This document shows positions 1 through 64,000 of a stretch of DNA of 64,000 nucleotides, piece by piece. This stretch comes from Haloarcula limicola. Its GTDB lineage: Archaea; Halobacteriota; Halobacteria; Halobacteriales; Haloarculaceae. Numbering within the stretch: position 1 is the first letter of the stretch; the number at the start of each line of letters is the position of its first letter. The stretch is taken from positions 488,982 to 552,981 of the forward strand of contig NZ_WRXM01000002.1 of assembly GCF_010119205.1 (NCBI RefSeq), written 5' to 3'. The position numbers and the translations under genes are program-made. Below the pieces are notes generated by a model. The model was given only the letters and a program-made list of their open reading frames with translations, had not been told where the DNA came from and ran no database searches.

Positions 1-209
1 TCCGGAAATCGCCCCCTCGACGCTGGTTACCGACAGTCACACTTATCCTGCGTTTCCAGCGACACCGAACACTAGCGGCAATTAGCCATCGTCAGCAAAC
101 TTCGGGCGGCCCTTCCTCACAAACTATCTGCGTGGTGTGCGATAGTTGTTACAGGTCAAGCTTTTTTAGCCTAAGCGGTGTAGCTGCGTTGACGGCCTCA
201 TTCACGTAG

Positions 210-1385
210 ATGCACATCGTTCAGATACACACACGTTACTATCCGCATCTCGACGGTGTGGGATCGACGATCAGAGCAATCTCGCGGGAACTCGTCTCGA
301 ATGGTCACCGAGTTACGGTCCTCTGTTCGAAGATCACTCCGTCTGAACCACTTGCTGAAACAATCGAAGGCGTCGACGTGCGGCGTGTCCCGACTTCAGG
401 ACGTATCTCTGATACGGAACTCCCACTCACCCTGCCAAAAGTGCTGGCCGGAGTAGTATCTGAAGCAGACGTGTTGCATACGCATCTCCCGACCCCGTGG
501 ACTGCGGATGTCAGCGCAGTACTCGGGGCAGTCACGAATACACCAGTGGTTCTAACGTATCATAACGATCTCGTCGGAACGGGTATTCAGGACATTCTAG
601 CGAAGACGTACAATCGAACGGCGCTGCAAGCGACACTCCGGCTTGTGGACAAAATCCTCATTACCCAACCGGATTATCTCGGTGACTCTGCACACTTAGC
701 GCCCTTCGAGTCGAAAGTGGAGACAGTGTACAACGGCGTCGACATCGACTTCTTTCAACCAACGGCTGCCAGCTCACTGCCGGAGGGCGACTTTCCAAGT
801 GGCAGTTCGATGATCTTCTTTCTCGCCTTGCTTGACGAAAATCACACATACAAGGGTCTGGACGTTCTTCTAAAGGCTATCGGAGAGATCGCCCGCCGAG
901 AAGATAACGTACCACATCTCTTTGTCGGCGGTGACGGCGGACTAAAACCCGAATACGAAGCGATGGCACGCCAGCTCGAGATTACAGATCATGTCACGTT
1001 CCTGGGACGGGTGCCAGAGTCTGACTTACCGACGTACTATTCGCTAGCGGACACCTTTGTCCTTCCATCGCTGTCGTCCGCGCAAGAAGGGTTTGGACTG
1101 GTCTTGCTCGAAGCACTTGCCTGTGGGACTCCTGTGATTGCTACACCAGTTGTCGGCATCGCCGATGACATCCGCGCGGAGCCGATTGGCACGCTCGTTC
1201 CGAAAAACGACCCTGAGAAACTTGCCAGTGCGATACGCAAGATGATTGCCGGTCAGATCTCGGTGGAGTCGGAGCGAATGACTTCGCTCTGTGAAAATAA
1301 ATACTCCTGGTCATCGAGTGTCGCTGAGTTGGAAGATATTTATCAGGCACTCGTCGAGGCGAACGACACAGGGATATTCAGCTAA
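210..1385 (+). CDS. Glycosyltransferase family 4 (GT-B fold)
   Basis: Predicted to move a sugar from a nucleotide donor onto a glycan or lipid-linked acceptor at the inner face of the membrane. The N-terminus (HIVQIHTRYYPHLDGVG) is the usual first strand and glycine loop of GT4 enzymes. The donor-site EX7E motif EGFGLVLLE lies at residues 293-301, followed by ACGTPVIATPVVGI. The length of 391 residues is normal. The ATG at 210 gives the fold its proper first strand. It is the first gene of a surface-glycan region and faces the next gene tail to tail. Which sugar and acceptor it uses cannot be read from sequence. Confidence 0.88.
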   Translation: MHIVQIHTRYYPHLDGVGSTIRAISRELVSNGHRVTVLCSKITPSEPLAETIEGVDVRRVPTSGRISDTELPLTLPKVLAGVVSEADVLHTHLPTPWTADVSAVLGAVTNTPVVLTYHNDLVGTGIQDILAKTYNRTALQATLRLVDKILITQPDYLGDSAHLAPFESKVETVYNGVDIDFFQPTAASSLPEGDFPSGSSMIFFLALLDENHTYKGLDVLLKAIGEIARREDNVPHLFVGGDGGLKPEYEAMARQLEITDHVTFLGRVPESDLPTYYSLADTFVLPSLSSAQEGFGLVLLEALACGTPVIATPVVGIADDIRAEPIGTLVPKNDPEKLASAIRKMIAGQISVESERMTSLCENKYSWSSSVAELEDIYQALVEANDTGIFS

Positions 1386-1434
1386 AGATTAGCCATTCCA
1401 GGCTTCCAGAGGAATATCACGATTCGGGGATAGC

Positions 1435-2259
1435 TCATGAGATCAAATCTTCTAAGTCGGGGTGGCCAACGAATTTCCGAGCTTGCTCAGACAGATCACT
1501 GAGGGAACGTCTTTGTCGAAATTCATCGCGAATCGCCTGCCACTGCTCGTGACGAACACGAACCAAAACGGGAATTTTAGGAATATTACATAGATATGCG
1601 ATGGCGAGCCGGTGTCGGCCATTCGTGAAGTGTAGAAATGTGCCATCACGACCAATATCGACGGTTATCTCGTCGTGAGTCGAAGGACCGAGACTTTCGG
1701 TACCAATTGCCCCGTCTGGTTCGTTATTCCGTTTATATCCATCAGAATTAATAGACTGTTTAAGGTGGTCGAGATATTTGATTCGCTCTTTTAGTTCCGC
1801 CTCTGACTGACATCCCCAGATTTCTGCCCCCCGTTGAAATCGATCAAGACATGCGTTGTAATACTTCGTTTGCTCAAACGGGATTTTCTCGTCAATCATA
1901 CTCATGATCAGCTTCCATTCCGTATACTCGGTAATTGGGACTCGCTGCCGATCCCAATCACCGGTAAGAATATCTCCAAACTCAGCATATTGATGACACG
2001 CGGAACGGTGAGCGATTTCAAAATGTCTTCCATACTCTTGGGAACTGAGACGGTCGGCAAAAGCATATTTAATAGTTCTTGGATCAATCCAAAGAATTCT
2101 ATCATCGTCTGCGTCGGTTTGTCCACAATGATAATATCGATATGTAATTTTTCCAATTTGGTTTCTCATCTTTTGTCTTCCAAAATAAACACCTCCTATT
2201 GTTAGTCCAGACAATCCGTCTCGTCGAAATTTGTCTATAGACTTCGTTAGCAGGCTCAT
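1435..2259 (-). CDS. ParB/sulfiredoxin-like domain protein of glycan clusters
   Basis: Protein of about 274 residues. The C-terminal half carries GRHRLAIAYLCNIPKIPVLV, which matches the G-x-H-R nucleotide-binding core of the ParB/sulfiredoxin fold. The rest is not recognised. The start chosen is the ATG at 2259 (MSLLTKSIDKFRRDGLSG), because a short amphipathic opening of this type is common in proteins of haloarchaeal glycan clusters. An upstream in-frame GTG at 2283 would add eight residues. The gene is AT-richer than core genes. Proteins of this type sit in polysaccharide loci, but their biochemical role is not established. A kinase-like or NTP-dependent function is possible but unproven. 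Confidence 0.7.
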   Translation of the reverse strand: MSLLTKSIDKFRRDGLSGLTIGGVYFGRQKMRNQIGKITYRYYHCGQTDADDDRILWIDPRTIKYAFADRLSSQEYGRHFEIAHRSACHQYAEFGDILTGDWDRQRVPITEYTEWKLIMSMIDEKIPFEQTKYYNACLDRFQRGAEIWGCQSEAELKERIKYLDHLKQSINSDGYKRNNEPDGAIGTESLGPSTHDEITVDIGRDGTFLHFTNGRHRLAIAYLCNIPKIPVLVRVRHEQWQAIRDEFRQRRSLSDLSEQARKFVGHPDLEDLIS

Positions 2260-2519
2260 CAATAGTAATTGGCTATCTGACACTATAATAGTTTGGACGC
2301 TGTTTAATCAGGAGTCTTACCAAACCAGTTGTTCGTTTGGTAAGTATCCAGGTCTAGTGAGGACCGGTAAAAGGTATAGAGATGATGAAAACTTAAATTC
2401 AAAGTGCGGAAATAAATAAAATACCATCAAGAGCTGTGTACAATGTGGGAACAGAAAAGACGTGTAACGCCACTCTATGGTCGATGATAGAAGTAATCAG
2501 TCACTTTTGGAAAAGATAG

Positions 2520-2755
2520 CTAGTCGAGAGTGATGTTGAGTGTCGAGGTTAGTTCATCGATCGAGCCAAAGAGTCAGTCGCTAAGAACGTCTTGGAGTTG
2601 TCGCCAGCATTCATCAACAGGGTTGAGTTTCGGCGAATACGACGGTAACGTCACGAAGGCGAGGTCGTCACAGGTCGCCAGGTTCGTCACGGCCGACTCC
2701 TAGAGATACGACGTTCCATCCAGAACGACGATCAACTCATCTTCGAATTCGTTTC
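2520..2755 (-). pseudogene. IS630-type transposase C-terminal remnant
   Basis: On the minus strand the frame ending at the TAG at 2520-2522 reads VVLDGTSYL-stop-ESAVTNLA, then VTLPSYSPKLNPVDECW. This is the hallmark C-terminal catalytic region (second D...E) of IS630/Tc1-like DDE transposases. Two in-frame stops interrupt it: a TAG after TSYL and a TGA after QDVLSD. The N-terminal two thirds are missing, and no terminal repeats were found. It is a dead fragment of an insertion sequence, and marks past transposition next to the glycan genes. The 236 bases between this fragment and the preceding gene hold nothing recognisable. Confidence 0.8.
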
Positions 2756-3084
2756 ATGGTGCAAAAAAAATACTTTTGTGTGATCAGTAGTGATGTACTC
2801 TTCGAATCGGGAGAAAAAGCTTTAAATTCCTCCAATTATACCCAATATAGGGCCTAATCGCACTATTCCTCCGCCATAATATCACTTCTAACCCAAATTT
2901 ATACCTATATGACTTATTCTAGAGAGGTTTGTGCATTATCTGTACTAGTTCTATCGTATTTCTCGCGATTCCTATCGATAATGAGAGTGAACTATAGATG
3001 GAGGTTGCGATCGGGCAGCGGGTTTCCAAGCGAAGGTGAGCCGACCCGACGGATTTTTACCCGTCCGAAGACCCCCTTGGGACA
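2756..3084. other. AT-rich spacer with no gene recognised
   Basis: No convincing coding sequence or RNA gene is seen. It includes a poly-A run near 2764. At its right end, the T-rich stretch ATTTTTA at about 3053-3059 lies roughly 29 nt before the epimerase ATG and is a plausible TATA box for a leaderless transcript. Confidence 0.5.
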
Positions 3085-4071
3085 ATGCAGATTCTCGTCA
3101 CCGGCGGCGCGGGCTTCATCGGCGGCCACCTCGCCGAGCGCTTCGCCCGCGACGGACACAGCGTCGTCGTGTTGGACAACTTCGACCCGTTCTACGACCT
3201 CGATATCAAACACCACAACGCCGAAATCGGGCGCGAGGCCGCCGAGGAAGACGGCGGAAGCTACAAACTGGTCGAAGGCGATATCCGCAACGCCGAGTTG
3301 GTCACCGACCTCGTCGCCGACGCCGACTACGTCTACCACCAGGCTGCACAGGCCGGCGTCCGCCCGAGCGTCGATGATCCCCGGAAGTACCACGAGGTCA
3401 ACGCCGACGGCACGCTCAACCTCCTCGACGCCTGCCGCGACGAGGGCATCGAGCGCTTCGTGATGGCCTCTTCCTCGTCGGTGTACGGCGTCCCGCAGTA
3501 CCTCCCCTACGACGAGGAACATCCGACGACCCCCGTCTCGCCCTACGGCGCGTCGAAGCTCGCCGCCGAGCGCTACGCCTGCGCCTACGGCGAAGTCTAC
3601 GACTTCTCCGCCGTCGCCCTGCGCTACTTCACCGTCTACGGTCCGCGCATGCGCCCGAACATGGCTATCTCGAACTTCGTCTCGCGGTGTCTGAACGGCG
3701 AACCGCCCGTGCTCTACGGCGACGGCACGCAGACACGCGATTTTACCTTCATCGAGGACGTCGTCGAGGCGAACGTCACGCTCCTGGAAGAAGACGCCGT
3801 CGACGGCGAGGCCGTCAACATCGGCTCGACGGACAACATCGCCATCAAGACGCTGGCCGAGGAGATCCGCGACCAACTCGCGCCCGACCTCGAACTCGTC
3901 TACGAGGAGCGCCACGACGCCGACGCTGAACACACCCACGCCGACACCTCGAAGGCCAGCGAGTTGCTGGACTACGAGGCCGACCATACCATCCGCGAGG
4001 GCGTCTCGAAGTTCATCGACTGGTACCAGGAGAATCAGGCGTGGTACGAACCGCTGGTGCGACGGTCGTAG
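3085..4071 (+). CDS. NAD-dependent sugar-nucleotide epimerase/dehydratase
   Basis: Extended short-chain dehydrogenase/reductase acting on a nucleotide sugar in the cytoplasm. The N-terminal Rossmann motif GGAGFIGG binds NAD. The catalytic SSSSVYG and YGASK (YxxxK) motifs are both intact, and the 328-residue length is usual. The stretch [15 protein letters not shown] resembles UDP-glucuronate/UDP-glucose 4-epimerases more than dTDP-glucose dehydratases, but the substrate is an inference. GC content is high, unlike the AT-rich DNA just upstream. A TATA-like ATTTTTA about 29 nt before the ATG suggests a leaderless mRNA. It probably supplies a sugar donor to the neighbouring glycosyltransferases. 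Confidence 0.88.
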
Positions 4072-4134
4072 TGACTCGTCAGAACTTGCTGGATCCATCC
4101 TACGATGATGAGCACCTCAAACTACTTCCGCTCG

Positions 4135-4149
4135 CATACACGATGTATG
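4135..4149. promoter_or_regulatory. Palindromic operator candidate at vapB (first copy)
   Basis: Inverted repeat CATACA-CGA-TGTATG, centred 11 nt before the ATG of the antitoxin gene. The same half-sites occur at the same distance before the second vapB gene (35211-35226), so this is a likely antitoxin autoregulatory site. Confidence 0.55.
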
Positions 4150-4152
4150 TAT

Positions 4153-4353
4153 ATGAGTACGTCAATTCGGGTCTCCGACGAGACGAAGAAGAAGTTAGCG
4201 AGGCTAAAGCGTGACGACGAGAGCTGGGACGAGTTTCTCGACCGGCTGGCGAACGAGGGGTCGGGGATGAATGCTGGCGTGTGGAAGGGAACTGACAAAG
4301 CCGAGAAGGCCCGTGAAGCGATCGAGCGCTCACGAAAGAGCTTCGAGCGATGA
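4153..4353 (+). CDS. vapB: VapB-like antitoxin
   Basis: Small protein of 66 residues starting MSTSIRVSDETKKKLARLKR, a ribbon-helix-helix-type opening typical of haloarchaeal VapB-family antitoxins. The C-terminal half is charged and probably binds and blocks the toxin. The ATG at 4153 is preferred over an upstream in-frame ATG at 4105, because it starts exactly at the DNA-binding strand and leaves the palindrome at 4135-4149 upstream as operator. The stop codon overlaps the toxin start (ATGA), the classic coupling of a toxin-antitoxin operon. It is related in plan, though not closely in sequence, to the antitoxin at 34972-35208. Confidence 0.8.
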   Translation: MSTSIRVSDETKKKLARLKRDDESWDEFLDRLANEGSGMNAGVWKGTDKAEKAREAIERSRKSFER

Positions 4354-4757
4354 CGTTTCTGGATTCGTCGGTTATCATCGACTACCTCGATGGCGTCGAG
4401 GAAGTCGTCGGGTTCGTCGATGAGCAACCAGTTTTGGTGACCTCCAGTATCTGTATATACGAAGTGCTTGCCGGTGCGGTGTTTTCGAGCGGTGAAACCG
4501 ATCTCGTCGGGGCGCGTGAGAACTTCGGACGGGTCGCTGCGCTCGATTTCTCGGAGGAAGTGGCGTTCGAAGCGGCCCGAATGCAAGCCCGTCTTCTCGA
4601 ATCCGGCGACCCGCTGTCACCACGCGACCTCATGATCGCGGCGACAGCGCGATCCGAAGGGAAAGAACTGGTCATCTCCGACGCTGACTTCGATACAGAC
4701 GGTCTCCGTGAACTACTTTCTGTCCGGAAACTCAGTTCGAATCAGCATTCCGGATGA
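4350..4757 (+). CDS. vapC: VapC-type PIN-domain toxin ribonuclease
   Basis: PIN-domain endoribonuclease of 135 residues, predicted to cut RNA (often tRNA) when freed from its antitoxin. The first acidic residue is in FLDSSVIIDYLDG. The conserved E is in ICIYEVLAGAV, the later D in SPRDLMIAATA, and the last acidic cluster in ISDADFDTDGL, so the Mg-binding site looks complete. It overlaps vapB by four bases and is translationally coupled. It may stabilise the surface-glycan region, or respond to stress. It appears intact. Confidence 0.87.
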   Translation: MTFLDSSVIIDYLDGVEEVVGFVDEQPVLVTSSICIYEVLAGAVFSSGETDLVGARENFGRVAALDFSEEVAFEAARMQARLLESGDPLSPRDLMIAATARSEGKELVISDADFDTDGLRELLSVRKLSSNQHSG

Positions 4758-5173
4758 TCGATTTGCCAAATGCAACGTAAGAGAGCACACGAAATCTACT
4801 CTCTTTTTAGCTGAGTTGGACCCACTAGATTGTCGAACTCGAAACAATATTTGGTATCGGTACTTTGGCACGAGAGGGTTGGTATAGAGTCAGTACCGAT
4901 CACCCTATGTCAAAATCAAACTATTGATCAGTTTTGCAGTTCATAGAACAGCCGAAAAGCTCACGAAATGTACTGTGACTCTGCGGTCGCTACCGAAGGT
5001 ATCGTTCACAAGGAGGTCGCTAACAAGGCCATTAGCCGACAAAGTTGCATGACAGCGACACAACATCCAGAAGTACAGTACTCTTGACCCACTACTTCTA
5101 AACGTGGGATCATCCGTATCCTATCGACTGAAAAGCGGTAACGTCAACACGCCGTCCGTTCTACTGACTCCCA
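4758..5173. other. Non-coding stretch, nothing recognised
   Basis: About 415 bases with intermediate GC content. Several short open frames are present but none has haloarchaeal codon use or a recognisable product. No tRNA or inverted-repeat IS end was seen. It may be decayed mobile DNA, given the vapBC pair on one side and IS remnants nearby. Confidence 0.4.
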
Positions 5174-5740
5174 ATGTGGCCCTGGGGACACGCCGCGCTG
5201 GGCTATCTCTGTTACACGTTCGGTATCCGCGCACAGGGCGAGACACCGAACGGACTACCCGTCATCGCCCTGGCGATCGGGACGCAGTTTCCCGACCTCG
5301 TCGATAAGCCGCTCGGCTGGACACTCGGGATTCTTCCGGGCGGGCGCTCGCTGGCCCATTCGCTGTTGACGCTCGCTGTCGTCGCCGTCGTCGTCGGCTA
5401 CGTCGCTCACCGGTACCACCGGAGCGCCGTCGGTGTCGCGTTCCTTGTCGGCTATCTCACACATGTCCTCTCGGATGGTCTCTACTCGGCCATCGAGGGG
5501 GCGTACGCCAATCTCACCTATCTGCTGTGGCCGGTGTTGCCGATGCCCGAACCCGAGATCGCACAGACCTTCTGGGCGCACTTCGCACAGGCCTCGCTTG
5601 ACTCGTACATGGCGCTCGAACTGGGACTGGTCATCCTGTCTATCGTCGGCTGGTGGGTGGACGGCCGTCCCGGACTCGGCGTTCTGCGGACGACCGGCGA
5701 ACGGTGGCTCTCGCGGGTGGCCAACGCCGGAGAGCAGTGA
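5174..5740 (+). CDS. Membrane-bound metal-dependent hydrolase (YdjM/DUF457-like)
   Basis: Integral membrane protein of 188 residues. Conserved polar residues sit in and around its helices: HAALGYLCY near the start, FPDLVDKPLGW around residues 36-47 and SLAHSLLT around 58-65. A later histidine follows in GYLTHVLSDGLY. This H...D...H...HxxxD pattern is that of the YdjM/DUF457 family of putative metal-dependent membrane hydrolases. Four to five membrane segments are visible. The substrate is unknown, although lipid or lipid-phosphate cleavage is often suggested. It stands alone upstream of the STT3-like gene and may act in lipid-carrier metabolism, by inference only. Confidence 0.75.
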   Translation: MWPWGHAALGYLCYTFGIRAQGETPNGLPVIALAIGTQFPDLVDKPLGWTLGILPGGRSLAHSLLTLAVVAVVVGYVAHRYHRSAVGVAFLVGYLTHVLSDGLYSAIEGAYANLTYLLWPVLPMPEPEIAQTFWAHFAQASLDSYMALELGLVILSIVGWWVDGRPGLGVLRTTGERWLSRVANAGEQ

Positions 5741-5820
5741 GCGGCGGCGTCGCTTCGCGTCTAACGGCAGCCGGTAGAAACGCGTCTCGATAACCCCACG
5801 CCGTCCGCCGTGCCGATGGA

Positions 5821-5826
5821 TTTATT
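5821..5826 (+). promoter_or_regulatory. TATA box of the STT3-like gene
   Basis: TTTATT centred about 27 nt before the ATG at 5851, the spacing expected for a leaderless haloarchaeal transcript. Confidence 0.5.
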
Positions 5827-5850
5827 CGGGTTACAGGTAAGGTCGGAGAT

Positions 5851-8208
5851 ATGAGCGACGACGGGGGAGCCGTGACGGTGTTAGAGGACCGCCCCGAGTT
5901 GGCCGCTGCGACCGAGGACATCCTCGCCGTCGACGCCGAGCGAGAGACGTGGACCTTCGACGACGTTCCCGTCGACTCCGGGATGTTCGGTGAACTCGTT
6001 TCGAGTGGCATCGTCGAGAAAGCCGACGACGGAAACTACCGCGTCGCGAACCCGAACACCGTGCGAGCGTCACTCGGCGACGAGCCGGCCGCTGACGAAT
6101 CGAGCTCCCTTGAGACGCCTGACTTCTCGAACGCCTTCGAGAATATCGCTATCGAGCCGCGGGCCATCGCGATGCTCGCGGGCGCATTGGCAGTTCTCCT
6201 CGCAGCGAGGGCGTACGTCATCGGAGCGATCTATCGCGGCGGCGACATCGTCCTCTCGGGGAACGACCCGTACTACTACCGGTACTGGGTCGAACAGATC
6301 GCCGCCGAAGCCGGCGGACGGCTCGACTTCGCCTCGCTCGCGGTCCTTCCCGACGCGGTGACCAAAGGCGAACCGCTGATGGTCGCGACGCTGTGGTGGG
6401 TCGCGGAACTGCTCGGCGGCGGTGACCGCATCATCGGACACGTCCTCGCCTGGTACCCGGTGCTCTCCGCGCTCGTTTCGGGCGTGCTGGTCTATCTGCT
6501 CGCGGTCAGAGTGACGAACGACCGACGCGTCGGGCTCGCGTCGGTTCTCTTTCTGGCGTTCCTGCCGGGTCACGCCTTCCGGACGAGCCTCGGCTTCGCC
6601 GATCACCACGCATTCGACTACCCGTGGTTAGGGCTGACCGCGCTCGCCCTCCTCGTAGTGCTGACTGTCGGCCGCGACGAAGAGCGAGCGTGGATCTCCC
6701 AGCCGACGACGTGGATCGCGGCGGGGGGACTCGGTCTGGGTATCGCCGGGCAAGTCCTTTCGTGGGAAGCGGGGCCACTGCTGATCGTTCCCGTCGGTCT
6801 GGCTGTGGCGGCGGCGACGGTACTCGATCTGTACGTGGGACGGACGCCGAGTCTCCGGTACGTCCCGGTGCTTCTGGGAGTCGGGCTCGGTGCGCTGCTC
6901 ACGTGGGGCGTTCACGCGGTCGCCGGCTGGCATACGACGCTCGTCGCCAGTGCACCGATACTGCTGTTCATTGGCGTCGCTGGTGTCGTCCTGCTGGCGG
7001 TCCTCGTCGACCGGATTGGCGGGACTGCGACGCAGCTGGTAGCCGTCGACGCTGTCGTCGGTATCGGCGGGCTATTGCTCGTTCGCAGCGTCTTCTCGGA
7101 GCAGTGGGCGGAGTTCGTCGGTCGACTCGATACCCTGTTTCGCTCCGACGCTATCGCCGAAGTGTACGGGCTCTTCAGCACCGAGTCCTTCGGCTTCCTC
7201 TTCCTTCTGGGCTTTACGCTCATCCTCGCGCTTCCGGTGATGGTATGGTGCGTGCGATTGGCGGCAACCGATAATCCGGGCTGGGCCGTGCTGGGAACGT
7301 ACGCCTGGTACTTCCTCGTGCTTGCGACGATTCAGGTCCGCTTCGTCGGGGAACTCGGGACGTTTATATCGATCTTCGCGGGCTACGCGTTCGTCGCTCT
7401 CGCCGCCCACATCGACCTCGCGCGTCCGACCGCGAGGACCAGCGAATCGGTGCGAAGCGTGACGATTCCGGACCGGAAGACTATCGGGCTGCTTTTCGCC
7501 CTCTTTCTGCTCGTGGGCAGTTTCGGAGCGCTGCAGGTCCCTATCAAGACGAGCCAGATCGTCATCGACGACGGGACCTACGAGACCGCGACCGCGCTCG
7601 ACGCGAACGCCGCCGCACACGAACTGGAGTATCCCAAGAACTACGTCTTCAGCCGGTGGGGGCAGAATCGCGTCTACAACTACTTCGTCAGCGGCGAGTC
7701 GCGCAGTTACGCGTACGCACAGAACAACTACGCCGACTTTGCCACGTCGACGAATCCCGAGGAGTGGTACGACCGTCTCAGTGGCCGCGCCGGATACGTG
7801 GTCGTACAGAGCGACACGCCGGTCAACGCCTCGCGAGCGATCCACACGCGGCTGTACGAATCGTACGGCTCGCGAACTGAGCAGGCACCGGGCGTCGCAC
7901 ACTATCGACCCGTGTTTGCGACCGCGGACGGTCGCTACAAGGCGTTCGCCCTCGTTCCCGGCGGAACCATCGAAGGGACGGCCGCGCCGAACGCGACGGT
8001 GACGGCTTCGACCACGCTCTCCGTCTCGAATCAGACAGTCGAATACCAGCGGCAAACCACGGCGGGTTCGGACGGCGCGTTCTCGGTGACCGTCGCCAAT
8101 CCGGGGACGTACACGGTGACCACCGGGAACAAGACGAGGGAGGTTGTCGTTTCGGAAGAAGCGGTGACTGAAGGTGGAAACGTCTCTGTCAGCAATGGGA
8201 CGGTGTGA
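5851..8208 (+). CDS. STT3/AglB-like oligosaccharyltransferase-family protein, atypical
   Basis: Multi-spanning membrane protein of 785 residues related to the archaeal STT3/AglB oligosaccharyltransferase, which transfers lipid-linked glycan to Asn of secreted proteins. Seen: the first acidic motif SGNDPYYYRYWVEQ near residues 137-150, the DHHAFDYPW motif near 251-259 and about a dozen membrane segments. A soluble C-terminal domain follows. The family's WWDYG acceptor-binding motif is absent; the matching place reads FSRWGQNRVYNYFVSGES (about 599-616). The first 85 or so residues look like a small cytoplasmic winged-helix-like domain (TWTFDDVPVDSGMFGELV). It may be a paralogue with altered acceptor use, or act as a different glycan transferase. 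Confidence 0.72.
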   Translation: MSDDGGAVTVLEDRPELAAATEDILAVDAERETWTFDDVPVDSGMFGELVSSGIVEKADDGNYRVANPNTVRASLGDEPAADESSSLETPDFSNAFENIAIEPRAIAMLAGALAVLLAARAYVIGAIYRGGDIVLSGNDPYYYRYWVEQIAAEAGGRLDFASLAVLPDAVTKGEPLMVATLWWVAELLGGGDRIIGHVLAWYPVLSALVSGVLVYLLAVRVTNDRRVGLASVLFLAFLPGHAFRTSLGFADHHAFDYPWLGLTALALLVVLTVGRDEERAWISQPTTWIAAGGLGLGIAGQVLSWEAGPLLIVPVGLAVAAATVLDLYVGRTPSLRYVPVLLGVGLGALLTWGVHAVAGWHTTLVASAPILLFIGVAGVVLLAVLVDRIGGTATQLVAVDAVVGIGGLLLVRSVFSEQWAEFVGRLDTLFRSDAIAEVYGLFSTESFGFLFLLGFTLILALPVMVWCVRLAATDNPGWAVLGTYAWYFLVLATIQVRFVGELGTFISIFAGYAFVALAAHIDLARPTARTSESVRSVTIPDRKTIGLLFALFLLVGSFGALQVPIKTSQIVIDDGTYETATALDANAAAHELEYPKNYVFSRWGQNRVYNYFVSGESRSYAYAQNNYADFATSTNPEEWYDRLSGRAGYVVVQSDTPVNASRAIHTRLYESYGSRTEQAPGVAHYRPVFATADGRYKAFALVPGGTIEGTAAPNATVTASTTLSVSNQTVEYQRQTTAGSDGAFSVTVANPGTYTVTTGNKTREVVVSEEAVTEGGNVSVSNGTV

Positions 8209-8269
8209 ATTAGACTCAGTATGACCTGCTTACTTTCGAACTGGTTTCCGTTCCTGAAGGACGCAGGAC

Positions 8270-8277
8270 TTATTTTA
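8270..8277 (+). promoter_or_regulatory. TATA box of the sugar-phosphate transferase gene
   Basis: TTATTTTA centred about 26 nt before the tandem ATGATG at 8297-8302, fitting leaderless transcription from the start codon. Confidence 0.5.
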
Positions 8278-8296
8278 CTCCTCTCGAATCAACCTG

Positions 8297-9691
8297 ATGA
8301 TGGATAGCGGATGGCGGTACCGGGTGGCCAGCGTGACGGGCGTCGTCGTCCTCACAGCACTCGCTGTCACGCTCGTGAATAACGCGACCGTCCAATCGGT
8401 CGCGACGATGGTTCCCTTACTTGACCGACTGTCGCCGGATCCGCCGGTGGGTCCGGAGTTCGCCTTCGAACTGTTGATAGCCGCCGGCGTGTTCGCCGGT
8501 GCGTTCCTACCACTGTACAAGCCTCGTCCGCGCCGGATCCTCGACACTATCTCGCTCGTGCAGAAGCGAGTGTTCGTCGCGGTGTTCGCCCTCGCGACGA
8601 TCGGCTACTTCGATTACAGCTACCAGCTCCCGCGGCTGACGGTGCTGCTGATGACGCCGCTATTGTTGATTGTGCTCCCGGCCTGGTTCGTCTGGATTCG
8701 TCAGCGGCCGTCTTCGAAGGGCGAACGCACGCTCGTCGTCGGCGACAATCTAGGGACTATCGACGCGGTGGCCCGCGAAGTCGACGGGCTGTTGCTTGGA
8801 TATCTCTGCCCAACGAGTGCGGTCGCCGCACCGATCGGTGTCTCTGGACTGGCTACCGACGGCGGCGAGTCGATCGGGATGGAACGCCTCGGCGGACTCT
8901 CACGTATCGAAGACGTGCTCGTTGAGTACGATGTAGGAACGGTCGTTTTGGCGTTCGGTCACGCTGACCGTGCGGAGTTCTTCGGAGCGTTGGATGCCTG
9001 CTACGAGCACGGCGTCAACGCGAAGGTCCACCGCGACCATACTGATTCAGTGTTGGTCGCAGAAGGGCAGGTCGGGCCGCTCGTCGACGTCGAGATCGAA
9101 CCCTGGGACGTACAGGACTATCTATTGAAACGCGCGTTCGACATCGTGTTCGCTGTGGGTGGGTTGGTCGTGTTGTCACCTGTAATCGTGGGGATCGCGT
9201 TAGCTATCAAGTTAGATGATGGGGGGTCGGTTCTGTATCAACAAGAGCGGACTGCTGTCTTCGGAGAGACGTTTGACGTGTACAAGTTCCGGTCGATGAC
9301 ACCTGAAGGTGAGTCCGCGACACCCATTGATGACGGGGACAACGACCGGATTACCGGCATAGGGCAGGTGCTGCGACAGACACACCTCGATGAAATTCCA
9401 CAGCTCTGGTCGATTCTGAAAGGCGACATGAGCGTCGTCGGACCGCGAGCGGTGTGGACTGACGAAGAAGCGTTGTTGGAAGCCGAGACACAGTCCTGGC
9501 GACAGCGGTGGTTCGTCAAACCCGGCCTGACGGGGCTAGCGCAGGTCAACAACGTCAAGAGCACGAACCCGACACAAAAGCACCAACTTGATCTCAAGTA
9601 TATCCGGGAACAATCGTTTTGGTTTGATACGCAGTTGGTTGTCCGTCAGGTCTGGAAAGTGGGCGTCGATGTGTATCTAACTCTGCAGTAG
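8297..9691 (+). CDS. Polyprenyl-phosphate sugar-1-phosphate transferase (WbaP/WcaJ-like)
   Basis: Initiating enzyme of glycan assembly: it moves a sugar-1-phosphate from a UDP-sugar to a polyprenyl phosphate in the membrane. Of 464 residues, the first 140 or so carry four membrane helices. The middle holds a Rossmann-like domain (RTLVVGDNLGTIDAVA). The last 190 are the catalytic bacterial sugar transferase domain: LLKRAFDIVFAVGGLVVLSP, VYKFRSM, DEIPQLWSILKGDMSVVGPR and KPGLTGLAQVN, all intact. Two tandem ATG codons open the gene; 8297 is taken. It lies just before the AT-rich glycan island and may prime the glycan built there. Confidence 0.9.
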   Translation: MMDSGWRYRVASVTGVVVLTALAVTLVNNATVQSVATMVPLLDRLSPDPPVGPEFAFELLIAAGVFAGAFLPLYKPRPRRILDTISLVQKRVFVAVFALATIGYFDYSYQLPRLTVLLMTPLLLIVLPAWFVWIRQRPSSKGERTLVVGDNLGTIDAVAREVDGLLLGYLCPTSAVAAPIGVSGLATDGGESIGMERLGGLSRIEDVLVEYDVGTVVLAFGHADRAEFFGALDACYEHGVNAKVHRDHTDSVLVAEGQVGPLVDVEIEPWDVQDYLLKRAFDIVFAVGGLVVLSPVIVGIALAIKLDDGGSVLYQQERTAVFGETFDVYKFRSMTPEGESATPIDDGDNDRITGIGQVLRQTHLDEIPQLWSILKGDMSVVGPRAVWTDEEALLEAETQSWRQRWFVKPGLTGLAQVNNVKSTNPTQKHQLDLKYIREQSFWFDTQLVVRQVWKVGVDVYLTLQ

Positions 9692-9941
9692 TGGAGAAAC
9701 AAATTAGAAATACTTCGAAAAGAATATATTGAGTGTCTGTTTCTTAGATTTCGATGATGGCCCTATCTCTTCTAATGTTTATAATACCTATAACTAAGTT
9801 ATATAAAAGTAGTTGAGATTATTTTAGACTTCAGACATTTTTTACTGAAAATTTAAGATAGAAGAACCTGAGAAAGAGATTAACAGTCAGATCAACAATC
9901 AAGCATCGGGTCATTTATTCATAGGCGTTGAGTTTGACCGA

Positions 9942-9989
9942 ATGATGGAGGTTGGGGATCAGCAAATGGAGGACAAGTTCCGTGAGTAA
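9942..9989 (+). other. Short open frame overlapping the GT2 start
   Basis: A 15-codon frame (MMEVGDQQMEDKFRE) starts at ATGATG and ends at the TAA at 9987-9989, overlapping the GTG start of the next gene at 9982. It may be a leader that couples translation, or chance; no homologue is recognised. Confidence 0.25.
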
Positions 9990-10788
9990 TATTTCTGTAT
10001 TGCTCCCTACTGCCGCTACGAGCGACCCCGATGGTTTGCAAAGAGCACATCGAAGCATCACCGAACAAACGATACCACCGGCAGAAATCATTTTGGTGAC
10101 TAATCAGCCGCTCACGGAAGATATCGAAACGACGATTAGCGGCTTAGTCAATACGCACTCAGCTACTGAGCATGAACACTTTCCTGACGCCCAAGGCTTA
10201 GGAGGCGTGCTTCAAGAGGGCCTCAAGAGATGCTCAGAACCCTTTGTGGCACGAATGGATGCTGACGATATTTCTCACCCCGAACGATTCGCCGCCCAGC
10301 TACCTGTCCTTACAGAAACCGAGTCAGATATCGTAGGATCACATCTCGCTGAATTCCGCGAAGATTCCGAAACACCAGAACGAACACGCGAAGTTCCTAT
10401 ATCTCATGGCGAGATCTCTGAGTGGATGCCGTGGCGATGTCCGTTAAATCATCCCACTACTATGTTTGATCGTGAAGTCGTTCTTAATGTAGGGGGGTAT
10501 CGTGATTTCCCGATGATGGAGGACTGGGACTTATGGGCACGGTGTCTTGCGGCCGGACTACAGTTCCGCAATATTGACCAGATACTTGTCCGAGCGAAAA
10601 TCAACAACCTCGGGGATCGCCGAGGTGGTGTTGATTATGCAAAGGCAGAGATTCAAATGGCACGGAGATTACGGGAACTCGGTATAGCTTCTAGACGAGA
10701 TACTTTGCAGCATCTTTGTCTTCGTATTCCCCCAAGACTTTTATCATCAAATACACGTGAAGTAATTTATCAGACATTTGTTCGATGA
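9982..10788 (+). CDS. Glycosyltransferase family 2 (GT-A fold)
   Basis: Inverting GT-A glycosyltransferase of about 268 residues. Seen: N-terminal ISVLLPTAA strand, metal-binding VARMDADDISHPERF with its DxD motif near residues 87-90, and C-terminal GGYRDFPMMEDWDLWARCL, where EDWDLW is the usual catalytic-base region. The start is taken as GTG at 9982, because a Shine-Dalgarno-like GGAGG sits nine bases upstream and the protein then begins right at the first strand; a TTG at 9952 is the longer option. The stop overlaps ATGATG at 10785, leading into the next glycosyltransferase. It is likely an operon with that gene. Donor and acceptor are unknown. Confidence 0.85.
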   Translation: MSNISVLLPTAATSDPDGLQRAHRSITEQTIPPAEIILVTNQPLTEDIETTISGLVNTHSATEHEHFPDAQGLGGVLQEGLKRCSEPFVARMDADDISHPERFAAQLPVLTETESDIVGSHLAEFREDSETPERTREVPISHGEISEWMPWRCPLNHPTTMFDREVVLNVGGYRDFPMMEDWDLWARCLAAGLQFRNIDQILVRAKINNLGDRRGGVDYAKAEIQMARRLRELGIASRRDTLQHLCLRIPPRLLSSNTREVIYQTFVR

Positions 10789-10877
10789 TGTTTGGATATA
10801 TCCCATTATATCATCTCAAACATTTTGGAATAGAAGACATCGATAGAATTAGAAGAATACAATTACTTTTTGAGTCT

Positions 10878-12059
10878 ATGGCAGAAATTGCACTCTTTCA
10901 TCCTGGAATTATGCGTCACGGAGGGGGAGAATCTGTAGCCGCGCATACTATTGAGGCTCTTACAGACCGCCACTCACTCACAGTATTCTCTTTAGACGAA
11001 CCTAATGTGAAAGAATTAAACAAGCGACATGGTACAGATATCCGACCCGAAGAGATACAGTATCAGAATCCCCTTCCTATTCTCAACAGGACGCTTCGTC
11101 CATCAATCACCGTTGTAAATGAGTTCCTTGGTTCCTCTCTCCAGTTAGATGCACTAGCGTCTGCACTCATTCAGGCCGTAACTAGTTATCGCTCATTTGC
11201 GGAGTATGACCTTTTTTTCTCGACAAGTAACGAGTTCGTCACTAATACGCCAGTCATACAGTATATCCATTTTCCGATCTACTCTTCATTCCAACACGCC
11301 CGGTTCGAGCCCTGGGCTCCCTCGAAAAAGTACCGATTATATCGTTCGATTTGCCGTCGAGTTGCTGGTGCAGAAGACATGATGAATAAAGGGTCAACCT
11401 TTGTCGCAAACTCGAACTGGACTGCGAATCTGGTTCGTGAATCATACAATACCGACGTAGAAGTAGTATATCCTCCAGTCAGAACCTCTGACTTCGATCC
11501 TAATGATTGGATGGAAAAAGAAGACGGATTCATCGCTATCGGTCGAATCCATCCATCGAAAAAGCAGAAAACAATTATTGAGATTCTTGATCGCCTTCAC
11601 AAACGGGGAGCTTCATATCACCTCCATCTCGTAGGCGGGATTGGTTCCGAATCGTATGCCGCCGAAGTACGGAAACTCGCGGAGAGCCGGCCGTACGTAC
11701 ATCTTGAAGGATATCTTGACAGAGAAGAGATGGTTGAGTTAGTCGAGAAACACAAATATGGTCTTCACGGGCGTCAGTACGAGCACTTCGGGATTTCTGT
11801 CGCAGAACTCGTAGCTGGAGGATGCATCCCGTTTGTTCCCGACGGTGGTGGGCAAGTAGAAATTGTCGGGAAGCGTTCCCAACTCATGTACGAGAATCCC
11901 AGTCAAGCGGTTGAAAAGATTTTATCTGTGACGGGAAATCAGCACCTTCAGCGGGATATTCAAAAAGAACTTAGAGGTCATTGCCTCGATTTTAGCACAG
12001 ACCGTTTCAAGAAGAAGATACAAAGTTTAGTCTCGTCAGAACTATCAGGCTGTAACTAA
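10878..12059 (+). CDS. Glycosyltransferase family 4
   Basis: GT-B glycosyltransferase of about 393 residues. It opens with AEIALFHPGIMRHGGGESVA, the canonical first strand and glycine-rich loop. The donor domain holds FIAIGRIHPSKKQKTIIEIL and a C-terminal EHFGISVAELVAGGCIPFVP, in which the EX7E motif appears as EHFGISVAE. The ATG at 10878 is chosen because it starts at the fold. An in-frame ATG at 10785, overlapping the stop of the previous gene, would add 31 residues without homology to the family start but would give translational coupling. It lies in AT-rich DNA with the GT2 gene upstream. Confidence 0.85.
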   Translation: MAEIALFHPGIMRHGGGESVAAHTIEALTDRHSLTVFSLDEPNVKELNKRHGTDIRPEEIQYQNPLPILNRTLRPSITVVNEFLGSSLQLDALASALIQAVTSYRSFAEYDLFFSTSNEFVTNTPVIQYIHFPIYSSFQHARFEPWAPSKKYRLYRSICRRVAGAEDMMNKGSTFVANSNWTANLVRESYNTDVEVVYPPVRTSDFDPNDWMEKEDGFIAIGRIHPSKKQKTIIEILDRLHKRGASYHLHLVGGIGSESYAAEVRKLAESRPYVHLEGYLDREEMVELVEKHKYGLHGRQYEHFGISVAELVAGGCIPFVPDGGGQVEIVGKRSQLMYENPSQAVEKILSVTGNQHLQRDIQKELRGHCLDFSTDRFKKKIQSLVSSELSGCN

Positions 12060-12084
12060 GATAGACTGTAGTTAATACGTAATG

Positions 12085-13218
12085 TTACTCTCCAATGGTT
12101 TCTGCATACAGTTCCATAATCTGCTCAGTAATGCGTTCTGGTGAGTACTGCTCCATTACCATTGTTCTGTTCTGAGATCCAATCATATCAATTTTACTCG
12201 CCGCGAATCTAATCGCCTTTGCTAACTGTTTTGCGTCTTTCGGTGGACAGAGGAACTCTTCTGAAGGAACAATATCAGATGGTCCACCTATATTGGTCGC
12301 TACGACGGGAAGTGAGGCCTGCATCGCCTCAAGTAAAGTGCGGCCGAACGGCTCCGGCCAAATTCCAGGGTGAACGAATATGTCGGCCTTGGCGTACTCA
12401 CTTTCGATATCAGAATATGGGATCCGACCAATAATACTAACCTGATCCGTAACACTAAGCTCATTTATTTTCTGTATGAGTTGTATCTTTTGTGGGCCAT
12501 CTCCTACGATACGAATCTCAAAATTTTTCGGCAAATACGCTGCTGATTGAACAAGATACTGGACTCCTTTTCGCTTGATTAAAGATCCAACATATAAGAT
12601 TCGGATGGTTTCATTGTCTTCGGATTCTGTCGAGATCTCAAACGAAGGGTCCACCATATTTGGAATCGTCGCAATATTATTACCATCAAATCCGTTTTCA
12701 ACATAAACACTCTCACTCTCGGCGCTTAGACAAATGAACTGGTTTATATTTTGAGCAAGTATCCTAAGGATCCGGCCAGTTGTGGGCATAAACAGCCTGT
12801 CGTATACTTTCCTCGGACCAGTTGCACGCACACCGTAGGCAGACTTTGGGAGGAGTGCGTACGAATTGAGCGTCGCGACACTTGGAATAGAGAGTAACCG
12901 ACTGACCACACCGAGAGCAGGATGATAGTATACGTTATACCCATGAAGTATATCGAATTCAGCGAGCAATTCGCGGTGCCTCAAGAGTTTTATTGCGACG
13001 AATATGTTCGGCAGTTCTAATGGAAATGTTGAGTGTGTGCCGAGCCGTTTGACTCGCACACCGTTTACTCGTTCCTCGCATTCACCATCGAAACTGATGA
13101 CAAGTACATCATCAATATCATCACGAGATGCTACCTCTTCGGCAAGGAGTTGAACACTAATTTCTCCACCCCCGTGGACATTTGGGGGATAACTAGGGGT
13201 GACGAAGCAGATCTTCAT
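12085..13218 (-). CDS. Glycosyltransferase family 4
   Basis: GT-B enzyme of 377 residues. The N-terminus KICFVTPSYPPNVHGGGEIS is the typical acceptor-domain start. ILYVGSLIKRKGVQYLV opens the donor domain, and PFGRTLLEAMQASLPVVAT carries the EX7E region near residue 296. The gene points left and converges on the preceding GT4 gene with only about 25 bases between stops. It follows another minus-strand GT4 (13274-14452) with a 55-base gap, so the two are probably co-transcribed. Sugar specificity is unknown. Confidence 0.88.
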   Translation of the reverse strand: MKICFVTPSYPPNVHGGGEISVQLLAEEVASRDDIDDVLVISFDGECEERVNGVRVKRLGTHSTFPLELPNIFVAIKLLRHRELLAEFDILHGYNVYYHPALGVVSRLLSIPSVATLNSYALLPKSAYGVRATGPRKVYDRLFMPTTGRILRILAQNINQFICLSAESESVYVENGFDGNNIATIPNMVDPSFEISTESEDNETIRILYVGSLIKRKGVQYLVQSAAYLPKNFEIRIVGDGPQKIQLIQKINELSVTDQVSIIGRIPYSDIESEYAKADIFVHPGIWPEPFGRTLLEAMQASLPVVATNIGGPSDIVPSEEFLCPPKDAKQLAKAIRFAASKIDMIGSQNRTMVMEQYSPERITEQIMELYAETIGE

Positions 13219-13273
13219 GAAGTATCACTATGTGCGAAAAATTTCTTTGAAGAATTCTCGTTCATATTAATCA

Positions 13274-14452
13274 CTATTGGGATGCCCAAATGTTCTCAGA
13301 CAGCTCGTGAATGCTGTTACAGAACTCATCCCATGTCGGTACAATAGACGGGTCCAAATCATTGGGATTTGCATCAAGCAGTTCTGGAAGCTTTGATACC
13401 CATGCGTCAACCGACGGTGGTATAACCTTTACGCCCGGACTTTGGTCAAGAACTTCATGGACGAACGCATCAGAAGAAACTGCTACTGGTGTACGCATAG
13501 CGTATGCTTCTAAGGGTGTAATTCCGTACGACATCCATCCAGGACACGCAAAGACATCGGCAGATTTGTAGTACGAGGATAGTTTCGTCTCTGGGACGTA
13601 TCCCTCAAAGGTAATAGCAGATGCCACGTTCAGGCTTGACGCTAGATGTTGGAGATCGGCCCGCTCGTCGCCCTCTCCAACAATAACGAGCCCGATATCG
13701 TAATTATTTGCACGTAACTTTACAATAGCTTCAATAAGAAGATCAACACGCTTTCGGGAGTCAAGTCGGCTCACACTCAAAATAGTGTGTTCATGCTCCG
13801 ACAGAGCACGGGTTTCAACGGACTCGTACTTGTTTATCCAAGACTCAGAAACACCTGGACGGACTACAGTCGCTTCGATATCATAGAGGGTCTGTAGTTC
13901 CTGCTGGACTTGCCACGATCCGGTAGTGACGTAGTCTGCTTCTTGCAACCCGTGACGCTCAATGTACTGACTGACGGAGGCTCTCACCCGTGTAGCTATT
14001 GAGGGGGTAGATTCTTGATAGAATTCCCCGTGACCTGGAACCATCGAGACCAGCTCCCTAAAACCAGTATCACCTATATAAGGGAGACGGTTTGGTTCGT
14101 CAATAAACCAGAAAACTGAGCCATGTATATGTGGAATATACGGTACTTGGTCAGAAAGTAGTGAATTGGCTAGGAAGAGACGCTTCGTAAACGAATGGGG
14201 GTAAAAAATGTCAATATCGTATTTTTCAACGATTGATCGTACTTTTGCCACATCTCCTGAGATAGACCCAGACGAGAGGATGACATCCACGCCTTCAGGA
14301 ACACCGTAGTCTCTAGCCACCGAAGGATCGTAATCACTAGCAAGTAGGAGGACTTCATTTCCTAGTTCAGAAAAATACCTTGCCTCTTCACAAACCACTC
14401 GCTCAGCACCTCCATGGGTCGAGAGAGAGGGTATAGCGATACAAATATTCAT
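13274..14452 (-). CDS. Glycosyltransferase family 4
   Basis: GT-B enzyme of 392 residues. Seen: NICIAIPSLSTHGGAERVVC at the N-terminus, TILSVSRLDSRKRVDLLIEA at the start of the donor domain, and SYGITPLEAYAMRTPVAVS near the C-terminus, which stands where the EX7E motif is expected but has lost its first glutamate (G-I-T-P-L-E). The change is seen in several active GT4 families, so activity is not excluded. It is the first gene of a leftward two-gene unit, divergent from the polymerase gene at 14587. AT-rich, like its neighbours. Confidence 0.85.
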   Translation of the reverse strand: MNICIAIPSLSTHGGAERVVCEEARYFSELGNEVLLLASDYDPSVARDYGVPEGVDVILSSGSISGDVAKVRSIVEKYDIDIFYPHSFTKRLFLANSLLSDQVPYIPHIHGSVFWFIDEPNRLPYIGDTGFRELVSMVPGHGEFYQESTPSIATRVRASVSQYIERHGLQEADYVTTGSWQVQQELQTLYDIEATVVRPGVSESWINKYESVETRALSEHEHTILSVSRLDSRKRVDLLIEAIVKLRANNYDIGLVIVGEGDERADLQHLASSLNVASAITFEGYVPETKLSSYYKSADVFACPGWMSYGITPLEAYAMRTPVAVSSDAFVHEVLDQSPGVKVIPPSVDAWVSKLPELLDANPNDLDPSIVPTWDEFCNSIHELSENIWASQ

Positions 14453-14586
14453 AGTTGATGAAGAGACGAGCTGCCCTCAAAACGATACCGGAACGCTTCT
14501 ACATCAAGAAATGATTCAGATTATGTCTTGCGGTCACCATTATAGAAACGGAAAAGCTTAATTCTTGGTGGGTCAGAATCGATATC

Positions 14587-16248
14587 GTGTCTGGGATATT
14601 TGGATTCGTAATCGAAAACTGCTCTGATTTCGATTCATCTACACCACGACGATCTGTGGCTATTTTGTGTGCCATACTTATCGGCGGATTATTCATATTT
14701 ACACCAATACTCAATCATATTCTTGGGATATCCGCTGTGCTTTCTGTTCCAGTCGTCGGGATAGTCTATGGAATTGCCGCTATCAAATATCGGAATGTGT
14801 TTACCAGTTTTGTTGTAGCAATTATAGTCACATCAACTTTTGCAGCAAATGTCCCTCTCGTTGCTCAACCAGTCCTTGATTCAATACCGGGAGACATAGG
14901 CCCTAACCTCTGGCTGGTCTACCTCCCCATAGTTGGGGCGTTCTTAATTTTATTTCTTACTGATATTAGCGGCTTCAAAGAGACGTGGGATCTTGAATCA
15001 AAGCTATTTGCCGGGTTTATTGCTTGGACTGCGCTAGGATCCTTAATTTCCTCACCCCCCCGCCCAGATGTTGTTATATATTTTTCCCTCTTTTTATTGT
15101 TTGGCCTCGCAGCGTATCAAGTAGTAAAATACAGTATACTCAACGACCTCATTCAATCCAGATCAGTAGTTGCCATCTTGGGGATAACACTAGTTGGACA
15201 CCTTTCATACGGCGTCTTCCAGTTCTTTTTTCGAGGTGCAGCGCGAATTACCCAGCTCGGTGAGCCGCAAATCACCCAAACCCTTGCAAAGTTTCAATTT
15301 GGACTATTCGGGACCTACCAACTCGGTACGTTTGTGACTGGATTTGCCGGGATGGGATTTCACCTTTCAGCACTAACGGTGTTACTCCTCGGAATCCCCT
15401 TCGCGTTTTACTTGACTGATGAAGGTCCTAAATCGAGAATCTGGCTTTTAGTTCCAGTCGTGGGCGCATTTATTGTGAGAGTTACTGGATCAGATACCGC
15501 ACGTGGTGCGTTCCTAATTGTCCTTACCCTGACCGGAATGAGTATCTTCTACGCATTCCGAAACGAGTGGATACGTTGGATCCGTAACGGCATTGCAAGC
15601 AGTATGAAAGTAGTAACCGTTGCATTGGTTTCTGTTACTATTATCTTCCTTCCCTCTTCGCAGTCAGGAGCTACAACACAACCATCAAATACTGAAGGAA
15701 CAACGGGTGGAAATCCATCGACTAGCACTGATGGAGCGTTAAGTGGGAGTTCACCTACTCCGTCTAGCCATGGCGGGTCCGTGGAATCTTTCTCAGTCCC
15801 GTTTTTTGATCTTTCAAATTTGATGATTAGAATCGAACAGTACGATCTCGGGTTAAGGCTATTTATCGACAATCCAATCACAGGAATTGGCGGTGCGAAT
15901 TTTGTATATTACTTTACCAAATTGGTTGACCCAAACCGTCAGGTTGCGTTACACAACATCTATCTTGCCGTGATTGTCGAGACAGGAGTAATCGGATTTC
16001 TCTTTTATTATGGTTCAATTGGAATGATATTGCTACAAGGGATGAGGACGATCCCAACCGCGGAGTCGTCCTTTGATTCTACCATCCTAATTGCACTCAT
16101 CGCAGGTGTTATTGGAATATTAGCCTATGGGATGTTGGGCCACGCACCGTTAACGAAAGTGACGGTTTTCATACCTTTCTGGATAGTCTTAGCCACAATT
16201 TCAGGAAAGTCAAATATAAACAGAAACGCTGACCACAGTCTATCTTGA
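14587..16248 (+). CDS. O-antigen polymerase/ligase-like membrane protein (Wzy/WaaL type)
   Basis: Membrane protein of 553 residues with about a dozen hydrophobic helices. Near the C-terminus it has VALHNIYLAVIVETGVIGFLF, the H-N-x-x-L...E-x-G pattern of the Wzy_C domain, so it probably polymerises or ligates lipid-linked glycan outside the membrane. A long Ser/Thr/Gly-rich low-complexity loop lies around residues 358-400 and should face outward; it could itself be glycosylated. The start is GTG at 14587; TTAATTC at about 14557-14563 is a fair TATA box 26 nt upstream. It is followed at 60 bases by the flippase gene on the same strand. Confidence 0.82.
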   Translation: MSGIFGFVIENCSDFDSSTPRRSVAILCAILIGGLFIFTPILNHILGISAVLSVPVVGIVYGIAAIKYRNVFTSFVVAIIVTSTFAANVPLVAQPVLDSIPGDIGPNLWLVYLPIVGAFLILFLTDISGFKETWDLESKLFAGFIAWTALGSLISSPPRPDVVIYFSLFLLFGLAAYQVVKYSILNDLIQSRSVVAILGITLVGHLSYGVFQFFFRGAARITQLGEPQITQTLAKFQFGLFGTYQLGTFVTGFAGMGFHLSALTVLLLGIPFAFYLTDEGPKSRIWLLVPVVGAFIVRVTGSDTARGAFLIVLTLTGMSIFYAFRNEWIRWIRNGIASSMKVVTVALVSVTIIFLPSSQSGATTQPSNTEGTTGGNPSTSTDGALSGSSPTPSSHGGSVESFSVPFFDLSNLMIRIEQYDLGLRLFIDNPITGIGGANFVYYFTKLVDPNRQVALHNIYLAVIVETGVIGFLFYYGSIGMILLQGMRTIPTAESSFDSTILIALIAGVIGILAYGMLGHAPLTKVTVFIPFWIVLATISGKSNINRNADHSLS

Positions 16249-16309
16249 ACCACCAAGTTAAGATAAAACGGCCATCTATAGTCAATCGTGCACTAGATAT
16301 AATATAAGT

Positions 16310-17767
16310 ATGAGTTCTTTAATTAAATCTCTTGTCTCAATCCTCTCTGGTAGATTATCTCAAATAATTATTGGTTTGGTATTTACTCCCCTTTTAGTCC
16401 GAATTATCTCACAGGAACAATATGGGAAATATGCAAGTATTTTAGCTGGGATTAGCGTCCTAATGCTTCTTACTAAGGGAGGAATATTCGATGCTAGCAG
16501 AAAAGCTGTTGCCGAATATAGTGGAGAAGAAAGTGACGAGATACTTCCAATATTCTGTTCAATATTTCTAAGTTTAACCTATGGTATAGTTTCAACAGTA
16601 GTGGTTTTTATATCTCTACAATTCGATATAGTCCCTGATAGATACCAGCCTTTGCTTTGGATACTTTCACCTGCCATATTATTCGAAAACCTCCACAATG
16701 CAGCAAGAGGGGTTCTTTATGGTTTAAAAGATGAACACATTGCGGAAGTTCTTCATGTTTCACGCCGTCTAATCTTTGCGGCTACTGGGCTGGTCTTTGC
16801 ATTTGTTGGATATGGTCTTCTTGGTGTATTTTTCGGATATACACTTTCATTCATTCTAACTGGGACCGCAGGTGTTATGGTATTAATTCAGAGGGGAATC
16901 GAATTACCCCCAATCACAAAGGAACTCCTTGAACGTGGGAAGGATATTGCTACGTTTGGGGGATATCAGGTAATTGGCGGGTTAGGTGCCGTATTGCTAT
17001 ATAAAACGGATATTCTGCTGGTTGAACATTTTAAAGGATCTTCTGCTACTGCATTGTACAATAGTGCTATCGTGCCTGCTGAAATGATCTGGTTTGTCCC
17101 AGCAGTCATCCAGCTAGCCTTCCTTCAGCATATAGCCGGTTTGTGGGCTGATAATGAGGTTGAAGCAATTAACAAAGACATTCGTACTGGAGTGAAATAT
17201 GGAATATTATCACTATCATTATTCGGGATTGGACTGTTCGCACTAGCCAATCCGTTTCTGTCAGTGTATTTTGGCCAGGGGTATTCTGAAGCTACCCCAG
17301 TTCTAAAAATACTCATTATTGGCACATTCTTTTTAGGCACAACTCGTGTTATTATACCCGCATTACAGGCTACTGGTTGGATTAGAGAATCTCAAATGAT
17401 TACGATTGGTGGACTCATTCTGAATATCATCGTAAATTTGGTTCTCATTCCGAAATTCGGGATTTTAGGAGCGGCAACAGGGACAGCAATCTCGTATATA
17501 TTTATATTCGCAGGAAACATAATTATCTGGAGACAATCTCCTATTGCTATGGTCCCTCCCTATTTAATTGCAAAGATAATATTTATTCAGGCAGTATTTG
17601 GAGTGGTTTTTCTAAGTCTCGTTTCTATTATCAATCTATCCGCATTATTTTCTCTTCTTGTCTTTCCTCCTCTGGGGTTTTTTCTTTTCTTAATTTTCAA
17701 TATAGCATCAGGGGTTATACCAATCGCAGAAATCAAATCACAAGCAGAAAGACTTTCGATATTATAG
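16310..17767 (+). CDS. Wzx-like polysaccharide flippase (MOP superfamily)
   Basis: Oligosaccharide-lipid flippase of 485 residues with about 12-14 membrane segments. The start IIGLVFTPLLVRIISQEQYGKY is the standard Wzx/RfbX opening, including the conserved PLL-x-R-x-x-x-x-E-x-Y-G pattern. It is predicted to turn the lipid-linked glycan outward so that the neighbouring Wzy-like enzyme can use it. Strongly AT-rich codons (many ATA and TTA) set it apart from core genes. Its stop codon lies against the decayed IS6-type transposase, so the last few residues may have been altered by that insertion; the protein otherwise looks whole. Confidence 0.88.
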   Translation: MSSLIKSLVSILSGRLSQIIIGLVFTPLLVRIISQEQYGKYASILAGISVLMLLTKGGIFDASRKAVAEYSGEESDEILPIFCSIFLSLTYGIVSTVVVFISLQFDIVPDRYQPLLWILSPAILFENLHNAARGVLYGLKDEHIAEVLHVSRRLIFAATGLVFAFVGYGLLGVFFGYTLSFILTGTAGVMVLIQRGIELPPITKELLERGKDIATFGGYQVIGGLGAVLLYKTDILLVEHFKGSSATALYNSAIVPAEMIWFVPAVIQLAFLQHIAGLWADNEVEAINKDIRTGVKYGILSLSLFGIGLFALANPFLSVYFGQGYSEATPVLKILIIGTFFLGTTRVIIPALQATGWIRESQMITIGGLILNIIVNLVLIPKFGILGAATGTAISYIFIFAGNIIIWRQSPIAMVPPYLIAKIIFIQAVFGVVFLSLVSIINLSALFSLLVFPPLGFFLFLIFNIASGVIPIAEIKSQAERLSIL

Positions 17768-18460
17768 GATTTTTGTCACTATATAGATAACCTCCTGAGC
17801 TGGCGTTCGATCATTCAACGCCTGATGCAGTCGCTGACAATTGTAGTAATACACAAAAACTGCAAGCTACTGGCGGACGCTCAGCTGACTGCCCACCCAC
17901 GAATGATGAAAACGGTCAACTCGCATTTTGAACGTCTGAAACCACTGTTCGATCAGGTTTCGGTCAATGTAGTCGATCCGACCGTTGATCCCTAATCGAA
18001 AGAAGGCACTCCGATAGCCGAAAGCATCTGTAAGAAACACTGCTTCGGAATAATCGTGTTTCTCGGTGATGCCATGGAGGAAGGCTGCCGCCGGATTGGT
18101 ACCATGTCGGTCGAACAGAGCGACATCCAAGATCAGCTTTGTGTCGAGATCTATTGCAGCGTACAACCATGACTGTTCACCATTTATTTTGACAGCCGTT
18201 TCGTCGACCGCGACTCGCGACGGCTTCGCCGTCGGCGGGTCTGGCAGGCTGTCAGAAATCCGATGTACCTACTCCCAGATCGCTTGGAACGAGCGATCGA
18301 CGCCGAGCAGCCGAAGAATTGCTTCTGTTTCTCGGAGCGAAATACCAGCAGCATGGGGCCAAACGGCGAATGCCCTAACGGGCGTCGCCGTTCGCTTCCG
18401 CTGCCAATATTCAAGCGTAGCGGTGTCTAAACTCTTTTTGATCAGGTCTATGAGTAGCAT
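17762..18460 (-). pseudogene. Decayed IS6-type transposase
   Basis: One minus-strand frame runs from the ATG at 18460 (MLLIDLIKKSLDTATLEYWQ) to a TAA at 17762-17764. It reads as a haloarchaeal IS6-family DDE transposase: SLRETEAILRLLGV, then VAVDETAVKINGEQSWLYAA, DRNLIEQWFQTFKMRVDRFH and FVYYYNCQRLHQALNDRTPA. Two in-frame TAG codons break it, at 18269-18271 (after SFQAIWE) and 17867-17869 (after SQLSVRQ); both replace an expected Trp (TGG to TAG). The frame itself is intact, so decay is by point mutation only. The left end abuts the flippase stop and no matching terminal repeat was found there. Confidence 0.87.
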
Positions 18461-18523
18461 AAAACACTCACTCTTCGACCTGTTCGTTCCTTACTAGAAG
18501 GTGCCATTTGATTGAATATATTA

Positions 18524-19549
18524 TCAATTTGTCATCTCAAATAAGCGATTGAAATTTTCTTGTGCTGAAGAACGAATTGAGTCCAGGTTTGATACTTGAC
18601 TGAATTGAATAGAGATTGGTTTATGGGGCTTGTAAACTGGAATTTTCATTTGCTTCGTGAGCTCGGTGACTTTCGGCGCATATCCAAGAGCGAGTATCGG
18701 TTTGTTACAAATAGCAGCAAAGATTAGAGAATGATAGCGCATCGTCACCATTCGATTTACACGACTAACGCGTTGAAGAGTTTTTTGGACAGAGAATTTA
18801 TAGTCTAAGGTTGGAATGTCTAAATATTTTTTTGCAAATTCTTCATCTTTATAATGAAATGGAATGAATATTGGATCGTCTACCTTTTGGCAAATATTTC
18901 TAGCATTCTCAATATATGATTTGCTGGCTTTAGTTAGGTCATTATACTCAAAATACTCTTTCAGGACCTTCTCACTTTTTTCACCTTCGTCAAACCAGGG
19001 ACGAAAGTTTATACCTGTTTTCTCTTTTGTTTCGACGCTTGGATCTTCATAGAGAAACGCTGGACAAGCAGTTACAGTAACATCAACATCACAAATACTC
19101 TTGATATTCTGTTTTGACCGCTTATCACGGACAGTAATCAGTTCAAGATCGGGGAGAGTATTGGCAATGAGTTTTTTAGCATCTGGGGACCGAAATCCAG
19201 GAACACCAACTCCAACAATGTATCCGTTTTCACCCCCGCTAACATATCCGAGACGACGTTCCAATTGATCCATAGAATACCAATCATGTAGAACGCCACC
19301 TCCCCCAAGAACTCTGTTCGGTGCATTACTATCCCTGACGCGCATACCGAACAATTTTGTCCGGTACCCTTCTTGCTGAAGTTGTTTTTTGAATAGTTCA
19401 CCAAGAGCACGATCTCCGATATTTCCGGTATAGTAGCTTCCCTGGACTCCGAAATCGTGAGGTAGTCTAATATTGATTTGTTTCTTGAATTCTCGAGTAG
19501 CGAGAGACGGGTTAAAAAGGCCTCTAAATATCTGGTCGGCGGAGTACAT
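18524..19549 (-). CDS. Polysaccharide pyruvyl transferase family protein
   Basis: Protein of 341 residues of the WcaK/AmsJ/CsaB type, which puts pyruvate ketals on cell-surface sugars using phosphoenolpyruvate and so adds negative charge. Seen: YYTGNIGDRALGELF near residues 39-53 (the family's N-x-G-D loop), LGGGGVLHDW near 82-91 and VTMRYHSLIFAAICNKPILA near the C-terminus, the conserved R-x-H. The N-terminal 25 residues (MYSADQIFRGLFNPSLATRE) precede the catalytic fold and closely match the start of the divergent AlkP-like gene at 19799. AT-rich. Acceptor sugar unknown. Confidence 0.82.
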   Translation of the reverse strand: MYSADQIFRGLFNPSLATREFKKQINIRLPHDFGVQGSYYTGNIGDRALGELFKKQLQQEGYRTKLFGMRVRDSNAPNRVLGGGGVLHDWYSMDQLERRLGYVSGGENGYIVGVGVPGFRSPDAKKLIANTLPDLELITVRDKRSKQNIKSICDVDVTVTACPAFLYEDPSVETKEKTGINFRPWFDEGEKSEKVLKEYFEYNDLTKASKSYIENARNICQKVDDPIFIPFHYKDEEFAKKYLDIPTLDYKFSVQKTLQRVSRVNRMVTMRYHSLIFAAICNKPILALGYAPKVTELTKQMKIPVYKPHKPISIQFSQVSNLDSIRSSAQENFNRLFEMTN

Positions 19550-19798
19550 CTGCTCATCAGTACGTTCGCAAAGCCACTTGATTGTTTGGAACTACCTCAT
19601 ATGTCAAGATTGGATAATATAGAAATGTATTATAATAGCTGTGGAGGTGTTGATTCTGATTTCAAAAATTCTAGTATAAAATTCTAGTGGCAGAGAATGC
19701 CTGATTATATATTTGGGCTGGGAAAAGAAGCGCTCTATTGAGGAATTAATCGCGGTGTTTTTTAAGAAGCACCCGTAAATTTGAGAAAGGTAGATAGC

Positions 19799-20752
19799 AT
19801 GTACTCGGTGAGGCAAATAATTAGTGGACTAAATAATCCTTCGAAGATACTCAGAGAAATTGAAAAGTATTCTGGAAAAATACAAAATAAATTACTAGGC
19901 TGCAATTTTATGCTGGAAGATTGGGATAACCTCATAATATTAGATGCATGTAGATATGATATGTTTAAACAAATGAATACAATCGAAGGGAAATTAGAAT
20001 GGCGCCGGTCAAAAGGGTCGGCAACGTGGGAATTCTCCCAGAATAACTTCTCCGACCGAGAATATTTTGATATTGTCTATGTCAATGCGAATCCTCGAGT
20101 TTCCCTAGTTACGGAGGATACTTTCCACTACCAGCACGATGTCTGGCAAAATGCATGGGACTCTGATCAGGGTACAGTAATGCCGAATACAATGGTACAG
20201 CAGACCTTAGAAATGGAACGAAAATATCCAAAGAAACGGATAGTTGCTCACTTCCTGCAGCCACATCATCCATTTCTGGGGCAAACCGCTTTGGCCGAAC
20301 TTAGAGACTTAAGTGGAAATACCGGGGCTCGAAATGAAGCTCTTAATGATAATGAACAAACGGGAAGTGGTCCTGACGAAAGAGACCATATCTGGGCAAA
20401 GCTTGAAAAAGGAGAAATTGAGTTGGATATAATTCGGGAAGCCTACTACGAGTCCTTACAAGAAACTCTCCCATATGTTGACTTTTTATGTAGCAAATTA
20501 AAGGGGAAAACAGTAGTCACCTCTGATCACGGAAACTTACTGGGCGAACAGTCACACCCACGACTCCCTTGGAAAACACAACGGTTCGCTCATCCAGATC
20601 ACGCTACGGCGAAGGTGCTCGTTAAGGTGCCTTGGCTAGTTTGTCCTTTTGATTCGCGGAAATTTTCCATCCCAGAAACCCCAGAAAAGCGCCGGTCTGT
20701 ATACAATGAAGATAGTTTAGAACAAAAGTTAGAATCTCTCGGATATAAGTAG
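19799..20752 (+). CDS. Alkaline phosphatase/sulfatase-fold protein of the glycan island
   Basis: Protein of about 317 residues. LIILDACRYDMF near residue 50 matches the first metal/nucleophile strand of the alkaline-phosphatase superfamily as found in haloarchaeal sulfatase-like proteins. VVTSDHGNLLGEQSHPRLPW near the C-terminus matches the D-H-G metal site. It may move or remove a phosphate, sulfate or phosphoglycerol group on the glycan. The start is the ATG at 19799 (MYSVRQIISGLNNPSKILRE), rather than an upstream ATG at 19781, because this opening matches that of the pyruvyl transferase on the other strand. AT-rich. No signal peptide, so it is probably cytoplasmic. Confidence 0.72.
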   Translation: MYSVRQIISGLNNPSKILREIEKYSGKIQNKLLGCNFMLEDWDNLIILDACRYDMFKQMNTIEGKLEWRRSKGSATWEFSQNNFSDREYFDIVYVNANPRVSLVTEDTFHYQHDVWQNAWDSDQGTVMPNTMVQQTLEMERKYPKKRIVAHFLQPHHPFLGQTALAELRDLSGNTGARNEALNDNEQTGSGPDERDHIWAKLEKGEIELDIIREAYYESLQETLPYVDFLCSKLKGKTVVTSDHGNLLGEQSHPRLPWKTQRFAHPDHATAKVLVKVPWLVCPFDSRKFSIPETPEKRRSVYNEDSLEQKLESLGYK

Positions 20753-21053
20753 CCTAGGCAATATGACGTTCCCGACTGCCTTTCTTTAAAGAGAGATCTC
20801 AGTATCTGACAAATAGTCTAGTAACACAGATTAGGATGGCCTACGCGTCAGTAGGTATTTATCAGATTGAAATGAGTTATTTAATGAGGTAGAAGAACAC
20901 TCTACTATTCATCGTCATGATCTATGGTTATTCTCAAGTATTTTTTCCGCATGGTTAAAATCCATTTATGTGAGACTATCCTCAATCTTAATTATCACGA
21001 ATATCTGAATATTAAAGTAGTATAGTGGATTAAGAATTTAGACTCAAGCTTAG
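20753..21053. other. AT-rich spacer, nothing recognised
   Basis: Low-GC non-coding DNA closing the glycan island. No open frame with a recognisable product, RNA gene or IS end was seen. Confidence 0.4.
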
Positions 21054-21194
21054 AAGGACGATGTTAAAGGAACCGTCCTCGACCCGCTCTCCGAAACCAG
21101 GGGCTACGAAGTGGCCGTCTCTCTCCTGACGCCACCGGAGCTCCCGGAAGAAGACCGAACGGAAGACACGCCCTCGGACGAGAGAGACCGGTAA
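21054..21194 (+). pseudogene. Headless C-terminal gene fragment at the island edge
   Basis: At about 21054 the DNA changes from AT-rich to GC-rich, and an open frame without a start codon runs to the TAA at 21192-21194. It reads KGTVLDPLSETRGYEVAVSL, then LTPPELPEEDRTEDTPSD. The acidic composition and codon use are typical of a haloarchaeal gene 3-prime end. The upstream part is missing. Product not recognised. It looks like the stump of a gene cut when the AT-rich island was inserted or exchanged. Confidence 0.5.
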
Positions 21195-21202
21195 ACCCCG
21201 AT

Positions 21203-22993
21203 CTACTCCACAGTCACACTTTTAGCCAGATTCCGCGGCTTGTCGATGTTCCGCCCCAGCAGCGACGCGACGTGATACGACACCAGCTGCAGGTGCGTGT
21301 TCGCCAGTACCGCAGCAGCGCGCGGATGCGTCTCGGGTAGCTCCAGCACGTGGTCCGCGTAGCGTTCGACCTCTGACTGGCCGTCGGTGATCGCCACCAC
21401 GGGAGCGTCCCGCGCTTCCACCTCTTTGACGTTGCCGAGAGTCTTCCGAGCTTGCTCCCCATCACCGGTCACGACCGCGAACACGGGTGTGTTCTGGGTC
21501 ACCAGCGCCAGCGGGCCGTGTTTCAATTCGCCGGAGGCGAAGCCCTCGGCGTGTTTGTACGTGATCTCCTTCATCTTCAGTGCGCCTTCCAAGGCGACGG
21601 GGAACTGATAGCCGCGGCCGATGAAGAAGTAGGCGTCCGAGTGCTCGTAGGTCTCGGCGACTTCCTCGGCGTTGGATTCGTCGAGGATGCGCTGGACGTT
21701 GCCAGGCAGCTCGCGGAGCGCGGTGATGACCTCGCGCGCTTCCTGCGTATTGGTCATCCCCAGCGCCAGCAGGTTCAGCGCCGTCAGCTGCGAGGAGAAC
21801 GTCTTGGTGGCGGCGACACCGATCTCGGGGCCGGCGCGGATGTAGAAGGCGTGGTCGCATTCACGAGCGGCCGTCGACCCGACGACGTTCGTGACGGCCA
21901 TCGTCCGCGCGCCGCGCTTGCGGGCGGCCCGCAGCGCAGACAGCGTGTCGGCGGTCTCGCCGCTCTGGGTGACCCCGACAACCAGCGCCTCGCCGATGGG
22001 CGGGACGGCGGTGGCGTACTCGCTGGCGAGGAACGCCTGGGCCGGGATGCCGGCGTCGCGGAACAGCTGCGCGCCGTAGAGCGCGGCGTGGTAGGAGGTC
22101 CCGCAGGCGACGAACTGCACGCCGCTCGGCGAGAGGTCCGCGAGGTCCTCGATGTCGACGGTGCCGGCCATCTCGTCGACGCGGCCGCGGAGACACTGCC
22201 GGAGCGCTCGGGGTTGCTCGTGGATCTCCTTGAGCATGAAGTGGTCGTAGCCGCTCTTGCCGGTCTCCTCGGGGTCCCACTGCACCGTGTCCACCTCTTT
22301 CTCGACGAGGTTTCCGTCGAGGTCGGTGACGGTCCAGCCCGCGCTCTCCAGGCGAGCGAACTCGCCGTCGGCCAGATAGACCACCTGATCGGTGAAGTCG
22401 CGGAACGCGGGGACGTCGCTCGCGAGGAACGTCGCGTCCTCGGTCAGGCCCAACACGAGCGGCGAGTCGTTGCGCGCGGCGAAGACCGCCTCGGTGCCGG
22501 CGACGACGACGGCGGCGGCGTAACTGCCCTCTAACCGGGCGAGTGCCGCGCGAACCGCGTTTTCGGGGTCCCGTCCCGCGTCGAGTTCGTCCTCGATCAG
22601 ATGCGGGATGACCTCCGTGTCCGTATCGGAGGTGAAGGTGTGGCCGGCCGCGACGAGTTCGTCGCGGAGCGTCTGGTAGTTCTCGATGATGCCGTTGTGG
22701 ACGACGGCCACGTCGCCGTGACAGTCCTGATGGGGGTGGGCGTTCCCGTCGGTCGGCGGGCCGTGCGTGCTCCAGCGGGTGTGACCGATGCCGACCGACC
22801 CCGAGAGCCGCGCGGATTCGAGCGCCGTCTTCAGATCCGAGATCTCGCCCGAGGCCTTGCAGATGTCGATGGAGTCGTCGGCCATTGCCACCCCGGCCGA
22901 GTCGTAGCCGCGGTACTCCAGTTTCGAGAGCCCGTGGACCAGCGTATCGAGCGTCTCGTCGCCGCGGCCCACGCAGCCGATGATGCCGCACAT
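21203..22993 (-). CDS. glmS: Glutamine--fructose-6-phosphate aminotransferase
   Basis: GlmS makes glucosamine-6-phosphate from fructose-6-phosphate and glutamine, the first step to UDP-GlcNAc. Length 596 residues, usual for the family. The N-terminal class-II glutaminase domain starts CGIIGCVGRGDE with the nucleophilic Cys2. TDTEVIPHLI lies near residues 120-130. Two SIS domains follow, with VGVTQSGETADTL and a C-terminal LAKSVTVE tail. The start codon overlaps the stop of the upstream GlmU-like gene by one base (TGATG), so the two are one operon. It should feed N-acetyl sugars to surface glycan synthesis. Confidence 0.95.
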   Translation of the reverse strand: MCGIIGCVGRGDETLDTLVHGLSKLEYRGYDSAGVAMADDSIDICKASGEISDLKTALESARLSGSVGIGHTRWSTHGPPTDGNAHPHQDCHGDVAVVHNGIIENYQTLRDELVAAGHTFTSDTDTEVIPHLIEDELDAGRDPENAVRAALARLEGSYAAAVVVAGTEAVFAARNDSPLVLGLTEDATFLASDVPAFRDFTDQVVYLADGEFARLESAGWTVTDLDGNLVEKEVDTVQWDPEETGKSGYDHFMLKEIHEQPRALRQCLRGRVDEMAGTVDIEDLADLSPSGVQFVACGTSYHAALYGAQLFRDAGIPAQAFLASEYATAVPPIGEALVVGVTQSGETADTLSALRAARKRGARTMAVTNVVGSTAARECDHAFYIRAGPEIGVAATKTFSSQLTALNLLALGMTNTQEAREVITALRELPGNVQRILDESNAEEVAETYEHSDAYFFIGRGYQFPVALEGALKMKEITYKHAEGFASGELKHGPLALVTQNTPVFAVVTGDGEQARKTLGNVKEVEARDAPVVAITDGQSEVERYADHVLELPETHPRAAAVLANTHLQLVSYHVASLLGRNIDKPRNLAKSVTVE

Positions 22994-24183
22994 CAGCGGG
23001 TCACCTCCGCGCCCTCGCGGACGTTCCCGCGCACCGTCACGCCGGCGTCGAGCGTGGCGTTCGGGCCGACCAGCGACCCCGGCGTGAAGCTCACGTCGCC
23101 GCGGGCGCGGGCCCGGTCGGCGATGACCGCGCCGAGCCGCTGGTCCTCGAAGACCCGCGTGCCGACCTGGACGTCGGCCGGGCCGCCCGGAACCACGGTC
23201 GTCGCGCCGAGATGCACGTCCTGCCCGGTGACGGTGTCGAGCAGCGTCGATCCGGGGTCGACCCGCGTGTCGGCGTCGAGGACGGTGTTCTGGACGACGC
23301 TGTTCGCGCCGACGGTGACGGTCCGGCCGAGTGCGGCGTCGGGACCGATGACCGCGTCCGGCCCGACCTCGCAGTCCGGGCCGACGACGACGGGCCCCTG
23401 CAGGACGGCCTCGTTGTGAACCCGCGCGGAGTCGGCGATCCAGACCTGTTCGCGTCGCGCGCTCTCAACGACGCGGCCCCGCGCCAGTACCTCGCGGGCG
23501 ACGGTCAGCAGGTCCCACGGGTAGGTGGCGTCGACCCACATCCCGTCGACCTCGACGCCGCGGACGCGCTCCTCGTCGACGAGCGTCGCCAGCGTGTCCG
23601 TCAGCGCGAGTTCGCCCGCCTGCCGGGGCGTGTCCTGGATCGCGTCGAAGATGTCCGGCGAGAAGGCGTAGACGCCGCCGTTGATGAGCCGGTAGTCCCC
23701 GTCGCGGGGTTTCTCGACGAGATCCGTGATGTAGCCGTCCCGGACCTGGACGGCCCCGTAGCGGCTGGTGTCCTGTCGCTCGACCACCGACATCGTGGCG
23801 TTACCTGACTGCGAGAACGTCTCCGCGACGGCTTCGACCGTCCCGGCGTCGATGAGCCGGTCGCCGTTCAGGACCAGCGCCGGCCCGTCGACGCTGTCGC
23901 GGGCCTGCAACAGCGCGTGACCGCTGCCGAGTTGCTTGTGCTGGACGGCGTACGTGACCGGAACGCCGCGATACGTCGGCCCAAAGTGGTCCTGCACTCT
24001 GTCGCGCTTGTAGCCGACGACGGCGATCAGTTCCTCGACGCCGGCGTCGATCAGGGCGTCGAAGACGTGCTCCAGGATGGGTCGGTTCGCTGCCGGCAAC
24101 ATCGGCTTCGGCCGGTTTCGCGTCAGCGGGCGGAGCCGGGTCCCCTCACCAGCGGCGAGGACCACGGCCGTGTCGATGTCCAT
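22993..24183 (-). CDS. glmU: GlmU-like bifunctional sugar-1-phosphate nucleotidyltransferase
   Basis: Predicted to make UDP-GlcNAc from glucosamine- or GlcNAc-1-phosphate. The N-terminal nucleotidyltransferase domain has VLAAGEGTRLRPLTRNRPKP (residues 8-27), the G-x-G-T-R-x(2)P-x-T signature. From about residue 240 to the end, hexapeptide repeats (such as VVGPDCEVGPDAVIGPDAAL) form a left-handed beta-helix acetyltransferase domain. Length 396 matches archaeal ST0452-like enzymes. It is co-transcribed with glmS (one-base overlap). GlmU-like function is inferred from the partner gene; glucose-1-phosphate thymidylyltransferase-like use is the main alternative. Confidence 0.88.
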   Translation of the reverse strand: MDIDTAVVLAAGEGTRLRPLTRNRPKPMLPAANRPILEHVFDALIDAGVEELIAVVGYKRDRVQDHFGPTYRGVPVTYAVQHKQLGSGHALLQARDSVDGPALVLNGDRLIDAGTVEAVAETFSQSGNATMSVVERQDTSRYGAVQVRDGYITDLVEKPRDGDYRLINGGVYAFSPDIFDAIQDTPRQAGELALTDTLATLVDEERVRGVEVDGMWVDATYPWDLLTVAREVLARGRVVESARREQVWIADSARVHNEAVLQGPVVVGPDCEVGPDAVIGPDAALGRTVTVGANSVVQNTVLDADTRVDPGSTLLDTVTGQDVHLGATTVVPGGPADVQVGTRVFEDQRLGAVIADRARARGDVSFTPGSLVGPNATLDAGVTVRGNVREGAEVTR

Positions 24184-24290
24184 ACGCGTATCAATGCTAG
24201 TAGGGATTTGAATATGGCGGGGCTAACGGGGTTCGCGGGAACCGGCGCATGGGACTGCGTACTCTGGTTGTTCATCGAAACGGCTAGGTC

Positions 24291-24319
24291 ATTATCTCGA
24301 TAATCATTATCCAGATAAT
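24291..24319. promoter_or_regulatory. Tandem palindromes ATTATC-N2-GATAAT
   Basis: Two perfect 14-bp palindromes, at 24291-24304 (spacer TC) and 24306-24319 (spacer CA), lie one base apart, and the second overlaps the ATG of the ATPase fragment. Their dyad form and position suggest an operator that once controlled the ATPase gene. Confidence 0.6.
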
Positions 24320-24420
24320 GACCTTCTACGACCGTAGCGACGAATTAGCCGCGCTCGATAGCGCGATCGAGACCGATGGTCACGGTTTTTTCGTCGTTTA
24401 CGGGCCTCGTCGGGTCGGAA
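24318..24420 (+). pseudogene. Truncated archaeal AAA-type ATPase (N-terminus only)
   Basis: The first 34 codons read MTFYDRSDELAALDSAIETD, then FFVVYGPRRVG. This is the start and Walker A region of the archaeal ATPase family often linked to mobile or orphan operons (DUF234-type neighbours). The match stops inside the P-loop: GPRRVG is followed by N instead of K-T/S, and the frame then runs into unrelated repeat-like DNA. Hence it is a stump that cannot bind ATP. Its tandem-palindrome promoter is fully kept. Confidence 0.75.
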
Positions 24421-24715
24421 ATGTCTCCCTAATTCCCCCGTCCAGAACCGTGCTATTGCTCACGAGTCGCTTCGCTCCTCGTTCGCTATCGGAGACGCCT
24501 CGCGTTGCTCGGAGTCTCCCTATCGCTCTGCGGTTCGTTTCACTCACCCCCTCGCTACTGCTCACGGGTCGCTGTCTCGCGGGCGGTGCCCGCTCGACTG
24601 ACCGAGGCCGCTAGCGCGACCTCGCTACCGCTTCCCGTTCGCACTTCGCGGCCTCTCACTCCGTTCGAGCCCGCGCTACTGCTCGCGGGTTACTCCGTTC
24701 CCCGCTGCGCTTTGT
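24421..24715. repeat. Repeat-like GC-rich spacer
   Basis: Non-coding stretch built of short variations on CGCTTCGCTC, GCTCGCGGGT and similar words, common in haloarchaeal spacers. A 28-bp word at 24679-24706 recurs with one mismatch at 37436-37463, again downstream of a CheF-like gene, and a weaker copy is at 24558-24573. No product is recognised in either strand. Confidence 0.5.
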
Positions 24716-24751
24716 GGAGATTCTCACTCGCTTCGCTCGTTCCGAATCTCC
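24716..24751 (-). terminator. Hairpin directly after the CheF-like stop codon
   Basis: Perfect 8-bp inverted repeat GGAGATTC...GAATCTCC with a 20-base loop, starting right after the TAG at 24752-24754. Position suggests 3-prime end formation or mRNA protection; there is no strong U-tract. Confidence 0.45.
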
Positions 24752-25612
24752 CTACTGCTCTCCCATCCTATCCCCAGCAACACGGCGTCCCTTCGTGGTC
24801 AGCGCCACCTCGGTCCGCTCGCGGAGGACGCTGATGACGTCGAGTTCGACGAGGCGGTCGAAGATGGCCTCGGTCTTCTCAACGTCGATGCCGACGAAGT
24901 TCGGGATGTCGAACGGCGAGACGCCCGAGTGCAACGCCATAATGACCCGCTTCTCCGTCGCCGAGAGGTCTAAGTCGGCGCGGTTCGCTTCAGCGCTGTC
25001 TTCGAGCATCGTCCGGAGGACGGTGGCCTGGAACTCCTCGCCGGCGAGGTGGGTCTCGACGCTGATGTCGTCCTCCGAGTGTTCGACCTGGATGACGGTG
25101 CGTTCCGCGCCCGAGACCTGTTTCTCCTCGACGGAGAGGTCGCCGATGTCGGCGCGGTCGATGTCGACGGCCTGTCCGTCGGCCAGCGCGAGCCGCACCG
25201 TCTCGTCGCTCACCTTCAGTCGGCCCTTCGTCCACTCGGTGTCCTGGACGACGCCGCCCTTCAGCGCGGGGTGTTGCGCGAGGACGACCGCGCCGTCCAA
25301 GGCCGCCCGGTAGAGGTCCGTCTCGAAGGCCGCGTGGTTCGACGCGGTGACGAGGAGGACGTCGTCGTCGACGTGAAAGCCGACGTACTCGGAGACGCCG
25401 GCGCTCTGCTGGTTCACGTCGAAGCGGTCGGTGAGGCGGTCGATCTCCGAGAGGGCGATCTGGCGCTTGCTATCGCCGACGAGCGCGATGCGCTCGGTCG
25501 TGAGGACGATGCGACAGTTCCGCCACTCGGCGTCGGTGAGCCGCTGGCCCTGCGAGACGGCCTGGAGGTACTGGCCCCGCGTGTCGGCGATCTTCTTCTC
25601 TGTGTCGCTCAT
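24752..25612 (-). CDS. CheF-like taxis adaptor with C-terminal winged helix
   Basis: Protein of 286 residues of the haloarchaeal CheF type. In Halobacterium, CheF proteins link the CheY/CheD/CheC system to the archaellum motor. The N-terminal half (WRNCRIVLTTERIALVGDSK) is a PH-like beta domain repeated twice. The C-terminal part (LSATEKRVIMALHSGVSPFD, then the helix before TEVALTTKGRRV) is a winged-helix module. The ATG at 25612 (MSDTEKK) is chosen over an upstream ATG at 25699, because the paralogue at 37502 starts with the same MSxxERK/DTEKK form. The nearest che or arl genes are not in this window. Family assignment good, exact partner unknown. Confidence 0.8.
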   Translation of the reverse strand: MSDTEKKIADTRGQYLQAVSQGQRLTDAEWRNCRIVLTTERIALVGDSKRQIALSEIDRLTDRFDVNQQSAGVSEYVGFHVDDDVLLVTASNHAAFETDLYRAALDGAVVLAQHPALKGGVVQDTEWTKGRLKVSDETVRLALADGQAVDIDRADIGDLSVEEKQVSGAERTVIQVEHSEDDISVETHLAGEEFQATVLRTMLEDSAEANRADLDLSATEKRVIMALHSGVSPFDIPNFVGIDVEKTEAIFDRLVELDVISVLRERTEVALTTKGRRVAGDRMGEQ

Positions 25613-25778
25613 GCCCGTTCTCGGTCTTACCCATCGTTTTCGAGGGCGGCGAATATAGCTTCCGCCGCCAGTGTCGATGTTGAGAACGCGAGAGGACACG
25701 CTACCTGTCCGTGTCCCGTTCCAATTCTTCTCTCATGTAGCACCAATCCTTTTGACGACGCCCCCGAAGTGCCACGCA

Positions 25779-27719
25779 ATGACAAGGCCCCACGGGTCGG
25801 GCCGCAAGACCGCCCTGAAAGACCGCCCGGCCATCGACCCGCCCGCGTGGTTCGCCGAGCAGGCCAACCAGGCCGATCCGTCGGTGTACGAGACCTTCGA
25901 GCGGGAGTGGCCGGACTGCTGGCGGCGAGCGGCCGAGCTACTGGACTGGGAGGAGGCGTACGACAGCGTTCTCGACGGCGAGGACGGGCCGCCCTTCGAG
26001 TGGTTCGCCGGTGGGACGCTGAACGCCTCGTACAACTGCATCGACCGACACCTCCCCGAGCGCAAGAACCAGTTGGCGCTCATCTGGGAGGGCCACGGCG
26101 AGTCCCGGACCTACACCTACCGGGAGCTCTCCCGCGAGGTCAACGCCGTCGCGGCGGCGCTTCGCGAACGCGGCGTCGAGGAGGACGACGTGGTGACCAT
26201 CTACCTCCCGATGGTCCCCGAACTCCCCGTCGTGATGCTCGCCTGCGTGCGGCTGGGCGTCGTTCACAACGTCGTCTTCGCGGGGTTCTCCTCGGGCGCG
26301 CTCGCCGAGCGGATGGAACGCACCGGCTCGGAACTGCTCGTCACCTGCGACGGCTACTACCGACGGGGCAGCGCCGTCGCCCAGAAGAACAAGGCCGACA
26401 ACGCCCGCATCGCCGTCGAACAGGACGTCTCCGTGGTCGTGTTGGATCGGCTGGGCCGGGACGTCCACCTCGGGAAGGACTACTACGACTACGCGACGCT
26501 GCGGGACGCACACGACGGCGAGACGGTCGACCCGGTCCCGCGGGACGCGAGCGACACCCTCTTTCGCATCTACACCTCGGGGACGACGGGCGAACCCAAG
26601 GCCGTCGACCACACCACCGGCGGCTACCTCGCGCACGTCGCCTGGACCAGCGAATCGGTGCTGGACGTCAAGCCGACGGACACCTACTGGTGTTCGGCCG
26701 ACATCGGCTGGATCACGGGCCACTCCTACATCGTCTACGGCCCGCTCGCGCTCGGGACGACCACCGTCCTCTACAACGGGACGCCCGACCACCCGGAGAA
26801 AGACCGCCTCTGGGACATCGTCGAGCGCTACGCCGTCGACGTCTTCTACACCGCACCGACGGCCATCCGCGCGTTCATGAAGTGGGGCGAGGAGTACCCC
26901 GCACAGCACGACCTCTCCAGCCTGCGCCTGCTCGGGACCGTCGGCGAACCCATCGACGAGCGGGCCTGGCAGTGGTACCGCGAGCACATCGGCGGCGGCG
27001 AGGCGCCCGTCGTCGACACGTGGTGGCAGACCGAGACGGGCGCGATTCTGGTCGCCACGCTCCCGGGCGTCGACGCGATGAAACCCGGCGCGGCGGGGAA
27101 GCCGCTACCGGGGATCGAGACGGACGTGGTCGACCCCGCGGGCGAACCGGTCGACCGCGGCGAGGCCGGTGAACTCGTCGTCACTCGGCCGTGGCCGGGG
27201 ATGCCCCGCGCGCTGCGAACCGGCGAGGACTGGGGCGCGGCGTCGGTCCACGGCGACGAGTGGCGTTACTACCCCGAGGACGGCGCGACCGTCGACGGCG
27301 ACGGCTACGTCACGTTCCTGGGTCGCATCGACGACGCCATCAACGTCGCCGGGCGGCGCTTCAGCACGATGGAACTCGAGAGCGCCATCGCGGGCGTCGA
27401 GGGCGTCGCCGAGACCGCCGTCGTCGGGGCGAACCACGCGACCACGGGGACGGCCGTCTACGCCTACGTCTCGCCGGAGGGCAACTGCGCCGAGGCCGAC
27501 CTCGAAGCGCGCATCGAGGCGGCCGTCGAAGCGGCGATCGGCAGCGTCGCCACGCCCGAGGCGATCATCTTCACGCCCGACCTCCCGAAGACGCGCTCCG
27601 GGAAGGTAATGCGGCGGCTCCTCACCGCGGTCGCCAACGGCGACGAGTTGGGCGATACGAGCGCGCTCCGAAACCCCGAGATCCTCGGCGAGTTGCAGTC
27701 CGCGACGCCCGACCGCTAG
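25779..27719 (+). CDS. acsA: Acetate--CoA ligase (acetyl-CoA synthetase)
   Basis: AMP-forming acetyl-CoA synthetase of 646 residues: acetate + ATP + CoA gives acetyl-CoA, AMP and PPi in the cytoplasm. Seen: the AMP-binding P-loop YTSGTTGEPKAVDHTTGG, VDTWWQTETGA (acetate pocket and adenine site) and the C-terminal LPKTRSGKVMRRLL with the catalytic lysine. The start is the ATG at 25779; an upstream ATG at 25671 would add 36 residues unlike the paralogue. A T-rich CCTTTTGAC lies 25-30 nt upstream. A close paralogue lies at 29630, with a Bat-type regulator between them. Likely part of an acetate-use unit with the symporter at 31.7-33.8 kb. Confidence 0.93.
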   Translation: MTRPHGSGRKTALKDRPAIDPPAWFAEQANQADPSVYETFEREWPDCWRRAAELLDWEEAYDSVLDGEDGPPFEWFAGGTLNASYNCIDRHLPERKNQLALIWEGHGESRTYTYRELSREVNAVAAALRERGVEEDDVVTIYLPMVPELPVVMLACVRLGVVHNVVFAGFSSGALAERMERTGSELLVTCDGYYRRGSAVAQKNKADNARIAVEQDVSVVVLDRLGRDVHLGKDYYDYATLRDAHDGETVDPVPRDASDTLFRIYTSGTTGEPKAVDHTTGGYLAHVAWTSESVLDVKPTDTYWCSADIGWITGHSYIVYGPLALGTTTVLYNGTPDHPEKDRLWDIVERYAVDVFYTAPTAIRAFMKWGEEYPAQHDLSSLRLLGTVGEPIDERAWQWYREHIGGGEAPVVDTWWQTETGAILVATLPGVDAMKPGAAGKPLPGIETDVVDPAGEPVDRGEAGELVVTRPWPGMPRALRTGEDWGAASVHGDEWRYYPEDGATVDGDGYVTFLGRIDDAINVAGRRFSTMELESAIAGVEGVAETAVVGANHATTGTAVYAYVSPEGNCAEADLEARIEAAVEAAIGSVATPEAIIFTPDLPKTRSGKVMRRLLTAVANGDELGDTSALRNPEILGELQSATPDR

Positions 27720-27733
27720 CGGCGTTTCGCTAA

Positions 27734-27749
27734 TTCGGAAGTTTCCGAA
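27734..27749. promoter_or_regulatory. Inverted repeat TTCGGAA-GT-TTCCGAA
   Basis: Perfect 7-bp dyad just downstream of the first acs gene and 113 bases before the regulator start. Its half-site recurs in the regulator promoter at 27832-27857, so it may be a second binding site for the same protein. Confidence 0.4.
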
Positions 27750-27831
27750 ACGAGAATTCGGTACGGCTGTCGAAGTTCACCGTTCACGAAGGAATCATCC
27801 GGTCGACAGCGGTTAGAGTCCCGTAGGCTTA

Positions 27832-27857
27832 TTTCGGAGAGTCTCGAATATCCGAAA
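27832..27857. promoter_or_regulatory. TTTCGGA...TCCGAAA dyad over the regulator promoter
   Basis: Inverted half-sites at 27832-27838 and 27851-27857 cover the TATA-like TTATTT (27829-27834) and end five bases before the ATG at 27862. This is the ideal place for autoregulation of the Bat-type gene. Confidence 0.45.
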
Positions 27858-27861
27858 CAGT

Positions 27862-29559
27862 ATGACGGATTCGGCGGACGTTCTCGGCGCGCGCGGCTAC
27901 GAACAGCTCCGGCGAGTCGCCGAGACGTACCGCGAGGACCTCGTCCTGCGCCTCGGCGCGGAGGTCGGCCTGCGCCCGGCCGAGATGACGCGCGTCCGTC
28001 TCGCGGACGTGACGAGCGCCGACGACCACTTCTTCCTGACCGTGCGCGACGGCAAGGGCGAACCCGACCGCGAGGCGTACCTCCCCGACGCCGTCGAACA
28101 CGACCTGCGGAAGTTCGCCAGCGCGAACGGCCGTGACGGGGACGAACCGCTGCTGTCGGTGTCGGCCCGCCGCCTCCAGATGATCGTCGGGGAAGTCGCG
28201 GACCGGGCCGCCGAGACCACGCCTCGGCTGGCCGAGACCTCCTCCCGCGATCTGCGCTGGCGCTTCGCCGCGACGCTGCTCTCGAAGGGCGTTCCGCCCC
28301 ACGTCGTCTGCGAACTCGGCGGCTGGGACCGCCTCGCGCGACTCGAACCGCTGTTGCCGGAGCCGGACCGCGAGCGAGTCGTCCGCGCCATCGAGGACAC
28401 CGAGGACGTCCCGACGCCGACCCGCCTCCGCCGAACCATCGCCGTCGCCGCAGACGTCGGCGAGACGCTGGCCGGCGCGGCGACCGGCGAGGAGATCGAA
28501 CGGACCGTCTGCGAGCGACTGGCCGACACCGAGGGCTTTCGATTCGCGTGGGTCGCCGAACGCACCGGCGACGGCCTGACGCCGCGCGCGTCGGCCGGTA
28601 TCGACGAGGACAGCGTCGGGGACCGGGCGCGCGACCACGAAGAGCAGGCGGCGGCCGCGATGGACGGTCACGAGGTGCGGATGGCCGAGGACGCCCGCGG
28701 GCCGATGGCGCTCGTCCCCATCGTCCGGGACGACGCCGCGGCCGGCGTCCTCGCCATCGGGACGACGGCCCGCGTCGTCGACGCCGAGCAGGACCTGCTG
28801 GCGGCGCTGGGCGCGCAGGTCGGCTCGGCGCTGGCGGCCGTCGAGCGCAAGCGCCTCCTGCTGGCCGATACGGTCACGGAACTCACCTTCGAATGCACCG
28901 ACCGCGACGCGTTCACCGTCGGACTCTCGGACGAACTCGACTGCGCGCTCGAACTCTCGGGCGTCGTCCCGGTGGGCGGGCGCTCCCTGCTGTACTATCT
29001 GGTCGTCGAGGGCGCGCCCGCCGGACCGGTCCTCTCTCGGGCCGCCGACGACGAGGACATCGCCGACGCCCGCCTCATCGAGGATTACGGCGACGGCGCG
29101 CTCGTCGAGGTGGTCGTGACGGCCGCGCCCGCGCTCTCGCTCGTCGAAAAGGGCGGCCGTCTCCGCGATCTCACGGCCGAGAACGGGTCGGCGACCATCG
29201 AGGCCGAACTGCCCGGCGACACCGACCTCCGCGAGGCGGTCGACGCCGTCGTCGACGCCTATCCGGGGACGTCGCTGATAGCCAAACGCGAGACGGAGCG
29301 GTCCGTCGAGACGGAGACCGGCTTCCGGGAGCGCCTCTCCGACCGCCTCTCGGAGCGGCAGGCGACGGTGTTACAGGCCGCCTACCACAGCGGCTACTTC
29401 GAGTGGCCCCGCGGGACCACCGCAGAGGAGCTCGCCGACTCGCTCGACGTCTCCTCGCCGACGTTCCACAACCACCTCAGGAAGGCCCAGCAGAAGCTCC
29501 TGACGGCGTTCTTCGCCGACGCGCCGACCGAAGAGCCGCCCGCGCCGCTGAACGGGTGA
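27862..29559 (+). CDS. Bat-type regulator: recombinase-like + GAF + Bat + HTH_10 domains
   Basis: Predicted transcription regulator of 565 residues. Residues 1-185 look like the catalytic domain of a tyrosine recombinase (VGLRPAEM with R38; DLRWRFAATLLSKG with R132). Two key features are gone: the box II His is Arg129, and the LGH box reads LGGW with no Tyr after it, so strand cutting is not expected. Residues about 200-330 form a GAF domain, about 340-480 the bacterio-opsin activator (Bat) domain. Residues 490-555 (LSERQATVLQAAYHSGYFEW) are the HTH_10 DNA-binding domain. It lies between two acs genes with paired TTTCGGA sites at its promoter. It probably senses metabolic state and controls acetate genes; the target is inferred. 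Confidence 0.82.
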   Translation: MTDSADVLGARGYEQLRRVAETYREDLVLRLGAEVGLRPAEMTRVRLADVTSADDHFFLTVRDGKGEPDREAYLPDAVEHDLRKFASANGRDGDEPLLSVSARRLQMIVGEVADRAAETTPRLAETSSRDLRWRFAATLLSKGVPPHVVCELGGWDRLARLEPLLPEPDRERVVRAIEDTEDVPTPTRLRRTIAVAADVGETLAGAATGEEIERTVCERLADTEGFRFAWVAERTGDGLTPRASAGIDEDSVGDRARDHEEQAAAAMDGHEVRMAEDARGPMALVPIVRDDAAAGVLAIGTTARVVDAEQDLLAALGAQVGSALAAVERKRLLLADTVTELTFECTDRDAFTVGLSDELDCALELSGVVPVGGRSLLYYLVVEGAPAGPVLSRAADDEDIADARLIEDYGDGALVEVVVTAAPALSLVEKGGRLRDLTAENGSATIEAELPGDTDLREAVDAVVDAYPGTSLIAKRETERSVETETGFRERLSDRLSERQATVLQAAYHSGYFEWPRGTTAEELADSLDVSSPTFHNHLRKAQQKLLTAFFADAPTEEPPAPLNG

Positions 29560-29629
29560 CCGACAGGTAACAATTGCCATAGTTAGACCCCCCGTTTATC
29601 AGTGACCCGTTGATTGTGGGTGATAGACC

Positions 29630-31624
<1,995 letters not shown>

Positions 31625-31676
31625 GCCGCGCACCGTTTTTCGAACGCACAGACACTGATACACCACGAACGGAACT

Positions 31677-32135
31677 ATGACAGATAAGAACACGCACGAT
31701 TCCGGCGACGGCCCGTCAGTCTCGACCGACGGCGGGACCGCCGCACAGGCAGCACAGGCACATCAGAACACGAACTACCTCGACGAGGAGGTGAACCTGC
31801 TGAACCCGAGCACGCCGTTCATGCGCGACCACTTGCGAGTGGTCTGGACGGGGTTCATCGCCTGGGCCATCATCGTCTTCGTCCCGGTGACGCTGACGGC
31901 CGTCGTCCCGGGCGTCATGACGACGCCGATCCCGGTCATCGGCTTCCCGCTACACTACTTCCTCGTCGCCATCGGCGCGCCCGCCGGCGCGCTCATCCTC
32001 TCGTTCTGGTACGCCCGCAAGCGCGACCAGCTGGACGAGAAGTACGGTATCAGTCACGGCGACGCCGCCGAGACCGCCGCGGAGGACGCGGCCGGCGAGG
32101 AGCAAGCCGCCACTGACGGAGGCGTCCGCGAATGA
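31677..32135 (+). CDS. DUF4212 small subunit of sodium:solute symporter
   Basis: Membrane protein of 152 residues. The DUF4212 core is FMRDHLRVVWTGFIAWAIIV, then GFPLHYFLVAIGAPAGALIL and the tail YARKRDQLDEKYGI. It has two membrane helices with acidic, disordered ends. This protein regularly precedes a VC_2705-type cation/acetate symporter and is thought to form a complex with it. Its stop overlaps the symporter start (ATGA), so the two are translated together. Placed just after acs, it points to acetate uptake. Confidence 0.87.
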   Translation: MTDKNTHDSGDGPSVSTDGGTAAQAAQAHQNTNYLDEEVNLLNPSTPFMRDHLRVVWTGFIAWAIIVFVPVTLTAVVPGVMTTPIPVIGFPLHYFLVAIGAPAGALILSFWYARKRDQLDEKYGISHGDAAETAAEDAAGEEQAATDGGVRE

Positions 32136-33811
32136 TGACCTACCTGCTCCAGAGCGGCCTGCTCCCCGAGGGGCTGAACGTCTCGTTCAAACTGCTCCCG
32201 GCGATACTCGTCCTCTCGATGCTCCTGCTGTTCCTCGGCATCGGCTTCGCGTTCCGCGTCGCCGACACCGAGGGGATGTGGGTCGCCGGTCGCTCGATCG
32301 GGAACGTCGAGAACGGGATGGCCATCGGGGCCAACTGGATGTCGGCCGCGTCGTACCTCGGGATGGCGGCGCTCATCGCCCTCTCAGGCTTCTACGGGCT
32401 GGCGTTCGTCGTCGGCTGGTCGACGGGCTACTTCATCCTGCTCATCTTCCTCGCGGCGCAGATGCGCCGGTTCGGGAAGTACACCGCGCCCGACTTCGTC
32501 GGCGACCGTTTCAACTCCGACAGCGCGCGCGCCATCGGGGCCGTGACGACGTTCCTCATCGGGTTCGTCTACGCCATCGGGCAGGCCCGCGGAATGGGCC
32601 TCGTCGGCCTCTACATCTTCGGTGACATCGGCATCCCCGGCTTCTCCGGGTACCAGTCGATGGTCATCTTCATGATGGCCATCACCGTCGGCTATCTCAC
32701 CGTCTCGGGGATGTTGGGCGCGACCAAGAACATGGCCGTCCAGTACGTCATCCTCATCGTCGCGTTCCTCGCCGGCCTCTACACCGTCGGCTTCACGGGG
32801 GGGTACTCGACGGTGCTCCCGCAGATCGAGTACGGAGCGCTGTTCAGCACGCTCAGCAGCGAGTTCAGCGAGCCGTTCGTCTCCGCGAGCTACTACCTCT
32901 GGCTGGCGACGGCGTTCTCGCTCGTCGTCGGGACCTGCGGCCTCCCGCACGTCCTCGTGCGGTTCTACACGGTCGAGAACGAACGGACGGCCCGCTGGTC
33001 GACCGTCTGGGGGCTGTTCTTCATCTGCCTGCTGTACCTCTCGGCGCCGGCGTTCGCCGCCTTCGGTACCGACCTCTACAGCGCGAACATCGGTGACGTC
33101 TACGGCGACCCCGGCATGACCAGCGCCGCCGGCGACGTCATCGTCGTGCTGGCCGCCCAGCTCTCGAACCTGCCCCAGTGGTTCGTCGGCTTCGTCGCGG
33201 CGGGCGGCATCGCCGCCGCCATCGCGACGACTGCGGGCCTGTTCATCACCGGCTCGTCGGCCATCTCGCACGACATCTACGCGAACATCATCAACGAGGA
33301 CGCCAGCCAGCGCCAGCAGATGCTGGTCGGCCGCGGGAGCATCGTCGCGCTGGGCGTCATCACGACGCTCGCCGCGCTCGACCCCGCGGCCCCCATCGCT
33401 GCGCTGGTCTCGTACGCGTTCTCGCTCGCCGGTGCCGTGCTGTTCCCCATGTTCTTCCTCGGTCTCTGGTGGGAGAACACGAACCGCGAGGGCGCGCTCG
33501 CCGGCATGATAACGGGACTGGTCATCTGGTTCATCCCGATGATAAACGAGGTGCTGCCGAACTACATCGGCGCGGAGGGGCCGTTCGTGCCCGTCCTCGC
33601 CCAGTGGCTCCCGGCCATCGGCTCGGCGCTGATCGCCGTGCCCATCGTCTTCGCGGTCACCATCGGCGTCTCGCTGGCGACCGACGAACCCGACATGGCG
33701 ACCAAGCGACTGGTCCGGCAGTGTCACAGCCCCGAACCGATGTCGAAGATGCAGTCCGCCGAAGAGGTCGCGACGACCGACGGCGGTGAACCACAACCCT
33801 CGGACGACTGA
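32132..33811 (+). CDS. actP: Cation/acetate symporter (ActP/VC_2705 type)
   Basis: Sodium:solute symporter family permease of 559 residues with about 13 membrane helices. Seen: VADTEGMWVAGRSIGNVENG near residues 34-53, GANWMSAASYLGMAALIALS in the first core repeat, and TVENERTARWSTVWGLFF later. The order DUF4212-symporter and the acs gene upstream support acetate or a similar short acid as substrate. Two tandem ATG codons open the gene; the first overlaps the DUF4212 stop. A universal stress protein gene follows after two bases, so the unit acs-DUF4212-actP-usp is probably one operon. Confidence 0.9.
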   Translation: MMTYLLQSGLLPEGLNVSFKLLPAILVLSMLLLFLGIGFAFRVADTEGMWVAGRSIGNVENGMAIGANWMSAASYLGMAALIALSGFYGLAFVVGWSTGYFILLIFLAAQMRRFGKYTAPDFVGDRFNSDSARAIGAVTTFLIGFVYAIGQARGMGLVGLYIFGDIGIPGFSGYQSMVIFMMAITVGYLTVSGMLGATKNMAVQYVILIVAFLAGLYTVGFTGGYSTVLPQIEYGALFSTLSSEFSEPFVSASYYLWLATAFSLVVGTCGLPHVLVRFYTVENERTARWSTVWGLFFICLLYLSAPAFAAFGTDLYSANIGDVYGDPGMTSAAGDVIVVLAAQLSNLPQWFVGFVAAGGIAAAIATTAGLFITGSSAISHDIYANIINEDASQRQQMLVGRGSIVALGVITTLAALDPAAPIAALVSYAFSLAGAVLFPMFFLGLWWENTNREGALAGMITGLVIWFIPMINEVLPNYIGAEGPFVPVLAQWLPAIGSALIAVPIVFAVTIGVSLATDEPDMATKRLVRQCHSPEPMSKMQSAEEVATTDGGEPQPSDD

Positions 33812-33813
33812 CC

Positions 33814-34287
33814 ATGTACGATACGATACTCGTCCCCACGGACGGCAGCACCGTCGCGGAAGTAGCAGTCAGCCACGCCGTCGACATCGCCGAGAAGTAC
33901 GACGCGACCGTTCACGCGCTGTACGTCGTCGACCCCGACTGGGTCAACTACAGCCTCGGCAGCGAACAGATCGACCGCCTCAAGCAGGGTCACTTCGACG
34001 AGATGGAAGACGTCGAAGAAGACGCCAACGAGGCGACCGGTATCGTCGCCGACGCCGCGGCCGACCGCGGCGTCGAGACGGTCGAGGAGATCCGCGTCGG
34101 CACCCCTCACGACATCATCAGCAACTACGCCGACGGCAACGACGTCGACCTCATCGTGATGGGAAGTCACGGCCGCTCGGGCGTCCGACGCGCCCTGCTG
34201 GGCAGCGTCACCGAACGCGTCCTGCGGTCGAGTCACCTCCCTATCCTCGTCGTCGACGAACAGGGCGTCGAAGGACGGGAGGAGTAG
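33814..34287 (+). CDS. Universal stress protein (UspA family, ATP-binding type)
   Basis: UspA-fold protein of 157 residues. The N-terminus MYDTILVPTDGSTVAEVAVS and the C-terminal GSHGRSGVRRALLGSVTERV keep the G-2x-G-9x-G(S/T) ATP-binding motif, so ATP binding is likely. It starts two bases after the symporter stop. Usp proteins next to haloarchaeal transporters are common and are thought to tune transport by energy state, which is an inference here. Confidence 0.9.
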   Translation: MYDTILVPTDGSTVAEVAVSHAVDIAEKYDATVHALYVVDPDWVNYSLGSEQIDRLKQGHFDEMEDVEEDANEATGIVADAAADRGVETVEEIRVGTPHDIISNYADGNDVDLIVMGSHGRSGVRRALLGSVTERVLRSSHLPILVVDEQGVEGREE

Positions 34288-34326
34288 TCGACCCCGGACC
34301 ATGACCCCAACCGACGGAGGCCGCGC

Positions 34327-34548
34327 GTGAGCCTGTTGGAACGGGTCGGCGAGCACGTCCGCGAGAACCGCTCGGGGATGTTCGTCGACCTGGTGTTCGC
34401 GATGGCGTGGGTGACGCTGGTCTCGGTCGTCTTCGCGGTGTTACCGCCGGCTCCGGAGTGGGCGTACTACTTGGCGATGGCCAGCGGGGTCGTCGCCTAC
34501 TACGGCTTCTTCTGGTCGCTGGAGGCGCTGCGGGCCGAGAAGCCGTAG
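34327..34548 (+). CDS. Small two-helix membrane protein
   Basis: Protein of 73 residues starting with GTG. A charged cytoplasmic opening (LLERVGEHVRENRSGM) is followed by two hydrophobic helices (VDLVFAMAWVTLVSVVFAVL and YYLAMASGVVAYYGFFWSLE). The pattern is typical of small haloarchaeal membrane proteins of unknown function. It is the last gene of the acetate-uptake run on this strand. Function not recognised. Confidence 0.65.
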   Translation: MSLLERVGEHVRENRSGMFVDLVFAMAWVTLVSVVFAVLPPAPEWAYYLAMASGVVAYYGFFWSLEALRAEKP

Positions 34549-34580
34549 CGGGCGACCGGAGAGAACAGTTCGAAACCGCG

Positions 34581-34970
34581 TCAGTACGTCTCCGTTTCGA
34601 CACCGAGCCGGTCGAAATCCTCGGCGTTTCGCGTGAGGACCGGCTCTTCGACGATATCGGCGGTCGCGCCGATAATCACGTCGCCGTCTCCGACGGGCGT
34701 CCCGTCGTTCTGTAACTCGCCCGAGAGCCGGCCCGCCTTTCTCATCACGGCCGTGTCGGCGGGATGGACGGGTTTCGACGCGAGGACGTTTTCGACTGTC
34801 TCGCGTTCCGCCTCGGAGTCGGTAACGCGAGCGATACCGTAGTATAGCTCGAAGAGCGTCATCGCCGAAAGCCGCTGCTGGACTAGTTCGTTCTCTAGCT
34901 CTCGGGCCGTTTCGACCGCGCCCTCGTCGCCGTTCATCAGGTCGATGAGAAACGACGTATCGAGTAGCAC
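34581..34970 (-). CDS. vapC: VapC-type PIN-domain toxin ribonuclease (second)
   Basis: PIN endoribonuclease of 129 residues. Acidic residues lie in LLDTSFLIDLMNG, TLFELYYGI and VGDGDVIIGATA; the C-terminal LTRNAEDFDRLG completes the site. Start is GTG at 34970, one base after the antitoxin TAG. It is not close in sequence to the toxin at 4350; the two pairs share a design, not recent descent. It lies between the acetate operon and the GntP gene. Confidence 0.87.
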   Translation of the reverse strand: MLLDTSFLIDLMNGDEGAVETARELENELVQQRLSAMTLFELYYGIARVTDSEAERETVENVLASKPVHPADTAVMRKAGRLSGELQNDGTPVGDGDVIIGATADIVEEPVLTRNAEDFDRLGVETETY

Positions 34971-34971
34971 G

Positions 34972-35208
34972 CTATGCGCCTCGCATCTGATCGGCGGTGT
35001 CTTCGAGTTCTTCGCCGCGGCGCGTTCGCCGCTCGGAGACGGCGTCCCGAAGCGCGTCGGCTTCGTCGTCGCTTAGAATACCGGCGAGTTCCAGCAGCGA
35101 ACGTTCGCCCGCCAATCGGAGTACGACCTCCGAGAACGTCTCGTCCTCGCGTTTGTGAGCCGCGAGCCGCTCGTAGGCGTCCTCGGAGAGACGGATGCTC
35201 TTCGACAT
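34972..35208 (-). CDS. vapB: VapB-like antitoxin (second)
   Basis: Antitoxin of 78 residues. It starts MSKSIRLSEDAYERLAAHKR, a ribbon-helix-helix-type opening like that of the pair at 4153, and ends in an acidic stretch that should wrap the toxin. The ATG at 35208 is preferred over the ATG at 35214, which would lie inside the operator and add only Met-His. It is upstream of vapC on the same transcript with a one-base gap. Confidence 0.82.
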   Translation of the reverse strand: MSKSIRLSEDAYERLAAHKREDETFSEVVLRLAGERSLLELAGILSDDEADALRDAVSERRTRRGEELEDTADQMRGA

Positions 35209-35209
35209 G

Positions 35210-35227
35210 TGCATACAGTTGTATGCA
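35210..35227. promoter_or_regulatory. Palindromic operator candidate at vapB (second copy)
   Basis: Perfect dyad TGCATACA-GT-TGTATGCA, centred about 10.5 nt before the vapB ATG. It holds the same CATACA/TGTATG half-sites as the first vapBC locus. Confidence 0.6.
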
Positions 35228-35343
35228 GGTGCAGTAAGTTCTTTCGCGGCACCGGAACCTGTCGAGGCTATTCCGCTCGCCCGGGTATCGAGTGCGCTGA
35301 ACGGCGTATCGAAGACTTGGCTCGTTCGAAAATCGGCTGTGGC

Positions 35344-36756
35344 CTACGCCAGCGGGAAGAACGACGAGTAGACCAGCACCGCGATGAGCCCGGTCACCGA
35401 GATGATGGTCGTGAGGACGGTCCACGTCTTCAGCGTCTCCGCCTGCGTGAGGCCGCCGATCTCCTTGAACAGCCAGAAGCCGGAGTCGTTGTACCACGAG
35501 AAGATGTTCCCGCCCGCGCCGATGGCCATCACCAGATACGCCGAGTGGACGGCGAGTTGGCCGGTCAGCGGGGCCATGATACCGGCAGTGGTGAGCATCG
35601 CGGCCGTCGCCGACCCCTGTGCGATGCGGATGACGGCGGCGATGAGCCACGCGGTCACGATGAGCGGGATGCCGATCCCCTCGAACGCGCCGGCGATGTA
35701 CGAGCCGATACCGGACGCCGCTAACAGCGCACCGAACGCGCCGCCCATCGCGGTGATGGCGGCGATGTTCCCGCCGCTCTTCAGCGCCTCGGTGAGTTCG
35801 TCCTCCCAGATGGAGCGCGAGATGTCGTTCCAGCGGAGGTAGGTGAGCGCCGCGGCGATGGCCGCGATGGTCAGCGCCACGTTCTTGTCGCCGATGAACG
35901 CGACGGCGGGCTTGACGCTCGATAGCGTGGGATACACCGATTCGAAGCTATCGACGAAGGTGAAGGAGGCGACGAGCACGACGGCGAGGATGATCGGCAG
36001 GGACGATTCGAGGACGCCCGGAATCGATGCGGAGCTCTGCTTTGCCCGCTCTTCGAGTTCCTCGGTCGTCGTCCCCATCGAGTCCCGGAGCGGGATGTCG
36101 ACCACGCCGTTGATGAAGCGACCGTAGACCAGACCGCCCATCACGGCCGCCGGGATCGCGACCGCGATGCCGACGGCGATCGTCATCCCGAGGTTGACGC
36201 CGATCTCGCTGGCGACGGCCAGCGGGCCCGGCGTCGGCGGGACGAAGACGTGGGCCGTCGCGGCACCGGCCCCGACGACGACGAGGTACAGCGCGTAGTT
36301 CTTCCCCCGACGGGCGCGCATCGAGCGCGCCAGCGGCGCGAGGAGGTAGAACACGCTGTCGAAGAACACGGGAATCGCCAGCACGGTACTGCTGCCCCAC
36401 AGCGCGATGTCGGAGTTCTCCTCGCCGACCACCGACTGGAAGCTGCGGACGATCCGCTGTGCGGAGCCGCTCTCCAGCATCGATTTGCCGATGACGGCGG
36501 CCATCAGGATCGGGATGCCGATCCCGGCCATCCCGTTCCCGAACGCCGTCGCCGTTCTCGTGGCGGCCTCCCCGAAAGAGAAATCCTGGACGAACACCGC
36601 GTTGACGAGACCGACGGTGAACGCGGCGATCGTCAAGCCGACGAACGCCGGGAGATCCCAGACGACCAGTAGCAATACGACCAAGACGAGCCCGATAGCG
36701 AACGTGAGCAACGGGCTGTGAGCGAACTCGACTGCCATGTGCAGGAAGTCAATCAT
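35344..36756 (-). CDS. GntP family permease
   Basis: Transporter of 470 residues with about 12-13 membrane helices. FGNGMAGIGIPILMAAVIGK, PVFFDSVFYLLAPLARSMRA and HVFVPPTPGPLAVASEIGVN are core motifs of the GntP (gluconate:H+ symporter) family. Members carry gluconate, glycerate, lactate or related hydroxy acids; which one here is unknown. It is divergent from a UspA-type gene across an AT-rich spacer (36757-36918) that must carry both promoters. Confidence 0.9.
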   Translation of the reverse strand: MIDFLHMAVEFAHSPLLTFAIGLVLVVLLLVVWDLPAFVGLTIAAFTVGLVNAVFVQDFSFGEAATRTATAFGNGMAGIGIPILMAAVIGKSMLESGSAQRIVRSFQSVVGEENSDIALWGSSTVLAIPVFFDSVFYLLAPLARSMRARRGKNYALYLVVVGAGAATAHVFVPPTPGPLAVASEIGVNLGMTIAVGIAVAIPAAVMGGLVYGRFINGVVDIPLRDSMGTTTEELEERAKQSSASIPGVLESSLPIILAVVLVASFTFVDSFESVYPTLSSVKPAVAFIGDKNVALTIAAIAAALTYLRWNDISRSIWEDELTEALKSGGNIAAITAMGGAFGALLAASGIGSYIAGAFEGIGIPLIVTAWLIAAVIRIAQGSATAAMLTTAGIMAPLTGQLAVHSAYLVMAIGAGGNIFSWYNDSGFWLFKEIGGLTQAETLKTWTVLTTIISVTGLIAVLVYSSFFPLA

Positions 36757-36918
36757 TGTTACCGCATGAAAATGTTTTCAATTGATCGGGTGTATAACGG
36801 ACGTTTGTTCATGTCGAATATAATATTAGGTTTGAATCAGACATTCTATTCCATTATAATTAGAAGAGTATGTGTCGCTTCCCCTGTCTTTATCAGCGTC
36901 GCCTCACTCGACCCCGGT

Positions 36919-37365
36919 ATGAAACGAGCACTCGTCGTCGTCGAACCGACCGAGACCGCGAAGGACCTCGTCTACGAAGCGGGGACGCTCGCCGAGGGCG
37001 TAGACGCCGAAGCGGTCCTGCTCCACGTCACTACCGAGGAAGCGTACAGCGCCCGCCGCGGTGCGATGGAGTCCATCCCGGACGCGACGACGAAGTACAC
37101 CCCCGGCGAGGCCGAAAGGGGGGCGACGGAGTTCGCCGAGGACATCGGCGGCGAGGTTCTCGCCGATCTCGACGTGGAGTACGAGGCCGCCGGTGCCGTC
37201 GGCGACGAGGCCGACGAGGTCCTCCAGGCGGCCGAGGCGCACGACTGTGACCACGTCTTCCTGCCGGGTCGGCAGCGCTCGCCCACCGGGAAAGCGCTCT
37301 TCGGCGACGCGACACAGCGAGTCATCCTCGACTTCGGCGGTCCGGTCACCGTCGTTACGGAGTGA
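36919..37365 (+). CDS. Universal stress protein (UspA family)
   Basis: UspA-fold protein of 149 residues opening MKRALVVVEPTETAKDLVYE. The C-terminal part LPGRQRSPTGKALFGDATQR keeps a G-rich nucleotide loop close to the family motif. The ATG at 36919 is chosen because it begins the first beta strand; a CTTTATC about 24-26 nt upstream is a likely TATA box for a leaderless mRNA, so the much longer upstream frame is not used. Divergent from the GntP gene and probably tied to it. Confidence 0.85.
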   Translation: MKRALVVVEPTETAKDLVYEAGTLAEGVDAEAVLLHVTTEEAYSARRGAMESIPDATTKYTPGEAERGATEFAEDIGGEVLADLDVEYEAAGAVGDEADEVLQAAEAHDCDHVFLPGRQRSPTGKALFGDATQRVILDFGGPVTVVTE

Positions 37366-37435
37366 TCAGCAAGCGGCGGACGACGTTTTCGGGCACGCAC
37401 CGTCGGAGCGCGCCGCGCCGTTCGGAATCACGCTG

Positions 37436-37463
37436 CTGCTCGCGGGTCACTCCGTTCCCCGCT
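37436..37463. repeat. 28-bp repeat shared with the other CheF-like 3-prime flank
   Basis: Identical to 24679-24706 except for one base (27 of 28). Both copies lie downstream of a minus-strand CheF-like gene. Confidence 0.55.
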
Positions 37464-37501
37464 CGCTTTTCGAGGGCCGCTCCTTTCAGTCGCTCCCCTC
37501 G

Positions 37502-38365
37502 CTATTCCCCGCTCATCGCTTCGCTCGCCATATTCCGCCCCTGTGCGTTCAGGCTGACCTCCGTCCGGGTCCGGACCTTATCGACCGCACCCACGTCCAG
37601 GAGCCGCTGATAGATCTCCTCGACCTCGTCGGGCGTCGCGCCGACGAAATCCGCCATCTCGAACGGCGAGACGCCCGAGTACAGCGCCATCAGCACCTGG
37701 CTCTCCATCTCCGTGAGTTCGTAGTCGTCCTCGCGGCGGTCGACCACCGCCGAGAACAGCGACTGCAGGGCGTCGGTGTGGTGGCCCATCCCCGAGAAGT
37801 GCGTCTCGACGCTGCGGTCCCGTTCGTCGGTGTGTTCGACCTCGACGACGGCGCGCGGTTCGCCCAGCACCGCACTCTCGCTCGTCTCGATGGTCCCCAC
37901 GTCCTCGATGTCGAAGACAGTCGAGTCGCCGTCGGGGAACTGCAGGCGGACCTCCCCGTCGGCCAGTCGGAAGCGCGCTTTCCCCCACTCGGCGTCGTCC
38001 CGGATGACGCCGCCGACGACGGCCGGGTGCCGAGCGAGGATGACCGCGCCCTGTAAGGCGGCCCGGCAGTACTCGAACGCGAAGTCCTCGACGCCCGAGG
38101 CGTCTATCAGCAGGACGTTGTTCCCGACTTCGAACGCGGTGGCGGTGGCCGGCGTCTCGTCCGGGACCTCGCTCCCGGGGTCGGCCAGCGAGAGTTTCGA
38201 GTGCGGGATCGGCTGTTTTCCGCCGTTGGTCGCCAGCACGAGGCGTTTGTTGGTGACGATGATTCGGCAAGAGCGCCACTGCGGGTCCGTGACCCGCTCG
38301 CCGCCGCGGACGACGTACTGGAAGTCCCCGGTCGCGTCGAACACCTTCCGTTCGTCACCACTCAT
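37502..38365 (-). CDS. CheF-like taxis adaptor with C-terminal winged helix (second)
   Basis: Paralogue (287 residues) of the protein at 24752-25612 with the same plan: WRSCRIIVTNKRLVLATNGG in the first PH-like repeat, a second beta domain, then the winged helix LTEMESQVLMALYSGVSPFE and EVSLNAQGRNMASE. The ATG at 38365 (MSGDERK) is chosen over the ATG at 38377 to match the paralogue. In Halobacterium two CheF proteins act together between CheY and the archaellum. The two copies here are 12 kb apart and away from any che or arl cluster. Confidence 0.8.
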   Translation of the reverse strand: MSGDERKVFDATGDFQYVVRGGERVTDPQWRSCRIIVTNKRLVLATNGGKQPIPHSKLSLADPGSEVPDETPATATAFEVGNNVLLIDASGVEDFAFEYCRAALQGAVILARHPAVVGGVIRDDAEWGKARFRLADGEVRLQFPDGDSTVFDIEDVGTIETSESAVLGEPRAVVEVEHTDERDRSVETHFSGMGHHTDALQSLFSAVVDRREDDYELTEMESQVLMALYSGVSPFEMADFVGATPDEVEEIYQRLLDVGAVDKVRTRTEVSLNAQGRNMASEAMSGE

Positions 38366-38420
38366 GGCCGCGATCACCCGACAGTTGTCGCCCGGTCGTA
38401 TATAACTTCCAGCACCGACC

Positions 38421-39233
38421 TCACAGCGCGACCAGCAGCCCGCCGGCGACGCCGAGACCGCCGAAGAACAGACAGACCAGCCAGAAGGCGACCCGGCGGA
38501 CGAGACGGACCAGCGCGTCCACCGTGAGATAGCCGACGACGGCGCTGACCGCGAGCGCGGCGACCGCCGCGGTCGGAGTGACGGACGGCAGACCGGTATC
38601 GGCGAGCACGAGGGCGTTCGCCGCCAGCGCGGCCGGGATCGAGAGCAGGAAGGAGAGCCGCAGGGAGGACTCGCCCTCGTGGCCGCGCAGCAACAGCGCG
38701 CTGACCGTCGTTCCCGACCGCGAGACGCCGGGGAGAATCGCCAGTCCCTGCAGCGCCCCGACGACGACGGCGTCCACGAGATTCGGGTTCTCCCGATCGC
38801 CGAGTGACAGCACCGCGGCGAACCGCTGGAGCAGCCCCGTCACGACCAGCAGCCCGCCGACGAACGCGAGAAAGAGGCCGCCGCCGAGCTCCGAGACGAC
38901 GGTGTCGAGCACGAGATACGCCGGCAGGCCGGTCAGCCCCGTCGCCAGCGTCGCCACGACGAGAAAGGAGAGGTCGGCCGTCTCGTCGGCGAAGGGGCGT
39001 CGGGAGAGCGCCGGGAGCGCGGCGAACAGCTCTCGGACCTCGCCGCGGTAGTACGCGACCGCGGCGACGGCGGTCCCGGCGTGTAAGAACAGCGCCAATC
39101 GCGTCGCTGCGTCGGGATCTAGCCCCGCGAGCGCCGTCGAAGCGAGCGCGACGCCTCCCTCGCTGGAGACGGGAACCCACTCCAGAACCCCCTGCAAGAT
39201 ACCGAGTAGAACGGCGACGAGTAGCGGATGCAC
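38421..39233 (-). CDS. uppP: Undecaprenyl/polyprenyl-diphosphate phosphatase
   Basis: Membrane phosphatase of the UppP/BacA family that turns polyprenyl diphosphate into the monophosphate carrier, recycling lipid for glycan assembly. About 270 residues and eight helices. Seen: LLGILQGVLEWVPVSSEG near the N-terminus and LPGVSRSGTTVSALLLRG in the middle, the two active-site signatures. The start is taken as GTG at 39233, because a TTTATT box (39256-39261) is then 25-26 nt upstream; a GTG at 39239 is the alternative. It fits with the polyprenyl-linked glycan genes at 5-24 kb. Confidence 0.88.
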   Translation of the reverse strand: MHPLLVAVLLGILQGVLEWVPVSSEGGVALASTALAGLDPDAATRLALFLHAGTAVAAVAYYRGEVRELFAALPALSRRPFADETADLSFLVVATLATGLTGLPAYLVLDTVVSELGGGLFLAFVGGLLVVTGLLQRFAAVLSLGDRENPNLVDAVVVGALQGLAILPGVSRSGTTVSALLLRGHEGESSLRLSFLLSIPAALAANALVLADTGLPSVTPTAAVAALAVSAVVGYLTVDALVRLVRRVAFWLVCLFFGGLGVAGGLLVAL

Positions 39234-39327
39234 AGTCACGGAGGAGACGGCCGGGAATAAAGGCGGTTCGGTCGCCTCGGCGCGTGGCGGGAGGACAGTA
39301 TATATCCTCCGCCAGCCAACAGGTGGT

Positions 39328-40437
39328 ATGCAACTGGGTGGTGTCTCCGCGTGGCTCGCCGCGCTTCCGGTCTGGCAGGGGTTCGCCCTGCTCGTGTTCG
39401 GCGGATTGGGACTCGCTGCGGTCGTACAGGTCGTCGGCGACCGCGTTCTCAGGCGGCTCACCGACCGCATCGACGGGCAGGTGGACGACATCGTCCTCCG
39501 GGGCGTCCACTCGGCGCTGTACGTCACCGTCGCGATCGCCGGCGCGTACGCGGGGACGCAGGTGTACGACGTCTCGCCGGACGTGGCCGTTCCCCTGGAA
39601 GCGGGCACGCTCTCGGTGGTCATCTTCGTCTGGATGGTGACGCTGATGCGGATCGGGCGGAAAGCCTCCGCGGCCGCGACCGACAACCGCTACGTCGACC
39701 GACAGGTGGTCCCAATTCTCCAGAACGTCTGGAGCGCGCTCGTCGCCGGTCTCGGCGTCTTCCTCCTGCTCGTCCTCTGGGAGGTGGACGTCCGGCCGCT
39801 GTTGGCCTCGGCGGGCCTGATCGGCATCATCGTCGGGCTCGCGGCCCGAGACACGCTCGCGAACTTCTTCGGGTCGCTGTCGCTGTACCTCGACGGCACG
39901 TACAAGGTCGGCGACTTCGTCGTCCTCGAGACCGGCGAACGCGGCCGCGTCGAAGATATCTCCGTACGGTCGACGGTCATCCGCACCCGCGACGACATCC
40001 TCGTCACGGTCCCGAACTCGAAGCTCAGCAACGCCGCCATCGTCAACGAATCGACGCCCAAACAGAAGCGGCGCATCCGCGTCCCCGTCGGCGTCGCCTA
40101 CGGCACCGACGTCGACGCCGTCGAGGAGATCCTACTGGCCGTCGCCGAGGAGGAAGGGCTCGTCCTCGAACGCCCCAAACCGCGGGTCCGATTCCGCGAG
40201 TTCGGCGCGTCCGCGCTGAACTTCGAACTGCTGTGCTGGGTCGGCAACCCCGCCCAGAACGCCCGTACGATTCACAACCTCAATCGAGCGATCTACGAGC
40301 GGTTCCGGACCGCGGACATCGAGATCCCGTTCCCCCGGCGCGACGTGTCGGTGTCGGTGACCGACGTGCCGGGCGACCTGTTCCGGCAGTCCGGCGCCGA
40401 GCCGTTCTCCGCCGACGGCGGGCGAGACGCGCCCTAG
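39328..40437 (+). CDS. MscS family mechanosensitive channel
   Basis: Small-conductance mechanosensitive channel of 369 residues that releases solutes under hypo-osmotic shock, useful to a halophile. It has three to four N-terminal helices. LIGIIVGLAARDTLANFFGS is the pore-lining TM3 region with its G/A pattern, and GTYKVGDFVVLETGERGRVE opens the beta domain (DxV...RG-x-V). VPNSKLSNAAIVN follows. The C-terminal alpha-beta domain is complete. Divergent from uppP. Confidence 0.92.
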   Translation: MQLGGVSAWLAALPVWQGFALLVFGGLGLAAVVQVVGDRVLRRLTDRIDGQVDDIVLRGVHSALYVTVAIAGAYAGTQVYDVSPDVAVPLEAGTLSVVIFVWMVTLMRIGRKASAAATDNRYVDRQVVPILQNVWSALVAGLGVFLLLVLWEVDVRPLLASAGLIGIIVGLAARDTLANFFGSLSLYLDGTYKVGDFVVLETGERGRVEDISVRSTVIRTRDDILVTVPNSKLSNAAIVNESTPKQKRRIRVPVGVAYGTDVDAVEEILLAVAEEEGLVLERPKPRVRFREFGASALNFELLCWVGNPAQNARTIHNLNRAIYERFRTADIEIPFPRRDVSVSVTDVPGDLFRQSGAEPFSADGGRDAP

Positions 40438-40497
40438 GTCGCTCTATCCGCCGTAATCACCGTAAGGTATTTCAGGATTTGTACGATAGCTCGCCGC

Positions 40498-40704
40498 ATG
40501 GTCACGGGGCTGGAATATCAGCTGACCCTGCTCGCGGACGTCATCCAGAAGGGGGTCGTCCAGGGCGTGCTCAGCCCCGAGCAAGCCGAGACGCTCAAAG
40601 CGCAACTCGCCGAGTGCAGTTCCCTCGAAGACGTCGACGACCTCTGGGAGCTGCTCGAAGCGGAGTACGACGTGCTCGACTCCGCCGTCTGGGGCGACGA
40701 CTGA
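40498..40704 (+). CDS. Small helical protein of unknown function
   Basis: Protein of 68 residues, strongly helical and acidic (GVVQGVLSPEQAETLKAQLA, then DDLWELLEAEYDVLDSAVW). No domain is recognised. Haloarchaeal codon use and the clear start and stop between mscS and pus10 support a real gene. Function unknown. Confidence 0.6.
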   Translation: MVTGLEYQLTLLADVIQKGVVQGVLSPEQAETLKAQLAECSSLEDVDDLWELLEAEYDVLDSAVWGDD

Positions 40705-40794
40705 GGAGTGTCGCGGCCCGTCCGTCTCGTTGTACCCGCTGTTCCCGAAGAGAGGTCGAAACGCAGTTACGGGCCGGTCGCTTCGCTCGGAACA

Positions 40795-42072
40795 ATGAGC
40801 GTACTAGAGGTCGCGGGGGCCGCACTCGACACCGGCCCGCTCTGTGACGCCTGTCTCGGCCGGCTGTTCGCCGAGCGGAGCTTCGGGCTGACCAACGCCG
40901 AGCGGGGCCGCGCGCTGCGCGTGACGCTCGCGCTCGAAGCCGACGAGCCCTTCGAGGCGAGCGAGGACTGCTGGGTCTGCGAGGGCGAGACCGACCGCGT
41001 CGACTGGTGGGCCGAACAGGCCGCCACCGCCGCCCGGGGCTACGACTTCGAGACCTATCAGGTGGGGACGAAAGTGCCGCCGCTGTTCGAGGAGAACGAC
41101 GCGCTCCTGCGGGAGGACGTGGGGCTGGACCCGGAGGCTGGCGAGGCGCTGAAGACGGAGCTCAACCGCGAGGTGGGCAAGCGGATCGGCCGCCTGACCG
41201 ACACCGAAGTCGAGTTCGGCCGGCCGGACGTGCAGTTCACGCTCGACCTCTCGACCGACGAGGTGGACGTGCAGGTCAACTCCGCGTTCGTCTACGGCCG
41301 CTACCGAAAGCTCCAGCGGGACATCCCGCAGACGAAGTGGCCCTGTAACGACTGCAACGGCACGGGGCTCTATCAGGGCCAACCCTGTGACGGCTGTGAC
41401 GGGACCGGCTATCGCTACGACGAGAGCGTCGAACAGCTCTCCGCGCCCGTCGTCGAGGAGGCGATGGATGGCTCCGCGGCGACGTTCCACGGCGCGGGCC
41501 GCGAGGACGTCGACGCGCTGATGCTCGAATCGGGCCGGCCGTTCGTCGTCGAGGTGGACTCGCCCCGGACCCGCGACGTCGACACCGACGCGCTCGAACG
41601 CGAGATAAACGAGTTCGCCGACGGGAAGGTCGAAGTCGAGGGGCTGCGCCTTGCGACCCACGAGATGGTCGAGCGGGTGAAGGAACTGGACGCCTCGAAG
41701 ACCTACCGGATGGACGTCGAGTTCTCGGAACCGGTCACGGAAGAGGCGTTGCAGACGGCGCTGGACGAACTCGAAGGGACGACCGTCGAACAGGAGACGC
41801 CACAGCGGGTCGCCCACCGGCGCGCCGACCTCACGCGGACGCGGGACGTCTACGCCGCGAGCGGCGACCTCGTCGACGAGCGTCACGCCGACGTCCGCAT
41901 CCACGGCGCGGGCGGTCTCTACGTGAAGGAACTGGTCTCCAGCGACGACGGCCGAACCGAACCGAGCCTGGCCGGACTGCTGGGCGTCGACGCCGTCGTC
42001 ACCGCGCTGGACGTCGTCGACGTCGAAGGCGAGAGCGAACCGTTCGCCAAGCCGGAGTTCTTCCGAGAATAG
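40795..42072 (+). CDS. pus10: tRNA pseudouridine(54/55) synthase Pus10
   Basis: Pus10 of 425 residues makes pseudouridine at tRNA positions 54 and 55 in archaea. The N-terminal THUMP-like part has CDACLGRLF and CWVCEG, a zinc-binding pair of CxxC motifs. A central Cys-rich insert, CNDCNGTGLYQGQPCDGCDG, is also typical of archaeal Pus10. The catalytic aspartate is in HGAGREDVDALMLESGRPFV. The ATG at 40795 (MSVLEVAG) is chosen because the family starts there; an upstream GTG-type extension has no homology. Confidence 0.93.
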   Translation: MSVLEVAGAALDTGPLCDACLGRLFAERSFGLTNAERGRALRVTLALEADEPFEASEDCWVCEGETDRVDWWAEQAATAARGYDFETYQVGTKVPPLFEENDALLREDVGLDPEAGEALKTELNREVGKRIGRLTDTEVEFGRPDVQFTLDLSTDEVDVQVNSAFVYGRYRKLQRDIPQTKWPCNDCNGTGLYQGQPCDGCDGTGYRYDESVEQLSAPVVEEAMDGSAATFHGAGREDVDALMLESGRPFVVEVDSPRTRDVDTDALEREINEFADGKVEVEGLRLATHEMVERVKELDASKTYRMDVEFSEPVTEEALQTALDELEGTTVEQETPQRVAHRRADLTRTRDVYAASGDLVDERHADVRIHGAGGLYVKELVSSDDGRTEPSLAGLLGVDAVVTALDVVDVEGESEPFAKPEFFRE

Positions 42073-42076
42073 CGGT

Positions 42077-42415
42077 TCAGCCGTCGATCTCCGCGGCCAG
42101 TATCGCCTCGACGTTATCGCACACGCTCGACAGCGCGGGCCGAACCCGTTCCGTCGCCGCCACGAGATCGTCGGCCTGGTCGTATCGGACGAGGTCGCTC
42201 TCCTCTAAGATCGGGACGTGCGTGTGATAGAGCGCGAAGTAGGTGTCCCGGATTCTGTCCTCCGAGACGGCCGTTATGTCCGCTCCGTCCGCCCGTTCCA
42301 GAACTAGTTCGGTGAGGTCGGCGAGCGTGAGCGTCTGGTGATCGTGCAGACAGGAGAGCGCGAGTCGCCGCTCTCTGGCGGCCAGCGCGCGGTAGATTCG
42401 GTCCAAGTCGCCCAT
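42077..42415 (-). CDS. Winged-helix protein (DUF7344-like)
   Basis: Protein of 112 residues: ERRLALSCLHDHQTLTLADL is the start of a winged helix-turn-helix, followed by a long linker and YHTHVPILEESDLVRYD, the recognition helix and wing. This is the DUF7344-type regulator common in haloarchaea, here with a helical C-terminus. It converges on pus10, four bases apart. Target genes unknown. Confidence 0.72.
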   Translation of the reverse strand: MGDLDRIYRALAARERRLALSCLHDHQTLTLADLTELVLERADGADITAVSEDRIRDTYFALYHTHVPILEESDLVRYDQADDLVAATERVRPALSSVCDNVEAILAAEIDG

Positions 42416-42596
42416 CGTGTCGGTGGTTACGGTTCCACTATATCAACCTTTCCTGTAACGCTCGGCTACCGGCGGTAATCTCGCCGATACGCGCGTTCGA
42501 CGGGTGCGCTCGCCAGCGGTTACTCGCCGAACCGGCGGCCGCGATGCCGAATCGACGACCGCAACGGCTTTCCTGCCGGCACGGAATCGACCAGCC

Positions 42597-43232
42597 ATGC
42601 GATTCGGCGTCGACGAAGCCGGCAAGGGACCCGTTCTCGGGTCGATGTTCGCCGCGGCCGTCCGGGCCGAGCCGGGGAGCCTCCCGGCGGATGTCGGGGA
42701 CTCGAAGGGCATCGCTCCCGAGCGGCGCGAGCAGTTGGCGACGGAGATTCGGGACGCCGCCGACGCCGTCGCCGTCGCGGAGGTCCCGGTCGCCCGCATC
42801 GACGACCCGGAGACGGACATGAACACGCTGACGGTCGCGGCCCACGCGGAAGCGCTCTCGGGCGTGGCGAGCGACGGCCTCGCGGGTACCGTCGACGCGG
42901 GCGACACCGACGCCGAGCGGTTCGGCCGTCGCGTGGCCGACCGCGTGGCCGCCGACGTGACCGTCACCGCCGAACACGGGGCCGACGAGACGGACCCGCT
43001 GGTGGGGGCGGGTTCTATCGTGGCGAAGGTGGCCCGCGACGCCCACGTCGCGGCGCTCGGCGAGACGTACGGCGACGTCGGATCGGGCTACCCGAGCGAC
43101 CCGATGACGAGGGAGTTTCTGGCGAACTACGTAACTCGCCACGGCGACCTGCCCGACTGCGCGCGATCGTCGTGGTCTACCTGTGAGGACGTGCTCGCGG
43201 CCGCCGAACAGGCGACGCTTGGCGAGTTCTGA
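42597..43232 (+). CDS. rnhB: Ribonuclease HII
   Basis: RNase HII of 211 residues removes RNA primers and single ribonucleotides from RNA-DNA hybrids. The N-terminus MRFGVDEAGKGPVLGSMFAA has the catalytic DEAGKG motif. DSKGIAPERR and AHAEAL follow; the later acidic pair is in VGAGSIVAKVARDAHVAALG and VGSGYPSDPMTREFL. ATG 42597 is the family start. Its 3-prime end faces the candidate RNA gene. Confidence 0.93.
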   Translation: MRFGVDEAGKGPVLGSMFAAAVRAEPGSLPADVGDSKGIAPERREQLATEIRDAADAVAVAEVPVARIDDPETDMNTLTVAAHAEALSGVASDGLAGTVDAGDTDAERFGRRVADRVAADVTVTAEHGADETDPLVGAGSIVAKVARDAHVAALGETYGDVGSGYPSDPMTREFLANYVTRHGDLPDCARSSWSTCEDVLAAAEQATLGEF

Positions 43233-43239
43233 CAGCTGG

Positions 43240-43608
43240 AAAGACCCCGCGAACGCGGTTTGGACCTGAACGGGAGATGTTTTCGACGGCCCCTGCGACC
43301 GTGCCGGCACACTGTCGGCGTTTAGCCGGGCTTCCACCGGCCTTGTCCGCGTGGACTTTAACTGGGCTCTCACCAGCCTTGCCGACGTACCGGGTTCCCG
43401 AACGTCGCTTACGTGACGTCCGGTAGTTGGCCTTGCTACCGATCCGGCCGGCCGGACCGGCGATGGGCCGCGGCGGTTCTCCTTCAGAGCGTTCACCTCG
43501 GAATCCTGTGACGGACTGCTCGGTTCTTGCCCCCAACGCGTCCCTTCACGCCCTGTGCGGACGGTTCTGAGACGAGTCGTTCAGTGTATCCCCGCGTTCC
43601 AGCGGGAA
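43240..43608 (-). ncRNA. Candidate large structured RNA, family not recognised
   Basis: No protein is convincing in this 500-base gap. On the minus strand a TATA box (43629-43635) lies about 26 nt before a CCCGC-TGGAAC-GCGGG hairpin (43589-43608). A 9-bp tetraloop hairpin is at 43439-43460, a 9-bp hairpin with one G-U pair at about 43398-43423, and an outer stem GTCGGC/GCCGAC (43381-43386 with 43314-43319) encloses three hairpins. Two of these are a tandem repeat (43357-43380 and 43321-43344) whose stem bases change in pairs (T-A to C-G, G-T to G-C). It ends near a CCGCG-AA-like hairpin at 43247-43258. The RNase P GAGGAAAGUC and SRP helix 8 signatures were not found. A decayed transposon-linked RNA is possible. 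Confidence 0.5.
43247..43258 (-). terminator. Hairpin at the 3-prime end of the candidate RNA
   Basis: CCGCG-TT-CGCGG on the minus strand followed by GGTCTTT, between the candidate RNA and the end of rnhB. Modest terminator, as there is only a short T-run. Confidence 0.35.
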
Positions 43609-43628
43609 CTGTATATACGTCGCGCGAG

Positions 43629-43635
43629 AATATAA
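43629..43635 (-). promoter_or_regulatory. TATA box of the candidate RNA
   Basis: TTATATT in an AT-rich patch, about 26 nt before the first strong hairpin. A second TATA-like GTATATA at about 43612-43618 may be an alternative. There is no coding start codon at the proper distance that opens a recognisable protein. Confidence 0.5.
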
Positions 43636-43743
43636 GTCAATCTAAATTAATTTGTCACACGGTACCAAACGCCAGGGCACGATCGAGACGAAACGAATCC
43701 GTCTGCCGACGGGAGAGACGGGAAACGGCGCGATATCGCCCGT

Positions 43744-45330
43744 TCAGTCCTCGTCTATCACGAGGGCTCGGAGGATGTCACCGTAGGCCGGCCGCGTCAC
43801 CAGCACGCCGATGAGGACGCCGACGATGGTGATGATAGCGAACCCGGAGAGGTCGCCCAGCGAGAGCACCATCAGCGGACTCATGGCGACGATGGTCGTC
43901 GCCGCGGCCGCGCCGATGACCCAGAACGCCTTCCGGAAGCGGTTCTGGAACACGCGGCCGGTCTCGACTTTCCCCTGCTGGAGTATCTCGTCGGCGATGA
44001 TGATGAGGTCGTCCACCCCCGTCCCGATGACGGCGATGAACCCCGCCAAGTGCGATAAGTTCAGCGGGTACTGGACGAACGCGACGAAGCCCAGCAGGAT
44101 GAACACCTCCGAGAGCGCCGTCACGATCATCGGCAGCGCGACCTCCGCCCGGCCGTAACGCCCGTAGACCACCAGACTGACGGCGACGACGGCGAGCAGG
44201 CCGGTGATCAGTGAGTTCGTCTTGAACTGGTCGGCCAGCGCCGGTTCGAGCGAGCGCGTCTGGGTCACCTGCGGGTCGAAGTTCAGCGGCGCGGGGAGCT
44301 GTCCCGCGTCGAGGCTGAGCTTCACCTGCTGGGCCTTCTCCCGGGACGGCACCTCGATGGTCAGCGTCGGGTTCTCGGCGAAGGAGCCGTCGGCGAAGGA
44401 ACTGCCCAGTCCGGGCTGGACGCTGCCGTTGAAGACGACCTCGTCCTCGTAGGTGACCTGCAGACACTCGACGGGTTGCCCCCTGGCCTGTGCCTGCTGG
44501 GGGTTACAGAACCCGCCGTTGCCGAACCCGGCGGCGGCCATCTCCCGCGCGAACGCCTCTGCGGCCCCTTCTTCCATCGTGACCGAGAACGTGTACGACT
44601 CGCCGCCGGAGGCGGTCTGCTGCTGGTTTATCGTCCCGGTCCCGCGGATCGCGTCGGCGCCCTGGTCCAGCACGGCCTTGCGGACGTAGGTGCCGTTCTC
44701 GGCCGGGTAGTAGGCGTACATCCGGACGATACCCCGGTCTTCGAGGATGCTCCGCAGTTCCTCGTAGTCCTTGTCGGGGGCCGTGATGGCGATGTAGTTG
44801 CGCTCGCTGGTGCGGGCCTGGGTCACCGTCCCGCCCGAGAGCGCTGACGTGGAGATCTTCTGGTCGATCGCCTCGACCATCTCCTCGCGCGTCTGTTCGG
44901 TCACGCCCTCTCGAACCGTCTCGGGTTGGTAACCTTGGTTTTCGAGCGCCGTCCGCAACTCCGAGGTCGAGACGTTCTTCGAGAACACCTCGACGGTGCC
45001 GCCCTCGGCCCGGGGCACGGCCTGGATGTCGATCCTGTCGACGCCGAGGCTGTCGGCCAGCGACTGCTCCAGTTGGGCCCGCTGGGTAGTGTTGGTCGGG
45101 ATGTCGACCCCCTCGGCCGTGATCCCGACGACGGGCGCGCGGATGCGCGTCCCGCCGTTCAGTTCGATGCCGTACTGGAGGTTCGTCATCCCCTCGGAGG
45201 CCGCCGCCGACGAGTTGTCGGCCGCGGGGTTACTGCCCGGCGGGACGCCCGGGACGAACAGCGCCACGGCGCTCACCAACAGGAGGACGATCAGCGCGCC
45301 GATGCGCCAGTTCTCGCGTATCGCGCTCAT
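43744..45330 (-). CDS. secD: Protein translocase subunit SecD
   Basis: SecD of 528 residues, an ion-motive-force partner of the SecYE export channel. One N-terminal helix (GALIVLLLVSAVALFVPGVP), a long extracellular P1 domain (residues about 40-355), then five helices of the RND-like core starting around NSLITGLLAVVAVSLVVYGR. AVIGTGVDDLIIIADEILQQ contains the conserved D of the RND channel core. Translated with secF: the secF stop overlaps the secD start (ATGA). Confidence 0.93.
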   Translation of the reverse strand: MSAIRENWRIGALIVLLLVSAVALFVPGVPPGSNPAADNSSAAASEGMTNLQYGIELNGGTRIRAPVVGITAEGVDIPTNTTQRAQLEQSLADSLGVDRIDIQAVPRAEGGTVEVFSKNVSTSELRTALENQGYQPETVREGVTEQTREEMVEAIDQKISTSALSGGTVTQARTSERNYIAITAPDKDYEELRSILEDRGIVRMYAYYPAENGTYVRKAVLDQGADAIRGTGTINQQQTASGGESYTFSVTMEEGAAEAFAREMAAAGFGNGGFCNPQQAQARGQPVECLQVTYEDEVVFNGSVQPGLGSSFADGSFAENPTLTIEVPSREKAQQVKLSLDAGQLPAPLNFDPQVTQTRSLEPALADQFKTNSLITGLLAVVAVSLVVYGRYGRAEVALPMIVTALSEVFILLGFVAFVQYPLNLSHLAGFIAVIGTGVDDLIIIADEILQQGKVETGRVFQNRFRKAFWVIGAAAATTIVAMSPLMVLSLGDLSGFAIITIVGVLIGVLVTRPAYGDILRALVIDED

Positions 45331-46190
45331 CGGTTGACCCCCTCGTACTTGTACCAGCGAAGCAGCGTCACGTTGAGCATGTACGTGTTCATCAGGTCCG
45401 CGGAGAGTCCGAGGACGAGGACGAGCCCGATAGAGGCCATCAGCTCGATGCCGAACAGCGTCGCGGCGACGGCCATCACCGCCATCGCGGCGATCGAGGT
45501 GAGCGTCATCGTCACCCCGGTCCGCATCGCCCGGTACGTCGACTCGTAGAACCCGCCGGAGCGCCGGAGGACGTGGTTATTGAGGAGGATGTCCGAGTCG
45601 ACGCTGTATCCGATCAGCATCAGCAGGGCGGCGACGGTGCCCAGCGAGAGCTTGATGCCGACGAGGTTCATCACCGCGACGGGGATGACGATGTCGGAGA
45701 ACGCCGAGATGACGATGGCGATGCTCGGGACGAACGTCCGGAAGAAGGCGAAGGCGAGGAGGCTCATCCCGACGAAGGCGATGGCCATCCCGATGACGGC
45801 CATCTGCTGGTTCTGTCCGCCGAAGACCGGCGAGACCGAACCGCTTCCGCGCAGCTCCATCTGCCCGTTGTCTATCGCAGTCTGCCGAATCGCCCCCATC
45901 TCGGAGGACTCGAACGTGACGATGTACTGCTCGTTCTCCCCGGCGACGCCCTGGACGGAGACGACCGGTTCGTCGAACGAGGCGCGGATCTCCTCCTGTG
46001 AGAGCGACGTCTGAACCGTGATTTCGGAGCCACCCGTGAAGTCGATCCCCATCGTGACCGGCGCGCCGGTCAGCACCCACCACCCGGCGATGACCGCGAG
46101 GGCCAGCGCCAGCACCGCCAGCGGTATCGCCACCAACTGGCGGTTCGAGTACCGGGTATAATCGACTTCGGGGACCTCGAACGCGACCAT
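45327..46190 (-). CDS. secF: Protein translocase subunit SecF
   Basis: SecF of 287 residues, partner of SecD. Six helices; MGIDFTGGSEITVQTSLSQE is the SecF N-terminal signature and LLMLIGYSVDSDILLNNHVL the conserved D-S-D region of TM4. ATG 46190 (MVAFEVPEVDYT) is chosen; the upstream ATG at 46229 adds a basic stretch that SecF proteins lack. SecF precedes SecD in transcription order, as usual in haloarchaea. Confidence 0.93.
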   Translation of the reverse strand: MVAFEVPEVDYTRYSNRQLVAIPLAVLALALAVIAGWWVLTGAPVTMGIDFTGGSEITVQTSLSQEEIRASFDEPVVSVQGVAGENEQYIVTFESSEMGAIRQTAIDNGQMELRGSGSVSPVFGGQNQQMAVIGMAIAFVGMSLLAFAFFRTFVPSIAIVISAFSDIVIPVAVMNLVGIKLSLGTVAALLMLIGYSVDSDILLNNHVLRRSGGFYESTYRAMRTGVTMTLTSIAAMAVMAVAATLFGIELMASIGLVLVLGLSADLMNTYMLNVTLLRWYKYEGVNR

Positions 46191-46261
46191 GGGCGAGGGG
46201 TTGGCACGCCTCCGAATAAGCCTTCCCAATCCCGGATGCCCCGACGGCGGCGAGAGCCGCC

Positions 46262-46729
46262 TCAGTCCGGTAGATAGCGAACGCTTACCACACCGGCGGC
46301 CGTGCGAACTTCGACCCGGTCGACGCCGAGGCGGGCGGCCCGCGAGCGGGTCGCCTCGTCGTCGACGACCTCCTCGGCGGCGGCGTCGGTTCGCTCCTCG
46401 GGGACGGTCAGGACGTGGATCTCGCCCTCGCCGGCCCGTTCGCGGGTCGTCACCTCGCCGACGGACTGCTCGGCCGCGAGCTCTTTCGCTCGCGTCGTCG
46501 GTGCGAGGTCGACCGTCTCGACGGGAATCGTCCGCTCGTCGGCGATCTCGACCACGGCGTAGGTCACCTCCATCGGCGGCTCCGGTTCGACCGTCGCCTC
46601 GACGACCGAGCCGGCGTCCAGCCCGGGGTTCTCAGAGAGCGTCAGGACCTGCGAGTCGGCCACGTCCCGGAGCGTCGCGGAGTCCTCGTCGGCGTGCGTG
46701 ACCAGGAACGTCCCCTCCTTCGTTGTCAT
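46262..46729 (-). CDS. DUF5812-like haloarchaeal protein
   Basis: Protein of 155 residues, acidic, with a beta-rich N-terminal half (TKEGTFLVTHADEDSATLRD) resembling a TRAM/OB-like barrel, and a conserved tail VDRVEVRTAAGVVSVRYLPD. The pattern matches the haloarchaeal DUF5812 family as I recall it. It is just upstream of secF on the same strand. Function unknown; a nucleic acid or nucleotide-binding role is possible only by shape. Confidence 0.7.
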   Translation of the reverse strand: MTTKEGTFLVTHADEDSATLRDVADSQVLTLSENPGLDAGSVVEATVEPEPPMEVTYAVVEIADERTIPVETVDLAPTTRAKELAAEQSVGEVTTRERAGEGEIHVLTVPEERTDAAAEEVVDDEATRSRAARLGVDRVEVRTAAGVVSVRYLPD

Positions 46730-46774
46730 GGGCGACCCTACGACAGCGGCGTTTTTCCGGGTTTCGACCCGTGG

Positions 46775-47305
46775 TTATCGGAGGAATCGGTGGACGGCGT
46801 ACAGGAGCGCGGCGGCCGCGAGGGGCGGTGCGAGTCCCGCGAGTTGGGGAGCGGCGTACAGCGCCGCGACGACGGCGCTCCCGGTCGGTTCCTGTAGCTG
46901 GGGTGGGACAGAGATAACGAGCCCGACGTACAGCGACGCGACGAAGACGAACCCCGACAGCGCGAGGGCGCGGTCGTAGGTCGCCGTCGACCCGGTGCGG
47001 CGGTGTCGCCGCGCGACCAATAGGATCGGGGCCAGCAGGGGCGCGACGACGAGCAGTCCCACGAACAGGAAGAAGGAGCGCGAGAAGGTGAACGTCCCGC
47101 CGCGGAGCCCCTCGGAGCCGGCGAGCAGCACGAGCAGGCCGAGCGCGAAGACGAGCGCGATGGCGAGGGTCAACAGCAGCGCCACGACCACGTACCCCTT
47201 GAACAGCCACGAGTCGCTCGCGCCCAGCGCGTAGCGGAACGCTCCCGGGAGACCGCTGTAGGACTTCGCCGTCTCATCGGCGGGGACGGCCGACGCGTCT
47301 GTCAT
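46775..47305 (-). CDS. Four- to five-helix membrane protein (DUF7536-like)
   Basis: Membrane protein of 176 residues. The start is ATG 47305 (MTDASAVPADETAKS); an upstream ATG at 47389 would include sequence in the promoter of pgi. Helices include GYVVVALLLTLAIALVFALG, FLFVGLLVVAPLLAPILLVA and the last LAPPLAAAALLYAVHRFL. No catalytic motif is seen. The family is found widely in haloarchaea, with no known role. Divergent from pgi. Confidence 0.72.
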   Translation of the reverse strand: MTDASAVPADETAKSYSGLPGAFRYALGASDSWLFKGYVVVALLLTLAIALVFALGLLVLLAGSEGLRGGTFTFSRSFFLFVGLLVVAPLLAPILLVARRHRRTGSTATYDRALALSGFVFVASLYVGLVISVPPQLQEPTGSAVVAALYAAPQLAGLAPPLAAAALLYAVHRFLR

Positions 47306-47391
47306 CACCGTCGCTATGGCGACGAGGTGGTTAAACGCCCCGTTCCCCGGCAGCCGCGAGCTATTTGTAACGCCGAATCGACGGGCCACGT

Positions 47392-48696
47392 ATGCACGTG
47401 GACATCGGTGCCGCGCTCGGCACCGTGGCCGAGCCTGGCATCGACGAGGCGGAACTGGAAGAACTCGACGAGCGAGTGGCCGAGGCGCACGAGCGCATCG
47501 CGGCGGGCCGGGGCGACGACGAGTTCGGCTACGCCGCGCTGAACCTCCCGGAACGGACCGACGCCGACGCGATCCGGGAGGCCGTTTCCCCGGTCTCGGA
47601 CGCCGAGTACGTCCTCACGGTCGGTATCGGCGGCTCGGCGCTGGGCGCGAAGACGATCACCGCGGCGCTGGCGGAGGACCCCGAGCGACACGTCGTGCTG
47701 GACAACGTCGACCCCGAGCACGTCGAGCGGACGCTCTCTGACCTCCCGCTCTCGGAGACGGCGGTCAACGTCGTCTCGAAGTCCGGGACGACGGCGGAGA
47801 CGCTGGCGAACTTCCTCGTCGTCCGGGACGTCTACGAGTACCGGGACGTGGACTGGACCGAGCGAACCGTCGTGACGACGGGCGAGTCGGGGCCGCTCCG
47901 GGAACTCGCCGACGAGGAGGACCTGCCGACGCTGCCGGTCCCCGACGGCGTCCCCGGCCGGTTCTCGGCGCTGTCTTCCGTGGGACTGGTTCCGCCGGCC
48001 ATCCTCGGCGTGGATATCGAGGAGCTGCTCGCGGGCGGGGCCGACGCCGCCGACGGTCTCGGCCCGTCGCTGTTCGAGACGCCGGCCTACGCCTACGGCG
48101 CGGTCGCCTACGCCCTCGAAGAGCGCGGCGCGGCGGTCAACGCCTTCATGCCCTACGCCGAGCGCCTGGAGGTCTTCGCCGAGTGGTTCGCCCAGCTGTG
48201 GGCCGAGAGCCTCGGGAAGGAGGGCCGCGGCCAGACCCCGGCCCGCGCGCTCGGCGCGACCGATCAGCACTCCCAACTCCAACTGTATCGCGCCGGTCCC
48301 CGAGACAAGGTCGTCACGGTCGTCCGCCCCCGCGAGCGGGCCGACGTGCCGGTCCCCGACGCCGGTCACGAGTCGCTCTCGTATCTCGCCGGGACCGACC
48401 TCGGCGAGCTGCTCGACGCCGAGTACGACGCGACGGTCGCCAGCCTCTCGGCGGCCGACCGACCCGCCGTCGAGATCGAGATCGACAGCCTCGACGCCCG
48501 CTCGCTGGGCGAACTGCTGTACGCGACGGAGGCCGCCTGCGTCCTCGTCGGCGAGCTCGCTGGCGTCGAGACGTTCACCCAGCCGGCCGTCGAGTGGGGC
48601 AAGCGGGCCGCCCGCGGCCTCCTCTCGGGCGAGGACACCGAGGAGACCCGGACCGTCGACGAACGGCCGAGTTACCTGATCTCCGACGGGGACTGA
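47392..48696 (+). CDS. pgi: Glucose-6-phosphate isomerase
   Basis: Pgi of 434 residues interconverts glucose-6-phosphate and fructose-6-phosphate. SIS-type motifs: VLTVGIGGSALGAKTITAAL near residues 71-90, VVSKSGTTAETLANFLV near 125-141 and GREPARALGATDQHSQLQLY-like GQTPARALGATDQHSQLQLY near 281-300, then EWGKRAARGLLSG with the C-terminal catalytic region. It links gluconeogenesis, active in cells growing on acetate, to the fructose-6-phosphate used by GlmS. Confidence 0.93.
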   Translation: MHVDIGAALGTVAEPGIDEAELEELDERVAEAHERIAAGRGDDEFGYAALNLPERTDADAIREAVSPVSDAEYVLTVGIGGSALGAKTITAALAEDPERHVVLDNVDPEHVERTLSDLPLSETAVNVVSKSGTTAETLANFLVVRDVYEYRDVDWTERTVVTTGESGPLRELADEEDLPTLPVPDGVPGRFSALSSVGLVPPAILGVDIEELLAGGADAADGLGPSLFETPAYAYGAVAYALEERGAAVNAFMPYAERLEVFAEWFAQLWAESLGKEGRGQTPARALGATDQHSQLQLYRAGPRDKVVTVVRPRERADVPVPDAGHESLSYLAGTDLGELLDAEYDATVASLSAADRPAVEIEIDSLDARSLGELLYATEAACVLVGELAGVETFTQPAVEWGKRAARGLLSGEDTEETRTVDERPSYLISDGD

Positions 48697-48850
48697 GACG
48701 GGATCCGAGCGACCCGGAGTCCGTACGAGAACGGTCGCTCGTCTGGCACGAGGGGTTTGCTGCGTCGGTCGCGTCGTCGCGCTCAGTCCGCGTGTCGCCC
48801 GATCGGTGGGGTCTTGTGGATTCGCCGACTACTGGCCGCTAACTCCCGCT

Positions 48851-49642
48851 ATGGCATTCACCCCTCCGTACGTCTCCGTGGCCGACGGCCGGACTATCGT
48901 GACGAGCACCGTCCGTGCGCTGGCGGTCGTCGCGGCCGCCTTCCTCTTCGCGGGGGTGTTCGCACAGCTCGGGCTCTCGCTGTTCGGCATCGGGTCACAG
49001 GGGGCGCTGACGCGGTCGCCGATCGCCTACGCGGTCGTGAACGCGCTGTCGTTCGTCGGCTTCATCGCGGCCGGCTACGGCTTCGTCAAACTCAGAGAGG
49101 AGGACTCGCTCGTTCACGTTCGCAGACCGACGCCGTCTGACTTCGGTTGGGCGCTGCTTGGCGTCCTCGGCATCTTCCTCAGCGCGCTACTGATGGGCGT
49201 CGTCGTTGACCTCCTCTCGGCCGCAGTGGAGGCGGTGTTCGGCACGTCCGTCGAGACCGGCCAGAACAGCGTCATCACCGAGGGGCGGAGCAACCCCGAA
49301 CTGTTCCTCTACATGATTCCCGTCGCGCTGTTCTTCGTCGGCCCGGCGGAGGAACTCGTCTTCCGGGGCATCGTTCAGGGGCTGTTCCGGCGGTCGTTCG
49401 GTCTCGTCCCCGGCCTGCTGCTCGCGAGTCTCCTGTTCGGAATCGGTCACTTCTTCGCGATCAGTTCCGGGAGCGCGTGGACGTACATCCTCGTCGCCGG
49501 CGCGCTCGGGCTCGTCCTCGGGGCCGTCTACGAGTACACGGAGAGCATCACCGTCCCGGCGCTGGCTCACGGTCTCTGGAACGCCGGGCTGTTCGCGCTC
49601 AACTACTACATGGCGACGACCGGGGCCTCGCTCCCGGTGTGA
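48851..49642 (+). CDS. CPBP family intramembrane glutamic protease
   Basis: Membrane protease (Abi/CAAX-prenyl protease related) of 263 residues, about seven to eight helices. Catalytic motifs: GPAEELVFRGIVQGLF (EExxxR) near residues 170-185, FGIGHFFAI near 196-204 and VPALAHGLWNAGLFALNYY near 235-253. ATG 48851 (MAFTPPYVS) is taken rather than 48806. Substrates are unknown; family members are involved in lipoprotein or bacteriocin handling. Confidence 0.9.
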   Translation: MAFTPPYVSVADGRTIVTSTVRALAVVAAAFLFAGVFAQLGLSLFGIGSQGALTRSPIAYAVVNALSFVGFIAAGYGFVKLREEDSLVHVRRPTPSDFGWALLGVLGIFLSALLMGVVVDLLSAAVEAVFGTSVETGQNSVITEGRSNPELFLYMIPVALFFVGPAEELVFRGIVQGLFRRSFGLVPGLLLASLLFGIGHFFAISSGSAWTYILVAGALGLVLGAVYEYTESITVPALAHGLWNAGLFALNYYMATTGASLPV

Positions 49643-49702
49643 CCCCCCGTACGACGGTCGTCTGACGGGCATTTATGTACGCAGACTGGAAAGACGGTTC
49701 AC

Positions 49703-49849
49703 ATGACGACCCGGTACACGGTCGCGTGTGACGACGGCCAGGCCCGGGCAGTGGCGGTGCTGGCCCGCCGCTACGGCATCACCGAGGAGGAGGTTCTGAA
49801 ACAACTCATCGACCTCGGTCTCGAAGACGTCGAAGAGCGAATCGTGTAA
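49703..49849 (+). CDS. Very small protein, possibly CopG/RHH-like
   Basis: Complete 48-residue frame, ATG at 49703 to TAA at 49847: MTTRYTVACDDGQARAVAVL, then a helix-turn-like RRYGITEEEVLKQLIDLGLE. One strand followed by two helices resembles a ribbon-helix-helix regulator. Codon use is haloarchaeal. Just downstream of the CPBP protease and convergent with nob1. Function unproven. Confidence 0.6.
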   Translation: MTTRYTVACDDGQARAVAVLARRYGITEEEVLKQLIDLGLEDVEERIV

Positions 49850-49881
49850 CGCCGCCGCTGCCCGTCTGTGTCGGGAGCCGC

Positions 49882-50340
49882 CTACGCGGGGTTCTTCCGC
49901 GAGAGCGAACTCCCGCAGATCGGACAGCGGTCGTGGTTCTCGTCGAACTCGCGGCCGCAGCCGGCGCACTGAAAGAGCCAGTCGCGCTGTTCGGAGATGC
50001 CCTCGCGGGCGATGACCTCGACGCGAACGTCCAGTTTCTCCGCGACGTTCTGCATGGCGTAGTCGTCGGTGACGAGGCGGGCGTCGAGTTCGAAGGCGGC
50101 GGCGACGAGACGGACGTCGGTCTCGGAGAGCTCCGCGAGGTCGCCCGTCTCTCTGGCGGCGCGTTCGATGCGCTCGACGGTGTTCTCCTCGGGGATGTGG
50201 AGGTGCATTCCCGACCCTTCGAGGGCGTCGAAGCGGAACGCCGCCTCGCCCTCGAGTTCGTCCTGGACGAGCGGAATCGACGCTATCTGCTCGTCGGTGT
50301 GGTACTCGTTGATAAACGCCGAGGAATCGAGGACGTACAT
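49882..50340 (-). CDS. nob1: rRNA maturation endonuclease Nob1
   Basis: Nob1 of 152 residues cuts precursor rRNA at the 3-prime end of 16S rRNA. The PIN domain begins MYVLDSSAFINEYHTDEQ with the first D. LSETDVRLVAAAFELDARLV then VTDDYAMQNVA carry the later acidic residues. The C-terminal zinc ribbon is CAGCGREFDENHDRCPICGS, two CxxC pairs. Start follows directly on the PRC-barrel stop (TAG-ATG). Confidence 0.94.
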   Translation of the reverse strand: MYVLDSSAFINEYHTDEQIASIPLVQDELEGEAAFRFDALEGSGMHLHIPEENTVERIERAARETGDLAELSETDVRLVAAAFELDARLVTDDYAMQNVAEKLDVRVEVIAREGISEQRDWLFQCAGCGREFDENHDRCPICGSSLSRKNPA

Positions 50341-50580
50341 CTACCGGTTGACGATCATGTGGTCTTTCACCGCCTTCACGCGTTCGACGGGGATCAGGAG
50401 GCGACCCTGGTCGGTGTACTCGAAGTCCGTGTTGCGAAGCGACTCGGCGGGATCGATGACGAGGTTGTACAGCGTCCCCGAGGAGATGTCCATGGTGATG
50501 TTGTACAGGCTCCCGATCTCCGTGCCGTCGGTGCCCATGACGTCCTTCCCCGAGAGGTTCTCGGCGAGTATCTCGGCCAT
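50341..50580 (-). CDS. PRC-barrel domain protein
   Basis: Protein of 79 residues: NLSGKDVMGTDGTEIGSLYN opens the small PRC beta-barrel and RLLIPVERVKAVKDHMIVNR closes it. PRC barrels in archaea occur in RNA processing (RimM-like) and in cell division (CdpB) proteins. The start at ATG 50580 is supported by the family length. Upstream partner of nob1, which fits RNA metabolism; the CdpB-like role is also possible. Confidence 0.85.
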   Translation of the reverse strand: MAEILAENLSGKDVMGTDGTEIGSLYNITMDISSGTLYNLVIDPAESLRNTDFEYTDQGRLLIPVERVKAVKDHMIVNR

Positions 50581-50780
50581 ACCCCCCTTTCTGAGCGCGG
50601 TCACATAAACGCCACGGGCGTCTGACGCCGTCGGAGCGTCGTTTTCGTCCCCGTCGCGGGACGCGCACGAAACCGAATCGGCGTCGCCGGTGCGAGCCGT
50701 TCGCAGCGACCGCGCGAGCGCCATGACGACGAACTTAACTACTGCGGACGATAGGATTCGGGTAACTTCTGGGGCCATCT

Positions 50781-52586
50781 ATGTCTGATACCGACGCCAC
50801 CACAGAGACGGACCACAGCCTCCGGACGCCCATCGTCGCGGTGCTCGGCCACGTCGACCACGGGAAGACGAGCCTGCTCGACCGCATCCGCGGGTCGGCC
50901 GTGACGGCGGGCGAATCCGGAGCGATCACGCAACACATCGGGGCCACGGCGGTGCCGCTCTCGGTCATCTCGGAGATCGCGGGCGAACTCGTCGACCCGA
51001 CGGACTTCGACCTGCCGGGCCTGCTGTTCATCGACACGCCCGGTCACCACTCGTTCTCGACGCTCCGTTCGCGGGGGGGCGCGCTCGCGGACATCGCCAT
51101 CCTCGTCGTCGACGTCAACGACGGCTTCCAGCCCCAGACGCTGGAAGCCATCGACATTCTGAAACGGACCCAGACGCCGTTCATCGTCGCCGCGAACAAG
51201 ATAGACACGGTGCCGGGCTGGAACCCCAACGAGGACCAGCCGGTGCAGGCGACGATGGAGGCCCAGTCGGACCGGGTCACCTCGGACCTGAACGAGAAGC
51301 TCTACGAGATAATCGGCGAGCTCTCCGATAACGGCTTCTCGGCGGACATGTACTGGCGGGTCCAGGACTTCCAGGCCAACATCGGCGTCGTCCCCGTCTC
51401 GGCGGAGACGGGCGAGGGCGTCCCCGACCTGCTGACGGTGATGATGGGGCTCTCCCAACGGTACATGAAGGAGGAGATGGAGATCGACGCGAGCGGTCCC
51501 GGCGTCGGAACCGTCCTCGAAGTGAAGGACACCCGCGGGTTCGGGACGACGCTCGACGCCATCGTCTACGACGGTACCATCCGGGCCGACGACACCATCG
51601 TCGTCGGCGGTCTCCACGGACCGATCGTCACCGACGTCCGCGCGCTGTTGCGCCCCCGCCCCCTCGAAGAGATCCGGACCGAACAGGAGTTCGAACAGGT
51701 CGAGGAGGTCGCCGCCGCCGACGGCGTGAAGATCGCCGCGCCGGACTTGGACGACGCGATGGCCGGCGCGCCCATCCGCGTGGTCCGGGACCGCGACCGG
51801 GACGAGGTCGTCGCCGAAGTGCAGGAGGAACTCGCCGAGATAGCGGTCACGACCGAAGACGAGGGCGTCGTTGTCAAGGCCGACACGCTCGGCTCCCTGG
51901 AGGCGATCTCCAGTACGCTCGAAGAGGAGGAGATCCCCATCATGCGCGCCGAGGTCGGTGCCGTCGCCCCGCGTGACGTCCGCGTCGCCGAGACGGCCGG
52001 CGAGCCGACGCACCAGGCCATCCTCGCGTTCTCCGTCGAGGTGTTAGACGACGCCCGCGACCTCGCCGAACAGGAGGACGTGAAGCTCTTCGAGGACGAC
52101 GTCATCTACCAGCTCATCGAGCGCTACGACGACCACGTCACCGAGATCGAGGAGGCCCAGCAGGAACAGATCCTCGAGAACATCACGCGCCCGGCGAAGT
52201 TCCGCGTCCTCGACGACCACACGTTCCGGCAGTCCGACCCCGCCGTCGTCGGCGTCGAGGTGCTGTCGGGCGAACTCCGCCGCAACGTCAACGTCGTCAA
52301 GTGGGAGGGCAACGAGCCGACCCGCGTCGGCCGGCTGAAATCCCTCCAGGACGAGGGCGAGGAGGTCGACGCCGCCCGCACCGGCGAGCGACTCGCCGCC
52401 TCCATCGACGGCCCGACGGTCGGCCGCCAGATCGAGGAGGGCGACGACCTCTGGGTCGAGATCCCCGAGAAACACGCCAAGATCCTCGAACAGGAACTCG
52501 CCGAGGACATCTCCGTCGACGAGCGGGAGGCGCTGTCGATGTACTTGGAGAACCATCGCAACCGCGACCCCTTCTGGGGGAAGTGA
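50781..52586 (+). CDS. infB: Translation initiation factor IF-2 (aIF5B)
   Basis: GTPase of 601 residues that joins ribosomal subunits at initiation. G1 LGHVDHGKTSLLDRIRG (about 18-34), G3 FIDTPGHHSF (about 80-89), G4 AANKIDTVPGWNP. Domain II, the long helix domain and the C-terminal initiator-tRNA-binding barrel (YQLIERYDDHVTEIEEAQQE to the end) are complete. It lacks the long N-terminus of eukaryotic eIF5B, as in other archaea. Divergent from the PRC-barrel/nob1 pair. Confidence 0.95.
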   Translation: MSDTDATTETDHSLRTPIVAVLGHVDHGKTSLLDRIRGSAVTAGESGAITQHIGATAVPLSVISEIAGELVDPTDFDLPGLLFIDTPGHHSFSTLRSRGGALADIAILVVDVNDGFQPQTLEAIDILKRTQTPFIVAANKIDTVPGWNPNEDQPVQATMEAQSDRVTSDLNEKLYEIIGELSDNGFSADMYWRVQDFQANIGVVPVSAETGEGVPDLLTVMMGLSQRYMKEEMEIDASGPGVGTVLEVKDTRGFGTTLDAIVYDGTIRADDTIVVGGLHGPIVTDVRALLRPRPLEEIRTEQEFEQVEEVAAADGVKIAAPDLDDAMAGAPIRVVRDRDRDEVVAEVQEELAEIAVTTEDEGVVVKADTLGSLEAISSTLEEEEIPIMRAEVGAVAPRDVRVAETAGEPTHQAILAFSVEVLDDARDLAEQEDVKLFEDDVIYQLIERYDDHVTEIEEAQQEQILENITRPAKFRVLDDHTFRQSDPAVVGVEVLSGELRRNVNVVKWEGNEPTRVGRLKSLQDEGEEVDAARTGERLAASIDGPTVGRQIEEGDDLWVEIPEKHAKILEQELAEDISVDEREALSMYLENHRNRDPFWGK

Positions 52587-52670
52587 GCGAGCGACGCCGG
52601 GGCTCGACTCGGACTGTCCCGACTGCCGAAACCAACACGGTTTTTCCGTCGCTTCGTGTAGGCGTCCCGC

Positions 52671-52994
52671 ATGGCAACGTCAGACACATCGACCGCGGAC
52701 TCGCCGGCCTCGACGTTCCCGATCCCGCTTTCGCGCGCAGAGTCACACAGCTGGGAGTACGGCCGCCGCTGCGTGGACCGAGAGGGGACGCATCGCGAGA
52801 CGTGGACTGACGAGTCCGGCCGCCAGTCGCTGACCGTCTTCGACGTGACCGACCACACCGTCGTCCTCCGATACCGGACCCCGGTCGGACGGCAGTCGTT
52901 CTACGGGATGGCCACGCGCGATTACAGCGCCGCGCGCGAGGCCCTCATCGCCGACGAGGAGTGGACGGTACAGCCCCCGGCGGACGACCAGTAA
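52671..52994 (+). CDS. Hypothetical haloarchaeal protein
   Basis: Protein of 107 residues. A disordered Ser/Thr-rich start is followed by a compact beta domain: RCVDREGTHRETWTDESGRQ, TVFDVTDHTVVLRYRTPVGR. No known motif is recognised. Clear start 85 bases after infB and an acidic profile support a real gene. Function unknown. Confidence 0.62.
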   Translation: MATSDTSTADSPASTFPIPLSRAESHSWEYGRRCVDREGTHRETWTDESGRQSLTVFDVTDHTVVLRYRTPVGRQSFYGMATRDYSAAREALIADEEWTVQPPADDQ

Positions 52995-53032
52995 TAATAT
53001 TTAATTAGCTGGCGCGTCTCCGTCGAGACAGG

Positions 53033-53230
53033 ATGCTCGGAGCCGCCCCTCTCCCGGCGACGGCGGACCTCGTCTTGGCGAGTATCGCCCTGTCGATGGT
53101 GCTGGCCGCGTTCGGTGCCGTACTCACGTCGCTGAGCGTCGTCACCGCGATGGCCGTCGGGAGCCTCTCGGCCAGCGGGCCGATCGGCTACGCGCTGTTC
53201 TACAACCCGCCGGCGGAAAACGGAACGTAG
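53033..53230 (+). CDS. Small membrane protein
   Basis: Protein of 65 residues with two hydrophobic helices (ADLVLASIALSMVLAAFGAV and SVVTAMAVGSLSASGPIGYA). Preceded by AATATTTAATTA, a good TATA region about 30 nt upstream. Converges on the DUF5811-like gene with one base between stops. Function unknown. Confidence 0.6.
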   Translation: MLGAAPLPATADLVLASIALSMVLAAFGAVLTSLSVVTAMAVGSLSASGPIGYALFYNPPAENGT

Positions 53231-53231
53231 C

Positions 53232-53585
53232 TTACTGCGCCGTCGGCGTCGGGTCGTCGCCCATCACCTGTTTGACCTGCAGCGCCGCGGAGGCGGCGAT
53301 GCCCTGGGCGAGGTCGTCGCGTTCGTCGGACGTTATCGTCGCGCTCTCGGGGTCCTCCGGCGCGTAGCCCGCGCTGACGACGGAGCCGACCGGCGGCTGG
53401 ACCGCGATGGTCGCCCGCGGGCCGCCCTCGCCGTCGCTTATCTCGGACCCGACCACGAACTCGCTCGGAAGCAGGTCGCGCGTCCGGGCGGCGACGCTCG
53501 CTAAGTCTTCGCGGAGCGTCTGCCGTTGCTCTGGCGTGAGCGTCACTTTCTCCGTGTCGCCGCCGAAGGACGTGTTTCCGTACAT
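53232..53585 (-). CDS. DUF5811-like haloarchaeal protein
   Basis: Protein of 117 residues: MYGNTSFGGDTEKVTLTPEQ, a helix RQTLREDLASVAARTRDLLP, then beta strands (GPRATIAVQPPVGSVVSAGY) and a C-terminal helix. It fits the DUF5811 family I recall from haloarchaea. No catalytic residues are evident. Upstream of it, on the same strand, is the arginine decarboxylase gene. Function unknown. Confidence 0.7.
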   Translation of the reverse strand: MYGNTSFGGDTEKVTLTPEQRQTLREDLASVAARTRDLLPSEFVVGSEISDGEGGPRATIAVQPPVGSVVSAGYAPEDPESATITSDERDDLAQGIAASAALQVKQVMGDDPTPTAQ

Positions 53586-53681
53586 GGACGTTCTGCTCGA
53601 CGTAGGAGTCAGGGTACTAAAAACCCCGTGGCTCAGGCATCGTTCGCGACCGGCGAGAGAGCGCCGTTCGGACCCGAGAAG

Positions 53682-54152
53682 CTATACGACCGGGTGGCTC
53701 TCGCCGTAGGTGGCGAGCACCACCGCGCTGGCGTAGTCGTCGTCGGGGGCGACCGACTCGACGCGGACCGTCTCCTCGACGAAGTCCCACTCGCGGAGGT
53801 CGCGGCCGGCGGCGAGCCCCTCGCGGATCTCCGCGCGGACGGCCTCGGGGTCGGTGCCGTCGACCTCGTAGAAGATGCCGGGGCCGTCGGCGGTGCGCGC
53901 CCAGCCGATGCCGGCGGCCGCGCGTTCGCCGGGCGCGGCGGTGGCCGCCGACTGGACGACCTCGATGGCCTCGCCGGGCGGGCCGAGGTCCGGCGCGGTC
54001 TCGACCACCTCGATGGCCGGTCCCGCCGGAATGACCGACGAGAGGGTCACGAGGTTGTAGTTGTGGACGCCGGCCTCGGCGAGCGCCGCGTCGTACGACG
54101 ACAGCGCGGTCGGGCCGGTCGCCGCCCCCCAGACGACCCGGATCGTACTCAT
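53682..54152 (-). CDS. pdaD: Pyruvoyl-dependent arginine decarboxylase
   Basis: PdaD of 156 residues turns arginine into agmatine, needed for agmatidine in tRNA-Ile and for polyamines. Self-cleavage at the Ser-Ser bond within LVTLSSVIPAGPAIEVVE (residues about 34-51) makes the pyruvoyl group. WARTADGPGIFYEVDG and a C-terminal catalytic Glu region (VESVAPDDDYASAVVLATYG) follow. Start is ATG 54152 (MSTIRVVWG); the open frame continues upstream without homology. Confidence 0.9.
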   Translation of the reverse strand: MSTIRVVWGAATGPTALSSYDAALAEAGVHNYNLVTLSSVIPAGPAIEVVETAPDLGPPGEAIEVVQSAATAAPGERAAAGIGWARTADGPGIFYEVDGTDPEAVRAEIREGLAAGRDLREWDFVEETVRVESVAPDDDYASAVVLATYGESHPVV

Positions 54153-54355
54153 AGCGAAGTATCGACGACCGACGCTGTAAGGGGTTTCGCTTCTCCCGGA
54201 CTCGTGACCCGACGACGCCGCCCGGTCGGTCGCCGACTCGAAGCCGCCGTATAGGCGGCGTACCGACCGTATGCGTTCCCCCACCGAGCGATAACGCGAC
54301 GTTATTCCTGACAAGCCAGTGATAACAATACTCGGTCGTTCCGAACGACCGGTTG

Positions 54356-55759
54356 ATGAAAGTCACGTACCTCGAATCAGCGGCCGTGCTGGTCGAGACC
54401 GAGGACGTACAGATCCTGTGCGATCCATGGTTACTCGACGGCGCATACTACGGGTCGTGGGCGCACTATCCCGCTCCCGACTTCGAACCGGAGGACTTCG
54501 ACGACGTGGATTATATCTATGTTTCACACGTCCACCCCGACCACTTCCACCCGCCCACGCTCGAACGGATGGACCGCGACATCCCCGTTCTCATCCACGA
54601 CTACCGCTGGGATTATCTCAGAGACGCCGTCGAGGACCTCGGGTTCGAGGCCGTCGAGCTCCCCCACGACGAGCGCACTCACCTCGACGGCGACACCCAC
54701 ATCAACGTCCTCGCGGCCGACGGCTGTGACCCGGAACTCTGCGGCAACTTCTTCGGCTGTACGTGGTACGACAGCGAGGCCGACCAGACCGGGTCGACGC
54801 AGGTCGACTCGATGGCCGTCATCGACGACGGCGAGCAGACGCTCGTCAACACGAACGACTGCCCCTATCCGATGGCGGAGTCGAGTTGCCGGAAGATAAA
54901 GCGGGACTACGGCGACGTCGACATGCTCTGTCACCAGTACAGCGCCGCGCAGTTCTACCCGCAAGCCGTCACTAACTACGACCACGAGGAGAAACTCGCC
55001 GAGCGCGACCGCGTCATCCAGGAGAAACACGAGCTGGCCCTGAACTTCATCGACCTGTTCGAGCCGACCTACTACATGCCCTTCGCCGGCGAGTACGTCC
55101 TCGCGGGCGACCTCGCACACCTCAACGAGTACACCGCGAACCCGCCGCGAAGCGAGGCCAAGGCGTTCTTCGAGGCCAACACCGGCGAGGGCCACGAGTG
55201 CGTCTTCCTCAACTCCGGCGAGCACATCGACGTGACGACCGGCGAGCGGTCGGCCTCGTTCGAGCCGGTCGACCCGGAAGCGAAGCGACGCTACGTCGAG
55301 GAGGAACTGGCCCCGCGCTCGTTCGAGTACGAATCGGACCCGATGCCGACCGTCGACGAGTTCCGGGCGTACGTCCCGCTGGCCTACGAGAACATGGAGG
55401 GGAAACGCGCCCGAATCGGCTACGAGACTGACACCACCGTTCTGATCCCGCTGGTCGACGGCGTCTGTCTCGAACTGTCGATAGACGGGAGCGGGTTCGA
55501 CTACACGACCGACCTCGATACCGACGACTACGATGACGGCTGGGTGAAGATGGAGGTCGATCCGCGGCTGCTGAAGCGGCTCTTCGAGGGGCCGCACCGC
55601 GCGTACTGGGCCGACGCGAAGATCGGCTCGCACATCGGCATCAGCAAGGAACCGGACATCTACGAGCGCGGCCTCTACAACGTCCTCGGGTCGTTCCACG
55701 CCGACGGGGCAGAAGTACAGGCGAACGCGAGCCACGACGCCACCGCCGAGTCCGACTGA
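54356..55759 (+). CDS. Metallo-beta-lactamase fold protein (UlaG-like), with extra C-terminal domain
   Basis: Protein of 467 residues. The first 250 form an MBL fold: MKVTYLESAAVLVETEDVQI, the metal site VSHVHPDHFHPPTL (HxHxDH), and later strands. The C-terminal 200 residues (TVDEFRAYVPLAYENMEGKR) are not recognised and could bind substrate, as in CMP-Neu5Ac hydroxylase-like or UlaG-like enzymes. Start: ATG at 54356, right after a TTG in frame. Substrate unknown. Confidence 0.78.
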   Translation: MKVTYLESAAVLVETEDVQILCDPWLLDGAYYGSWAHYPAPDFEPEDFDDVDYIYVSHVHPDHFHPPTLERMDRDIPVLIHDYRWDYLRDAVEDLGFEAVELPHDERTHLDGDTHINVLAADGCDPELCGNFFGCTWYDSEADQTGSTQVDSMAVIDDGEQTLVNTNDCPYPMAESSCRKIKRDYGDVDMLCHQYSAAQFYPQAVTNYDHEEKLAERDRVIQEKHELALNFIDLFEPTYYMPFAGEYVLAGDLAHLNEYTANPPRSEAKAFFEANTGEGHECVFLNSGEHIDVTTGERSASFEPVDPEAKRRYVEEELAPRSFEYESDPMPTVDEFRAYVPLAYENMEGKRARIGYETDTTVLIPLVDGVCLELSIDGSGFDYTTDLDTDDYDDGWVKMEVDPRLLKRLFEGPHRAYWADAKIGSHIGISKEPDIYERGLYNVLGSFHADGAEVQANASHDATAESD

Positions 55760-55770
55760 GAACACGCCTC

Positions 55771-55785
55771 GACGGCTTCGCCGTC
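55771..55785 (+). terminator. Hairpin GACGGC-TTC-GCCGTC after the MBL-fold gene
   Basis: Perfect 6-bp stem with a three-base loop 11 bases after the stop; a second hairpin with a 9-bp stem (55793-55813) overlaps the end of the convergent gene. Together they form a bidirectional end region. Confidence 0.45.
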
Positions 55786-55800
55786 TCGGTTTCGAGGATG

Positions 55801-57024
55801 CTACGCATCCTCGCTCAACTTGTATAGATACCCCGGTCGGTCGGCCTCGCCGTTCACCGCTCGCTCCGTGTAGTAGATCGCGTCCTCGGTCACGAGCGGC
55901 GCGCTGGTGACGTGACCGCGGTTCGGCACCGACCACGTCACGTCGCCGGTCTCCCGCTCCAGCGCGTAGAGGCGGGTGTCGTACGACCCGACGAGGACGT
56001 GTTCGGGCGTGGCGACGACGCTCCCGATTATCCAGCCGCCGGTGTCGTAGCGCCACACCTCTTCGCCGCTGTCGAGGTCGATGGCGTAGATCCGGTCGTC
56101 GTGGCTGCCGACGTAGACGGTGCCGTCGGCGACGGCGGGCGCGCACATCACGTCGGCGTCAGCCTCGAACTCCCATTTGCGGAAACCGTTCTCGACGTTC
56201 ACCGCTGTGACCGTGCCGGCCCACGACGGGACGACGGCGAGGCCGTCGGCGACGGCGATGGGCGCTTTCACGTCGCCGAGGGTGTCGTACGTCCACACCC
56301 GTTCGAGGTCGGGGAACGACCACGCGTAGACGTGTCCGTCGTTGGACCCGAACAGCAGGCGGTCGCGCTCGCGGTCCAGCGCCACCGTCGAGTGCGGGTG
56401 GTTCGTCGGCCAGGAGTCCCGCCAGTGGACGTCGCCGGTGGCGGCGTCGACCGCCGCGACGCTGCCGCTCGGAGCCGAGTGCTCGACGGCGACGTAGAGA
56501 ACGCCGTTGTAGTAGGTCGGACTCGCGCCGATGGCGTCGCCGAGTTGCGTCCGCCAGCGGCGTCGCCCGGTCTCGACGTCGACGGCCGACAGCGCGCCGT
56601 CGTAGGTGCCGACGTAGGCCGTGTCGTTGGCGATGGCCGCCGTCCCGTGACTCCCCCGCGTGGCCCGCGTGATGGTCGTCGCCCACTCCACCTCGCCGTC
56701 GGTCGAGACGGCCCGTATCCGGCCGGTGTCGTCGGCGACGACGAGGTCGCCGGTCGGGGCCATCGCCGGACTCCCCTTCGCGGCGGTGTGATCGCCGCGG
56801 TTGGTCGGCAGCTCCCACGCCTTCTCGACGCTCCCGGGGATCGACTGGTCGGTGTATCCCTGATTCAGGAGTCCGCCCCGGAACTGCGTCGCCGCGAACT
56901 CGTCGAGTACCGTCGAGGCGAGCGGGTCGAACGCCGACTGGCAACCGGCGAGCGACCCGAGAACCGCGCTCCCGGCCCCGGCGAGAAACCCCCGTCGCGT
57001 GTGCCCGCGCTCGTTCACGCCCAC
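55801..57024 (-). CDS. PQQ-like beta-propeller lipoprotein (BamB-like)
   Basis: Secreted lipoprotein of 407 residues. The N-terminus TRRGFLAGAGSAVLGSLAGC has a twin-arginine motif and a lipobox (LAGC) near residues 26-29, so Tat export and lipid anchoring are expected. The rest is a seven- to eight-bladed propeller of PQQ-type repeats, for example VYVGSHDDRIYAIDLDSGEE and VLVGSYDTRLYALERETGDV. No PQQ-enzyme catalytic residues are seen; a binding or scaffolding role at the cell surface is more likely. Confidence 0.87.
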   Translation of the reverse strand: MGVNERGHTRRGFLAGAGSAVLGSLAGCQSAFDPLASTVLDEFAATQFRGGLLNQGYTDQSIPGSVEKAWELPTNRGDHTAAKGSPAMAPTGDLVVADDTGRIRAVSTDGEVEWATTITRATRGSHGTAAIANDTAYVGTYDGALSAVDVETGRRRWRTQLGDAIGASPTYYNGVLYVAVEHSAPSGSVAAVDAATGDVHWRDSWPTNHPHSTVALDRERDRLLFGSNDGHVYAWSFPDLERVWTYDTLGDVKAPIAVADGLAVVPSWAGTVTAVNVENGFRKWEFEADADVMCAPAVADGTVYVGSHDDRIYAIDLDSGEEVWRYDTGGWIIGSVVATPEHVLVGSYDTRLYALERETGDVTWSVPNRGHVTSAPLVTEDAIYYTERAVNGEADRPGYLYKLSEDA

Positions 57025-57104
57025 CGCTACCGGACGGGAGGGCTTAATTGTTCTCAGGCAGCGCGTCGCTCGGTGGGTGGATAGGCCGCCGCTCGTTCGG
57101 AACG

Positions 57105-58004
57105 CTACGAATCTCGGCGGTCGAGATGTGCGTCCAGTGCCGCGAGAACCGCCTCGTCGTCGGTCATGAGGTCCCAGCGCTTACAGCGAACGTCGAAATG
57201 CGGGAGCGGCCGGTGGAGGACGACTGCGTCGTCACTCGCGCTGAAACCGTCGAACTGCGACCACGGGACGAGGTGACGAGAGACGAACAGTCTCCCCTCT
57301 CGCCGCTGTTCCAGTCCCGCCGGAGTGACGCGATACGTGGCTTTAGAGACGATACTGGAGGTGGCGAATACCACGACCAGACAGACCGGCGAGAATGCCA
57401 TCAGTCCCCACCCGTCCAGTTGCCAGACGGCCAGTCCGAAGAGCGGAATAACGACGGCGAGCGTAGCGGCCGCAAGTTTAAGTCTGTCCCGTGGCGGCCA
57501 CCCGGCCGTCCACTCGGTATCGACGTCGCCGTCGTCGACCGTCGCGTCCATCAGTCGAGAGCGAGCCATCTGGACGAGTACAACGCCGAGAACCGAGGCC
57601 GCAATCCCTAAGAAGAAGCCGGTGACGCCGACGAGACTGGCCGCGCTCTCTGGTTGGAGTTCCGTGAGCGAAAAGGCGACGTACAGGAAAGCCTGAAAGT
57701 GGTACGCGAATACCGGGATTACTCCGATGGCGGGAACGAGCACCGCCGACCACGTCGAATTGAACCACGCCACGAGGCCGCCCAACCGCATGACCTGCCA
57801 CGCGACGAGAGCGGTGAGGACCGACCCAACCGCGCCGAGCAGACCGAGCGCGAGCGGCCCGCTCTCTAGCTGTAGCCACTGCACTGCGACCAGCAGGAGC
57901 GCCGGCGACAGCAACGCGGCGGCGTAGAGGCCAGCTACTGCCCCAAAGCGCGCGTCCAGTCGCTCCGGCGTCTGGAACGGCTCGCGGCTGGCGCGAATCT
58001 GCAT
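57105..58004 (-). CDS. Membrane protein with C-terminal PH-like domain
   Basis: Protein of 299 residues with about six helices in two groups (GLYAAALLSPALLLVAVQWL; then LKLAAATLAVVIPLFGLAVW). The C-terminal stretch TYRVTPAGLEQRREGRLFVS to VPWSQFDGFSASDDAVVLHR is a bPH/YdbT-like beta domain. Such proteins are widespread and uncharacterised. Divergent from the lipoprotein at 58131. Confidence 0.68.
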   Translation of the reverse strand: MQIRASREPFQTPERLDARFGAVAGLYAAALLSPALLLVAVQWLQLESGPLALGLLGAVGSVLTALVAWQVMRLGGLVAWFNSTWSAVLVPAIGVIPVFAYHFQAFLYVAFSLTELQPESAASLVGVTGFFLGIAASVLGVVLVQMARSRLMDATVDDGDVDTEWTAGWPPRDRLKLAAATLAVVIPLFGLAVWQLDGWGLMAFSPVCLVVVFATSSIVSKATYRVTPAGLEQRREGRLFVSRHLVPWSQFDGFSASDDAVVLHRPLPHFDVRCKRWDLMTDDEAVLAALDAHLDRRDS

Positions 58005-58130
58005 ACACAGTTTTTCCCGCGCGTGTCAAAATTGGTTTCGGTCAGCTAGCAATGAAAACCGGGCGCTCGGACAACCGAGCAACCCGCCCCGTCCAGAAAG
58101 TGTATATTTCGCGCGCCCGACGTACCGACA

Positions 58131-59630
58131 ATGCGAAGACGCGCCCTCCTCACGTCGCTCGCGGCCGGCGTCGCAGGGGTAGCGGGCTGTTCGTTCGAGG
58201 TGGGAGAGACCGAGGAGCCGTCGAGCGTCACGCCGGCGGACCGGCCGACGCCCGACCCGTCGAACACCGACTCGCCGGCCACGGCGACGAACGCGGGTGG
58301 CGACCCGCCGCGACCGGAGACGCTGACGAGGGTCATCAATCTGGAGACGGGGCCGCGGACGTACGCGCTGGACTCGTGGATACACGCGCCCGAGGGGGGA
58401 CAGGTCTCGCTCTGGTTCGACCGCACCGCGACGCCCTCTCACCCCGCCAGGCTCCGCGGCTGGTTCCAGAACGGCACCGACGCCGAGGAGACGTTCACGC
58501 TCGGCAAGATCCCGATGGTCGGGCGGATCCACGGCCGCCCGCCGGCCGACCACGGCGACGACGACGCCCTCCATCTCGCGCCGACCCGGAACAACGACCT
58601 CGCTCGGCGCGTGCCCGCGGTCGTCCGCGCCGACAGCGGCTACTGGCGCGCCGACGAGATGGGGCCGTGGATGGCCCGGACCGCCCGCCTGGGTCCCGGC
58701 GAGTGGGCCAGACTGGAGTACCACCTCGTCGGGTCGCCCGGGATGCGGGGCCGACCGACCGGAACCTATCGGTTCGGCGGCGATACCTCGCTCAACGTCT
58801 GGGACTCGAACAGCCCCGGCCCGTCGGTCAACTCCCGGTTCGCCGGGCGCTCGGTGCCGACGTTTCCGAGCGGCGGACAGGTCCAGTGGTACCACGAGGC
58901 CGGCCCCGGGACGGCGGCGTTCGTCCGGCCCTCGACCGAGCGCCTCGAACTGGACGGCCGCGTCGACTTCGAGATGGTCAACCACAGCCGAGAGACGCTG
59001 CAGTGCGGGCACTGGAGCCTCTACAAACTCGTCGACGGCGAGTGGTTCTACGTCGCCCCGCGAACGCACACCGACGACTGTCGCGGCCTCCCGCCCGGCG
59101 GCACCAAACAGTGGTCGCTCTGGGCGTCGCAGGGAGAGCCCATCGCCTGCGGCGAGGACTGCACCAACAGCGGGCTCTCGCAGGGCCACCTCGGCGGCGG
59201 GGAGTACGCCGCCGTCGCGGGGTACGGCCACCCGGTGCCACAGAGCGGTGCGCTCGTCGAGCTGATCGGCGACCCCGTCTCCGTGGAGCCGACGCCGGAC
59301 GCCATCGTCCGACGCGACGGGGCGACGGTCACCGTCACCACCGACCAGTTCGACGACGGACAACACCCGCCGGACGGGACGCTCACGCTCGAACGCACCG
59401 GAACCGCCGCCGAGCGGCTCATCGCCGAACAGGTGATGGCCGGGACGGGTGTCGGGGCGGGCCGCGGCCTCCGGAACACGCTCCCGTTTCTCACCCCCGA
59501 GACCGACCGCGTCCTGCTGCGGACCGACGCCCACGTCGTCGACGACGTCGTCGGCTACGACGAGCAGCGTCGGCGGTTCACGTTCCGCGGGGAGGCCTAC
59601 GTCGTCTCGCGCGGCACGGGCGAGCGGTGA
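58131..59630 (+). CDS. Large secreted lipoprotein of unknown function
   Basis: Protein of 499 residues. RRRALLTSLAAGVAGVAGC is a signal with arginines and a lipobox (VAGC, Cys near residue 20); a Thr/Pro/Ser-rich linker follows (to about residue 60). The body is beta-rich with conserved-looking WSLYKLVDGEWFYVAPRTHT and a Cys pair (ACGEDCTNSG). No known domain is recognised. Expected to be anchored on the cell surface. Confidence 0.7.
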   Translation: MRRRALLTSLAAGVAGVAGCSFEVGETEEPSSVTPADRPTPDPSNTDSPATATNAGGDPPRPETLTRVINLETGPRTYALDSWIHAPEGGQVSLWFDRTATPSHPARLRGWFQNGTDAEETFTLGKIPMVGRIHGRPPADHGDDDALHLAPTRNNDLARRVPAVVRADSGYWRADEMGPWMARTARLGPGEWARLEYHLVGSPGMRGRPTGTYRFGGDTSLNVWDSNSPGPSVNSRFAGRSVPTFPSGGQVQWYHEAGPGTAAFVRPSTERLELDGRVDFEMVNHSRETLQCGHWSLYKLVDGEWFYVAPRTHTDDCRGLPPGGTKQWSLWASQGEPIACGEDCTNSGLSQGHLGGGEYAAVAGYGHPVPQSGALVELIGDPVSVEPTPDAIVRRDGATVTVTTDQFDDGQHPPDGTLTLERTGTAAERLIAEQVMAGTGVGAGRGLRNTLPFLTPETDRVLLRTDAHVVDDVVGYDEQRRRFTFRGEAYVVSRGTGER

Positions 59631-59721
59631 GTCGGCACACGCCGTCGAACGCGCGCGGAAACGGGGCCGCTGCAGAGGTGGAAGGGGAAGATACTTCCCT
59701 GTCGTGCCCGCACCGGAGGAC

Positions 59722-59895
59722 ATGAGCACGTTCACTGTTCGTGGTAGTTTCCCGGCCCGAGACGGCCCACAGGAGTTCGAGACGGAAGTGGAGGCACCCA
59801 ACGAGAGCGTCGCCGAAGAGCGCATCTACAGCGACTTCGGCTCCCAGCACAACCTCAAGCGCACCGAGATCACCATCGACGAGGTGGCAGCATGA
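59722..59895 (+). CDS. rplX: Large ribosomal subunit protein LX (L18Ae/L20a)
   Basis: Ribosomal protein LX of 57 residues: MSTFTVRGSFPARDGPQEFE, then SVAEERIYSDFGSQHNLKRT. Archaeal counterpart of eukaryotic L18a, a 50S protein. Its stop overlaps the pfdA start (ATGA), giving the conserved archaeal order rplX-pfdA-ftsY. Confidence 0.92.
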   Translation: MSTFTVRGSFPARDGPQEFETEVEAPNESVAEERIYSDFGSQHNLKRTEITIDEVAA

Positions 59896-60359
59896 TGGGC
59901 GGCGGTGGCGGCGGCGGCGGTCAGATGCAGCAGATCTCCCAGGAGATCGAGCAGATGGACCAGGAGATCGAGGCCATCGAACAGGAGATCGAGGGGCTCC
60001 GGCAGGAGAAGACCGAGGCCGACGAGGCCATCGAGGCCATCGAGACCCTCGAGTCCGGCTCGACCGTGCAGGTCCCGGTCGGCGGCGACGCCTACGTCCG
60101 CGCAACCGTCGACGACATCGACGAGATCGTCGTCTCGCTCGGCGGCGGGTACGCCGCCGAGCGCGACCAGGAGGGCGCTGTCAGCTCCCTCGAGACCAAG
60201 AAGGAGACGCTGGACGACCGCATCGAGGACCTCCAGAGCGAGATCGCCGAGGTCGAGACCGAGAAGGAGGAACTCGAACAGCAGGCCCAGCAGATGCAAC
60301 AGCAGCAGATGCAGCAGATGATGCAACAGCAACAGGAAGAGCAGGGCGACGACGAGTAA
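59892..60359 (+). CDS. pfdA: Prefoldin subunit alpha
   Basis: Prefoldin alpha of 155 residues holds unfolded proteins for the thermosome. Two long coiled coils (QQISQEIEQMDQEIEAIEQE and KETLDDRIEDLQSEIAEVET) frame the beta hairpin GSTVQVPVGGDAYVRATVDD. It is unusual in its ends: a run of eight glycines after MM at the start and a Gln/Met-rich tail (QQMQQQQMQQMMQQ). Start at 59892 couples it to rplX; the second ATG at 59895 is also possible. Confidence 0.93.
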   Translation: MMGGGGGGGGQMQQISQEIEQMDQEIEAIEQEIEGLRQEKTEADEAIEAIETLESGSTVQVPVGGDAYVRATVDDIDEIVVSLGGGYAAERDQEGAVSSLETKKETLDDRIEDLQSEIAEVETEKEELEQQAQQMQQQQMQQMMQQQQEEQGDDE

Positions 60360-60365
60360 GGCCAC

Positions 60366-61769
60366 ATGTTCGACGGACTGAAGGACAAACTCAGCGGGTT
60401 CACCAGCGACGTCGAGGAGGACGTCGACGAAGAGGCCGTCGAGGAGGAGGCTGTCGAGGAAGACTCGACCGACGAAGCGTCGGCCGACGACGCGGCAGCG
60501 GACGAAGCGGCGGCAGCCGAAGACGACTCGACGGCCGCCGAGACGGAACCCGACGAACGCACGCCCGAGGGGGGACCCGGCGAGGAGACGGTCGAACCGC
60601 GAGCGACGGCGACGGCCTCGCCGGAGACGACGGCCGACGCCGACACCGCCGCCGAGGAGCCGCCGGGACCCGTCGACGACGAGGAGCCGTCGGCGGCCGA
60701 CGCCGACACCGGGACCGACGCCGAATCCGAAACTGCCAACGAAGACGAGACGGAAGTCACCGGACCCGACGCCCCGACCGGAACGCCGGCAACGTCGCCC
60801 GAAGCGGCGGCCGAAGAGGCCGAGGAGGGCGACGGTGAGGCGGACGGAGAAGACGACGAAGGCGACGAAGGCGAGGACGACGGCCGGAGCCTGACCCAGC
60901 GGGCGAAGATCATGGCGACCGGGAAGACGGTCATCGAGGAGGACGACCTCCAGGGCCACCTCGACGACCTCGAGTTCGCCCTGCTGTCGAGCGACGTGGA
61001 GATGAGCGTCGCGGGCGAGATCCTAGACGGCGTCAAGGCGAACCTCACCGGACAGACCCGACGCCGGCTCTCCGGGACGGGGAGCCTCGTGCGCGACGCG
61101 CTGCGCGAGGCGCTGTACGACGTCATCAGCGTCGGCCAGTTCGACTTCGACGAGCGCGTTCGAACGGCGGAGAAACCCGTCGTCATCGTCTTCACCGGCG
61201 TCAACGGCGTCGGGAAGACGACGACCATCGCCAAGCTCGCGCAGTACTTCGAGGAACGGGGCCTCTCGACGGTGCTGGCCAACGGCGACACCTACCGCGC
61301 CGGCGCGAACGAACAGCTCCAGAAACACGCACAGAACCTCGGCAAGAAGGTCATCACCCACGAACAGGGGTCGGACCCGACGGCGGTCGTCTACGACGCC
61401 GTCGAGTACGCGAAGGCCAACGACGTCGACGTGGTGCTTGGCGACACCGCCGGTCGCCTCCACACCAACGACGGCCTGATGGACCAACTGGCGAAGATCG
61501 ACCGCAACATCGACCCCGACATGACGCTGTTCGTCGACGAGGCCGTCGCCGGACAGGACGCGGTCAACCGCGCCCGCGAGTTCGACGCCGCCGCCGAGAT
61601 CGACGGCGCGGTGCTGACGAAGGCCGACGCCGACCCGCAGGGCGGCGCGGCCATCTCCGTGGCGCACGTCACGGGCAAGCCAATCCTCTTTCTGGGGACG
61701 GGACAGGACTACGACGACCTCGAACCGTTCGACCCCGAGGAGATCGTCGACCGGCTACTGGGCGAATAG
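60366..61769 (+). CDS. ftsY: Signal recognition particle receptor FtsY
   Basis: SRP-receptor GTPase of 467 residues. GTPase motifs: FTGVNGVGKTTTIAKLAQYF near residues 276-295, DTYRAGANEQLQKHAQNL (I-box insertion), VVLGDTAGRLHTNDGLMDQL and LTKADADPQGGAAISVAH. NG domain complete. The N-terminal 170 or so residues are a very acidic, Ala/Glu/Asp/Thr-rich low-complexity region (for example DEAVEEEAVEEDSTDEASAD-like repeats) that should bind the membrane or stay disordered at high salt. Follows pfdA by six bases. Confidence 0.94.
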   Translation: MFDGLKDKLSGFTSDVEEDVDEEAVEEEAVEEDSTDEASADDAAADEAAAAEDDSTAAETEPDERTPEGGPGEETVEPRATATASPETTADADTAAEEPPGPVDDEEPSAADADTGTDAESETANEDETEVTGPDAPTGTPATSPEAAAEEAEEGDGEADGEDDEGDEGEDDGRSLTQRAKIMATGKTVIEEDDLQGHLDDLEFALLSSDVEMSVAGEILDGVKANLTGQTRRRLSGTGSLVRDALREALYDVISVGQFDFDERVRTAEKPVVIVFTGVNGVGKTTTIAKLAQYFEERGLSTVLANGDTYRAGANEQLQKHAQNLGKKVITHEQGSDPTAVVYDAVEYAKANDVDVVLGDTAGRLHTNDGLMDQLAKIDRNIDPDMTLFVDEAVAGQDAVNRAREFDAAAEIDGAVLTKADADPQGGAAISVAHVTGKPILFLGTGQDYDDLEPFDPEEIVDRLLGE

Positions 61770-61924
61770 CGGCCGGCCGGCGTCCGAGTAACCCCGACTT
61801 ATCCAGCTATTCTCTGGACGCGAAGCGTCGTCTCGCTCGTTTTCTCAGGCCGCGGAGTAAGCGACACTGACGATGCATAGCCTGTGACTGCTAATGTGGA
61901 TGGATGGAGTCGGGACCGAACGCA

Positions 61925-62227
61925 ATGACCCGACGATCCCAGACGCGACGCGGTGTACTGACACTCGTTGCCGGCGGTTTGGCAGCGCTGGCCGGTTGTG
62001 GTGACGGCGGTGACGGCGGCGACGGCGGTGACGGCGGCGCTGCTACCGAGACAGAAGGCGGAATGGGCGAGGAGACGGAGACCGGAATGAGCGAGGAGAC
62101 GGAGACCGGAATGGGCGGCGAGACCGAGACCGGAATGGGTGAGGAGACAGAAACCGGCATGGCCGGTGAGACAGAGACCGGGACCGGCATGGGGACTGAA
62201 ACGGAGACGGCCTCTCCCGAGGAGTGA
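61925..62227 (+). CDS. Repeat-rich Tat lipoprotein
   Basis: Small protein of about 100 residues. SQTRRGVLTLVAGGLAALAGC gives a twin-arginine signal and lipobox, the ATG at 61925 being the likely start. After the Cys there is a GDGGDGG run, then five to six units like EETETGMG (8 residues, 24 bases each), ending ETASPEE. The mature part is a simple Glu/Thr/Gly repeat with no fold. It should hang on the outside of the cell; the repeats invite slippage-based length change. Function unknown. Confidence 0.68.
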   Translation: MTRRSQTRRGVLTLVAGGLAALAGCGDGGDGGDGGDGGAATETEGGMGEETETGMSEETETGMGGETETGMGEETETGMAGETETGTGMGTETETASPEE

Positions 62228-62272
62228 CTACCGGACGGGAAAGTCAGGACGTCGAGAGGCGAACCGTCGCTC

Positions 62273-64000
62273 TCAGTCGTCGTCCTGTGCGATCGAGGGG
62301 CCGCCGGTGAAGACGAACTGGTGTTCGGACTCCGTCTCGAAGCGGTCAAGGACGTCGTATAGCGGCCCGACGTAGCGGACGAGTTCGTCCGCGCGGGCGC
62401 TGACTTCGTTGAGTTCAGCGGCCTGTTCCTCGGCGGCCCCGGCGACGTTCTCGGACTCGGCCATCGTGCTCTCGGTCGCGTCGGCGACGTCGTTGAGCGT
62501 GCCGGCGACGGCTCCGAGTCGGTCGCGAGCGGTCGCGACGTCGCCGTCGTCGAGGGCGGCGACGGCGGCGTCGACCGCTTCGGTGGCCTGCCGAAGCTCC
62601 TCGCGCTGCATGTGTGCGTCGTCCGAGATCATCTGGATGGACTCGGCCACCTGCTCCGCGGCGTCCCTGACGCTCGCGGCGCTGGTGCCGACGACCGTTC
62701 CGGACTCTTCGACCTTGCCGGCGAAGCTCTTGAGCTGCCCCGTCGTCTTCTCGAGCTCCTCGATCATCTCGTTGAAGTCCTCGCCGACGGCGTCCATCGC
62801 GTCGTGCTGGCCGTCGGTCTCCATGCGCTGGGTCAGGTCGCCCGCGGCGGCCTGCTCCATCACCTCGGAGTACTCCGCGGCCTTGCTCTGGAGGTAGGCG
62901 TTGGTCTCGACGACCTCGTCGCGGGCGACTTCGGCGCGCTTTCGCTCGCGCTCGACCTCGTCTAAGCGTTCCCGTAGCGAGTCGCGCATCGCCCCGAACC
63001 CGGCGTAGAGCCGACCGACGGTGTCGACGCGTTCGGAGTGGATCTCCACGTCGAGATCGCCCTCCTGCATCCGTTCGGTCTTTCGGGTCAGCCTGTTGAG
63101 CGAACTGGCGGTGTTCCGACCGAGGACGGCACCGATGGCACCGATGGCCGCGACGCCGAGCGCCGTCGCGATGAGTCCGCGGTCGGCGACGCTCCGAACG
63201 GTTCCGTAGGCCACCGCTGTGTTGGTGTGGATCAGGACGACCCAGTCGGTGTTCAACACCTGCGCGTAGCCGACGACGTACTCCTCGCCGGCCATACTCG
63301 CAGAGCCGTTGAGCGCGCCCCGTGCTGGACCGGCCCGAATCGAACCCGGACTGGCCGGACCGCTCTCGCGGGCGGCGGCGGGCGCGTCGTTGTCCTCGCC
63401 GTAGGGTGTGAGGAGCAGGTCGTTGTTCTTCTGGTGGAACAGCACGCGGTCCGAGCCATCGACGACCATCCCGACGCTGCTACCGGTGCCCGAGAGTTCG
63501 CCCGTGCGGGTGTCGAGCGGAACGGTGTAGACGACGACGGCGTCGTCGTCGTTCTCTGCGGGCGTGACGTAGGCGATACGCGGCTGCGGCGAGCCGAGCG
63601 TCGGCGTGTCGGTGTAGGCGTCGGTGACCGCCGTGGTCGCCCCCTCCTCGATGGCCGCTCTGACCGTCTCGTTCAGGATGGCGACGTCCTCGCCTCGATA
63701 GTTCGACTTCGTCGACGCGGTGACGACGCCCGTCCCCGTATCGACGTAGTGGAGATTCGGCTGGTCGTCGCCGTCGAGCTCGCGCGCGCGCAACTCGGCG
63801 TCGAACGCCGACTGTATCTCGGAGACGTTGCCGGCCCGAACCGGCTGTGCGCGGGCCATCGTCTCGGCGAACAGCTGATTCTGTTCGTTCCACGCGGCGA
63901 GGCTGTCAGCCTCCTGTTTCGCGGTCGTCGCGTGTTCGTCGCGGACCTGCTGTTCGAACTCGCCGGTTATCTGTTGGGTTCCCACAGCGCCCACGGCCCC
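62273..64000 (-). CDS. Chemoreceptor-like HAMP protein without MCP signalling tip (5-prime end beyond window)
   Basis: Runs leftward from the window edge, so the first helix is probably missing; a GTG at 63994 is in frame but unlikely as start. An extracellular sensor domain (for example PNLHYVDTGTGVVTASTKSN) spans about residues 1-265, a helix GLIATALGVAAIGAIGAVLG follows, then a HAMP domain with RMQEGDLDVEIHSERVDTVG and a second HAMP-like unit with EQAAAGDLTQRMETDGQHDA. The coiled coil then goes VRDAAEQVAESIQMISDDAH, to TESTMAESENVAGAAEEQAA. The highly conserved MCP hairpin tip that binds CheA/CheW (ALNAAIEAARAGE-type) is absent; the 300-residue signalling module is about 140 here. Confidence 0.8.
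   Translation of the reverse strand, partial: GAVGAVGTQQITGEFEQQVRDEHATTAKQEADSLAAWNEQNQLFAETMARAQPVRAGNVSEIQSAFDAELRARELDGDDQPNLHYVDTGTGVVTASTKSNYRGEDVAILNETVRAAIEEGATTAVTDAYTDTPTLGSPQPRIAYVTPAENDDDAVVVYTVPLDTRTGELSGTGSSVGMVVDGSDRVLFHQKNNDLLLTPYGEDNDAPAAARESGPASPGSIRAGPARGALNGSASMAGEEYVVGYAQVLNTDWVVLIHTNTAVAYGTVRSVADRGLIATALGVAAIGAIGAVLGRNTASSLNRLTRKTERMQEGDLDVEIHSERVDTVGRLYAGFGAMRDSLRERLDEVERERKRAEVARDEVVETNAYLQSKAAEYSEVMEQAAAGDLTQRMETDGQHDAMDAVGEDFNEMIEELEKTTGQLKSFAGKVEESGTVVGTSAASVRDAAEQVAESIQMISDDAHMQREELRQATEAVDAAVAALDDGDVATARDRLGAVAGTLNDVADATESTMAESENVAGAAEEQAAELNEVSARADELVRYVGPLYDVLDRFETESEHQFVFTGGPSIAQDDD

Follow-up and report, generated by a model that had tools for sequence, protein, structure and literature searches.

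The RNA gene and its surroundings

The stretch of Haloarcula limicola DNA analysed here, 64,000 nucleotides long and referred to below as the window, contains a gap between rnhB and secD in which the list of open reading frames offers no convincing protein gene, as a preliminary description of this DNA had claimed. The minus strand of the gap carries a predicted RNA gene, which shares its strand with secD and lies downstream of the secD stop; rnhB is on the opposite strand, and the RNA gene also lies beyond its stop. The 5′ end of the RNA gene was estimated from the TATA spacing and the 3′ end from a T-run at 43238-43245. In window coordinates, the features of the locus are the following:

42598-43232, plus strand: rnhB (RNase HII), neighbouring gene; open reading frame and tblastn synteny
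43236-43612, minus strand: RNA gene, predicted transcript of about 375 nt with approximate ends; 13 full-length relatives and more distant covariance-model matches
43630-43646, minus strand: promoter TTTAGATTGACTTATAT (BRE/TATA-like); a TTTAGATTGACTTATTAT-type box is kept upstream of relatives
43744-45330, minus strand: secD, neighbouring gene; open reading frame, present in 32 of 32 Haloarcula genomes

The promoter agrees with the TATA box that had been seen before the first stem. A coding reading is rejected: at the DNA level the relatives are 76-91% identical, indels break any reading frame, and the helices are kept. Judged by sequence comparison, the minus strand at 43236-43612 is a genuine stand-alone gene for a highly structured non-coding RNA, which is presumably transcribed and would act in trans. 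The earlier proposal of a stand-alone RNA gene under selection for structure is borne out by the conserved promoter, by a conserved and covarying fold, and by the unrelated loci at which the RNA is found in other families. A decayed gene, a transposon-linked RNA and an absence of covariation were considered as grounds against that proposal, and none of them was found.

A covarying fold with joined ends

The predicted folding energy of the minus strand is -173.3 kcal/mol, against -154.4 kcal/mol for the average of its shuffles (z -3.1, with 1 shuffle in 100 doing as well), and the plus strand is unremarkable against its shuffles (z -1.0; 19 of 100). Folding energy by itself is weak evidence, and it is the comparison between sequences that is decisive. 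An alignment of 27 sequences from many families yielded a nested structure whose 13 helices comprise 81 pairs. In this alignment, 89.2% of the cells are paired against 75.1% in shuffles, a percentage that is particularly inflated because the structure was derived from the same 27 sequences; compensatory, double-sided changes occur in 63 of the 81 pairs (38.8 in shuffles), which is the covariation among relatives that had been proposed as a check; and the covariation score is 0.468 compared with 0.213. None of 500 shuffles reaches any of these measures, and sliding the partners by 1-3 columns makes the pairing collapse to 35-45%.

In the structure, both ends are clamped by P1a, P1b and P2; the long-range helices are P5 and P5′, and P3, P4, P6, P7 and P8 form hairpins. 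The hairpins named earlier at 43439-43460, at 43399-43422 and with an outer stem at 43381-43386/43314-43319 are all present, as P6, P7 and P8, respectively. The long-range pairing that joins the 5′ and 3′ ends (P1a, P1b, P2, P5 and P5′) was absent from the preliminary description. Paired bases do lie at the 3′ end, where a short hairpin had been placed, but at least part of that hairpin is the 3′ strand of P1a, whose pairing is long-range. The elements, all on the minus strand, are listed below:

43592-43599 and 43251-43258, minus strand: P1a, 5′ strand GAACGCGG pairing with 3′ strand CCGCGTTC; helix 1, 8 of 9 pairs with double-sided changes, 86.7% of cells paired
43588-43591 and 43262-43265, minus strand: P1b, GGAT pairing with GTCC; helix 2, G-C to A-U among families
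43578-43584 and 43266-43272, minus strand: P2, CTGAACG pairing with CGTTCAG; helix 3, 96.8% paired
43534-43577, minus strand: P3 hairpin; helix 4, double changes in 10 of 10 pairs
43486-43533, minus strand: P4/P4b/P4c hairpin with conserved loop and internal loops; helices 5-7, a strongly conserved sequence block
43478-43482 and 43273-43277, minus strand: P5, GGAGA pairing with TCTCC; helix 8, 97% paired
43465-43472 and 43286-43293, minus strand: P5′; helix 9, 92.6% paired, double changes in 6 of 7 pairs; the 3′ strand is followed by a conserved unpaired GAAAAC (within 43278-43285)
43439-43460, minus strand: P6 hairpin, described earlier as a 9-bp tetraloop stem; helix 10, double changes in 7 of 8 pairs
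43429-43432 and 43297-43300, minus strand: helix closing the P7/P8 domain, GGCC pairing with GGTC; helix 11, with A-U at one pair in 11 sequences and G-C there in another 11
43399-43422, minus strand: P7 hairpin, preceded by a conserved CAACTAC; helix 12, 96.3% paired
43304-43393, minus strand: P8 domain; helix 13 (simple form), with an expansion that varies by family
43387-43393/43304-43310, minus strand: P8 stem CCGGTAC/GTGCCGG, part of the P8 domain
43381-43386/43314-43319, minus strand: second P8 stem, enclosing two hairpin modules with a small hairpin between them
43356-43380 and 43320-43344, minus strand: P8 hairpin modules (module copies)

P5 covaries even within Haloarcula, where GGAGA/UCUCC, GCAGA/UCUGC and GAAGA/UCUUC are found. 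The tandem 24-base repeat reported earlier is present as hairpin modules of 24/25 bases at the two positions listed last. It is a lineage-specific hairpin module (CCGGTGnnAnnCCGG) inserted in P8 that varies in copy number: many families have one copy or none, Haloarcula has two and one genome at least three. At the module site, some families show just one simple hairpin and others bear several copies. The 27-sequence alignment also contains conserved unpaired blocks (AACCGAA, CAAGTAACGG and GAAAAC), features suggesting that the RNA has its own function and is more than a passive substrate.

Comparison with known RNA classes

The large ornate RNAs of bacteria and phages, such as GOLLD, ROOL, OLE and raiA, are long, multi-branched and highly structured, with a helix closing their ends, and the RNA described here resembles them in these respects. 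However, they occur in other taxa, no Rfam match was obtained here, and the present RNA has an identified protein association. The covariance search against Rfam (4227 models), which had been suggested as a check, found no family match for the window RNA or for five distant members; the only hit was a chance match to twister-sister over 17 nt (E=4). The RNA is also absent from Rfam 15. No report of it was found among open-access papers, although RNA-seq tables for Haloferax may already include it as an unnamed transcript.

Archaeal RNase P RNA (RF00373) is likewise large and multi-helical, with similar length, paired ends and a tRNA-processing context. The window nevertheless has no RF00373 match in sequence or structure, either at the gathering threshold or at E<=10, and a separate RF00373 gene is found on the same contig of this genome, about 246 kb away (G000:C2:778993-779362), so that reading is rejected. 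ARAGORN found no tRNA or tmRNA in the window. The earlier judgement by eye that this is not RNase P RNA, SRP RNA, a tRNA or a known riboswitch therefore holds.

Two further candidates fit poorly. The omega-RNAs of IS200/IS605 transposons are structured RNAs too, but the family described here follows the protein HARP (see below) and not TnpB: in 20 neighbourhoods, whose flanking genes were partly scanned, TnpB lies near one RNA only, as a TnpB-like (OrfB_IS605) gene directly downstream of it (L053:6775-8118, genome G034), and a transposon link is rejected. A type III toxin-antitoxin RNA would consist of short tandem repeats in one operon with the toxin gene and upstream of it, and would be cut by the toxin; the RNA described here forms no operon with HARP, which is on the opposite strand whenever adjacent, and its repeats are lineage-specific.

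Relatives and distribution

Apart from the window itself, a DNA search of 60 relatives gave 13 full-length matches, which are 76-91% identical; 12 of them are in the same genus and one in another genus of the family. Partial matches were found in other families. Within Haloarcula, the RNA is present in 13 of 32 genomes, always between rnhB and secD. The genomes without it keep both genes, with a gap of 63-305 nt compared with 481-753 nt where the RNA is present, and owing to this contrast in gap length presence and absence can be told apart cleanly. In Halomicroarcula sp. SYNS111 (G012), secD matches in three pieces, suggesting frameshifts in the gene or in the sequence.

More distant members were sought with two home-made covariance models, R1 for the 5′ core and R2 for the 3′ part, whose E-values are rough. 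With R1, the RNA was detected in 58 genomes out of 243 from Halobacteriales and in 27 of 77 genera, and a more sensitive recheck of 30 RNA-negative genomes left them negative. The RNA sits at unrelated loci across many Halobacteriales families. It is single-copy in each genome except for one tandem pair (L138; G226:C2:121191-121300 and 121634-121743), the copies of which are about 440 nt apart. Outside Halobacteriales, no match was obtained in a 295-genome draw of the phylum, in which RNA-bearing genera are thinly sampled, and a pattern scan of viral contigs had no match; diverged versions may exist beside HARP in methanogens. At one locus (L055, genome G037), the genes on either side of the RNA encode an NYN-domain protein and a 682-aa protein with an LSM domain at its end; both may have RNA-related roles. 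At the Haloferax larsenii locus, the RNA is upstream of an inositol-monophosphatase gene.

Because the loci differ by family, a fixed neighbour and a cis-regulatory element are rejected as explanations. By comparison of sequence and predicted structure, the RNA is the Haloarcula member of a putative new family across Halobacteriales, for which we propose the name HARP-associated RNA.

The RNA follows HARP

In other families, the recurrent neighbour of the RNA is a PIN_5 protein (PF08745); the other neighbours are unrelated. The PIN_5 protein belongs to NCBIfam TIGR03875 ('RNA ligase partner protein'), and its PDB relatives are annotated as 'RNA-free ribonuclease P'; on these grounds we identify it as HARP (homolog of Aquifex RNase P), the protein-only RNase P. 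Aligned HARPs keep the conserved aspartates of FVLDTS, DSREDFD and TED, which we take to be the acidic residues expected of a PIN active site. HARP was found in this way, through recurrent neighbours, and was then tested for co-occurrence, with only full-length matches of E below 1e-50 counted as carriers.

HARP is encoded in 90 of the 243 Halobacteriales genomes. With the RNA called by R1, 55 genomes have both, 3 the RNA only, 35 HARP only and 150 neither (Fisher p=1.1e-26); that is, HARP occurs in 55 of 58 RNA carriers vs 35 of 185 other genomes. The three RNA-only genomes are 63% (G053), 89% (G118) and 99% (G033) complete, and G033 is a genuine exception, in which the RNA occurs without a HARP being found. 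Its RNA (G033:C2:190489-190588; L146, L268) is the sole strong exception. In a genus table compiled by hand from listings, HARP is present in 25 of the 27 genera with the RNA and in 12 of the 50 without it (p=5e-9). When Haloarcula is taken alone, HARP is present in all 13 genomes with the RNA and in 7 of the 19 without (p=4e-4), and all 15 Haloferax species sampled have both. The window genome encodes HARP at G000:C1:1627415-1628026 and Rnl3 at 1626214-1627206, on a different contig from the RNA.

In 22 genomes the RNA gene adjoins HARP, always on the opposite strand, at a distance of no more than about 600 nt (the centres are ~500-580 nt apart). Two families, among whose genera are Haladaptatus, Halorussus and Haloprofundus, have HARP upstream of the RNA in divergent orientation; in two other families it lies downstream and is convergent. 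In a 23rd genome (G111), HARP, the Rnl3 ligase and an RNA found by R2 and locally confirmed by R1 lie together within ~2.2 kb. At four Haladaptatus-type loci (L067, L153, L155 and L158), an aIF5A-like open frame follows the RNA, so that HARP, RNA and aIF5A stand in a row. Shared ancestry is not fully removed by the association tests, but the contrast inside one genus and the adjacency speak against its being the whole cause. The gene and its fold, its patchy distribution nested in that of HARP and its repeated adjacency to HARP genes are apparent from the genomes themselves.

The Rnl3 ligase (TIGR01209) is found in 61 genomes, every one of which has HARP; the ligase never occurs without HARP. 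The RNA is present in all 29 genomes with HARP and no ligase, and in 28 of the 61 with both proteins after two R2 matches are added, one of which comes from the 72% complete genome G210 and is partial. It is therefore commoner in HARP genomes without the ligase than in those with it (p=6e-8), and no sampled HARP genome lacks both RNA and ligase. In the remaining 33 genomes with HARP and Rnl3, neither covariance model detected the RNA, the surroundings of HARP and the ligase included. Strongly diverged forms may be present there, since G111 shows that such forms exist; either HARP does not always need the RNA or the RNA has diverged beyond reach. In G227, G173 and G047, Rnl3 is split or has an in-frame stop, and is possibly decaying or cut by contig ends.

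Proposed role and alternatives

We propose, with a probability of roughly 0.6, that the RNA belongs to the same pathway as HARP, with a looser tie to Rnl3, and that it joins HARP in a ribonucleoprotein, where it guides the nuclease or holds it back. In this model, the transcript would be made from its own promoter and would fold, with P1 and P2 clamping both ends; the folded RNA would assemble with the HARP oligomer; within the resulting ribonucleoprotein it would steer or restrain HARP; and Rnl3, where present, could seal or circularise the RNAs cut by HARP. Three points in this model are our inferences: that the gene is transcribed in Haloarcula limicola, that the RNA physically binds HARP, and which way the effect runs. 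The ribonucleoprotein is favoured by the conserved unpaired blocks of the RNA itself and by the fact that the RNA follows HARP in ligase-less lineages. Tentatively, and at less than even odds, haloarchaeal HARP may act in the cell as a ribonucleoprotein and not as a protein-only enzyme, its RNA setting target specificity or activity; this would be a third RNase-P-like architecture, made of a PIN protein and a dedicated RNA unrelated to RNase P RNA. Against a need for RNA stands Aquifex HARP, which works as an RNA-free enzyme (PMC12153264).

The RNA could instead be mainly a product of the HARP/Rnl3 pathway, with HARP trimming its 5′ end in the way it trims pre-tRNA leaders, the end-clamping P1 mimicking an acceptor stem and Rnl3 possibly circularising it, after which it would act elsewhere. 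We think this unlikely. Almost every aligned member has its 5′ and 3′ ends paired, and Seshadri and Gopalan (PMC12153264) proposed 5′ maturation by HARP followed by circularisation by Rnl3 for C/D RNAs; but 29 RNA-bearing genomes have no Rnl3, and the conserved promoter lies ~30 nt upstream of P1, which suggests that the primary 5′ end is probably near P1, with little leader to trim. Such a route is possible where the ligase exists, but it is not general.

Equally improbable, in our estimate, is that unaccompanied HARP, a VapC-like PIN protein, would damage RNA, and that the RNA restrains it or Rnl3 repairs the damage. An antidote or repair role fits the observation that HARP is never alone, given that all 29 ligase-less HARP genomes have the RNA and that the ligase never occurs without HARP. 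It is opposed by the 28 genomes that carry both RNA and ligase, and type III RNA antitoxins differ from HARP-associated RNA in being short, processed repeats. Knockouts are on record for both proteins: those of HARP in Haloferax and Methanosarcina grow normally (PMC10941002), which is in line with an antidote, whereas a Thermococcus ligase knockout with HARP present also grew normally (PMC12153264), which is not.

A merely indirect link, in which the same lineages keep HARP and the RNA for separate reasons and the function of the RNA is unrelated, appears more improbable still. It would account for the 33 HARP genomes without detectable RNA, for the RNA without HARP in G033, and for the many genomes in which the RNA lies away from HARP, but it leaves unexplained the repeated adjacency in differing arrangements and families and the association within a genus. 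Finally, a cis-acting role for secD or rnhB (as a riboswitch, a terminator or a long leader) or membership of a known RNA class has a negligible chance: the Haloarcula RNA does sit between these two genes, but it lies beyond both stops with its own promoter, occurs at unrelated loci in other families and is missing from many Haloarcula genomes that keep both genes, there is no Rfam match, and the RNase P RNA gene is elsewhere.

Significance for archaeal HARP

The co-occurrence of HARP and Rnl3 has been reported before, with HARP in 9 of 20 Haloarcula genomes (Seshadri and Gopalan 2025, PMC12153264). The association described there involves the same two protein genes, patchy in Haloarcula and other haloarchaea and often side by side; it differs in that the text consulted mentions no RNA component, whereas here an RNA tracks HARP and is present in every sampled ligase-less HARP genome. 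What HARP does in archaea that also have an ordinary RNase P is acknowledged to be an open question (PMC10941002, PMC12153264): its knockouts are without phenotype, and the correlated ligase is the sole partner known for it. The link between RNA and HARP is new here; the preliminary description had offered no function.

The family adds to the catalogue of archaeal RNAs a large structured member that is missing from Rfam. An RNA that follows HARP between genomes provides a concrete and genetically testable handle on the function of HARP in archaea, and it is found in all sampled species of Haloferax, a standard genetic model genus.
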